From positions 1 through 29,486 of the IMG/VR virus record IMGVR_UViG_3300042503_000164: a stretch of DNA of 29,486 nt. One strand, given 5' to 3'. The DNA is from a virus. The notes under the pieces were generated by a model. It was not told the DNA's origin, searched no databases, and saw only the letters and a list, made by a program, of their open reading frames with translations. Below are positions 1-29,486 of the stretch, one piece after another (within the stretch, counting starts at the first letter, position 1; the number at the start of each line of letters is the position of its first letter). Position numbers and translations under genes: made by a program.

Positions 1-206
1 GTCTTTTGATTGAGCGTATCGAACGGCTGAACGAAGATAAAAAAGGCATCCAGGATGACATCCGCGATGTTTATAATGAAGCTAAGGCGCATGGTTACGA
101 CACCAAAATTGTTCGCGCAGTGATCCGCCTTCGTGCAATGGAAGCAAATGACCGGGCAGAATATCAGGCAGTACTAGACACATACATGACCGCTCTTGGT
201 CTATAA
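1..206 (+). CDS. GapR-like DUF2312 protein, 5' truncated
   Basis: The reading frame is open to the left edge, so the true start lies outside the window; about 67 residues remain. What is visible is a helical, charged segment (IERIERLNEDKKGIQDDI, then DVYNEAKAHGYDTK, IRLR, and a LDTYMTALGL end). This is the typical core and end of the DUF2312/GapR family. GapR proteins are small alphaproteobacterial DNA-binding proteins that associate with overtwisted, AT-rich DNA near replication and transcription; phage copies are common. It is followed 12 bases later by the SSB gene on the same strand, which supports a DNA-replication module. The family call is firm; the role in this phage is inferred. Confidence 0.85.
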   Translation, partial: LLIERIERLNEDKKGIQDDIRDVYNEAKAHGYDTKIVRAVIRLRAMEANDRAEYQAVLDTYMTALGL

Positions 207-218
207 AAGGAAACAGCA

Positions 219-599
219 ATGCAGAATATCACAATATCAGGAAACGTAGGCAAAGATGCCGAATTGCGTACAGTGCGAGATACCCAAGTCCTCAGCTTCA
301 ACGTCGGCGTCAAAAACGGATTCGGCAGAGATGCTGGCAGCGTTTGGTATCGTTGCAGCTTGTGGGGCAAGGCAGCGGAAGCGTTTGCTGGCAGCATCAA
401 GAAAGGCACTAAGGTCTTTATCACAGGCGAACTGACGCACGACGAATATGAAGGCAAGCCGCAGTTCAATGTGCGCGTTGGCAGCATCGATACAGGCCCA
501 CGCCCACAAGGCCAATCTGATGATGATTCACAAGTCCAAGCTGATGGCGGTTCGCATACCACTTGGGACAATGACCTTGACGATGATTGTCCATTTTAG
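219..599 (+). CDS. ssb: Single-stranded DNA-binding protein
   Basis: A 126-residue OB-fold SSB. It starts MQNITISGNVGKDAELR, has the family block VWYRCSLWGKAAE (about residues 42-54) and a KKGTKVFITGEL strand, then a Gln/Asp-rich linker. The last residues, DDDCPF, match the acidic tip (usually DDIPF) that docks partner replication proteins, with Cys in place of Ile. An AAGGAA ribosome binding site lies 7 bases before the ATG. It should coat single-stranded DNA during phage replication and recombination. It is somewhat shorter than bacterial SSBs, as is usual for phage versions. Position after the GapR-like gene points to an early replication operon. Confidence 0.93.
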   Translation: MQNITISGNVGKDAELRTVRDTQVLSFNVGVKNGFGRDAGSVWYRCSLWGKAAEAFAGSIKKGTKVFITGELTHDEYEGKPQFNVRVGSIDTGPRPQGQSDDDSQVQADGGSHTTWDNDLDDDCPF

Positions 600-613
600 G
601 CCGGAGATATAAA

Positions 614-847
614 ATGGCAGTAGGATCAAGACTTAACTTAGATCACCGACGCAAAGCACCCCCCATGAGTAGCCGCCAAGAATGGCTGGCACGAGAATAT
701 CAGCAAGCAATAGCAGAATCCAGCAAGGCACTTTTGAAGGCGCAACTGACAACAGGTCAACACGCATTAGACAAGGATCGCTTTGTGCAGACAGCTATTA
801 ATTATGGTTGGATATTGCACATCCCAGATCGTTTACTGCTTCAATGA
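614..847 (+). CDS. Hypothetical protein, 77 aa
   Basis: Not recognised. The frame is open from 587, inside the SSB gene, but the ATG at 614 has a GGAG site 7 bases upstream and avoids overlap, so it is preferred. The product begins basic (MAVGSRLNLDHRRKAPP), continues as a likely helix rich in Gln, Ala and Lys (EWLAREYQQAIAESSKALLKAQ), and ends IPDRLLLQ. No cysteines, membrane segment or known motif. It lies 14 bases after SSB and is probably co-transcribed with it. The length, tight spacing and ribosome binding site support a real gene; function unknown. Confidence 0.65.
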   Translation: MAVGSRLNLDHRRKAPPMSSRQEWLAREYQQAIAESSKALLKAQLTTGQHALDKDRFVQTAINYGWILHIPDRLLLQ

Positions 848-856
848 AAAAAGGTG

Positions 857-885
857 TTTACATATATAAAAAGCAGCTTTATATG
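857..885 (+). promoter_or_regulatory. Sigma70-like promoter
   Basis: TTTACA at 857-862 and TATATG at 880-885 are separated by exactly 17 bases of AT-rich spacer. Both boxes are close to consensus. The predicted start of transcription is near 891-893, just before the gene at 928. It sits in the only gap of the plus-strand gene cluster, which fits a promoter. Prediction from sequence only. Confidence 0.6.
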
Positions 886-886
886 A

Positions 887-929
887 ATGGTTAGGGGCAG
901 CCGCCCCGCCATTTAAGGATTCTAACCAT
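887..929 (+). promoter_or_regulatory. Inverted repeat around leader and start codon
   Basis: ATGGTTAG at 887-894 is the perfect inverse of CTAACCAT at 922-929, which runs into the ATG of the next gene. Between them lies a small GGGGC-AGCC-GCCCC hairpin and the AAGGAT ribosome binding site (915-920). Depending on where transcription begins, the outer repeat is either an mRNA hairpin that would hide the start codon or a DNA operator next to the promoter's -10 box. Both readings are inference. Confidence 0.4.
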
Positions 930-1146
930 GATTAAACCAGCACAAGCAGCACCTATGGGCAAAAAGTATCGCATATCATCAGATAGCGCATCCGTTTGGC
1001 CTTTGCGCGGGGCGGACGGCAAGACGTTTGCAGAGCGCCGCATCTCATGCGCCCACAGCTATGCGTACACCAGTGGCATAGGCATGGGCCATGTGCTTTA
1101 TCGCTGCACTTTGTGTGGGGACACTTACGAAAAGGACGTATCGTGA
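928..1146 (+). CDS. Hypothetical protein with CxxC motif, 72 aa
   Basis: Not recognised. ATG at 928 has an AAGGAT site 7 bases upstream. The product has a Cys at 41 (ISCAHSYAYTS), then an RCTLCGDTYEK segment near the C-terminus whose CxxC resembles half of a zinc knuckle; with C41 and H42 it could bind one metal ion. No membrane segment. The stop overlaps the next short reading frame by four bases (GTGA), which suggests translational coupling. Likely a small phage accessory protein; zinc binding is a guess from the cysteines. Confidence 0.6.
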   Translation: MIKPAQAAPMGKKYRISSDSASVWPLRGADGKTFAERRISCAHSYAYTSGIGMGHVLYRCTLCGDTYEKDVS

Positions 1147-1220
1147 CCCTGAGACAATTCCTGTACGATAATTTCGGCTGGGATATTTACGACTGGGCCG
1201 ATGATGAGATTAGATTTTAA
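1143..1220 (+). CDS. Possible 25-aa micropeptide
   Basis: A GTG start overlaps the stop of the preceding gene in a GTGA arrangement, giving a 25-residue product (TLRQFLYDNFGWDIYDW, then an acidic ADDEIRF end). It is rich in aromatic and acidic residues and its stop lies just 3 bases before the terminator stem at 1224. The exact fit between upstream stop and terminator argues for a real gene, but the length is marginal and no family is recognised. Confidence 0.4.
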   Translation: MTLRQFLYDNFGWDIYDWADDEIRF

Positions 1221-1223
1221 AGA

Positions 1224-1257
1224 AACGGGCCACTCCACAACGAGCGGCCCGTTTTTT
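1224..1257. terminator. Bidirectional rho-independent terminator
   Basis: AACGGGCC (1224-1231) pairs with GGCCCGTT (1246-1253). Inside this CTC pairs with GAG around a six-base loop. Six T residues follow on the plus strand. In the minus-strand RNA the single mismatch becomes a G-U pair, making a 12-bp stem followed by TTTCTTT. It separates the convergent plus-strand cluster and minus-strand late operon, ending 2 bases from the last late gene. Confidence 0.88.
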
Positions 1258-1259
1258 AT

Positions 1260-1466
1260 TTAGCCGTTGATGATTTGCAACAGGCCAGCAGCGGCGGCAG
1301 CAACAAACGCCAGCGCGGCGGCAACCGTTGTTTTCCAACCCAGCTTCTTTTCAGATTCATCGACCATAGGCAGAAGTTTGCCCGTGGCCTTCTTGATGAT
1401 GGCTTTTTCGGCTTCTTTCTTCAAAGCCTTGCCAGCTTCTTTCTTCAATGTGCTTTTAATATCCAT
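1260..1466 (-). CDS. Small membrane protein, holin candidate
   Basis: Last gene of the late operon. The start at 1466 is chosen because AGGAG lies 7 bases upstream; an ATG two codons earlier would be too close. The 68-residue product has a strongly basic amphipathic N-terminal half (KKEAGKALKKEAEKAIIKKA), an acidic hinge (VDESEKK), and one C-terminal membrane helix (TTVAAALAFVAAAAAGLLQI). A small basic single-span membrane protein directly after the endolysin fits a class III-type holin or a lysis regulator. The two-span protein at 2088-2597 is a competing holin candidate. Role inferred from position and topology only. Confidence 0.6.
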   Translation of the reverse strand: MDIKSTLKKEAGKALKKEAEKAIIKKATGKLLPMVDESEKKLGWKTTVAAALAFVAAAAAGLLQIING

Positions 1467-1476
1467 GTTCATTCTC

Positions 1477-2091
1477 CTATAACCAAGTTGCGTATTTCTT
1501 GGTCTTTTGTTTGCGGTCATCTAGGCCGTGGGTTCCGCCATTGATGCGCTTGGTAAGTGCAAGGATAGCAGCGTCGTTGATGCCCTGATCGCAGATGCTC
1601 CACAACTTGTTTGCGTCAAAGAACCACAAGGCACTTTCAAAGCCCAGTTCAGTAGCAACAAGGTCTGGATTGTCCAAAATCTCCTGTTCCCGACCAATGT
1701 ATTTGCCGAATGCGCGATAGTTGTTCTTCCCGGTGAGTTGGAGCGGCCCCCTGCCCCGGTATTTCCACCCATCGCCTGATGCTTCGTCGCCATTACCCAT
1801 GCGGTTAGCATAAACACGGTTGGCAATTTTCTGTGGCTGACGCTCATAGGCACGGGCCAAAGCATCAGTTGGGAAATACTTCCCAAAAATGCCCCTCAAC
1901 CCCTTAGCGCCGTAGTTCAGGTTTTCGCTGAACGCTTTGAAATTGCCCGATTCATGCGCCGTTTGAGCAAAGAAATGTGCAGCCCGATTAGGTGATAGTT
2001 TATAAAAAGCCGCAGCTTTCTTACATGTACCTGGACCGAACGCACCATCTGCATGACACCCACATTTGCTTTGAAGATTAATTAAGCTCAT
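1477..2091 (-). CDS. GH19 chitinase-like endolysin
   Basis: A 204-residue murein hydrolase of glycoside hydrolase family 19, which cleaves the glycan backbone of peptidoglycan at lysis. The first 35 residues (LQSKCGCHADGAFGPGTCKKA) look like a shortened peptidoglycan-binding repeat. The catalytic region has AHESGNF with Glu47 as likely acid and ENLNYG with Glu56 as second carboxylate, then YRGRGPLQLTG, ESALWFF and RINGG-LDDR, all family signatures. No signal or anchor segment is evident, so export should need a holin. The start at 2091 overlaps the previous stop (ATGA) with a GCGGAG site 9 bases before; an earlier in-frame ATG at 2109 is less likely. Confidence 0.93.
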   Translation of the reverse strand: MSLINLQSKCGCHADGAFGPGTCKKAAAFYKLSPNRAAHFFAQTAHESGNFKAFSENLNYGAKGLRGIFGKYFPTDALARAYERQPQKIANRVYANRMGNGDEASGDGWKYRGRGPLQLTGKNNYRAFGKYIGREQEILDNPDLVATELGFESALWFFDANKLWSICDQGINDAAILALTKRINGGTHGLDDRKQKTKKYATWL

Positions 2092-2597
2092 TTGCCAGCA
2101 CTCCGCCAATCAGGGAAATCAAGTTCATCGACTACGCCGTCACCGTTGGCATCGTAACGCAGATCACCGCGATACTTTTCCCAAGGCTCCATTTCGTCAT
2201 CGTCATCATCGATTTCTGGTTCATCAATAAACACAGTCGCGGCTGGATCATCATAACGTGGCGCAGGAGCAACCATGTCAGGTGTAAGCGGCAGCGGGTC
2301 TGGTTGTGGCGCTACAGGGGCCAGAGGCTCTGGTTCTGGGTCATCACGGTCTTCTGGTGGTGGTGGGGCCAATTCGCCCTTCATGCCCATCAGGGTGGCG
2401 TAGGAGCCAGCCACAGCGCCGACAACAGAAGTCATGACGTATGACAGCAAGCCAAATACATCTTTATTGTCAATAATCTCATTCGATATGAACAGCCCGA
2501 CAATCATAGCGCAAGTGATGGCGACAATGACAAACGCCATCGTTTTTGCCGCCAGCAGTAACGCTTTAATTCGCGCCTCTAATAATTTATCATCCAT
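2088..2597 (-). CDS. Two-span membrane protein with EF-hand-like end
   Basis: 169 residues. Two membrane segments lie in the first 75 residues (about 18-39 and 47-70), joined by a short loop (SNEIIDNKDVFG). A long Pro/Asp/Glu-rich tether follows (APPPPEDRDDPEPEP and similar), then an acidic patch (EIDDDDDEMEPWEKY) and a C-terminal DANGDGVVDELDF. That last motif matches a calcium-binding EF-hand or dockerin loop (D-x-N-x-D-G-x-x-D-x-x-D). The two-span front resembles small holin-like proteins in the lysis region of aquatic phages. It overlaps the endolysin start by four bases. It could be a holin with a regulatory tail or an envelope protein; calcium binding is inferred from the motif. Confidence 0.75.
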   Translation of the reverse strand: MDDKLLEARIKALLLAAKTMAFVIVAITCAMIVGLFISNEIIDNKDVFGLLSYVMTSVVGAVAGSYATLMGMKGELAPPPPEDRDDPEPEPLAPVAPQPDPLPLTPDMVAPAPRYDDPAATVFIDEPEIDDDDDEMEPWEKYRGDLRYDANGDGVVDELDFPDWRSAGK

Positions 2598-2600
2598 ATA

Positions 2601-3131
2601 TTAGTCCTTTCCTGCCAGCGGATTTGCCAGCGTCTTTTGAATGCGCTCATTAGTTTGCGCCTCCAACTCTTTGATGCGACGTTGCTGTTCCTGATCTTGC
2701 TGACGCAACTGATCGATCACTGCACGTTGCATGGCCATGTTTTGAGCATCGCTGCTCCTAACGCTACTGGAGACAGCATCAACCGTCTGGCGCGTTCCAC
2801 TGACGCTACTGCTGATGCTGCCCGTCATGTAATTTAAGGCTTCGCTATTGATCTTGGTCAGGCGCTCAACGCTTGTCACGCGCTCATCCAGAACAGAAAT
2901 GCGGCCTTCAATGCCAGACAAGTCTGGCGGAACATATGCCGCCGTCACTTCCTGCATGGTCAGGAATTGCTGATACACTTGGAAGCCAGCCCAGAGGCCA
3001 CCAAGGATTGTCGAGAATGCAGCAAAGATAATTGCAATCTTGCCGCTGCTCAGGCCACCAATGTTGAAGCTAAAACCGCTTTCATCAAAGGATACCTTTG
3101 GCTCTTCTTTTTCATCATTTGTATTGCTCAT
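2601..3131 (-). CDS. Membrane-anchored coiled-coil protein
   Basis: 176 residues: an acidic N-terminus (MSNTNDEKEEPKVSFDES), one membrane segment at about 30-55 (GKIAIIFAAFSTILGGLWAG), then a mostly helical, Ser/Gln/Glu-rich coiled coil ending KELEAQTNERIQKTL. The likely topology is inside-out with the coil in the periplasm, as in inner-membrane spanins such as Rz, but no partner outer-membrane lipoprotein was found. It overlaps the preceding secreted-protein gene by 17 bases. It is one of five envelope-type proteins in a row. Function unknown; spanin is one option. Confidence 0.75.
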   Translation of the reverse strand: MSNTNDEKEEPKVSFDESGFSFNIGGLSSGKIAIIFAAFSTILGGLWAGFQVYQQFLTMQEVTAAYVPPDLSGIEGRISVLDERVTSVERLTKINSEALNYMTGSISSSVSGTRQTVDAVSSSVRSSDAQNMAMQRAVIDQLRQQDQEQQRRIKELEAQTNERIQKTLANPLAGKD

Positions 3132-5166
3132 CTACCATCTCCTGCCATCTGGCATCGTTTGTCTGCATCAATCGATACAACTCAAAGTTTGCGTCTTGCA
3201 GCCTACGTCTGCTATATATATCACGAACTGCATAAAAGTCAGCCCTATCTTGTAAAGACGCTTGGGTGTACGCCGCAAAGCCAGGTACTGTGCCGATCTC
3301 CGATATTGTTTCGCTTTGCCCTTCGGACATTCCGCTTTCGGTCTGCGTAGTGTTTTCGTTGGAAGATGCAGCAGGAGGTGGGCCAAGGCTTAGAACCTCA
3401 ACTGCGTTTGCCATAGATACTGGGCTGGTTACCGATATGGTCGCATCCAATGGCAAAACGCTTTGCGCCGAAGATACACTTGGCCCTTGCACGAACGACT
3501 CGCTAAATGCGCTTTCGAAACGCGCTTGCGCTGAGAAGGTATTTGACGAAGACGTATCCTGTACCTCCTGCATACCACTCTCTTGCTGTTGTGTGCTTTC
3601 TTTAACTTCCGAATTGGCTACAGCCAGTGCGGGGGCTTGATTTAATTCAGGTTGCTCAATCACATCTGCGATGGCTAACGCTGGAGTTTGATTTGCCTCC
3701 ACCCGCTCAGTTACTTCTGACACAGTTACGGCAAGCGAAGGTGCTTGTTCTTGCTCTACGCGCTCTGTTGCGTCTGGACCAATTGAATCTAGTGCAGAGG
3801 ATTGTTCAGACTCTACCCGCTCGGATATGTCTGGAGTGGTCACCGACAGCGTAGCGGGTTGTTCTGACTCCGACTGCTCGACTGCATCTTGGTCGGATGC
3901 GATCAGCACAGGGGATTGTTCTAATTCCAGCCGCTCAACTACGTCTGGTCCGGTTATGTTCAACGCCGGGTTTTGATCTATTTCCAGCCGCTCGGCTGCG
4001 TCTGATTCAATTGCTTCAAACGTATCAACTTGTTCCGACTGCTCGGTTATGTCAGAGACAGTTGCCTCAAGCGCATCGTCTTGGCTTATTTCCGACTGCT
4101 GGGCAGCGTCTAGATCGTCTGCATTGAACGCATCAACTTGGTCAGATTTGTCCACTGCTTCTGGCTCATCAACATCCATTGCAGTTGATTGTTCTGATTC
4201 TGATCTTTCGGTTGCGTCTGTGCCAGTTGCGGCCAGAGCAGCAACCTGATCTGGATCAAGGCGCTCAACCGTTTCGACCTCGCGCACACTAGCCTCCACA
4301 TCCGCCTCCGGCTCGTCAGCGATTGTTGCAACCTCCTCGGTTTCCGCGACTTCCTCCACCTGCTCAACTGCGACGGCTACTTCACTCATCTCCTGCGCTT
4401 GCTCCAGTGCATCTGTGGCTGTATCTTGCACCTCTTCTATTTGCTCTGTCGTAAGCTCCGCGCTCTGCTCAACGGCTTCGGCAATTGCAGCCACAGGGTC
4501 TGGAATGGTTTCAATACTGGCTGGTGGGCAGCTTGGGTCCATAGGTGTCAGATTGCAGTCAACGGTCACGATAGGCGTTGGTGCAACCCATGACAAAATG
4601 CCAGATTGGTTCTGAAGATATTGCGCGTTTCGACCGTAGAAAAGCGGAATGTTGTCTTCAGGGTTTGGGCCTGTGATGCCTGCGGTGAAATCGCGCCAAC
4701 CTGAGAAACCCAGATTACCGTAATTCAGTTGAATCTTACCGTCCGAAAAAAGACCTATTTCGAAGGTGCTACTGTTATTTGTGCCGTACTCGTTCGTGCC
4801 GTACCAGCCAAATAGGATAGAACTATCGTCGCGGCGGTAATATGGGTTGCCAGTATAGCTGATTAAGTCTGACCAGTAGCCGTATATCGTGTTGCGCTGC
4901 GCCCGATCTAGCGGTTCGCCGTTGCAGCACAGGTTAGCGGCGCTCTGGAAAGACACGAATCCGTTGGATGAAACCCATGCGTCGGTGAACGTCTGCCCCC
5001 AATAGTCGAACTCAAAACCAAGGCTGACACGGGCTGTGTTGTCATCGCCTAAATTAAGAGGCGTCATTGTCGTTGGAGTGCCATTGATCTGCGGTGGTAT
5101 TAAGGCAGGCTCATAGACTTGCGCACGAACAGGCGTTGCACAAGTCAGCAGGACAACTACCCGCAA
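3115..5166 (-). CDS. Secreted NIDO-like protein with acidic repeats
   Basis: Large exported protein of unknown role, about 683 residues from TTG 5166. Signal segment LLRVVVLLTCATPVRA with cleavage before QVYEPAL. Next, about residues 40-168, a domain resembling the NIDO (nidogen extracellular) fold: FEFDYWGQTFTDAWVSSNG, YGYWSDL, IGLFSDGKIQLNYGN, FTAGITG. Then a two-cysteine segment (VDCNLTPMDPSC), about 200 residues of imperfect 18-20-residue acidic repeats (DATERVEQEQAPSLAV type), a Ser/Gln-rich stretch, and a basic helical end (RDIYSRRRLQD to MVDEQYK). The start is unclear: no ATG; TTG at 5238 overlaps upstream by 62 bases; ATT at 5181 would give the most typical signal peptide. Possibly an envelope or virion adhesin. 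Confidence 0.85.
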   Translation of the reverse strand: MRVVVLLTCATPVRAQVYEPALIPPQINGTPTTMTPLNLGDDNTARVSLGFEFDYWGQTFTDAWVSSNGFVSFQSAANLCCNGEPLDRAQRNTIYGYWSDLISYTGNPYYRRDDSSILFGWYGTNEYGTNNSSTFEIGLFSDGKIQLNYGNLGFSGWRDFTAGITGPNPEDNIPLFYGRNAQYLQNQSGILSWVAPTPIVTVDCNLTPMDPSCPPASIETIPDPVAAIAEAVEQSAELTTEQIEEVQDTATDALEQAQEMSEVAVAVEQVEEVAETEEVATIADEPEADVEASVREVETVERLDPDQVAALAATGTDATERSESEQSTAMDVDEPEAVDKSDQVDAFNADDLDAAQQSEISQDDALEATVSDITEQSEQVDTFEAIESDAAERLEIDQNPALNITGPDVVERLELEQSPVLIASDQDAVEQSESEQPATLSVTTPDISERVESEQSSALDSIGPDATERVEQEQAPSLAVTVSEVTERVEANQTPALAIADVIEQPELNQAPALAVANSEVKESTQQQESGMQEVQDTSSSNTFSAQARFESAFSESFVQGPSVSSAQSVLPLDATISVTSPVSMANAVEVLSLGPPPAASSNENTTQTESGMSEGQSETISEIGTVPGFAAYTQASLQDRADFYAVRDIYSRRRLQDANFELYRLMQTNDARWQEMVDEQYK
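3604..4221 (-). repeat. Acidic 18-20-aa repeat array in NIDO-like gene
   Basis: About 11-12 imperfect units with the pattern D-x-x-E-R-x-E-x-(E/N)-Q-x-P-A-L-x-V, for example TERVEQEQAPSLAVTVSE followed by VTERVEANQTPALAIA. Units differ in sequence and slightly in length, so the array is old or diversified. It likely forms an extended acidic stalk between the N-terminal domain and the C-terminal helix. Confidence 0.75.
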
Positions 5167-5176
5167 AAGGTATGTC

Positions 5177-6769
5177 TTAATCCTTGACAGGGCGAAGCTC
5201 GACGTTTTCGGTCCACGCGGCGCGAGCTTCCTCGCCAATCAAACCCAAGAATGGGCACGGTGTTCCGGCCATCTCCATTGCCCTGAAGACGCGGAAGTCT
5301 TGGCATAGGAGACTGACGGCGGCGACACGCATACCCATATCGTAAAGGGTCTTAGACAGCTTCATCCGTTCGCAGTTCTGGTCACGCACGGTGCGGCCAG
5401 CCGACAAGCCAATGATCTGGGTCTGCACTGCGCCAGACTGGCCAGTGGTGCATAGGTCTTGGCTGTAGGACATCATGCTTGGCGCGATGGCGCTCGGCGG
5501 TGGCGACTTGATGTTCTGGTCGATGACCTGACGCGATACGTTCTCGCTGTAGCTTTTGCTGTCAGATACGTTGACGTTATTGTTCTGATTGACGTTGTTG
5601 CTGGTCTGGTTGACCGTGCTGTTGCTAGTTTCGTTCGTCGTATTGATGTTGTTATTCGTGTTTTTGCTATCCACCGTGCTATTTTGGTTGACGGTTTGGT
5701 TCACCGTGGATGTGCTGACATCGTTATTGAAATTGCGGTTTGTATTATCAGATGTGCTGTCAGAAGTGTTCTGGTTAATGTTGTTCATTGTGCCAGAGTT
5801 CACGTTGTAGTTCGTGTTGGTGCTGTTATTCGTATTCTGGTTTACGTTCGTAGCGTTTAACGTGTTCTGATTAATATTAGTAACAGTACCAGAGTTGATA
5901 TTCTGATTTACGTTATTGTTCGTATTCACGTTTGTGGCGTTCAGCGTATTCTGGTTAATGTTAGTCATAGTTCCAGAATTGATGTTCTGATTAACATTTG
6001 TGTTCGCGTTTGTGGCGTTCGACGTGTTCTGGATGATCGACGTAACGGTTCCAGAATTAATGTTCTGGTTGACGTTGTTATTGGTATTTACGTTCGTGGA
6101 CGTACTAGTGTTCACGTTTGTGTTGTTAGAACTGGACGTGTTCTGATTGATGTTAGTCATCGTACCAGAATTGATGTTTTGGTTTACGTTCGTGTTGGTG
6201 TTGTTCGATGTGTTTTGATTAATGTTAGTCATCGTACCAGAGTTTATATTCTGGTTGACGTTGTTGTTTGTGTTTACGTTCGTGGAACTTGACGTATTTT
6301 GGTTAATATTAGTCATTGTCCCAGAATTGATATTTGTATTGGTGTTGGTAGAATTTAACGTGTTTTGATTGATATTTGTCATAGTCCCAGAATTAATGTT
6401 CTGGTTGACGTTTGTGCTAGTTGATGTGTTCTGGTTTACGTTCGTACTGGTGTTTACGTTCGTGTTGGTGTTCACATTAGTAGCGTTCGACGTGTTCTGG
6501 TTAATGTTTGTAACCGTTCCAGAATTGATGTTCTGGTTCACGTTATTGTTAGTGTTTACATTTGTGCTGGTTGATGTGCTGGTAGACGTGTTATTATTCT
6601 GGTTGACGTTCGTGTTAGTGGACGTGCTGGTAGACGTATTAGTATTATCTGTCGTGCTGTTGGTTGTCGTGTTATATATGTATTCCGTCGGCGCTGTGGA
6701 TGTGGCCTGTGCCAACACCATCGACGATGACGCAATTAACGAGATAAAACCCAGCACAAATTTTTTCAT
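5177..6769 (-). CDS. Secreted Asn/Thr-rich repeat protein
   Basis: 530 residues with three parts. A standard signal peptide (MKKFVLGFISLIASSSMVLAQ). Residues about 33-418 are almost only N, T, S, Q, V and I, with nine copies of N-I-N-S-G-T-(M/V)-T-N-I-N-Q-N-T spaced by shorter N/T runs; such alternating polar/hydrophobic repeats are typical of beta-helix or amyloid-like folds. Residues about 420-530 form a globular domain with cysteines near 440, 466, 489 and 505 (CTTGQSGAVQ, NCERMKLSKTLYDMGM, SLLCQD, GTPCPF), suggesting two disulphide bonds; I recall similar domains from marine phage proteins. The ATG overlaps the preceding stop (ATGA). Curli-like fibre, adhesin or envelope coat are possible roles. 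Confidence 0.88.
   Translation of the reverse strand: MKKFVLGFISLIASSSMVLAQATSTAPTEYIYNTTTNSTTDNTNTSTSTSTNTNVNQNNNTSTSTSTSTNVNTNNNVNQNINSGTVTNINQNTSNATNVNTNTNVNTSTNVNQNTSTSTNVNQNINSGTMTNINQNTLNSTNTNTNINSGTMTNINQNTSSSTNVNTNNNVNQNINSGTMTNINQNTSNNTNTNVNQNINSGTMTNINQNTSSSNNTNVNTSTSTNVNTNNNVNQNINSGTVTSIIQNTSNATNANTNVNQNINSGTMTNINQNTLNATNVNTNNNVNQNINSGTVTNINQNTLNATNVNQNTNNSTNTNYNVNSGTMNNINQNTSDSTSDNTNRNFNNDVSTSTVNQTVNQNSTVDSKNTNNNINTTNETSNSTVNQTSNNVNQNNNVNVSDSKSYSENVSRQVIDQNIKSPPPSAIAPSMMSYSQDLCTTGQSGAVQTQIIGLSAGRTVRDQNCERMKLSKTLYDMGMRVAAVSLLCQDFRVFRAMEMAGTPCPFLGLIGEEARAAWTENVELRPVKD
5516..6673 (-). repeat. N/T-rich repeat array, nine NINSGT units
   Basis: DNA encoding the polar repeat region. Nine copies of the SGT-M/V-TNINQNT unit lie roughly between 5766 and 6540. 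Protein copies are nearly identical, but the DNA copies differ repeatedly at third codon positions (AAC/AAT, ACG/ACA/ACT), so the array is conserved by selection on protein rather than by recent copying. Confidence 0.85.
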
Positions 6770-6996
6770 GATCTGTCAGCCTTGTTATCCAGCTTGTCTT
6801 CAATTCTGCGAAGGTGCGTCATTACTTCGTCAAATTTCTTGTCGATGGATTGAAATTTCTCATCGCCAAAGCCCAGCCGCGCTTCAAGCAGCGTCAGTTT
6901 GTTGGTCAGATTCACCCAGACAGTTATCAGCGCCCCTATAAAGCTAAGGGCGGTGATGACAAAACCAAGGATGGTAAAGAGTGTGTTAGTATCCAT
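6766..6996 (-). CDS. Small membrane coiled-coil protein, 76 aa
   Basis: The frame is open up to a GTG at 7056, but this would overlap the fibre chaperone gene; ATG 6996 gives MDTNTLFTILGFVITALSFI and is preferred. The product has one N-terminal membrane helix (about 5-28), then an amphipathic coiled coil with regular hydrophobic spacing (LTLLEARLGF, FDEVMTHLRRIEDKL) and a basic end. This layout is common among small phage proteins near lysis and fibre genes (compare the inverse layout of XhlA). No good ribosome binding site precedes 6996, but a 12-codon reading frame with a strong GGAGG site overlaps the start. Function unknown. Confidence 0.7.
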   Translation of the reverse strand: MDTNTLFTILGFVITALSFIGALITVWVNLTNKLTLLEARLGFGDEKFQSIDKKFDEVMTHLRRIEDKLDNKADRS

Positions 6997-7024
6997 CAGA
7001 AATGATACTTGAAAGAGTCGCCAT
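6986..7024 (-). CDS. Possible 12-aa leader peptide
   Basis: ATG at 7024 lies 5 bases after GGAGG, the strongest ribosome binding site nearby, and encodes MATLSSIISDGY before a TAA at 6986. The stop lies just downstream of the ATG of the next gene (6996), an arrangement suited to termination-reinitiation. It may set translation of the small membrane protein. It could also be a chance reading frame. Confidence 0.3.
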   Translation of the reverse strand: MATLSSIISDGY

Positions 7025-7025
7025 G

Positions 7026-7505
7026 CTATCCTCCGGCTGATGGCGACGCAGGCCACTCAATGTTGAACGGGTCACTTTGCGTTGTTATATCACGCAATGC
7101 CTGCCGATACGATCCCCAATTTGCAGCTTCCGCGCTTGTCAGTGGCGCATCAGGAAGCTGGGTCCAATCGCAAGCGGTCAGACGGCGATTGCGGTCAAAG
7201 CGGACAGCGCCCCACTCCTGCTCTGTACGGGCGGCAATTTCTTCTTCGTTCATCGGAACAACAATCCGCGTCTGGTAAAATACGCCGTTGTCTTGCGACT
7301 TAACCGGAGCGACTTCTTCCAGCTTCTCAAACACACCGTGTTCTGGTGGCATGGAGAAATCATAAATACCGTATCCGTAGGGCTCAATGTGTTCCGGCAA
7401 AAGCGGGAACGGCAAAGATACGCTTGGGTTGACTTGCTTGAAGTTATCAAGAGCTACTGGGTTGCCTGTTGGCTGACCATTTTCAAGTTGAATAAGAAAC
7501 ATCAT
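7026..7505 (-). CDS. Tail fibre assembly protein (phage_tail_APC-like)
   Basis: 159 residues. The C-terminal third has RNRRLTACDWTQLPDAPLTS, then WGSYRQALRDIT and a WP end. This matches the phage tail assembly chaperone-like family (Phage_tail_APC), whose hallmark is (S/C)DWTQLPDAPL-x-W-x-YRQALRDI. The N-terminal part (residues 1-95) is a beta-rich variable domain. Such proteins are usually encoded right after fibre or adhesin genes and help them fold or attach, which fits here directly downstream of the glycine-rich adhesin. ATG 7505 overlaps the adhesin stop (ATGA); a second ATG at 7502 has slightly better spacing to AGGGA. Confidence 0.85.
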   Translation of the reverse strand: MMFLIQLENGQPTGNPVALDNFKQVNPSVSLPFPLLPEHIEPYGYGIYDFSMPPEHGVFEKLEEVAPVKSQDNGVFYQTRIVVPMNEEEIAARTEQEWGAVRFDRNRRLTACDWTQLPDAPLTSAEAANWGSYRQALRDITTQSDPFNIEWPASPSAGG

Positions 7506-8371
7506 ACATTCCCTGTGTTAGTTGATGGAAAGGAGCGACCTGGCCCCCAGATAATACGGACTGCGCCGCCGCCGCCGGAACCGCCACCGAAATCGGTATA
7601 TTGGGTACCGTAGTACCATTCACCAGTTCCTTCGTCGTATAGCTCAACTGTATTTGTACCGTAGCCACCGCCGCCACCTCCGCCGCCGTAGCCGCCACCT
7701 CCGCCGCCACTGTAGTAGGCACCACCGCCGCCAGAGCCGCCAGAGCCGTCAGAGCCGCCGTAGCCGCCAAACGCGCCGCCGCCATTAGTCCCTTGACCTA
7801 AAAGTCCGACGCCACCGCCGCCGCCACCGCCGAACCTGATTTCGTCATAGCCACCTGTATAATATTGTGGTGGCTCGCCGCCCCCGCCACCGCCTCCGGC
7901 ACCATTGATGCCGGTGCCGCCTGATCCCCCGTAATACGCCCCTGAACCACCTGTATAAGTGTTCCCGCCTGTATAGCCAGCCGCGCCGCCTCCGCCTACT
8001 CCGGCATTGCCGCCGCTTGAGCCGCCTTGGTTTATATGGGCGCTATAGGTTCCGGAACTGCCTTGGCCGCCACCATTTGCGTTGACTGAATACGCAGCGG
8101 CGGTGCCAAAAGCACTGCCATTTGAAACTACAACAAGGTAACTGGAACCCGGTGTAACTGGGATATTGTTTCTCCACCCAAGTGCGCCGCCGCCTCCGCC
8201 TTGTCCCATGCCGCCGTTACCGCCAACGCCGACAGCAACAACGCAAACGCTCGTCACGCCCGGAGGACAAATCCAAGAAAAATTCCCAGGTGTGGTGTAT
8301 TGCTGTTGCCCCTGCGGTGGCCCACTTGGACCGCCACTAACCATCAGCAATGCGCGAGATACGCTATCCAT
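7502..8371 (-). CDS. Glycine-rich tail adhesin, copy B
   Basis: 289 residues. An N-terminal beta domain (QQYTTPGNFSWICPPGVTSV, VVAVGVGG) leads into long poly-Gly stretches broken by short aromatic loops (QYYTGGYDEIRF, VELYDEGTGEWYYG), ending GGAVRIIWGPGRSFPSTNT. This is the glycine-rich domain type used at phage tail or fibre tips; in phage S16 and relatives, glycine-rich strands pack as polyglycine helices and loops recognise the host. It is a paralogue of the gene at 8957-9829, sharing both ends and differing in the middle. The start at 8371 is preferred over upstream in-frame codons because it lies 4 bases after the previous stop. Host-range role inferred. Confidence 0.85.
   Translation of the reverse strand: MDSVSRALLMVSGGPSGPPQGQQQYTTPGNFSWICPPGVTSVCVVAVGVGGNGGMGQGGGGGALGWRNNIPVTPGSSYLVVVSNGSAFGTAAAYSVNANGGGQGSSGTYSAHINQGGSSGGNAGVGGGGAAGYTGGNTYTGGSGAYYGGSGGTGINGAGGGGGGGEPPQYYTGGYDEIRFGGGGGGGVGLLGQGTNGGGAFGGYGGSDGSGGSGGGGAYYSGGGGGGYGGGGGGGGYGTNTVELYDEGTGEWYYGTQYTDFGGGSGGGGAVRIIWGPGRSFPSTNTGNV
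7505..7570. repeat. Direct repeat, adhesin 3' end, unit 1
   Basis: The last 60 or so bases of the adhesin gene here are nearly identical to 8960-9025, the end of the other adhesin gene (both contain TTCCCTGTGTTAGTTGATGG on the plus strand). Together they mark a duplication and could support recombination that swaps or deletes the intervening adhesin. Confidence 0.8.
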
Positions 8372-8375
8372 CGCC

Positions 8376-8957
8376 TTACGCCGTGTAGTTCGTTTGCGCT
8401 GCGCCGCGCCAGTTTGTTCCGGCATCGTCAGTCACAAACGTGAAAAGGTGAACGCGGCTAGTTGTCAGTGTTGGTGCAGTGCCACCAGGCCAACGAACAG
8501 TGGTCGGCCAGGTGACAGAGCCGCTGGTGTGCGTCAGTTCCAGCGTAAACGCATATGCGCGGCTGGACGGCGGGTTGCTAAACGTGAATGTGCTGTTCGC
8601 GCTGATAGTCTTGGTAAAGAAGTTACCCAATGAGCAGTCGATGTCGAGGGCTGCAACCGCAGTCAAGCTACCGCGAACCGGACCCAATTGATCGGCTGTC
8701 GCTATGGTAGCCGTGCCAGTAAACGTCGGGGCCGCAAATGATGTCCCAGAAGGCATTGTGACCGTGCCTGTGAACGTCGGAGATGCAAATGATGTCCCAG
8801 AAGGCACTGTGACTGTCCCCGTAAACGTCGGAGATGCAAGTGGAGCCACTCCGGTCAGCGTGTTACCGGAGAACGAGATTGTCTTGTTAGTAACTGTTTG
8901 CGTGTTGGCCGCAGTCAGGACGTTTGATGGGGTAATGATGTTTGAAAGATTAGCCAT
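8376..8957 (-). CDS. Short tail fibre-like protein
   Basis: 193 residues. The N-terminus (ITPSNVLTAANTQTVTNKTI) and three tandem 17-residue units (ASPTFTGTVTVPSGTSF) are classic phage fibre shaft repeats. The C-terminal 100 residues form a beta-rich domain (DIDCSLGNFFTKTI, FTLELTHTSGSVTWP, VHLFTFVTDDAGTNWRGA) of a kind seen at the ends of many phage fibre proteins. It lies between the two glycine-rich adhesins and overlaps the previous stop by one base (TAATG). It probably forms a minor fibre or a connector for the adhesins. Fibre assignment is firm; its place in the virion is inferred. Confidence 0.82.
   Translation of the reverse strand: MANLSNIITPSNVLTAANTQTVTNKTISFSGNTLTGVAPLASPTFTGTVTVPSGTSFASPTFTGTVTMPSGTSFAAPTFTGTATIATADQLGPVRGSLTAVAALDIDCSLGNFFTKTISANSTFTFSNPPSSRAYAFTLELTHTSGSVTWPTTVRWPGGTAPTLTTSRVHLFTFVTDDAGTNWRGAAQTNYTA
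8713..8838 (-). repeat. 51-base tandem repeat in fibre gene
   Basis: Two full and one partial copy of a 51-base unit encoding ASPTFTGTV-x-PSGTSF. The plus-strand segment GATGTCCCAGAAGGCA recurs 51 bases apart. The high DNA identity suggests recent expansion and possible change in copy number by slippage. Confidence 0.8.
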
Positions 8958-9828
8958 TAGACGTTCCCTGTGTTAGTTGATGGGAAAGAGCGACCAGCGC
9001 CCCAGATGATGCGGACTGCGCCGCCAGTAGCGGCGCCACCTTGACCGTAAAAAGTTCCATATTCGTAATCGATTGTTCTTGAGCCGCTTCCTCCCCCGCC
9101 GCCATACTCGCCGCCGTCCTTTATATTGGAACCTCCACCTGTTCCACCGGAGCCGCCGCCGCCGCGATTTCCCCCAACAAATGAATCCGTTGGGATTGAA
9201 GCGCCTCCGCTACCAGAGGAACCTGCACCTAAAAGCCCGACGCCACCGCCGCCGCCACCCGCAGTTTCCCAAAAATAAGTATCAGTATAATTATTACCGC
9301 CACCGCCACCACCGCCTGCGCCGCCGCCAGAGCCATTGCCCCCTGTGGAGCCACCCTGCGCTCCTCCGTTGCCGCCGTTCCCTGTGTATCCTCCTGCGCC
9401 GCCACCGCCAGAGCCGGAGTTACCAAACCCATTCCCGCCGTTACCGCCGCCATCGCCTACATATCCGCCGCCAGCAGAGGAGCTACTCACACTACCGCCT
9501 CCCCCCTTAACAGTGCTAGAGGATATAAAATAACTATCCTCTCCGGGATCGTAACCTCCGTCATAGCCACCAAAACTGCTGGCAGCTACCTGCACTGTAT
9601 AGGAAGTACCCGGCGTCACGGAAATATTGTTTTTCCAGCCAAGACCTCCGCCACCTGCGGCTATATAACCCGCTCCACCTCCTCCGCTGCCAACACACAC
9701 GACGCAAACGCTCGTTACGTCCGCAGGACAAACCCACGAAAAAGTTCCAGCCGTGGTGTATGCCTGTTGACCAGGGGGTGGCCCAGCGGCCCCACTAGCT
9801 GCAAGAAGCGCCATCTGGATCGCAGTCA

Positions 9829-9829
<1 letters not shown>
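8957..9829 (-). CDS. Glycine-rich tail adhesin, copy A
   Basis: 290 residues, paralogous to the product at 7502-8371. The N-terminal block (QQAYTTAGTFSWVCPADVTS, LGWKNNISVTPGTSYTV) and the C-terminal block (GGAVRIIWGAGRSFPSTNT) match between copies, while the Gly-rich middle has different loops (DTYFWETAG, ASIPTDSFVG, SRTIDYEYGTFYG). Loops between glycine runs are the likely receptor-contacting parts. The start at 9829 overlaps the collagen-fibre stop (TAATG), so the two genes are probably translationally coupled. Family assignment is from composition plus conserved ends. Confidence 0.85.
8960..9025. repeat. Direct repeat, adhesin 3' end, unit 2
   Basis: Partner of 7505-7570, in the same orientation about 1.45 kb away, with only scattered mismatches over some 60 bases. 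The 5' regions of the two adhesin genes (about 8230-8340 and 9690-9800) are also clearly similar at the DNA level. Confidence 0.8.
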
Positions 9830-13110
<3,281 letters not shown>

Positions 13111-13142
13111 GCTTATCCCTTCGGATTCTTCTTAGCATTTTA

Positions 13143-13161
13143 AGAGTTAGATGCCAACTCT
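13143..13161 (-). other. Small hairpin before fibre gene
   Basis: AGAGTT at 13143-13148 pairs with AACTCT at 13156-13161 around a 7-base loop, in the 54-base gap between the 61-aa gene and the collagen fibre gene. In the transcript it is followed by TTAAAAT, so it is at best a weak attenuator. Nothing else is visible in this gap apart from the fibre gene's ribosome binding site. Confidence 0.25.
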
Positions 13162-13164
13162 GTA

Positions 13165-13350
13165 TTATGGCTCAGGCTCTATTGGGACAACATCCAATGT
13201 GTCTAGATCAACCTTGTACTTTGAGTCATCGACGGGCTGGTGTTCCATGTAGGCTTCACCATCCCAGCAATTTATGCTGATGTCCTCTGGCAAGCATGAG
13301 ATGCTGCAACGGATGTCCCCGTCGGATAGCTTATAAACTATGTAATTCAC
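13165..13350 (-). CDS. Hypothetical protein, 61 aa
   Basis: Small acidic protein starting at GTG 13350, which overlaps the stop of the tail-tip gene by four bases (GTGA). It reads MNYIVYKLSDGDIRCSISC, then SINCWDGEAYMEH and an acidic, proline-rich end (VPIEPEP). Three cysteines, no membrane segment. The end resembles small proteins encoded next to tail-tip and fibre genes in several phages, but I cannot name a family. Coupling to the tip gene suggests a virion or assembly role. Confidence 0.68.
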   Translation of the reverse strand: MNYIVYKLSDGDIRCSISCLPEDISINCWDGEAYMEHQPVDDSKYKVDLDTLDVVPIEPEP

Positions 13351-16349
13351 TTTTTAAACTCCGTCAAAACAAGTGAACGTGTGGCTGTAGATGTAGACGC
13401 GCCTGAACCAGCAACGCTATCACCAGACCTCCTAGCATAGATTCTGGCTGTGTATGTTCCCGCAGCCAATCCTGAACGAACAGCGGTTATAGTAACTGGA
13501 ATTTCAAAATAGTTTGTTATCCCAGAGATAAAAGTTGTTCTTGCCCTTGCAGTTTGCGTCAAAGCAACGCTGTCCAAATACAGAGCATATTCAACACCAA
13601 ACCTGTTAAAAGTGCTTGTAGAGCCTTCTTGGCAAATTGCATTAAAGTTGGCGCTTATAACAACATCGCCACCAGTTGTTGTCACGGCAACAGACTGAAC
13701 AACTGTCCAGGTTGCTGGGTCGGCGTCGGCTGAAGTTGCAATTGTTACGGATGTGCTAGATGTAATAGTCGATGTTTTTGTGATAGCGTTGTTTAAAACA
13801 GACGCGGTGTTGACCTTGTCCGTGTTGACAATGCCATCAGTTTTAATCGTTCCAGCAATTGTGTCCGCATCTCTGCCGCCAACGGTAGTGCCAGAAGGTG
13901 CGCCATTGGTAGCTGTATTAACCCAAGCCGATCCACTCCAACGCTTCAGCAGCAGTGTCGAACTGTCATACCAAAGATCGCCAATTGCTTCGGCAGTCGG
14001 CGTAGTGGTGGCAAAGAAGGTGACAATCTTGCTGTCAGCCGTAGCCTGTGCGCCAGCCGCAGAGGTAATTGCATCAGCAATCATACCATCTTGAGCAAGA
14101 ACCCATGTGCTGCCGCTGTAGCGATACAACTTGTTTTCATCGTCAGTATCGAACCAGAGGTCACCAACCGAAGCACCTGTTGGCGCGGTGGTTTGGAAAA
14201 ATGTTTCGATCTTGCTGTCAGCCAAGGCTAAAGCGTTGTTTGCGTCTTGTTGCGCAGCATCAATCGCAGATATTTGCGCTGATGTAGCGCCAAAGTTTGC
14301 GGTATCTTGCCAAGCCGAACCATTCCACCTTTGCAGGATTAGGGTGCTGGTATTATACCAAAGGTCGCCAATTGCCTCTGCCGTAGGGGCGCTAGCAGCA
14401 TAGAATGTTGTGACTTTACCGGCATCCCTGACGCTTACCCAAGATGACCCACTCCAGCGGTACATCTTGTTCTTGTCATCAGAATCCATCCAGAGATCAC
14501 CGACAGCCTCAGCCGTTGGGGCGGTGGCTTGGAAAAAGGTTGTAACCTTGCCGTCGGCGGTGGCTTGGGCATTTGATGCCGCACTAATTGCTGTGGTAAT
14601 TTCAGTATCCTGAGCATCCGCCCAAGAAACGCCATTCCAACGATACATTTTATTGCCGTCATCGGTATTAAACCAAATATCGCCTATGCCATCAGCCGTT
14701 GGTGTTGTTGATTGATAGAAGCTGGTAATCTTACCATCCAACACTGCCTCTGCATCTGTGATGGCAAGGATCAATGGGTTGTTCAGCGGGTTGTAGATAG
14801 TTGGAGCGGTTGCCGTTAAGGGGGCGCTTTCATCCGAGTCCCAAGCGTAAATGGCAGCATTTTCTTCGATTAATGCCATTGGCACTTGACCGTCAAAGCG
14901 AATCTCTTGGCTAACAACGCGGAATGGTTTATCCGCCCACCCAAGAGAAGATAAATTAACGCGCACAATATCGCCAACCTGACAGCCAAGAGCTTTGGCG
15001 TTAAAGGTTGTGGAGAACAACCCGCGATACTGGTTGCGCTGCAATACCTGATTGGCGATGCGCTGCGCCCTGCGCCCATCTTCTACATATGGCAGGTCAA
15101 GTGACATAACTCGCTCTACACCGTCCGGTGAAGCAAAACCGACCTGTGGATAGTCTACCATTTGATAAAGGCTATTATTTGATGGATCAACATAGCGGCC
15201 ACGGGCAATGTTGTAGTTGTCGGTCAAGCCACGAGTTTGCTGCCAATCAAACCCACCGATCATGTCGCCTTCATTAAGGTCAAGGACGTAATCAGCAAGA
15301 TCGTTTTTCATTGCTGTTACTGTCAACTTACCACCGTTGTCACGGAGTGTGCCATTCATTGAAGCAAGAAGGTTATTGATAATTTCCATGCGGTCATCAG
15401 AATCTGAAGCCGTGCCGCTTGAGCGATAGCGTTTCTGAGTTCCGCCAATTGCTAAAGTGACGTTCTCATCACAAATGTTAGCTGCTGTAATGAACGATTC
15501 CATATCAATTCGACCATACGGTACTCCGCAGCCTACAGATAATTTGTTATTGATTTCCCAGCCCATTAACCACCAAAGCAATTGCAGCACTGGGTTGTCG
15601 GTGTCATCAGCATTTGTGTAAACACCCCAAGTGCTTTGGTCAGTTGCACGATGCGTACCAGAGCCACCAGGCACAGTGCTGTCTTTGCGTGGATCATAAA
15701 GCAAAGCGCCGTCGCCAATGATTGTTACGCGGCTAGGTAAGCCGTTTACCAGTGGGCTATCTTGCTTCTTATCATTTCCAGTACGCTTAATGCGTAAATG
15801 CACATATGCGCAGCCTGTAAGGCGACGGCTTGCACCCCACTTAGAGCCACCGTTAATGGAAATGTAGTTGGCATCAGTTCCCTCAGTGCGAACTGCAATC
15901 GTCAAATAACCAGAGTAAGTGGCCGTAACACCGCCAGCAAGTGTCCACGCTTGCTTTTCTTCAAACCATATTTCAGTAATTGACGCAACTTTATGAGCGG
16001 CCACAGCAATAATATAATCAACATATTCTTGGTCTGTCCCACTGGATTCGTGATAACGAAGGTCGAGTGGCATCGCCGTTGTGCCGAATACAACTTTGCG
16101 CGGCGTTGATGGATCAAGGCTGACGTTTAATCGTGACATTTGAGTCTTTGGTACTTTAGGACCAAACAATGCCATCGATGCTGTAGAAAGCGCGATTGAA
16201 GCGCCTATGGCCGTAATAGTGGCTACCGTTGCGGCTGTTGCTGCCGCAGTTGCCGTGGAACCTAGAAAAATAGGCGCGAGTTGCGGTGCATAAACGATCA
16301 TCGCGACAGAGGCCGCAATTATCGCAACAGTTCTTAAAGTCTTACCCAC
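13347..16349 (-). CDS. Tail tip attachment protein, J-like
   Basis: About 1000 residues. A hydrophobic, Ala-rich N-terminus (VAIIAASVAMIVYAPQ, then ATAAATAATVATITAIGASIA) is typical of J-like proteins. Then a tail-hub region (MSRLNVSLDPSTPRKVVFG, LLWWLMGWEINNKLS, DRMEIINNLLASMNGTL, GDMIGGFDWQQTRGLTDNYN, FSTTFNAKALGCQVGDIVRV). Five repeats follow of the form FFQ-TTAPTAEAVGDLWMDSDDKNKMYRWSGSSW, then a beta-rich end domain. It should form the hub tip and contact the host or anchor fibres. GTG 16349 is chosen since it overlaps the previous stop and GGGG lies 8 bases upstream; ATG 16403 in the same frame would overlap more. Confidence 0.9.
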   Translation of the reverse strand: MGKTLRTVAIIAASVAMIVYAPQLAPIFLGSTATAAATAATVATITAIGASIALSTASMALFGPKVPKTQMSRLNVSLDPSTPRKVVFGTTAMPLDLRYHESSGTDQEYVDYIIAVAAHKVASITEIWFEEKQAWTLAGGVTATYSGYLTIAVRTEGTDANYISINGGSKWGASRRLTGCAYVHLRIKRTGNDKKQDSPLVNGLPSRVTIIGDGALLYDPRKDSTVPGGSGTHRATDQSTWGVYTNADDTDNPVLQLLWWLMGWEINNKLSVGCGVPYGRIDMESFITAANICDENVTLAIGGTQKRYRSSGTASDSDDRMEIINNLLASMNGTLRDNGGKLTVTAMKNDLADYVLDLNEGDMIGGFDWQQTRGLTDNYNIARGRYVDPSNNSLYQMVDYPQVGFASPDGVERVMSLDLPYVEDGRRAQRIANQVLQRNQYRGLFSTTFNAKALGCQVGDIVRVNLSSLGWADKPFRVVSQEIRFDGQVPMALIEENAAIYAWDSDESAPLTATAPTIYNPLNNPLILAITDAEAVLDGKITSFYQSTTPTADGIGDIWFNTDDGNKMYRWNGVSWADAQDTEITTAISAASNAQATADGKVTTFFQATAPTAEAVGDLWMDSDDKNKMYRWSGSSWVSVRDAGKVTTFYAASAPTAEAIGDLWYNTSTLILQRWNGSAWQDTANFGATSAQISAIDAAQQDANNALALADSKIETFFQTTAPTGASVGDLWFDTDDENKLYRYSGSTWVLAQDGMIADAITSAAGAQATADSKIVTFFATTTPTAEAIGDLWYDSSTLLLKRWSGSAWVNTATNGAPSGTTVGGRDADTIAGTIKTDGIVNTDKVNTASVLNNAITKTSTITSSTSVTIATSADADPATWTVVQSVAVTTTGGDVVISANFNAICQEGSTSTFNRFGVEYALYLDSVALTQTARARTTFISGITNYFEIPVTITAVRSGLAAGTYTARIYARRSGDSVAGSGASTSTATRSLVLTEFKK

Positions 16350-16740
16350 GGCCAACACCCCAGCACTTGTCCCATAGGGATCGGTTAATGCGCTCCAGCC
16401 CATCGTCGGAAACGAAATAAGCGAATCCACCCATTACTACACCAATGCTGTCATCAAAGAAAGCCAAGTCTCCACGCTGGGCATGACCTATTGCAACTTC
16501 GGGAAACTTGCTATCCATAGTCGCCTCAAGGGTTCCTGCGCCAATGTCCTTTATGGCCTTGATACTGCCTTTCAGGCTATCGTACTGGCCGCGAAACTCA
16601 GGCATAGGGTCTTGGCCGGTAATAGACTCGACAGCCCCTGCGGCAAACAGGCAGCAGTCATTTACGCCATACTCAAACGGCTCATGCCGCTTAGTGGCGA
16701 TGTAATTAGATAGAGCGTCTTCCCAAGCATTTATTCTCAT
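16342..16740 (-). CDS. NlpC/P60-like tail protein (DUF6950-like)
   Basis: 132 residues. FEYGVNDCCLFAAGAVESITG contains the DC motif with Cys29 as the presumed nucleophile of the papain-like NlpC/P60 fold; GQYDSLKG and QRGDLAFFDDSIGVVMGG follow the pattern of the DUF6950 family found in tail modules between hub proteins. The histidine usually seen in the GD-x-H-V-G segment is absent here (SIGVV), so hydrolase activity is uncertain. It sits where lambda K, a tail-tip peptidase-like protein, would sit. ATG overlaps the previous stop (ATGA). It may open peptidoglycan at entry or be a structural remnant. Confidence 0.85.
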   Translation of the reverse strand: MRINAWEDALSNYIATKRHEPFEYGVNDCCLFAAGAVESITGQDPMPEFRGQYDSLKGSIKAIKDIGAGTLEATMDSKFPEVAIGHAQRGDLAFFDDSIGVVMGGFAYFVSDDGLERINRSLWDKCWGVGRG

Positions 16741-17387
16741 CTGAAATCCGTATTTTGAGATCCAGGTACACCACCGTCACCAGAACCATTACCGCCACCG
16801 GGACCATACATATATGCGCCAGCGCCAGCCATACCATTGGCCGCAGAGATAGACGCTTCAGCAGATAAATCGCCAGCATCGTAAATGTTTTGAATTAAGT
16901 ATGTCTTATTCTGTGCGCCAGCGATGCTGACCAAATAGTTTTCGATTGTAAGGGTTACTGTTTGGCTTTCAGCACTACCCGCGATACTAACCTCGTTCAT
17001 GTATCCTGTGTAATAAGGAATTATAGAACCGACTTGGCCTTCATTCTCATTAACGCAATAAAACCAAAGCCGCGCAATGCGTCCCTGCCATTTTGACTTA
17101 TCGCCAATAATAGCCAAAAAGTCAGCGTTGTTTACCAGAAGTCCGCTCATGGAAATCGACACAGTATCCGAGCCAGATTCGTTGTGCTTCACAGTCGAAA
17201 CATTGATCAGATTGTGGTCAAAACTATCGTAAGTACCATCGAGTTCTGCGTCGCCTGATTCAGAAATAACCTTGTCGTAAAGGCCACTTGTGCCACGCAA
17301 GACATCACCAACAAAGTCAGCGTAAATTAGAACGCGCCAATTAACGACTGTGGCTTCAAGCGCAGCTTGTGTGGTTGGATCAACCAT
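16737..17387 (-). CDS. Tail tip/hub protein, 216 aa
   Basis: Beta-rich protein with VNWRVLIYADFVGDVLRGTSG at the start, SDTVSISMSGLLVNN and RIARLWFYCVN in the middle, then TGYMNEVSIAGSAESQTVTLTIENYL. The last 40 residues are Gly/Ala-rich (YMYGPGGGNGSGDGGVPG). The pattern, in which axis, displacement and deposit onto a tail hub are encoded between the distal tail protein and the NlpC-like gene, is that of small tail-tip proteins in siphoviruses related to lambda L/M and DUF2163-type proteins. TAATG overlap with the gene before and ATGA with the gene after indicate coupled translation. The exact family is uncertain. Confidence 0.78.
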   Translation of the reverse strand: MVDPTTQAALEATVVNWRVLIYADFVGDVLRGTSGLYDKVISESGDAELDGTYDSFDHNLINVSTVKHNESGSDTVSISMSGLLVNNADFLAIIGDKSKWQGRIARLWFYCVNENEGQVGSIIPYYTGYMNEVSIAGSAESQTVTLTIENYLVSIAGAQNKTYLIQNIYDAGDLSAEASISAANGMAGAGAYMYGPGGGNGSGDGGVPGSQNTDFR

Positions 17388-17977
17388 TAGAAGGACTCCC
17401 GTAAATTCAGCGAGAGGTTATATACATAACCCGCCTCAACTGAAAGCGTTGGCTCCTCTACCAGATACATTAGGCAAAACGGATTCTTGTATTCGATTGC
17501 AGCGTTATCAGATGGCGATACGCGGATAGATGGCTCAAAGGTTAGTGTTGCCACGCCAGACCCATTAACCGTTACGTTTTCAGTCAACTGCAAAAGCTGA
17601 TTATTAATGGTGACGAACTGACCAGCCACTAGAGGAGTAGTAGATGGTGTCCAGCCGTCTGTGTTAAGCTGTCGGCCTGTCTGGTTAGCACCATTCACCG
17701 AAGGTGTGGCAGATGATGTGGACTGCGCAGTCGGGTCAACTGGTATCTGGAAATCATTAGCACCGCCACGGGATTTAGCCGTAAACGCCCTCCAAGCATT
17801 GATGTTGGTCGTACCTACAATTGGTGGCAGAGTAATTTGGCATTCCCACCAACCTCGACCTGACGCTATGGTCTGACGCCGACCCGTCCAATCAGATACG
17901 TTGGTCTGCGCTGGCATAACCAGCCGCCAAGACATACCCTGCGCCTTGGGTGTTGAGGGATATGTGATTGTCGCCAT
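17387..17977 (-). CDS. Distal/minor tail protein, 196 aa
   Basis: Beta-rich protein starting MATITYPSTPKAQGMSWRLV, with DWTGRRQTIASGRGWWECQI and WRAFTAKSRGGANDFQIPVD, then VAGQFVTINNQLLQLTENV and a C-terminal YVYNLSLNLRESF. It is encoded directly after the tape measure gene, the usual site of the distal tail protein that closes the tube at the tip. Its C-terminal strands about membrane-distal phage parts resemble minor tail proteins in other alphaproteobacterial phages. Assignment rests on position and general pattern. The TAATG junction couples it to the tape measure gene. Confidence 0.78.
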   Translation of the reverse strand: MATITYPSTPKAQGMSWRLVMPAQTNVSDWTGRRQTIASGRGWWECQITLPPIVGTTNINAWRAFTAKSRGGANDFQIPVDPTAQSTSSATPSVNGANQTGRQLNTDGWTPSTTPLVAGQFVTINNQLLQLTENVTVNGSGVATLTFEPSIRVSPSDNAAIEYKNPFCLMYLVEEPTLSVEAGYVYNLSLNLRESF

Positions 17978-20181
17978 TACTGCATAACTCCACCAAGGCG
18001 CGGTCTGCGCAGCCCTGCAATTGTCCGTGACTCTGCCGCAGCGATGATGGCTGGAGCAGCCTCAAGGATGCCTTGTTGCACTTGAGCGCGAACTGCTGCT
18101 GGATCGCTTGAGCCACGGGCGTCTACGCTGATGTTGAAGCTGCTTCCGCCGCCACCACCACGCATGTTGTGGTTTGGAATAATTGTGCCATTGCCGCTAG
18201 GAACAAATAGTTCTGGGCCGCGTTCGCCGACCATATATGGGGTGTTATTGGCTACAGAGCCACCTCGCGCCCTTAATGTAAGTGGCCTAAAATTGCCTGG
18301 GCTACTCATACCGATGTTCCCAAAGCCGCTGGCAGAACTAGGTGCAGCAGTTGCTCCAGCACCTAGCGCACCACTAATAATGCCAACAATCTTTTGTACA
18401 ACAAACAGCTTCCACAACTGGTCAATAACTGCGCCAATAATGCTTTTCATGGATTCCTTAAACGACATAGCACCAGTTATCATGCCCTTAAATGAGTCTG
18501 ATACAGCCATACCAATTGATTCAAATGAGTTCTTTATTTCCTCATTCTTTTCTCTGATTCTGGCATCATCCATTGCTTTGCTTAATCTGCCAATAGCCTC
18601 CCTAGCAGCATCAGCGCCCACTCCAGCGGCCTCGCCAGTTTCCGCGCTTAGTGCATCAAGCACAGCCTTTGCCGCAGCCTGGTCCTGCTCAAACTGCGTC
18701 ATGCCAGTATGAAGGTTTTCATACTTCTTAATAAGGGTATCTATCGGGCCAGTAGCAGTAGCCTTGATTGCATTCATAAAGCCGATCTGAAGATCGCCCG
18801 TCATTTTTTCACTTTTTTGAATGTTTTCGTATTGCGCTTCTAGGTCACGAAGTTTGCTTATGTAATCTGGCAGCGCCTTTGTCGTTAGGTCGTTTGTTGA
18901 CTTTTTAAACTTCTCAACATTGTCATTGGCTTCTTTGAACTGCTTCAAATAATCTTCTGCCGGATTCTTTGCGTCACCAAATGCATCTGTAACAGCGACA
19001 AGTTTGGTTTCAAATTCGGCTAAAGTTAAATTGCCAGCTTCAAACTCTGCGATAATAGCTTTTTGAGCAGCGCGCAGTTTATCAGTCTCAGAAACAACCT
19101 TTGGCTTTCGCTCCCTTTTGTTGTCTGGCTTTAAAAGTCCTGCGGCAACAGAACCCTGATTAACTGATTGCTCCAGCTTTGGAATTAAGGCTTCCAACGC
19201 CGCTCCAGACGTTCCACTAAGCAGGGCTTGCTGCAACTCTGTCTTTTTAAACCTAGTACCTCTAAGGTCTAACTTATCAATTCTTCGGAAAAGTTTCTCA
19301 ATTTCCTTATCAGCGCCAGCCACGCCTTTTTGAGCGTTTGCCATTGCCTTTTCAACGTCAGTTGAAAACTTAACAAGATCAGCCCTGTTTTTGTCAATCT
19401 CATCCATACCGCCAGTATAACCCGGTAATATACCACCAGCCGACCCCAAGCCCTCTGAGTAAAACCCAGTCGCAATTAGACCAAGTTTGTCTGTTAAGGT
19501 GTTTAAAAAACCAACCCTTTGGATTTGGTTGTTCAGCGAAGTTAACGATGCCTTTTGCTCCGCTGCCGTTGCTTTTAGATTTTCAATCTTAGCAAGCGTG
19601 TTAAGGCGCGTTTCAAGTGTGTTACTTTTTATCTTTCCGCTCGTCATGTCGAACATGTCGCCAAGGGCAGACTGCCCTGAACTTAATGCAGAAGAAGCAA
19701 TTTCCAGTTGGGCGGCAGCTTTTTCACCAGCCATTAGCTTTTCTACAAAGAAGCTAACAGCCATTGCTGCGCCAATGACAAGAGCACCCCAAGGCCCAGC
19801 AAGGAACGAACCAATCCTACCAGCCACGCCGCCCATCATGGACATGGCGTAGCCAAGTTGGCCTATCTGCTGATTAAACGCCTGTAGTGGACTCGCGCCA
19901 GTTGATACACTGGTTGCAAAGTCATTAAGCTGCATACCAGCTTGCTGGACACCTTGGCGGTGATTACGGATTGCCTTAGAGGCTTCGTCAAGCCCCTTTC
20001 CAGATTTTCTGGCTGCCCCCTCAACTGCGCCCATGCCAGCAGCAAGAGGGCCATTAGCAGCCCTTAGCGCGTCCATTTCCCTGCGAAGACCGTCAACGGC
20101 GGCAGTCAGCTTTTTAAGTTCATTCTGCCCAGTAACCTGAGCGGCAAACAAATACTCAATTTTTTGGTTTTGGGCCGCCAC
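17977..20181 (-). CDS. Tape measure protein
   Basis: 734 residues. GTG start with AAAGG 7 bases upstream. The N-terminus (IEYLFAAQVTGQNELKKLTAAVDGLRREM) and the following helical region are standard for tape measures, followed by a hydrophobic segment (about 122-150, GSFLAGPWGALVIGAAMAVSFF), long coiled coils and another hydrophobic stretch (LWKLFVVQKIVGIISGALGAG). The C-terminal SVANNTPYMVGERGPELFVP is a tail tape measure signature. The protein sets tail length, is packed in the tube lumen and later aids DNA passage. By the usual relation of about 1.5 angstrom per residue, the tail should be near 110 nm. It follows the frameshifted chaperone gene, overlapping its extension by 26 bases. Confidence 0.95.
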   Translation of the reverse strand: MAAQNQKIEYLFAAQVTGQNELKKLTAAVDGLRREMDALRAANGPLAAGMGAVEGAARKSGKGLDEASKAIRNHRQGVQQAGMQLNDFATSVSTGASPLQAFNQQIGQLGYAMSMMGGVAGRIGSFLAGPWGALVIGAAMAVSFFVEKLMAGEKAAAQLEIASSALSSGQSALGDMFDMTSGKIKSNTLETRLNTLAKIENLKATAAEQKASLTSLNNQIQRVGFLNTLTDKLGLIATGFYSEGLGSAGGILPGYTGGMDEIDKNRADLVKFSTDVEKAMANAQKGVAGADKEIEKLFRRIDKLDLRGTRFKKTELQQALLSGTSGAALEALIPKLEQSVNQGSVAAGLLKPDNKRERKPKVVSETDKLRAAQKAIIAEFEAGNLTLAEFETKLVAVTDAFGDAKNPAEDYLKQFKEANDNVEKFKKSTNDLTTKALPDYISKLRDLEAQYENIQKSEKMTGDLQIGFMNAIKATATGPIDTLIKKYENLHTGMTQFEQDQAAAKAVLDALSAETGEAAGVGADAAREAIGRLSKAMDDARIREKNEEIKNSFESIGMAVSDSFKGMITGAMSFKESMKSIIGAVIDQLWKLFVVQKIVGIISGALGAGATAAPSSASGFGNIGMSSPGNFRPLTLRARGGSVANNTPYMVGERGPELFVPSGNGTIIPNHNMRGGGGGSSFNISVDARGSSDPAAVRAQVQQGILEAAPAIIAAAESRTIAGLRRPRLGGVMQ

Positions 20182-20323
20182 GCTTTTGCCTTTCTTCGCT
20201 CAGGTTAAAATAAGCGACCCATTCATTATACTCTTCAATTGAAACAAGTTCAATCTCTGCAATGGTTTTGCCGAGCCGATCCGCTAGGGTAATTAAATTA
20301 TACCTAAACGGATCGTCCCTTAG
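20156..20323 (-). CDS. Frameshift extension (T domain) of tail chaperone
   Basis: Read in the -1 frame after the slippery site at 20323-20329. It has no start of its own and adds 55 residues, LRDDPFRYNLITLADRLG, KTIAEIELVSIEEYNEWVAYF, then NLSEERQKRGGPKPKN, to the 112-residue G protein, giving about 167 residues. The EYNEWVAYF block (E-x-x-x-W-x-A-Y-F) is the typical end of GT-type tail chaperones. The stop at 20156-20158 lies inside the tape measure gene, as usual for this junction. The long form is expected to bind tape measure and tail tube subunits during assembly. Confidence 0.88.
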   Translation of the reverse strand, partial: LRDDPFRYNLITLADRLGKTIAEIELVSIEEYNEWVAYFNLSEERQKRGGPKPKN

Positions 20324-20329
20324 TTTTTT
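20277..20329 (-). promoter_or_regulatory. -1 ribosomal frameshift site with stem-loop
   Basis: The heptamer A-AAA-AAC (20323-20329) stands in the correct phase for tandem slippage and is followed at once by the zero-frame TAA stop. Seven bases downstream, CGATCCG (20309-20315 on the coding strand) pairs perfectly with CGGATCG (20277-20283); the enclosed 25 bases can add a short UAGG/CCUA helix. Slippery site, spacer and stimulator all match known -1 frameshift signals. Confidence 0.9.
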
Positions 20330-20658
20330 TCCTGCTCCTCAACGCTTTCACCGCTCATAAATGCAGCGGCAACCGTCGAAATCACAGACACTTCTTCGCG
20401 CATTAGAACAGCTTTGTCCTCAAGCGTAAATAGCTTTTCACCCTGACCATTTTCAGCTTTAAGAATGATAAGGTCAACCATTGCATCAAATGATGTGTCG
20501 CTCAGAAACTTAGGATGCTTGCGCTGAATGCGGTTCAGTTCACCAGCAAGCAGAGGGCCGTAATAGACCTTCTCTGGCTTGCCCTCATCACCCCACTCTG
20601 CAACGTCAATGTGACGCTTATTCGATGTTCGCTCTGCAATACGCTTGGCAATACTCAT
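20320..20658 (-). CDS. Tail assembly chaperone, G form
   Basis: 112 residues ending at the TAA just after the slippery heptamer. It starts MSIAKRIAERTSNKRHIDV and has YYGPLLAGELNRIQRKHPKF, then FDAMVDLIILKAENGQG and LFTLEDKAVLMREEVSVIS, a helical pattern typical of lambda G-like chaperones encoded between tail tube and tape measure. It ends with an acidic stretch (ESVEEQEKN). An AAGGAT site precedes the ATG. Most ribosomes should yield this short form and a minority the GT fusion, the ratio being important for tail assembly in lambda. The protein is not expected in the finished virion. Confidence 0.88.
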   Translation of the reverse strand: MSIAKRIAERTSNKRHIDVAEWGDEGKPEKVYYGPLLAGELNRIQRKHPKFLSDTSFDAMVDLIILKAENGQGEKLFTLEDKAVLMREEVSVISTVAAAFMSGESVEEQEKN

Positions 20659-20674
20659 ATTAATATCCTTCTAA

Positions 20675-21067
20675 TTATACAGCCGCGCTGGTCAAAGCCC
20701 CTGTTCCTTGAACAGTGATAGTGGATTCTACCATACCATCGAAGCTGCCTGTGATGGTCTTGCCAGTAACAATGGCTTGACCTGTGTAATAAACGTCAGT
20801 GGAAACTGCACCTTCTGGGTAAAAGCGGATAGCCACTTCAGCGCCAGGGATTAATGCGCCTTGGCCCGTGGTGTCTGTTTCGTCCCAGAACACATCAACC
20901 GAACCAGACCAACCTTTCAAAGTAGTCTTAAACGTGCGATAGCTATCGCCCATTGAAGTATCTTCAACAGTATCCGCAGTTTCCTCAACCGAGTACGAAC
21001 GAATTTCAAGCACGTTGTTGGTCGAGCCAACGCGAACTGTGCCTTCTGAACCAGTATGGGTAGCCAT
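20675..21067 (-). CDS. Major tail tube protein, copy 2
   Basis: 130 residues, beta-rich, starting MATHTGSEGTVRVGST. It contains RSYSVEETADTVEDTSMGDS, FKTTLKGWSGSVDVFWDETD, and TGKTITGSFDGMVESTITVQ. The length and pattern fit short tail tube proteins of siphoviruses (phage tail tube fold). It is about three quarters identical to the product of the gene 9 bases upstream, so the two form a tandem duplication. The differences cluster at residues 11-20 and in the segment ALIPGAEVAIRFYPEGAVS. An AAGGAT site precedes the start. Both copies look intact, so both may be in the tail. Confidence 0.88.
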   Translation of the reverse strand: MATHTGSEGTVRVGSTNNVLEIRSYSVEETADTVEDTSMGDSYRTFKTTLKGWSGSVDVFWDETDTTGQGALIPGAEVAIRFYPEGAVSTDVYYTGQAIVTGKTITGSFDGMVESTITVQGTGALTSAAV

Positions 21068-21076
21068 GTCTTATCC

Positions 21077-21475
21077 TTACGCCAGTGTTGCTTCAGTCAA
21101 AGCACCAGTGCCTTGAAGCGTGATTGTCGATTCCACCATGCCGTCAAAGCTGCCCGTGATGGTCTTTCCTGTCACAGTCGCTGTTCCGGTATAATACTTT
21201 TCAGACACGCCAGCCGACGCACCTTCTGGAAATACGCTGATCGTGACCTGAGCACCCACTACAAGAGCAACCTGACCGTTTGTGTCAGTCTCATCCCAGA
21301 ATACGTCAACAGAGCCAGACCAGCCCTTCAGAGTCGTTTTAAAGCTACGATAGCTATCACCCATCGAAGTATCTTCAACAGTGTCAGCGGTTTCTTCCAA
21401 AGAGTAGGAGCGAATCTCTGCGATGGTGTTCGCACCAACTTTAAGCGTTCCCTCTGAACCAGTATGCGTAGCCAT
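21077..21475 (-). CDS. Major tail tube protein, copy 1
   Basis: 132 residues, paralogous to the downstream copy: MATHTGSEGTLKVGANTIAE, RSYSLEETADTVEDTSMGDS, FKTTLKGWSGSVDVFWDETD, then VVGAQVTISVFPEGASAGVS and GSFDGMVESTITLQ. It should polymerise into the tail tube around the tape measure. The ATG overlaps the stop of the 48-residue gene (TAATG). The two copies keep the same strands but differ in a loop region and at the C-terminus (EATLA against SAAV), which suggests divergence rather than recent copying. Which copy dominates in the virion cannot be told from sequence. Confidence 0.88.
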   Translation of the reverse strand: MATHTGSEGTLKVGANTIAEIRSYSLEETADTVEDTSMGDSYRSFKTTLKGWSGSVDVFWDETDTNGQVALVVGAQVTISVFPEGASAGVSEKYYTGTATVTGKTITGSFDGMVESTITLQGTGALTEATLA

Positions 21476-21621
21476 TATTCAGACTCCTCGACTTTCTCTG
21501 CTTGAACCTTTGGCTTTGCAGCCTTCTTTACATCCCAACCCTTAGATTGGTAATTTTCCAGATCAACCTCACAAGCGAGTATTTCATCGCCTTGGGCGTT
21601 GTAAATTTTGACCATCTTCAT
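21475..21621 (-). CDS. Small tail-region protein, 48 aa
   Basis: Short gene joined at both ends: its ATG overlaps the previous stop (ATGA) and its stop overlaps the tail tube start (TAATG). The product is MKMVKIYNAQGDEILACEVD, then LENYQSKGWDVKKA and a Lys/Glu-rich tail (KPKVQAEKVEESE). The YQSKGW segment is typical of small proteins in head-tail regions where a short domain of the form 'Y-x-x-x-G-W' precedes a charged tail. The perfect fit between two structural genes supports a real gene. Function unknown; perhaps assembly or tube decoration. Confidence 0.75.
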   Translation of the reverse strand: MKMVKIYNAQGDEILACEVDLENYQSKGWDVKKAAKPKVQAEKVEESE

Positions 21622-22061
21622 CGCGGTGTCTCCAGATCAGCAAGCAGCGTAACATATTGGACTGCGTAAGACAACCGTGCATTAGCAACTGGCTTCTCGC
21701 CTTCAACATTAATGTCAACGTCAGACTCAGATAGAATACAGCTTTTCACTAATCCTGACAACTGGAAATCAGAACCAATCGCATCCTCAATCAAAACACA
21801 AGCATCATCTATCTGGTTTATGATTGTTGAACTTTGGCCCTTAATAAAAATCTCTACAAAAACTTGCAGTGATCCCATAGATGTTTTTGTTCCTATGGTC
21901 GCCAGAGAATTAGTTTGTCTGTTTGTGTATATCACAGCCGCTGGAAGTTTCTCATCATCCAATGCGTAGGATCGCATCTTGTACACGCGCCCAGAAAAGA
22001 AAGGCAAAGCGCCTATGATGTCAGCGATTCGGTCGCGTATCTGATTATTAATGTGCGACAT
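21618..22061 (-). CDS. Tail terminator-like protein, copy 2
   Basis: 147 residues, MSHINNQIRDRIADIIGALP start, RVYKMRSYALDDEKLPAAVIYT, TSMGSLQVFVEIFIKGQ and FQLSGLVKSCILSESDVDIN. The alternating beta/alpha pattern and position between the head-tail joining gene and the tail tube fit the lambda U-type tail terminator, a ring protein that caps the tube at the head-proximal end. It is a clear paralogue of the gene just upstream. The start overlaps that gene's stop (TAATG). Assignment as terminator comes from gene order and general pattern. Confidence 0.78.
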   Translation of the reverse strand: MSHINNQIRDRIADIIGALPFFSGRVYKMRSYALDDEKLPAAVIYTNRQTNSLATIGTKTSMGSLQVFVEIFIKGQSSTIINQIDDACVLIEDAIGSDFQLSGLVKSCILSESDVDINVEGEKPVANARLSYAVQYVTLLADLETPR

Positions 22062-22576
22062 TAGATAGACACCTGGCAGTTATTGATGGCGGTCATGTAC
22101 TTAACGTCAAAGATCATTTTGCCAGTGCCAATTGCCTTTTCGCCAGTTGTATTGACGCTGAAATCTGATTGCGTCAGCACACAGCTTTTGACAAGTCCTG
22201 AAAAGCTATAGTCAGCTTCGATTGCGCCATTCAATTCAGCGCAGAAAGCCTCTATGTTTTCAAAGATGTCTAGGCTTGATCCTTTGTTAATTACATCAAC
22301 CCTTAATTCAAGGTTGTGTGACAAAGTGCGACTGCCGATAGTGGCAAGGTTCGTTACATCATTTGTCGTGTAAACAATCAGTGCCGGAAGCTGTGCATCA
22401 TCAAGCGCATATTTACGAAACTTGTACAATGTACCTGTGGCAAGCAAACCACCAGCTTGCCTAGTAGCAAGTTCAACATTGAATCGGTCCAGAATTACAA
22501 TCCCGAACCTGTCGTAGATAAAGTTTACCAGCAGGGTAGCAGCATAATCTCTGATCTGTTGCCGAACGTGGCTCAT
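22061..22576 (-). CDS. Tail terminator-like protein, copy 1
   Basis: 171 residues. MSHVRQQIRDYAATLLVNFI, then an insert of about 24 residues absent from the paralogue (DRFGIVILDRFNVELATRQA), then LYKFRKYALDDAQLPALIVYT, LATIGSRTLSHNLELRVDVI and FSGLVKSCVLTQSDFSVNTTGE. The shared blocks (YALDD-x-x-LPA, SGLVKSC) show common descent with the gene at 21618-22061. One copy probably acts as tail terminator; the other may form a second ring, replace it, or act as head-tail connector. It lies one base from the preceding gene. Confidence 0.78.
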   Translation of the reverse strand: MSHVRQQIRDYAATLLVNFIYDRFGIVILDRFNVELATRQAGGLLATGTLYKFRKYALDDAQLPALIVYTTNDVTNLATIGSRTLSHNLELRVDVINKGSSLDIFENIEAFCAELNGAIEADYSFSGLVKSCVLTQSDFSVNTTGEKAIGTGKMIFDVKYMTAINNCQVSI

Positions 22577-22577
22577 G

Positions 22578-22889
22578 CTACACCTTTTCGAGAATAAGGG
22601 TACTTACGCCAGTTCCATCCGTCAAAACAACCCGCACGTTATAAGTTACAGAGCGAATGATTATTTCATCGCCATCAGCGGCCAAAGGCACATCAGTAGT
22701 GCGGCAAACAAACTGCGGCGATGGGATTGTAATCTCCATCAGGTCTGTTGCGCCACGGCTGGCTTGCGGGGCATCAAATATGCCGTTCACAGAAGCGGCA
22801 CTGCCACCTACTCTTGTGTAAGTGGCAGTGTCTGCAAAATCATCGACTTCAAAGAAATCGAGAATATCATCTGCGCTCTCAATCCCCAT
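22578..22889 (-). CDS. Head-tail joining protein, gpFII-like
   Basis: 103 residues, beta-rich. MGIESADDILDFFEVDDFAD, then ASVNGIFDAPQASRGATDLM and QFVCRTTDVPLAADGDEIII with VTYNVRVVLTDGTGVSTLIL at the end. The acidic helical start and ADGD-x-I-x-x-R-x-x-x-Y-x-V block follow the pattern of lambda FII-type joining proteins, which form a ring under the portal. It lies between capsid and tail terminator genes as expected. It overlaps the preceding gene by 11 bases. Confidence 0.78.
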   Translation of the reverse strand: MGIESADDILDFFEVDDFADTATYTRVGGSAASVNGIFDAPQASRGATDLMEITIPSPQFVCRTTDVPLAADGDEIIIRSVTYNVRVVLTDGTGVSTLILEKV

Positions 22890-23112
22890 TCTTGGAACTG
22901 CGCTTAATCACAGGATCGCGATTTTCTATTTCTGTGGCTACAGGATCACGATGTTCAACCTTTGGGGCTTCAGCCACACGGACTTCCTCAAAGATTTCGA
23001 TTTTTTTATGAGCGATAAGCACCAAAGCCTCGCTGTGTGGAAGGGTAACAACATCACCCACGTTCAGTGGGCCTTGCGATGTTATTACGCCACGGATGCA
23101 CTTGTATTGCAT
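22879..23112 (-). CDS. Small head-region protein, 77 aa
   Basis: The frame is open further upstream to 23169, but ATG 23112 has GGAG 6 bases before it, and the extra stretch lies in the hairpin after the capsid gene. The product starts MQYKCIRGVITSQGPLNVGD, with VVTLPHSEALVLIAHKKIEI, and ends in a charged tail with the near repeats EHRDPVATEI and ENRDPVIKR. It may be a small beta-barrel of head-completion type. No family recognised. Location directly after capsid suggests a virion decoration or assembly role. Confidence 0.7.
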   Translation of the reverse strand: MQYKCIRGVITSQGPLNVGDVVTLPHSEALVLIAHKKIEIFEEVRVAEAPKVEHRDPVATEIENRDPVIKRSSKNGD

Positions 23113-23120
23113 ATCATTCT

Positions 23121-23164
23121 CCAAAGAAGTCGGGGACCGAGATGACTTCCAAATCCCAGTCCCC
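23121..23164 (-). terminator. Strong hairpin after capsid gene (attenuator)
   Basis: In the minus-strand transcript, GGGGACUGGGAU (23164-23153) pairs with AUCUCGGUCCCC (23143-23132): 12 bp with two G-U pairs around a 9-base loop, followed by GACUUCUUU. The G-U pairs would be A-C mismatches in the opposite strand, so the structure is built for this transcript. The U-run is imperfect, suggesting partial termination or protection of the capsid mRNA end. Confidence 0.65.
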
Positions 23165-23172
23165 AACATTTC

Positions 23173-24405
23173 TTATACTCCGTCGTTGTTGTATGCGAAC
23201 GACTGTGCGTGGCGAAGTGCAACGTCTACAGTCTGAAGCGCAACAATGCGGACAGTACCAGTGTTAGATGCAGTGTATGGATCAACCGTCAGGTCGAGGC
23301 CACCCCACATACCGATCATGCAGTCAGCAAAGTTACCGAAGTATACGTTACCAGCAGTTCCCTGCTGAGTACGGATTACGTTGTAACCGTTAGCTTGACC
23401 GCCTTCGAGGACGAACATGCCCGAACCAGCGTCCTTGGCTTTAGTCTTCAGGCCGCCGTAAGTGGCTGCGTCTGTGATGTAGGCCAAGTTACCGAACAGA
23501 GCGTTGTCTTCCGCAACAGCAGTTTCCAAAGCAACCATTTCAGCAAAGGTTGGTACAGCAGCAGCAAAGCTGGTTGGCTTATTGACGCCCGAAGTAGCCA
23601 AGATACCAGTTGGCTGACCGGACAAGCCAGTGCCTTCCAATGCGCCCTTGTCGATTGCCAAGGCCAGAGCCTGTGTCAAATCGTCGCGGACCAACTGCTC
23701 AATGGCAGGAGTCGATTGAAGGATCAACTGACGGGTCATGTCGGTGAATGCACCAATGTTCTTTGGCGTCATCGACACTGTGCCGAAGGTTGGTTCTGAT
23801 TCAGAAGCAGCGCCACCTTCGGTGCTGATCCAGCCAGAAGCAGATGCAGCAGTCTTCTTAGGGATTGCTACGTTGCCAACAAGACCTGGGAGCATACGCG
23901 CACCAGCTTGCATTACCGACGATGCGTTACGCAGAACGTCGATGAACTCGTTAGCAAGCAAGTTCGTTGCTACGATTTCGTTGTCATCGCTGGTGTTCAG
24001 GTCACGCTTCCAGACGCCGAGAATGTCGGTTGGGAGCATAACGCCCTGTGCGCCACGGCCATAACGCTGTGCAGCGGCATCCGAAACTTCAAACTCGAAT
24101 GCAGCGGCTTCGCGAAGGCGACGGTCACTTGGGTTTGCAAGAGAAGCAATCGCACGAACAACCGAGAACTGACGGATTTCTTTCTTCGAAAGACCGATGT
24201 CTTCGTTTGCAAGTGGCTTGTCCGAACCGATTACGTCAAGCAGTTCACCACGGAATTGCTCAATGCTCTTGCCCGAACGGAGGGCGGCATCGCCAAGGTC
24301 ACGCTTGTTGTGACGGGCGGCGAGTTCGATGATTGCGGAGGCGTTACGGGCAGCAGCTTCAGCAGCTTCGGCCCGAACCGCATCCAAGTTTACTTCGTCA
24401 GTCAT
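23173..24405 (-). CDS. Major capsid protein from internal start (alternative)
   Basis: Same frame as the fusion. ATG 24405 (MTDEVNLDAVRAEAAEAA) has an AAGGAA site 7 bases upstream, as good as most gene starts in this operon, and falls exactly at the protease-scaffold border. The 410-residue product would be a normal-sized HK97 capsid with its delta domain. If used, the phage would make excess capsid over protease from one mRNA. Inference from sequence; not shown to be used. Confidence 0.45.
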   Translation of the reverse strand: MTDEVNLDAVRAEAAEAAARNASAIIELAARHNKRDLGDAALRSGKSIEQFRGELLDVIGSDKPLANEDIGLSKKEIRQFSVVRAIASLANPSDRRLREAAAFEFEVSDAAAQRYGRGAQGVMLPTDILGVWKRDLNTSDDNEIVATNLLANEFIDVLRNASSVMQAGARMLPGLVGNVAIPKKTAASASGWISTEGGAASESEPTFGTVSMTPKNIGAFTDMTRQLILQSTPAIEQLVRDDLTQALALAIDKGALEGTGLSGQPTGILATSGVNKPTSFAAAVPTFAEMVALETAVAEDNALFGNLAYITDAATYGGLKTKAKDAGSGMFVLEGGQANGYNVIRTQQGTAGNVYFGNFADCMIGMWGGLDLTVDPYTASNTGTVRIVALQTVDVALRHAQSFAYNNDGV

Positions 24406-25065
24406 TTTGACTTCCTTCTTGATGGATGGTTCAATGGTAGGTTTGGGTTCGAGAGCAGCCGCGCTACGACCCACGCCAACTGACGGGTCAGCAGGGATAG
24501 AAACGACAGATACCTCAAGGGGCGACCAAGAGCGAACAAGGTATTCGTCCTTATTCGTCGTGGATCGCTCCATTTTGTTGACGCGATAGCCCACCGAAAC
24601 ATTCGACCGGATACCATCGACAACGTCCTGAAAAACTTCCTGAGCAAGTGCCGAGCGCCCGAACCTGACTTTGGCTCGAAGAACACGGTCCCCAGAGAGT
24701 TCCACGGATTCAATAACGCCAATCTGACGCTCTGGATCATGGTCCAGAAGCAGTGGCGCACGGCCCGAAGCGACAAAGCCCATATCAATGGCTCCGCTTT
24801 CATGGACCAGTATTTCCTTACCGAATGAGCGATCAACCGCCAGTTCAGAAGAAACAGCTATCTCAACAGTGCGCTTTTTCTCATCAACTGACTTAGCTGA
24901 CATATCCATAGCGCGATGCAGAAGTTCGACAGGGGCTTTGCGCTCTTCCTCAGAAGGCAATTCCTCTTCGTCAACAACTTCCTCGACCATTTCCACTTCA
25001 GGATGATCTTCAGTATCGATTTCTATCTCGACTTTAATTGTAGCGCGTTCTTCAACTTCTGACAT
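23173..25065 (-). CDS. Prohead protease-major capsid fusion protein
   Basis: 630 residues combining two head proteins. Residues 1-45 are acidic. Residues about 50-205 are a HK97-type prohead protease (peptidase S78-like): His109 in PLLLDHDPERQIGVI, Ser157 in RSNVSVGYRV and Glu184 in SPLEVSVVSIPA form the likely catalytic set. Residues about 221-330 are a helical scaffold-like delta domain (AVRAEAAEAAARNASAIIEL). Residues about 330-630 are a HK97-fold capsid (PTDILGVWKRDL, AIPKKTAASASGWISTEGGA, ALEGTGLSGQPTGI, DLTVDPYTASNTGTVRIVA). ATG 25065 has GGAG 6 bases upstream. An internal start at 24405 could give capsid alone. Such fusions exist in other phages; capsid maturation would need cleavage. 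Confidence 0.93.
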   Translation of the reverse strand: MSEVEERATIKVEIEIDTEDHPEVEMVEEVVDEEELPSEEERKAPVELLHRAMDMSAKSVDEKKRTVEIAVSSELAVDRSFGKEILVHESGAIDMGFVASGRAPLLLDHDPERQIGVIESVELSGDRVLRAKVRFGRSALAQEVFQDVVDGIRSNVSVGYRVNKMERSTTNKDEYLVRSWSPLEVSVVSIPADPSVGVGRSAAALEPKPTIEPSIKKEVKMTDEVNLDAVRAEAAEAAARNASAIIELAARHNKRDLGDAALRSGKSIEQFRGELLDVIGSDKPLANEDIGLSKKEIRQFSVVRAIASLANPSDRRLREAAAFEFEVSDAAAQRYGRGAQGVMLPTDILGVWKRDLNTSDDNEIVATNLLANEFIDVLRNASSVMQAGARMLPGLVGNVAIPKKTAASASGWISTEGGAASESEPTFGTVSMTPKNIGAFTDMTRQLILQSTPAIEQLVRDDLTQALALAIDKGALEGTGLSGQPTGILATSGVNKPTSFAAAVPTFAEMVALETAVAEDNALFGNLAYITDAATYGGLKTKAKDAGSGMFVLEGGQANGYNVIRTQQGTAGNVYFGNFADCMIGMWGGLDLTVDPYTASNTGTVRIVALQTVDVALRHAQSFAYNNDGV

Positions 25066-25075
25066 AAATTGCTCC

Positions 25076-25095
25076 AAAAAGCGTTTCAGCGAAAC
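25076..25095 (-). terminator. Weak hairpin before protease-capsid gene
   Basis: GTTTC (25091-25095, coding strand) pairs with GAAAC (25083-25087) around a 3-base loop, followed by GC and five U (25080-25076), in the 53-base gap after the portal gene. A five- to six-pair stem is short for a terminator; it may attenuate slightly or be chance. Confidence 0.28.
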
Positions 25096-25118
25096 AATAA
25101 CACCTAATTAAGAAAGAA

Positions 25119-26597
25119 TCAAACAATCGGTTCTGGTTCATCTTGGCCCTTGCTTGCCTCATTCGCACCAAACGGGAAGAATGACAATTCAAGGCCAAAA
25201 GCGTCAGCCATTTCCTTGTCGCGCTGCCACTGGCTGAATGTCTCTTCGACATCGCGACCATACTGACCAGCAACATCCTGCATCGACATAACGCCATTGT
25301 GCATTGCGGTAACGGCTGCGTTGATTTCCTTCTGTGGATCGACCCACTGCCAACCACGGGGACGGAAACTTGATGCAGACGAAAACTTGTCAAAGCGAGA
25401 TACGGGAAGCGGAATAAAACCGAACTCCATAACATGCCTGAGCCACGCATTGTAGGCAGGAATGACAAAATGCTCCATCAGGAACTGCTGCATCATCTTG
25501 TAGGAGTCACGCTCTTCCAATGCGCCCTGACGAATGGAACTGTACGATGTCCCCTCCAGATCGTTCGACAGCGCAGCATAGGATACGCCAAGGCCAGACG
25601 CGATACCGCGAATAATGCCCTTCTGGAAATCACTAAATGCAGTCGCTGGATGCGATGGATCAAATGGCTTGAAGTCAACGCCATTGGGCAACTGGTGGAA
25701 TGTGCCTGGTTCAGCATCGATGATTGGGACAGTGTTGTCGTAATCGTCTGCCGGGGCATCTTCGCCATTATCTGAAGTAAAGAAGCCCATCTTGGATGCA
25801 GCCATACGCGATGCCACCAACTCAGCCTCACGGTGAGCGTTCAGCATCTTCAACTGGCTCATAGCAGGGGCCAGCCAAGGTTCGCCGCGTGTCTGACCAG
25901 CGCGAAGCGGATCATAAACATGGATGATATTTTTCGCGTCAATGCGGTTAGACGAATTGATGGAGATGGACGAGAACTCAGAATCACCAGGGTGACGTTT
26001 CTTTACCCAATAAGCAACAGGACGCTGGAACTCATCGACCTCAACGCCCATACGGATTTCGCGTCCGTTGCGCAGCTTCTCGTTCTTCTGCTCATCAATC
26101 TGGTCAGATTCGATAGGGTGGAATGCGATGCCGTGAATAAACACACGGTTAGGCACGATCTGGATCAGCGCCTCGCCATCACGCGCAGTCGCTTCTATCA
26201 CATATTTCTGAAGGTCGATCCAGCTTAGGCGACCATCTGCCGTGCAGTTGCCTTTAAGGGCAAACTGCGCAAATGCGTCTTCAATGATTTGGTTGCCAAT
26301 TGCATCCAACGATCCGTTCGTGTTTCGCGCTTTGACTTGCAGGGTCATACCTTTGTCGCCAACGACGTTGGTCTTCAGCAAGTTCATAAAACGCTTAACG
26401 TAGACATCATTCCGCGCCAGTTCACGCGAACGGTTGCGCATCAGGACAAGATCAGGGCGCAGTTCGCTGTCAGGGCTACGGCTAGATGCCATAAAGTCGG
26501 CAAAGAGCCGACCCGTGTTCGCAGCGTGATAGTTACGCTTCACTACCTTGTTTTGTACCTTTGGTGGTAGGCCCAGTGCTTCACGCCACAAACTCAT
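25119..26597 (-). CDS. Portal protein, lambda gpB-like
   Basis: 492 residues. The pattern LMRNRSRELARNDVYVKRFM then LLKTNVVGDKGMTLQ, the clip and stem blocks (EATARDGEALIQIVPN, AFHPIESDQIDE, IIHVYDPLRAGQTRGEPWLA) and IASGLGVSYAALSNDLEGTSYSS are standard for the lambda B portal family (Phage_portal_2). The C-terminal part (RPRGWQWVDPQKEINA, then DVEETFSQWQRDKE) is also typical. It forms the dodecameric ring through which DNA enters and leaves the head. The start overlaps the gpW-like gene's stop by four bases (ATGA). Portal length is close to the lambda protein. Confidence 0.95.
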   Translation of the reverse strand: MSLWREALGLPPKVQNKVVKRNYHAANTGRLFADFMASSRSPDSELRPDLVLMRNRSRELARNDVYVKRFMNLLKTNVVGDKGMTLQVKARNTNGSLDAIGNQIIEDAFAQFALKGNCTADGRLSWIDLQKYVIEATARDGEALIQIVPNRVFIHGIAFHPIESDQIDEQKNEKLRNGREIRMGVEVDEFQRPVAYWVKKRHPGDSEFSSISINSSNRIDAKNIIHVYDPLRAGQTRGEPWLAPAMSQLKMLNAHREAELVASRMAASKMGFFTSDNGEDAPADDYDNTVPIIDAEPGTFHQLPNGVDFKPFDPSHPATAFSDFQKGIIRGIASGLGVSYAALSNDLEGTSYSSIRQGALEERDSYKMMQQFLMEHFVIPAYNAWLRHVMEFGFIPLPVSRFDKFSSASSFRPRGWQWVDPQKEINAAVTAMHNGVMSMQDVAGQYGRDVEETFSQWQRDKEMADAFGLELSFFPFGANEASKGQDEPEPIV

Positions 26598-27184
26598 AGG
26601 AAACGCACCTTCATCGTGGTCTTAGTCGGCTTTCCAAGAGCAATGGCGTTATCGCGCCGCTCCTTTGAAACTTCCTTGCGATAATAATCGCGCCACTGCA
26701 ACAAGTCCACAATGGACATTTTCGCAATAGAGCGACCCTGAATAGAGTAGGAAGACACATCCTTGTCAGCACGACCCTGCAACAAAGACTCAATCTTATT
26801 GAGCATAATTTCAGCATGGGTGCGTGGATCAGCGCCGCTATTGTCGAGGTCTTGTATGGCCTCGAACTCACCGCGCTCAACAACAACGCGGTTGCCGCTA
26901 GATGTTTGTACAACTTCAAGCTGCCAATGATAAAAGCCAGGGGTAAACGCAGCAGATGTCGCGCTACTTGCCGTAAATAAATAATATCCAGTTCTTTCAA
27001 CCGCAGCTATTTGTATTTCAGCAGTAGTCCCAGCAGCTATCCGCGCAACATAGTTAGCGGAGTAAAGTGCAGGAGGATAAGTCTCTGCCAGAGCCGTCTT
27101 TTTCCACTGAATGAAATCGCCAACAACGATCTTCAGTGGTTCGCCCTCTGGTGCTTCATTCTCGTCAAAAAGATTAGCCATCAT
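26594..27184 (-). CDS. gpW-like protein with N-terminal beta domain
   Basis: 196 residues with two parts. Residues about 16-110 are a beta domain (LKIVVGDFIQWKKT, YYLFTASSATSAAF, YHWQLEVVQ, VVVERGEFEAI). Residues about 118-178 are helical with a short hairpin: ADPRTHAEIMLNKIESLLQG, SYSIQGRSIAKMSIVDLLQW, RDYYRKEV. This C-terminal pattern matches lambda gpW, the small head-completion protein encoded between terminase and portal, exactly as here. Lambda gpW is only about 68 residues, so the N-terminal domain is extra. GAGGG lies just before two adjacent ATG codons (27184, 27181). Confidence 0.8.
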   Translation of the reverse strand: MMANLFDENEAPEGEPLKIVVGDFIQWKKTALAETYPPALYSANYVARIAAGTTAEIQIAAVERTGYYLFTASSATSAAFTPGFYHWQLEVVQTSSGNRVVVERGEFEAIQDLDNSGADPRTHAEIMLNKIESLLQGRADKDVSSYSIQGRSIAKMSIVDLLQWRDYYRKEVSKERRDNAIALGKPTKTTMKVRFL

Positions 27185-27187
27185 CCC

Positions 27188-29044
27188 TCAGCGCCAGTTG
27201 TTAGCGAAACCGCCTCTACGAACAGCCTTTTTGCCAGCCGTTAAAGGATGGGGTTTATCAGCTTCTTCGACATTTGGCAATTTATGCTTTTCCATGTTAG
27301 CATAAAACTTACGGGCTACGCTATCCATATTTACATTTAGGATTGTAAGTGCAGCAATTGCGTACACTCTAACGTCCAAAGCTTCGTTTCTTGTTCGCGT
27401 TTTAACCCAGACACGCGACGGGAAACCCTTGTGGTATTTAATCATCTGCTTTTCAGCAGTTAGCTGCTTAAAATACTCGTCATCCCGCTTGGCAGGGAAG
27501 TGGCAATAGCCTGGGCCAGCCTCATCCATCTTCAGGCGCGAGTAATGGACCTCTTTTGCCGTATCAACACCAATGGGATAAAGCGGAACCCTGCCAATGT
27601 TGTTCTTGGATGGACGCCCGACAATCGGCTTACCCTCGCCGCCAACACCCTTGATGGCAAAAACCCTATGTCCGGCGCGTGTCTTGGCATAGTTGTAAAC
27701 GGCGCGTGTGTGGTGTCCACCAGTATCGATACAGGTGGCACGGACAAGCATTGGCTCACCACATGGATGCTCATAGGTCGCCAGCAAGACCTCATCGACC
27801 TTGTGCCATAGCTGTGTGGTGGACGGGTCGCCGTAAATCACATGGTAATCGATCTGCCAGCTTTCTTCGCCAGCGCCCCAGCCCACAATCTCGACTTCGA
27901 CGCGGTCATCCTGAACGTCGGCTCCAGCCGTCAGCAGCACCACCTCATCAGGGATGCCTTCGTAATCTTCCTTACGCTGCGCCACAGCATAATCATCCAC
28001 ACCCTCGCCAGCATCTTCCCATGTCTCGCCAAGGAAGGTGTTTACAAAGGTCTTGAGCCGCATTGGGTTCTTCCGCGCCGCCAAAAACTCTTCGATTGCG
28101 TCGGATAACACTGACCAAGGCGAGTAAAGTGCGTTCAGATGGAACCCTGCCACACCGTTGAACGGCGCAAAAGCCACCCATTCACCATTGCGAACAGCCC
28201 TGTGCCGATCCGTATCTGACCAGACAGAGCCACATTCAGCGCAGTGATAAGCGCCAGTGCTGGGATTATCGTCAGTCCAAGTCACGTTCGACCACGCCAA
28301 GACCTGTTTGTGTCCGCATTGATGGCACGGAACCATAAACTTGCGCTGGTCGCTTTCGTTATAGGCCGACTCAATTCGGCTCCCACCCTTATTCGTAGGC
28401 GTGGATACTAGAATGATCTTCCTGTTCCAGAACGTAGCGGCTCTTCGTTTAGCAAGAGATATTGGATCGCCCTCTTCACCAGCAGAAGGAGGGTATCGAT
28501 CAACTTCATCGCAAAGAACAACACGAATCGGGCGAGAAGCAAGGGAACTAGGAGAATTAGCGCCGACAAGAGAAAGAGCGCCACCGGGAAAAACTTTATG
28601 AAGCGTAGTGTTGTTTGCATCTTTGGCCTTACTGTCTTTAACCTTGTCTCGAAGGCAAGGGGTTGAGCGTAACAGACCCGCTGTCACACGGTCCTTACTA
28701 AAACTCTGCGCCATATCCACAGTTGGCTGCATCATCAGAATAGGCGCAGGATCGTGGGCCATGTGGTATCCAATGGTGTTCAGCAGCATCTCAGACTTGC
28801 CAAGCTGCGCACCGCACATCACCACAACCTCTTTGACCAGCGGATCAGAGCAAGCATCCATGATACCACGCTGGTATTCAGCCCTTGATGTCACCCATCG
28901 ACCAGGCTCAGAACTGCTTTGCGAATCCAGCCGCCGTTCATGGTCAGCCCACTGCGCCACACTCATACGCGGAGGCGGCGTCATCTGCTTCATGGCCTTG
29001 GCCATTTGCTCCAGTGCGGATTCTCTGGTGGCTTGTTCGATCAT
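27188..29044 (-). CDS. Terminase large subunit, GpA type
   Basis: 618 residues, the DNA-packaging ATPase and nuclease of the lambda GpA family. Walker A GAQLGKS (78-84), Walker B VVLCDE (175-180), VSTPTNKG coupling motif (about 213-220), a zinc-binding set CHQC...CAEC (240, 243, 268, 271), and nuclease aspartates at 377 (AGADVQDD), 441 (CIDTGGHH) and 558 (NEALDVR). The C-terminal basic tail (GKKAVRRGGFANNWR) may contact the portal. It should cut concatemeric DNA at cos or similar sites and pump it into the prohead. ATG overlaps the small subunit's stop (ATGA). Confidence 0.97.
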   Translation of the reverse strand: MIEQATRESALEQMAKAMKQMTPPPRMSVAQWADHERRLDSQSSSEPGRWVTSRAEYQRGIMDACSDPLVKEVVVMCGAQLGKSEMLLNTIGYHMAHDPAPILMMQPTVDMAQSFSKDRVTAGLLRSTPCLRDKVKDSKAKDANNTTLHKVFPGGALSLVGANSPSSLASRPIRVVLCDEVDRYPPSAGEEGDPISLAKRRAATFWNRKIILVSTPTNKGGSRIESAYNESDQRKFMVPCHQCGHKQVLAWSNVTWTDDNPSTGAYHCAECGSVWSDTDRHRAVRNGEWVAFAPFNGVAGFHLNALYSPWSVLSDAIEEFLAARKNPMRLKTFVNTFLGETWEDAGEGVDDYAVAQRKEDYEGIPDEVVLLTAGADVQDDRVEVEIVGWGAGEESWQIDYHVIYGDPSTTQLWHKVDEVLLATYEHPCGEPMLVRATCIDTGGHHTRAVYNYAKTRAGHRVFAIKGVGGEGKPIVGRPSKNNIGRVPLYPIGVDTAKEVHYSRLKMDEAGPGYCHFPAKRDDEYFKQLTAEKQMIKYHKGFPSRVWVKTRTRNEALDVRVYAIAALTILNVNMDSVARKFYANMEKHKLPNVEEADKPHPLTAGKKAVRRGGFANNWR

Positions 29045-29486
29045 ACGATTATCGTCCGGCCCTTTTTAGGGCGTCCGACCTTGCGCTTAGGCTGTTCGAC
29101 CACAGCGGTTTCAACTGTGGCCTCTTCTGACACCGATCCAGTGCGGACAGGATCGATGCTTGGCTGGTAGTTGGACAGTTCTGCCAGTGCCTCGCGGATC
29201 GCATTCTCCAAATGGTCCTTCGCCACCACAACATCTGTTTCCGTGGCTAAAATTGGAGCGACTTTAGTAGGCAGGGCCAAGAACTTGGCTTTACAGGCGT
29301 GAAGGACGCTCTCCCAAGCCGCCACAACATCATTGGTCATGCACAGAGTGCCGCGAATCTTGGCAAGTTCCAGTTCCGCAATTTCGGCTTCGGCACTTAT
29401 CTTTCTGGTACGGGCCTCTTCATATGTTTGAAAAGACACCTCCGGCCTAAGCATACTTTCTGAACCAGCTTTTCTTCTGTTTTCAT
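29041..29486 (-). CDS. Terminase small subunit, Nu1-like, 5' truncated
   Basis: The frame is open to the right edge, so the N-terminal winged-helix DNA-binding domain probably lies outside; an internal ATG at 29454 is not likely to be the real start. Visible: EEARTRKISAEAEIAELELAKIRG, then WESVLHACKAKFLALPTKVA and a helical segment LENAIREALAELSNY, all typical of the oligomerisation part of Nu1-like proteins. The C-terminal tail has KRKVGRPKKGRT, an AT-hook-like motif that could bind the minor groove of AT-rich DNA. It guides the large subunit to the packaging site. Confidence 0.88.
   Translation of the reverse strand, partial: ENRRKAGSESMLRPEVSFQTYEEARTRKISAEAEIAELELAKIRGTLCMTNDVVAAWESVLHACKAKFLALPTKVAPILATETDVVVAKDHLENAIREALAELSNYQPSIDPVRTGSVSEEATVETAVVEQPKRKVGRPKKGRTIIV

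Follow-up and report, generated by a model that had tools for sequence, protein, structure and literature searches.

A linked three-gene set encoding predicted envelope proteins recurs in phages of Pelagibacter and Roseobacter and is a candidate for a role at lysis

Introduction

Two-component spanins (Rz/Rz1) pair an i-spanin, which has one N-terminal span and a periplasmic coiled coil, with a lipoprotein partner, and their genes often lie in the lysis region. According to the accessible part of a survey by Kongari et al. (2018; PMC6139136), no spanin was found in 91 phages among 677, and 20 of those 91 infect marine cyanobacteria; the authors called for other routes of outer-membrane disruption to be sought. 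A different multi-gene, exported system, the curli or type VIII secretion module with its N/Q/T-rich repeats, is common to unrelated pelagiphages, as described in the available portions of two reports (PMC9599517, PMC9004378). The protein family phrog_20531, which includes JWAlpha gp25 (role unassigned), combines secreted repeats with a four-cysteine domain.

Here we describe a gene set found in the window, by which we mean the whole stretch of DNA analysed, a virus record of 29,486 bases whose minus strand carries five consecutive genes. Three of them (A, B and C) form a unit that turns up repeatedly in phages of Pelagibacter and Roseobacter, among them T4-like, T7-like and other types. Such phages rank among the most abundant, and to our knowledge their lysis has barely been studied.

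Results

Gene map of the window

An earlier note, made from the letters of the window, had described a five-gene envelope cassette, and all five reading frames are indeed present on the minus strand between a tail-fibre-assembly gene and an endolysin gene (Table 1). The minus-strand order runs from fibre-type genes through the gene at 7505-7026 and the five genes to the GH19 endolysin and an 86-aa protein, which gave no significant family in Pfam and PHROG searches and is possibly lysis-related. The note's statement that the genes are coupled by short overlaps is nearly right: gene 1 and A overlap by 4 nt, B and C by 17 nt, and D and the endolysin by 4 nt (the endolysin ATG at 2091 overlaps the D stop codon), but C and D are separated by a 3-nt gap. 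The overlap of A and B is 62 nt if B starts at TTG; this start is uncertain because no in-frame ATG or GTG lies ahead of the signal peptide. Elsewhere on the window, positions 9829-13110 encode a 1093-aa fibre protein of the collagen-like GXY type; after it come two glycine-rich proteins, one at 8957-9856 and the other at 7502-8425. Gene calls were by greedy ORF choice, virion gene names in the window beyond Pfam and PHROG matches were assigned by eye, and the signal-peptide, transmembrane, lipobox and EF-hand counts given below rest on simple home-made rules.

Table 1. Genes of the set and its flanks in the window, in minus-strand order
Feature	Position	Strand	Description
Tail-fibre-assembly type protein	7026..7505	-	Upstream boundary; Pfam PF16778 (Phage_tail_APC) 4.4e-21
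Gene 1, small protein with one TM span and coiled coil	6766..6996	-	ORF, 76 aa; optional accessory
Gene A	5177..6769	-	530 aa; Sec signal, N/T-rich repeat stalk, four-Cys C-domain at aa ~436-530
Gene B	3115..5238	-	707 aa from TTG 5238; signal peptide, predicted beta-sandwich at aa ~60-205, acidic spacer, conserved tail
Gene C	2601..3131	-	176 aa; predicted inner-membrane coiled coil, PPDLSGIE motif, C-terminal NPL motif
Gene D	2088..2597	-	169 aa; two TM spans, Pro/acid-rich tail, EF-hand-like loop; optional
GH19 endolysin	1477..2091	-	Pfam PF00182 7.5e-12; phrog_181 2.3e-64
86-aa protein with one C-terminal hydrophobic span	1260..1520	-	ORF, read from sequence

A, B and C are one linked unit

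Scans of IMG/VR with three A query sets returned at least 594, at least 598 and at least 239 encoding stretches; only the best 80 from each scan were kept, which biases the sample toward the query. Genome contigs supplied 16 further A relatives. Among the matches listed, 267 A loci were examined, many on short contigs that do not enter the linkage counts, and C lies downstream of A at every one of the 149 loci with at least 4.2 kb after A (46/46, 33/33 and 48/48 in the three scans, 11/11 genome contigs, 10/10 phage records and the window), a count made partly circular by a C model (HMM) built from C proteins downstream of A. A check by pattern gave the same picture, with the ORF after B ending in NP[LMI] at 130 of 132 loci versus 1 of 1153 minus-strand ORFs. 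Anchoring a scan on the B tail (78 loci counted) placed A upstream at 38/38 and C downstream at 70/70 of the loci with enough DNA, and anchoring on C (best 80 kept, a sample likewise biased toward the query, some contigs in common with the earlier scans) placed the B tail upstream at 69/69 and A upstream at 42/42.

Given this complete linkage and the NP[LMI] ends after B, A-B-C is one unit. The linkage counts take the original finding beyond chance, and the proposed check for co-occurrence in relatives, made from three anchors, bears out the trio, which is not scattered. What does not stand is a fixed set of five, since gene 1 and D are optional.

The C-terminal ~95 residues of A match ten phage records (E 4e-6 or better), six of them Pelagibacter phages. 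A gene for a long exported protein comes after A in these records, and farther downstream all ten have a gene for a coiled-coil membrane protein. In MW202675 both A and C are present, and the interval yielded no gene recognised as B. Carriers include the T4-like phage Mosig (Kyanoviridae), Autographiviridae AP013540, Roseobacter phage CRP-207 and other pelagiphages; Roseobacter phage CRP-810 also carries the set. A terminase was not found in two of the seven MAG genomes searched, a result that says little about whether those contigs are viral.

Features of the three proteins

Export-type N-termini are a regular property of the first two proteins. The signal-peptide rule is satisfied by A at 141 of 148 loci and by B at 192 of 196, versus 112 of the 613 remaining ORFs that reach 150 aa or more. 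In the window both carry ordinary signal peptides without a lipobox, and across loci even a loose lipobox pattern occurs in only 23 of 344 A and B N-termini. Together with the single membrane span of C, these signals agree with the suggestion in the earlier note that the set is built to act at the envelope.

That note had also read A and B as two large repeat proteins, which holds for A and fails for B. The N/T/Q-rich repeats of A are tandem units of 66-84 bp, modelled by AF2 at low confidence as a strand-rich beta-solenoid; in the VIA structure comparison they reach Z 14-17 to the SufB/SufD beta-helices, scores that are common for repeats and here come from a low-confidence model. The length of A ranges from 160 to 628 aa across loci, and many A proteins are of ~180 aa and nearly repeat-free. 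The profile of phrog_20531 matches A at aa 337-505 (PHROG search, E 2.5e-14), and the C-domain is predicted at pLDDT of about 80-92 (AF2). Four cysteines are kept in 219 of 224 distinct A domains, and the same four-cysteine pattern is present in bacterial and Achromobacter versions. Two domain variants have lost the last two cysteines jointly, which hints at a disulphide pair; conservation and paired loss are both as expected of disulphides. Domains missing the last two cysteines were seen at L416, L423 and L418. A separate candidate, an in-frame A-B fusion at L418, was judged weak because B retains its own start and signal peptide there.

In B, an acidic spacer joins a folded N-domain to a conserved tail. 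AF2 gives the N-domain, a beta-sandwich, a pLDDT mostly of 81-95, gives the spacer low values and predicts the remainder to be mostly disordered. B is acidic, with a median net charge of -73 (n = 195), and C-terminal alignments show a conserved [FW]Y..+.IY segment in the tail. Among close relatives of the window, identity is 76-85% in the N-domain and 64-83% in the tail and falls to 31-34%, with many gaps, in the spacers: the ends are kept and the spacers change fast. The tail is homologous across the loci of the window clade, and a C-terminal model made from that clade detects B only within the clade and in one genome contig. The B of the pelagiphage clade has no more than a ~20-residue stretch, [FW]Y..+.IY, in common with the window clade (hhalign E 7e-4; reversed control 0.33). 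Roseophage-clade loci carry, where B would be, a smaller protein that has no detectable similarity to window-clade B. The type of N-domain varies by clade as well, from the window-like beta-sandwich in one to CBM_4_9-like (E 0.0089) and legume-lectin-like (E 0.012) domains elsewhere. By these comparisons B is the variable member of the trio. Searches of window B against Pfam and PHROG were empty, Foldseek searches of the PDB with A and B gave nothing at E 0.001 or better, PDB sequence searches for both were uninformative, and the best Z for the B N-domain in the VIA structure comparison was 4.8.

C has one span within the first 75 residues in 183 of 209 proteins, followed by a coiled coil read from the sequence, the topology being a prediction. 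An NP near the C-terminal end is invariant in 56 of 56 aligned proteins. The C proteins of Roseobacter phages CRP-810 and CRP-207 (L346:7165-7587 and L010:3292-3873) are annotated as lysozyme, a label that is apparently wrong because both look like one-span coiled coils.

Position near lysis genes and relation to spanins

Neighbourhoods were counted at the 66 loci flanked on each side by 3.5 kb of DNA or more, using recognised clustered families only. A same-strand endolysin lies within 3.5 kb at 35 of these loci and within 2 kb at 28, and 31 of the 66 have no recognised endolysin within 3.5 kb; the corresponding figures for other genes are 4 for TerL, 1 for the portal and 26 for holin-like membrane genes. 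The nearest endolysin is at a median distance of 785 nt (n = 81), and in the window the two genes after C encode a two-span protein and the endolysin. In AP013540 (Votkovvirus) the trio sits between fibre and terminase genes, which is where the T7 spanin sits, and a terminase follows C in some phages. The position may mean merely that the genes belong to a late operon.

Compared with two-component spanins, C resembles an i-spanin in its one N-terminal span and predicted periplasmic coiled coil, and the cassette is likewise often in the lysis region. The cassette differs in having two large exported proteins in place of a lipoprotein partner, and C has no Rz-like sequence match: in the window it matched no PHROG spanin up to E 1. 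Nor do spanin-like pairs and the trio exclude each other. At least six loci (L043, L046, L049, L077, L162 and L169) encode, besides the trio, an Rz-like protein and a partner with a lipobox, and a strong Rz-like match was found in 7 of 60 large records; the phrog_739 search was positive in 9 of 14 control genomes too, hence only matches with E below 1e-7 were counted. On these two counts we rejected the view that A-B-C is a plain spanin replacement. At all six of these loci, on marine phage contigs, the Rz-like gene (phrog_739) overlaps a gene for a ~125-aa lipobox protein, and at L046, L077, L162 and L169 it begins 3 nt after C. A PF00959 lysozyme was found in 16 of the 60 records, in some within large ORFs resembling virion proteins.

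Discussion

The reading that we favour, at a probability of roughly 0.4, is that A, B and C together make up a late complex that spans the envelope and aids disruption of the outer membrane at lysis. We infer complex formation, the periplasmic site and the role in lysis: the site from export without a lipobox or an outer-membrane pore, the inner-membrane tether from C, and the part played at lysis from gene position. In outline, A and B would be exported by Sec to the periplasm, as their signal sequences suggest, there being no lipobox and no translocator in the core, and C, whose coiled coil is predicted to lie in the periplasm, would anchor the assembly in the inner membrane. The beta-sandwich end of B could attach either to the wall or to the outer membrane on its inner face, with the B spacer and the A stalk probably setting the reach. 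Once the endolysin removes the wall, the complex would help to break the outer membrane or to prime it. The task would be spanin-like but carried out by different parts, which in some phages work next to spanin-like proteins. In favour of this reading are the complete linkage, the export signals of A and B and the single span of C, the endolysin genes nearby, the place of the trio in AP013540, the kept ends and divergent spacers of B, and the conserved cysteines of A. Against it count the spanin-like pairs beside the trio, the loci with no recognised endolysin within 3.5 kb, the distance of the A homologue from the lysis cluster in JWAlpha, the A-domain proteins in bacterial replicons, and the terminase downstream of C in some phages.

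The earlier note had offered surface remodelling, superinfection exclusion, lysis timing or virion aggregation as candidate roles; gene position favours lysis. The evidence bears differently on the other readings. Superinfection exclusion, in which C would tether a lectin-like B together with the stalk of A so that they mask or alter receptors or DNA entry, is unlikely. Exported proteins with an adhesin-like domain, of a type that differs between clades, would suit it; the genes nevertheless lie among late and lysis genes, unlike known exclusion genes, most of which are early, and the proteins lack a lipobox or outer-membrane anchor for reaching the surface. We consider it quite unlikely that the set makes an adhesive material outside the cell, comparable to the curli described in pelagiphages (PMC9599517), by which cells, debris or progeny would aggregate. 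Such a role could draw on the repeat composition, predicted solenoid and variable length of A and on the secreted neighbour of A-domain proteins in Variovorax and Burkholderia, but A has no curlin family match, the core has no secretion pore, short A proteins are nearly repeat-free, and C is an inner-membrane protein by prediction.

Control of lysis timing by the set, as a holin sensor or brake in the periplasm after the manner of T4 RI as the available portion of a report describes it (PMC8385771), strikes us as very unlikely. In the window and in roseophages the cassette adjoins a holin-like gene whose product has two spans, and a periplasmic domain with disulphide-type cysteines would be in keeping with it; A and B are, however, very large for an antiholin, and the neighbouring membrane genes vary between clades. 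Least credible, and in our judgement highly improbable, is that these are ordinary virion parts such as fibre accessories. The cassette does follow fibre genes in the window and in AP013540, yet A and B carry signal peptides, unlike most other ORFs there, C is a membrane protein, and in the accessible part of the JWAlpha report gel bands were assigned to other products with the A homologue unmentioned, by a method that shows prominent bands only (PMC3915230).

Returning to envelope disruption at lysis, with or without spanins, it remains the likeliest job for the trio and is a function of a known kind. A bolder version, that A-B-C represents an undescribed class of envelope machine in which an inner-membrane coiled coil would tether two exported spacer proteins across the periplasm, moved as a unit between T4-like, T7-like and other phages of dominant aquatic bacteria and used at lysis by a mechanism unrelated to spanins, we regard as possible but doubtful. 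We could name no system whose composition matches that of the trio, and the earlier note had said likewise of the five genes. In the libraries searched, none of the three members has a relative with a known function. The literature searched, which leaves out most subscription journals, showed no earlier description of such a cassette. The pelagiphage curli module is likewise multi-gene, exported and shared by unrelated phages, but the A-B-C core differs in having no curlin match, no pore and an inner-membrane coiled coil. Membership of A in the curli family was rejected for want of a Pfam match up to E 1, and no CsgG pore is annotated across the ten phage stretches inspected. Tight linkage, export signals and closeness to lysis genes make A-B-C a concrete lysis candidate, and through their linkage three gene families without an assigned role gain a common context.

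Optional genes and A domains outside the cassette

A small transmembrane gene lies within 400 nt upstream of A at 31 of 151 loci versus 11 of 343 control genes; gene 1 of the window has only weak PHROG matches (best E 0.0023). An EF-hand plus transmembrane gene lies downstream of C at 19 of 186 loci versus 1 of 832 control ORFs. D has hydrophobic spans at aa 8 and 46 and a DANGDGVVDE loop, gave no match by tblastn across phages, and may be called holin-like by shape only, its two spans and adjoining endolysin gene fitting the layout of a class II holin. EF-hand proteins with two spans occur after C in two orders, spans first in the window (2088-2597) and EF-hand first in the roseophage clade (L010:3870-4226).

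Distant A-like proteins occur alone in Achromobacter phages JWAlpha and JWDelta. JWAlpha gp25 is like A in its secreted repeats and four-cysteine domain; that genome differs in carrying A alone, the B and C models being empty there (a weak negative). Its holin/muramidase/Rz cluster is separate and far from the A homologue, according to the available portion of the report (PMC3915230). Solitary, unannotated secreted A-domain proteins were also seen in Variovorax, Burkholderia and Novosphingobium replicons (L425:7602-8621, L426 and L427), with no evident prophage around them. Like A, they have a signal peptide, a Ser/Thr/Asn-rich stretch and the four-cysteine domain; they differ in belonging to cellular replicons, with no B or C among the surrounding ORFs read by eye. 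The Variovorax and Burkholderia proteins each adjoin another Ser/Thr/Asn-rich secreted protein.

Follow-up and report, generated by a model that had tools for sequence, protein, structure and literature searches.

Our data define a cassette of three genes – coding for a protein with a long Asn/Thr-rich tract (the NT protein), a partner with an adhesin-like head, and a coiled-coil protein that ends in an NPL motif (the NPL protein) – which is gained and lost as a unit and which appears, from comparison of sequences, to be mobile and widespread in aquatic phages. The window, by which we mean the whole stretch of DNA analysed, covers the whole of an IMG/VR virus record (29,486 bases) and comprises a structural and lysis module of a tailed phage, carried mostly on the minus strand; the cassette and the genes around it are set out in Table 1. 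As to function, we favour – tentatively, and at a little under an even chance – the reading that the three products form an exported, inner-membrane-tethered, adhesin-like complex. It would alter the infected cell's envelope, most probably at the surface, and the tract would act as a spacer. With a module this widespread, and three proteins that all look export-like, many infected cells would carry virus-made envelope proteins for which our searches found no study.

Table 1. Coordinates of the cassette genes, their parts and the flanking genes in the window
Feature	Position	Strand	Description
GH19-type endolysin	1477..2109	-	Downstream of cassette, outside it; PF00182 and PHROG 181
Two-TM holin-like protein (fam17)	2088..2597	-	Beside cassette, outside it; present in 50/50 endolysin loci
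NPL protein	2601..3131	-	176 aa; N-terminal TM, coiled coil, C-terminal NPL; cassette gene 3
Partner gene	3115..5181	-	Signal peptide, beta-rich head, acidic linker, C-terminal helix; start codon uncertain
Partner, long acidic linker	about 3568-4209	-	Tandem repeats
Partner, head	about 4588-5091	-	Beta-rich, adhesin-like
NT protein gene	5177..6769	-	530 aa; cassette gene 1; PHROG 20531 match
NT conserved C-terminal domain	5180..5503	-	aa 423-530; four invariant cysteines; predicted beta hairpin and four helices
NT N/T/S/Q-rich tract	5504..6703	-	aa 23-422; alternating Asn and nine units of NINSGT type; putative spacer of variable length
NT signal peptide	6710..6769	-	aa 1-20; putative cleavage after VLA, from sequence
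Small TM and coiled-coil protein (fam20)	6766..6996	-	Upstream; occurs with and without cassette

An exchangeable three-gene cassette

Evidence that the three genes behave as one entity came from 50 endolysin loci, namely those with at least 4.5 kb of upstream sequence among 79 newly fetched by means of the window's endolysin. Fifteen of these carry the NT, partner and NPL genes together, and the other 35 carry none of them. In the 35 cassette-free loci the slot is mostly occupied by other genes – a small cysteine-rich lipoprotein in 22 and a two-TM protein in 30 – neither of which is found there in the 15 cassette loci (Fisher 2e-5 for the lipoprotein and 7e-9 for the two-TM protein against the cassette, with relatedness ignored; many of the compared loci are near-duplicates, thinned only for the wider-set length correlations and closest pairs considered below). 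This all-or-none distribution indicates that the three genes are gained and lost together, replacing another envelope module. Across 193 NT loci the lipoprotein motif occurs once, in an antisense frame; an exception is phage MW202675, which has an NT-type domain plus the small lipoprotein.

The slot lipoprotein (positions 5025-5216 of locus L205) bears the motif C[QE]DRYRYDC and matches no PHROG or Pfam family. The neighbouring holin-like gene has an N-terminal half of one type in 12 of the 15 cassette loci and of other types in all 35 cassette-free loci, the C-terminal end being common: a pattern that suggests recombination within the gene.

In the first locus set 66 loci extend to a further gene downstream of the NT gene, and in all 66 the one directly next to it is the partner, a count from which 14 of 81 loci, where the NT gene was not recognised, are omitted. 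In a wider set, with neighbourhoods defined by greedy ORF calls as in all of the compared loci, a partner from one of two families falls within seven genes of the NT gene in 114 of 131 loci. The 17 loci that lack a partner of family 2 or 3 include L082 and others in which it was missed by the ORF caller; another protein of 275-762 aa is present among the next genes in nine of the 17 (L086, L085, L095, L097, L100, L102, L110, L111 and L171) and in none of the rest. The NPL protein was found in 93 of 101 loci of the wider set, and its C-terminal motif marks 125 of 127 family members as against 7 of 2565 other genes. We found no description of the cassette in the open-licence PMC literature, as judged by titles and abstract starts.

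Relatives of the NT domain (query aa 408-530) number at least 582 among the 599 candidate IMG/VR stretches listed. The domain is also present in 11 phage records: six from Pelagibacter phages (HTVC115P, Mosig, HTVC202P, HTVC023P, HTVC033P and Baldr), two from Roseobacter phages (CRP-207 and CRP-810) and three that are environmental. Domain and cassette reach from cultured SAR11 phages, including HTVC023P, and (in part at least) Roseobacter phages to hundreds of environmental contigs. A scan of a collection of bacterial and archaeal genomes returned 25 loci, and because the titles of nearly all of them name a metagenome bin or an uncultured assembly the NT family looks to be phage-borne. Contigs with the domain that are titled Woesearchaeota, Marinimicrobia, Trichodesmium, Bacteroidetes and other bins (L090-L114) are probably phage contigs that were put into the wrong bins. 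In CRP-810 a small lipoprotein ORF (L084, 7561-7821) overlaps the NT-type gene; judged by eye, its cysteines and helices follow a pattern that would fit a duplicate of the C-terminal domain.

Variable tract and constant domain of the NT protein

A sequence-only reading of this DNA had described the NT gene as a phage open reading frame for an exported protein, in which an N/T-rich repeat stands between a signal peptide and a separate four-cysteine domain. The sequence agrees with each of these elements, and the nine NINSGT-type units that were claimed are matched by nine N[IV]NSGT units in our own count, starting at aa 80, 124, 146, 174, 198, 236, 262, 290 and 322; export itself is a prediction. 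Of the 186 NT relatives with a readable start, 176 begin with a hydrophobic segment that resembles a signal peptide, according to a simple hydropathy rule rather than SignalP. The ATG of the gene overlaps the stop codon of the gene upstream (ATGA).

Asn accounts for 35% of the 400-residue tract, Thr for 21.5%, Ser for 12.8% and Gln for 6.2% (75.5% between them), with Val at 7.7% and Ile at 5.5%. The Asn residues alternate: N-N at distance 2 stands at 0.61, where 1000 shuffles give 0.346 (sd 0.032), and at distance 1 at 0.14, while the corresponding medians for 116 relatives are 0.57 and 0.19. The nine units differ mainly at silent sites (pS 0.80, pN 0.064); having diverged silently and barely at all in protein, they point to selection on the tract as protein. 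The repeat is more than the product of chance or DNA slippage. Across the 116 relatives the tract measures 40-495 residues (median 162), and in 17 others the domain starts before residue 70. A tract that ranges from almost nothing to some 500 residues is the variable part of the protein, and the C-terminal domain the constant part.

When 80 relatives are aligned, C440, C466, C489 and C505 of that domain show no variation, and AlphaFold models its beta hairpin and four helices with pLDDT 81-94. For the tract (80 aligned sequences) pLDDT is 32-47 in 10-residue means and no strands are predicted, low pLDDT in low-complexity sequence being no proof of disorder. Structure prediction, a check that the earlier reading had proposed for the repeats, yields no confident fold in the tract: one of the two outcomes that this reading had named as counting against it, the other being a lack of export in the host. 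Searches by sequence and by fold found nothing similar to the NT protein among solved structures, and the viral predicted structures that match its domain are uncharacterised proteins. The PHROG match (E 2.5e-14, profile positions 102-273 of 314) is to a family of unknown function.

The same earlier reading likened the repeats to amyloid and to curli-like or beta-helical fibre proteins; on such a view they would stack, as amyloid or a beta-solenoid, into an extracellular fibre. It also named an ice-binding protein as a candidate, to which nothing in these data points, the tract having no confident model. An N/Q-rich composition behind a signal peptide, together with the alternating N-x-N-x of the window and 116 relatives, would suit such a fibre, and curli genes do occur in pelagiphages, as noted in passages of PMC9599517. 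We nevertheless consider stacking very improbable: the tract is modelled without strands, has no Pfam match, and is nearly missing in some relatives that retain the domain. In the NT protein as a whole no Pfam family was found at E <= 0.1 and no curlin repeats; CsgG (PF03783) was found in 0 of 45 cassette records, the window included, many of which may be fragments, and in 4 of 14 controls. These results give no support to a curli-like fibre. The strand-free model, along with the lack of a matching solved fold, gives none to a beta-helical one, although the N-x-N-x alternation is not accounted for by that model. The earlier interpretation is supported in part, by the sequence elements confirmed above and by an adhesin-like setting: the head of the adjacent product resembles the adhesin RemA.

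A proposed envelope complex and its rivals

The likeness to RemA was found with a profile of 43 partners, which matches the N-terminus of that protein (PDB 8gl6 chain D) with E 1.2e-8. Pfam NIDO matches one of the 43 (E 0.0018) and gives no match to the partner of the window, and the partner of HTVC033P is annotated as carbohydrate-binding. The head differs between phages, as in L031 and HTVC023P, and the acidic linker has no confident predicted structure (AlphaFold, 43 sequences). No Foldseek match with E < 0.001 was found for the partner model, and fold matches that reached only a Z of about 5 were set aside. In the window the partner gene lacks an ATG close to its signal peptide. Candidate starts are a TTG at 5166, a TTG at 5238 that would give a 62-base overlap with the NT gene, and an ATT at 5181 that shares one base with the NT stop and is retained as 'IK' in several relatives.

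A signal-like hydrophobic N-terminus is present in 115 of 124 partners, and 111 of 120 NPL proteins have a single hydrophobic segment near the N-terminus. With such N-termini in all three proteins an envelope location is likely; the adhesin-like head argues for binding, and four invariant cysteines are what would be expected of a periplasmic domain. From these features we infer the export, assembly, place, timing and purpose of the complex as follows. The NT protein and the partner would be exported by Sec, probably late in infection. The TM segment of the NPL protein would anchor it in the inner membrane, its coiled coil extending into the periplasm, where the disulfide-stabilised C-terminal domain of the NT protein and the conserved C-terminal part of the partner would dock. 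The exchangeable head of the partner would then be shown at the tip of its long acidic linker, and the N/T tract would lie alongside as a flexible spacer. The likeliest use would be altered surface binding: either shielding of receptors against superinfection, or contact between cells or between cell and virion. No outer-membrane secretion genes were identified in a search that covered CsgG, so that display at the surface would lack a known route.

The main rival to an envelope complex is help with lysis, in which the NPL protein would act in the manner of an i-spanin while the other two products assist in breaking up the outer membrane or in setting the time of lysis. The topology of the NPL protein – a TM segment followed by a coiled coil, presumed periplasmic – is that of an i-spanin. 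An endolysin, from either of two families, lies within 6 kb in at least 34 of the 75 loci with both flanks, which fits lysis as well as it does an altered envelope; moreover, the cassette slot precedes the holin-like gene and the endolysin, and the module with which the cassette is exchanged consists of a lipoprotein and a two-TM protein. We nonetheless judge a role in lysis to be somewhat unlikely. An Rz/Rz1-like pair (fam30 and fam31; PHROG 739 and 812) coexists with the cassette in 11 loci, and the spanin reading is weakened because of it. Most of the proteins lack an outer-membrane anchor of the o-spanin type: the NT protein of the window has no lipobox, and one is present in only 4 of 186 NT relatives and 12 of 124 partners. 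Related loci manage without the cassette in 35 of 50 cases, and in Mosig and JWAlpha the NT-type gene is distant from the annotated lysis genes. As for the NPL protein, that of the window has no PHROG match at E <= 0.001, and in that of locus L043 the PHROG matches are to the coiled coil only, none being labelled spanin.

A second counterpoint to the envelope complex is the position of the cassette genes in the window, where they come after genes for tail fibres and for a chaperone of tail assembly (7026-7505; PF16778). Swapped partner heads are, in addition, reminiscent of receptor-binding proteins, and the cassette might on these grounds encode part of the virion, namely a whisker or accessory tail fibre whose receptor-binding head can be exchanged. 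This seems to us quite improbable. All three cassette proteins have signal peptides or TM segments, which are unusual for virions assembled in the cytoplasm, and the NT-type gene in Mosig and JWAlpha lies outside the annotated structural region. The JWAlpha relative JJJB_0025 is absent from the bands and table entries given in passages of PMC3915230, a weak point that concerns major gel bands only.

Elsewhere in the window, positions 9829-13110 encode a tail-fibre-like protein of 1093 aa that contains long collagen-like repeats of the form G-x-y; two fibre-like proteins rich in glycine come next. Two adjacent genes (20675-21067 and 21077-21475) are a tandem duplication: their products, of 130 and 132 aa, are clearly alike and both start MATHTGSEGT. 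PADLOC returned no hits, and no NCBIfam model came near a cut-off.

Possibly coupled lengths and comparison with known systems

That the NT tract and the partner linker may be chains lying side by side is a lead that comes from their lengths. The NT gene of L002, 96.4% identical to that of the window where the two align, carries in-frame tract insertions of 138 and 156 bases. The NT tract has 9 repeat units in the window, 12 in L002 and 1-2 in 14 relatives; the partner linker has 9, 10 and 0 respectively, the partner counts depending on the search pattern (one L002 unit was skipped). Within the window group the lengths of tract and linker correlate with rho 0.96 (slope 0.80, n = 12); in the same group the length of the tract rank-correlates with two control families as well (0.65 and 0.78), which points to common descent. 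In the wider sets rho is 0.39 (n = 55), a modest correlation, and 0.24 (n = 27), in effect none. Among the 20 closest differing pairs tract and linker change in the same direction in 12 and in opposite directions in 4. A more specific proposal, which we regard as unlikely, is that the cassette is a portable module in unrelated aquatic phages for a two-chain exported stalk, the lengths of which change in step and set the distance between the adhesin-like head and the inner-membrane anchor.

Several known systems invite comparison. RemA, a cell-surface adhesin of Flavobacterium johnsoniae gliding whose secretion is attributed to the T9SS, has an N-terminal domain that resembles the head of the partner and not the NT protein; the likeness spans only residues 2-180 of its 1436. 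JJJB_0025 of Achromobacter phage JWAlpha resembles the NT protein in having a signal peptide, a low-complexity tract and the same C-terminal domain, cysteines included: its match to the NT domain is a weaker one, and it fits PHROG 20531 over its full length. Its tract, however, is rich in G, N, Q and S rather than in N and T, JWAlpha is an N4-like phage, and the gene is sited elsewhere, with no cassette partner recognised beside it in the annotation.

The curli genes of pelagiphages (type VIII secretion) are, like the cassette, a portable multigene set of marine phages for which a change to the surface or lysis of the infected cell has been proposed – aggregation or anti-superinfection in passages of PMC9599517, and lysis timing for phage Melnitz in passages of PMC9004378. 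Their proteins differ from those of the cassette, and CsgG was found in none of the 45 cassette records. Rz/Rz1 spanins have the i-spanin layout and the lysis neighbourhood in common with the NPL protein, but the latter has no convincing match to a spanin family and the NT protein is mostly not a lipoprotein. If the two-chain stalk were borne out, the infected cell would wear a virus-coded surface appendage of another kind than virion fibres, spanins or curli, through which binding to the cell would be controlled.

Follow-up and report, generated by a model that had tools for sequence, protein, structure and literature searches.

The gene for a putative tail assembly chaperone (G) in this viral contig record, the whole 29,486 bases of which form the window analysed here, almost certainly ends in a programmed -1 ribosomal frameshift of the lambda G/GT type, to judge from its sequence and those of its relatives. 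The predicted product is a 167-residue G-T fusion at coordinates 20156-20658, exactly the span that the first-pass annotation had given for a frameshifted tail chaperone. That reading is supported by synteny, by matches of G to phrog_344 and of the fusion to phrog_25875 and phrog_16513, by conservation in 278 of 279 relatives, by purifying selection in the -1 frame only, and by a homologue in which the two parts are fused in frame. The features of the locus are:

17977-20181, minus strand: tape measure protein (phrog_1538, E 9e-27)
20156-20323, minus strand: T-like extension in the -1 frame, 55 codons plus TGA (phrog_337 tail protein, E 5e-5)
20277-20315, minus strand: candidate stimulatory hairpin, starting 7 nt downstream of the heptamer
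20320-20658, minus strand: G, putative tail assembly chaperone, 112 codons plus TAA (phrog_344, tail assembly chaperone, E 6e-6, covering G residues 1-112)
20323-20329, minus strand: slippery heptamer A_AAA_AAC, adjoining the zero-frame stop TAA at 20320-20322
20335-20339, minus strand: Shine-Dalgarno-like AGGAG, 5 nt upstream of the heptamer
20675-21067, minus strand: tail tube (major tail) protein (phrog_1407, E 4e-15)
21077-21475, minus strand: second tail tube (major tail) paralogue (phrog_1407, E 5e-17)

G starts at the ATG at 20658, with an AAGGA ribosome-binding sequence at 20670-20666, and its 3' end reads GAG CAG GAA AAA AAC TAA, so that A_AAA_AAC is correctly phased, with 0 nt between it and the stop. 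Both this ending and the 55 further codons in the -1 frame are as the first-pass annotation had described them: from the last base of the heptamer the frame reads LRDDPFRYNLITLADRLGKTIAEIELVSIEEYNEWVAYFNLSEERQKRGGPKPKN and is open to the TGA at 20158-20156, giving a predicted fusion with the junction peptide ...EQEKNLRDDPFR. The lack of a start codon had been put forward as the reason why gene calling would miss the extension, and it does contain no ATG, GTG or TTG codon. The leucine that opens the extension was set aside as evidence, as it is forced by the C of the heptamer together with the TA or TG of the stop and hence is not independent. A_AAA_AAC occurs in the window less often than expected (3 observed, 7 expected), and among 25 in-frame X_XXY_YYZ heptamers in the minus-strand genes only the one in G opens a long extension into otherwise untranslated DNA. 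We note that an in-frame AAAGGGC lies 15 nt before the stop of the small terminase gene (29041-29454, minus strand); the -1 frame there is that of the overlapping large terminase gene, and the arrangement therefore probably reflects chance plus translational coupling.

The position of the gene, between those for a tail tube protein and the tape measure protein, is that expected of a tail chaperone. The genes on the same strand run from the small and large terminase subunits, portal, major head protein and head closure protein to two tail terminator paralogues, two tail tube paralogues, G, the extension, tape measure, distal tail and other tail proteins, and the order tail tube - G - T - tape measure is also seen in Roseobacter, Pelagibacter and Sinorhizobium phages. 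The putative GTG start of the tape measure gene at 20181 is inside the end of the extension, giving a 26 nt overlap. By analogy, the tail tube protein encoded at 20675-21067 would be the expected partner of the T part. The tandem tail tube genes (20675-21475, minus strand) are 77% identical over their length, with only a single tail tube gene annotated at the corresponding place in the records of the roseophage relatives, and the tandem tail terminator paralogues (21618-22576, minus strand) are 36% identical; this phage thus carries duplicates of two neighbouring tail functions.

Database matches beyond the phrog families are few. The matches of the fusion to phrog_25875 and phrog_16513, both chaperone families, include a stretch that spans the junction. 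Nothing usable was found in Pfam or NCBIfam for G, the extension or the fusion, with no Pfam match at all for the window's extension alone; a profile search of solved structures gave a chance-level match only, and no relatives of G were found in bacterial and archaeal genome contigs. A search of plasmids with the fusion yielded one record, a Piscirickettsia phage-like segment (L483, NZ_CP061196.1) with genes for phage morphogenesis, arranged as tail tube - chaperone - next gene. A single 214-residue ORF in it (1408-2052) aligns across the junction (query 39-153) with 34% identity (E 1e-5 against all plasmids, 6e-13 pairwise), so that what is in two reading frames here is one protein there. The C-terminal part of the ORF matches the Pfam family Minor tail protein T (PF06223, Phage_tail_T) with an E-value of 1.6e-18, and the ORF is a natural in-frame fusion of G-like and T-like domains. 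It is through this protein, and not through a direct Pfam match, that the extension is linked to the T family; the LADRLGKT...EYNEWVAYF block common to the window and the Piscirickettsia protein covers only the beginning of the Pfam Minor tail protein T domain.

Relatives were collected in six scans of viral contigs, seeded with the window's G alone, a G alignment, the divergent relative L075, a Roseobacter phage G and two Pelagibacter phage Gs, to which seven annotated phage records were added. This set contains 279 sequences that are distinct over 400 bases around the stop and that fall into four main groups and one single-sequence group. All except one combine a slippery heptamer (A_AAA_AAC, A_AAA_AAG or G_GGA_AAC), placed 0 or 3 nt ahead of the stop, with an open -1 extension, which in all 278 is about 45-60 codons long and always contains tryptophan; the zero-frame stop codon itself varies (TAA, TGA or TAG). 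AAAAAAC is directly before the stop in 84 of 87 sequences in the window's group, in all 66 of the Roseobacter group and in all 64 of the HTVC026P group; AAAAAAG is present in all 61 of the HTVC111P group, and the Sinorhizobium phage (n=1) has AAAAAAC three bases before the stop. Of the remaining three sequences in the window's group, GGGAAAC stands three bases ahead of the stop in two; the third, L450 (IMGVR_UViG_3300008107_001462), carries a tandem duplication of 26 nt covering the heptamer. We considered L450 as a counter-example and rejected it, since the duplication is absent in the near-identical L160 and L451; it is presumably an assembly artefact or a recent mutation. Homologues with a closed -1 frame, which the first-pass annotation had named as evidence against a frameshift, were looked for among all 279 sequences, and apart from the L450 duplication there are none. 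The close relatives L075 and L082 have G_GGA_AAC three bases ahead of the stop (around locus position 3327) together with a different, smaller hairpin, and have kept the extension, suggesting that slip site and stimulator were replaced together.

The comparative data for selection on the frameshift are, at the level of sequence, decisive. In G from 58 distinct close relatives there are 95 degenerate codons with a majority residue, and the third base is invariant in just three of them, GAA AAA AAC, which are the slippery site. For the extension, the -1 frame gives a pN/pS of 0.23; the other two frames give 1.9 and 1.6 and also contain stops. Third-position variation follows the -1 frame. Where the third base of a degenerate extension codon falls within the 7-bp stem core, it is invariant in 4 of 4 cases, as against 3 of 37 elsewhere in the extension. 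The pN/pS pattern together with the invariant synonymous sites points to selection on the -1-frame protein and to selection on the slip site and the stem as RNA.

The first-pass annotation had reported a perfect 7-bp stem 7 bases beyond the heptamer, and this is borne out, with the full hairpin being larger. The spacer is TAAGGGA (7 nt), the stem core is CGATCCG...CGGATCG, and the structure comprises a lower helix of 9 bp (20315-20307 with 20285-20277) and an upper helix of 4 bp (20304-20301 with 20291-20288). Its predicted energy is -22.1 kcal/mol (z -4.49), and none of 200 dinucleotide shuffles was equally stable. Among 21 distinct sequences 97.4% of cells are paired, although the covariation is weak: changes are mostly one-sided, a single pair is changed on both sides, and compensatory change is scarce. 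Support for the stem therefore comes from its energy and the invariant synonymous sites. A search of the window against Rfam gave no match. The stem is not conserved outside the window's group, the median z being about -0.4 in groups L083 and L084. Some Shine-Dalgarno-like match is present upstream of the heptamer in 75 of 86 sequences of the window's group; the AGGAG in the window is a possible 5' stimulator of the slip, although it is encoded by Glu-Glu and its conservation is partial. Such an element is absent, as is the stem, in the Pelagibacter-like L084 group (e.g. L250-L329), where all 64 distinct sequences have nine A at the slip site.

A simple explanation of these features is that most ribosomes would translate G and terminate at the TAA adjoining the slippery site, while a minority would stall at the hairpin downstream, with tRNA-Lys and tRNA-Asn on A_AAA_AAC. 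The stalled ribosomes would slip back by one base to AAA_AAA and continue for 55 codons to give the G-T fusion. By analogy with lambda, G would coat the tape measure protein, the T part would recruit subunits of the tail tube, and the slip would fix a G:GT ratio that matters for tail assembly. That slippage takes place at this heptamer, at some particular rate and with a role in assembly, is what we infer, the parts played by G and GT being taken from lambda.

The main rival to a ribosomal slip is slippage of RNA polymerase on the A-run, such that one extra A in some transcripts would give access to the same -1 frame. The window does have a run of seven A, and the nine A of the L084 (HTVC026P) group, in sequences with neither stem nor Shine-Dalgarno-like element, make transcriptional slippage a real possibility in that group. 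For the window, however, we consider it improbable: its A-run is limited to seven, a stem under strong constraint follows at the spacing of a ribosomal site, and the -1 frame is kept both in L075 and L082, where G_GGA_AAC contains only three A, and in 23 relatives of group L083 with a run of six. A related proposal is that the frame change was ancestrally driven by the juxtaposed stop, and in the Pelagibacter-like group also by the run of nine A (which may act through transcriptional slippage), and that the window's lineage acquired its hairpin later. It draws on the observation that the stop adjoins the heptamer in nearly all lineages even as the stop codon varies, while the hairpin comes and goes; we regard it as unlikely.

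Separate production of the extension as a small T protein, by re-initiation at a non-standard start codon after the G stop, is suggested by a TTG at extension codon 13 in many close relatives and by a separate small ORF annotated there in the Sinorhizobium phage record. The window has CTA at codon 13 and lacks any ATG, GTG or TTG in the extension, and re-initiation would leave unexplained both the invariant synonymous sites of the heptamer and the homologue with the two halves fused in frame; it is very improbable. Short open frames are common in the window, and a gene that is A-rich at its end might by chance be followed by an open frame. Given the 278 of 279 conservation, the frame-specific purifying selection and the invariant slippery codons, this has a negligible likelihood, and a programmed -1 ribosomal frameshift is the reading that we favour.

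The description of the extension as unannotated also holds for relatives. Six of the seven annotated records omit it, namely those of roseophages CRP-823, CRP-406 and CRP-811 and three pelagiphage records, and the seventh, that of the Sinorhizobium phage, makes its end a separate hypothetical protein. The word "frameshift" was not found in the available portion of the roseophage family paper (PMC12629253). What the comparison confirms, for a large group of aquatic phages that have not been cultured, is that the tail chaperone has a hidden C-terminal half; adding the extension would correct the six Roseobacter and Pelagibacter phage records that omit it. Relatives also differ naturally in heptamer, hairpin and A-run length, and these exchanges could be compared to learn which stimulators determine the G:GT ratio.

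The lambda heptamer is G_GGA_AAG. The locus described here shares with lambda gpG/gpGT the order tail tube - G - T - tape measure, the heptamer at the end of G, the -1 direction and a C-terminal extension that is probably related to the T family (here via the fused homologue), and differs in using A_AAA_AAC, in having the stop directly after the heptamer and a clear downstream hairpin, and in its short extension of 55 codons. According to PMC5009743 (citing Levin 1993, Xu 2004, 2013), the G/GT frameshift was recognised in lambda long ago and is conserved across a wide range of long-tailed phages, and the frameshift here appears to be of this classic kind (Xu, Hendrix and Duda 2004) rather than new biology. 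The same review describes A_AAA_AAC as less shift-prone than A_AAA_AAG in E. coli, which counts against a slip at this heptamer. It also describes a haloarchaeal siphovirus, HCTV-2, which has the same A_AAA_AAC at the same G-T gene pair but an archaeal host. A homologous G is present in the CRP-822-type roseophages (PMC12629253), with ~44% identity, and in the Pelagibacter phages HTVC026P, HTVC111P and HTVC202P, with 35-39% identity; in all of these the site is of the same kind and the extension has 50-60 codons. The stem that is clear in the window is absent or weak in the CRP-822-type roseophages, HTVC026P and HTVC202P, and HTVC111P has A_AAA_AAG in place of the A_AAA_AAC of the window.
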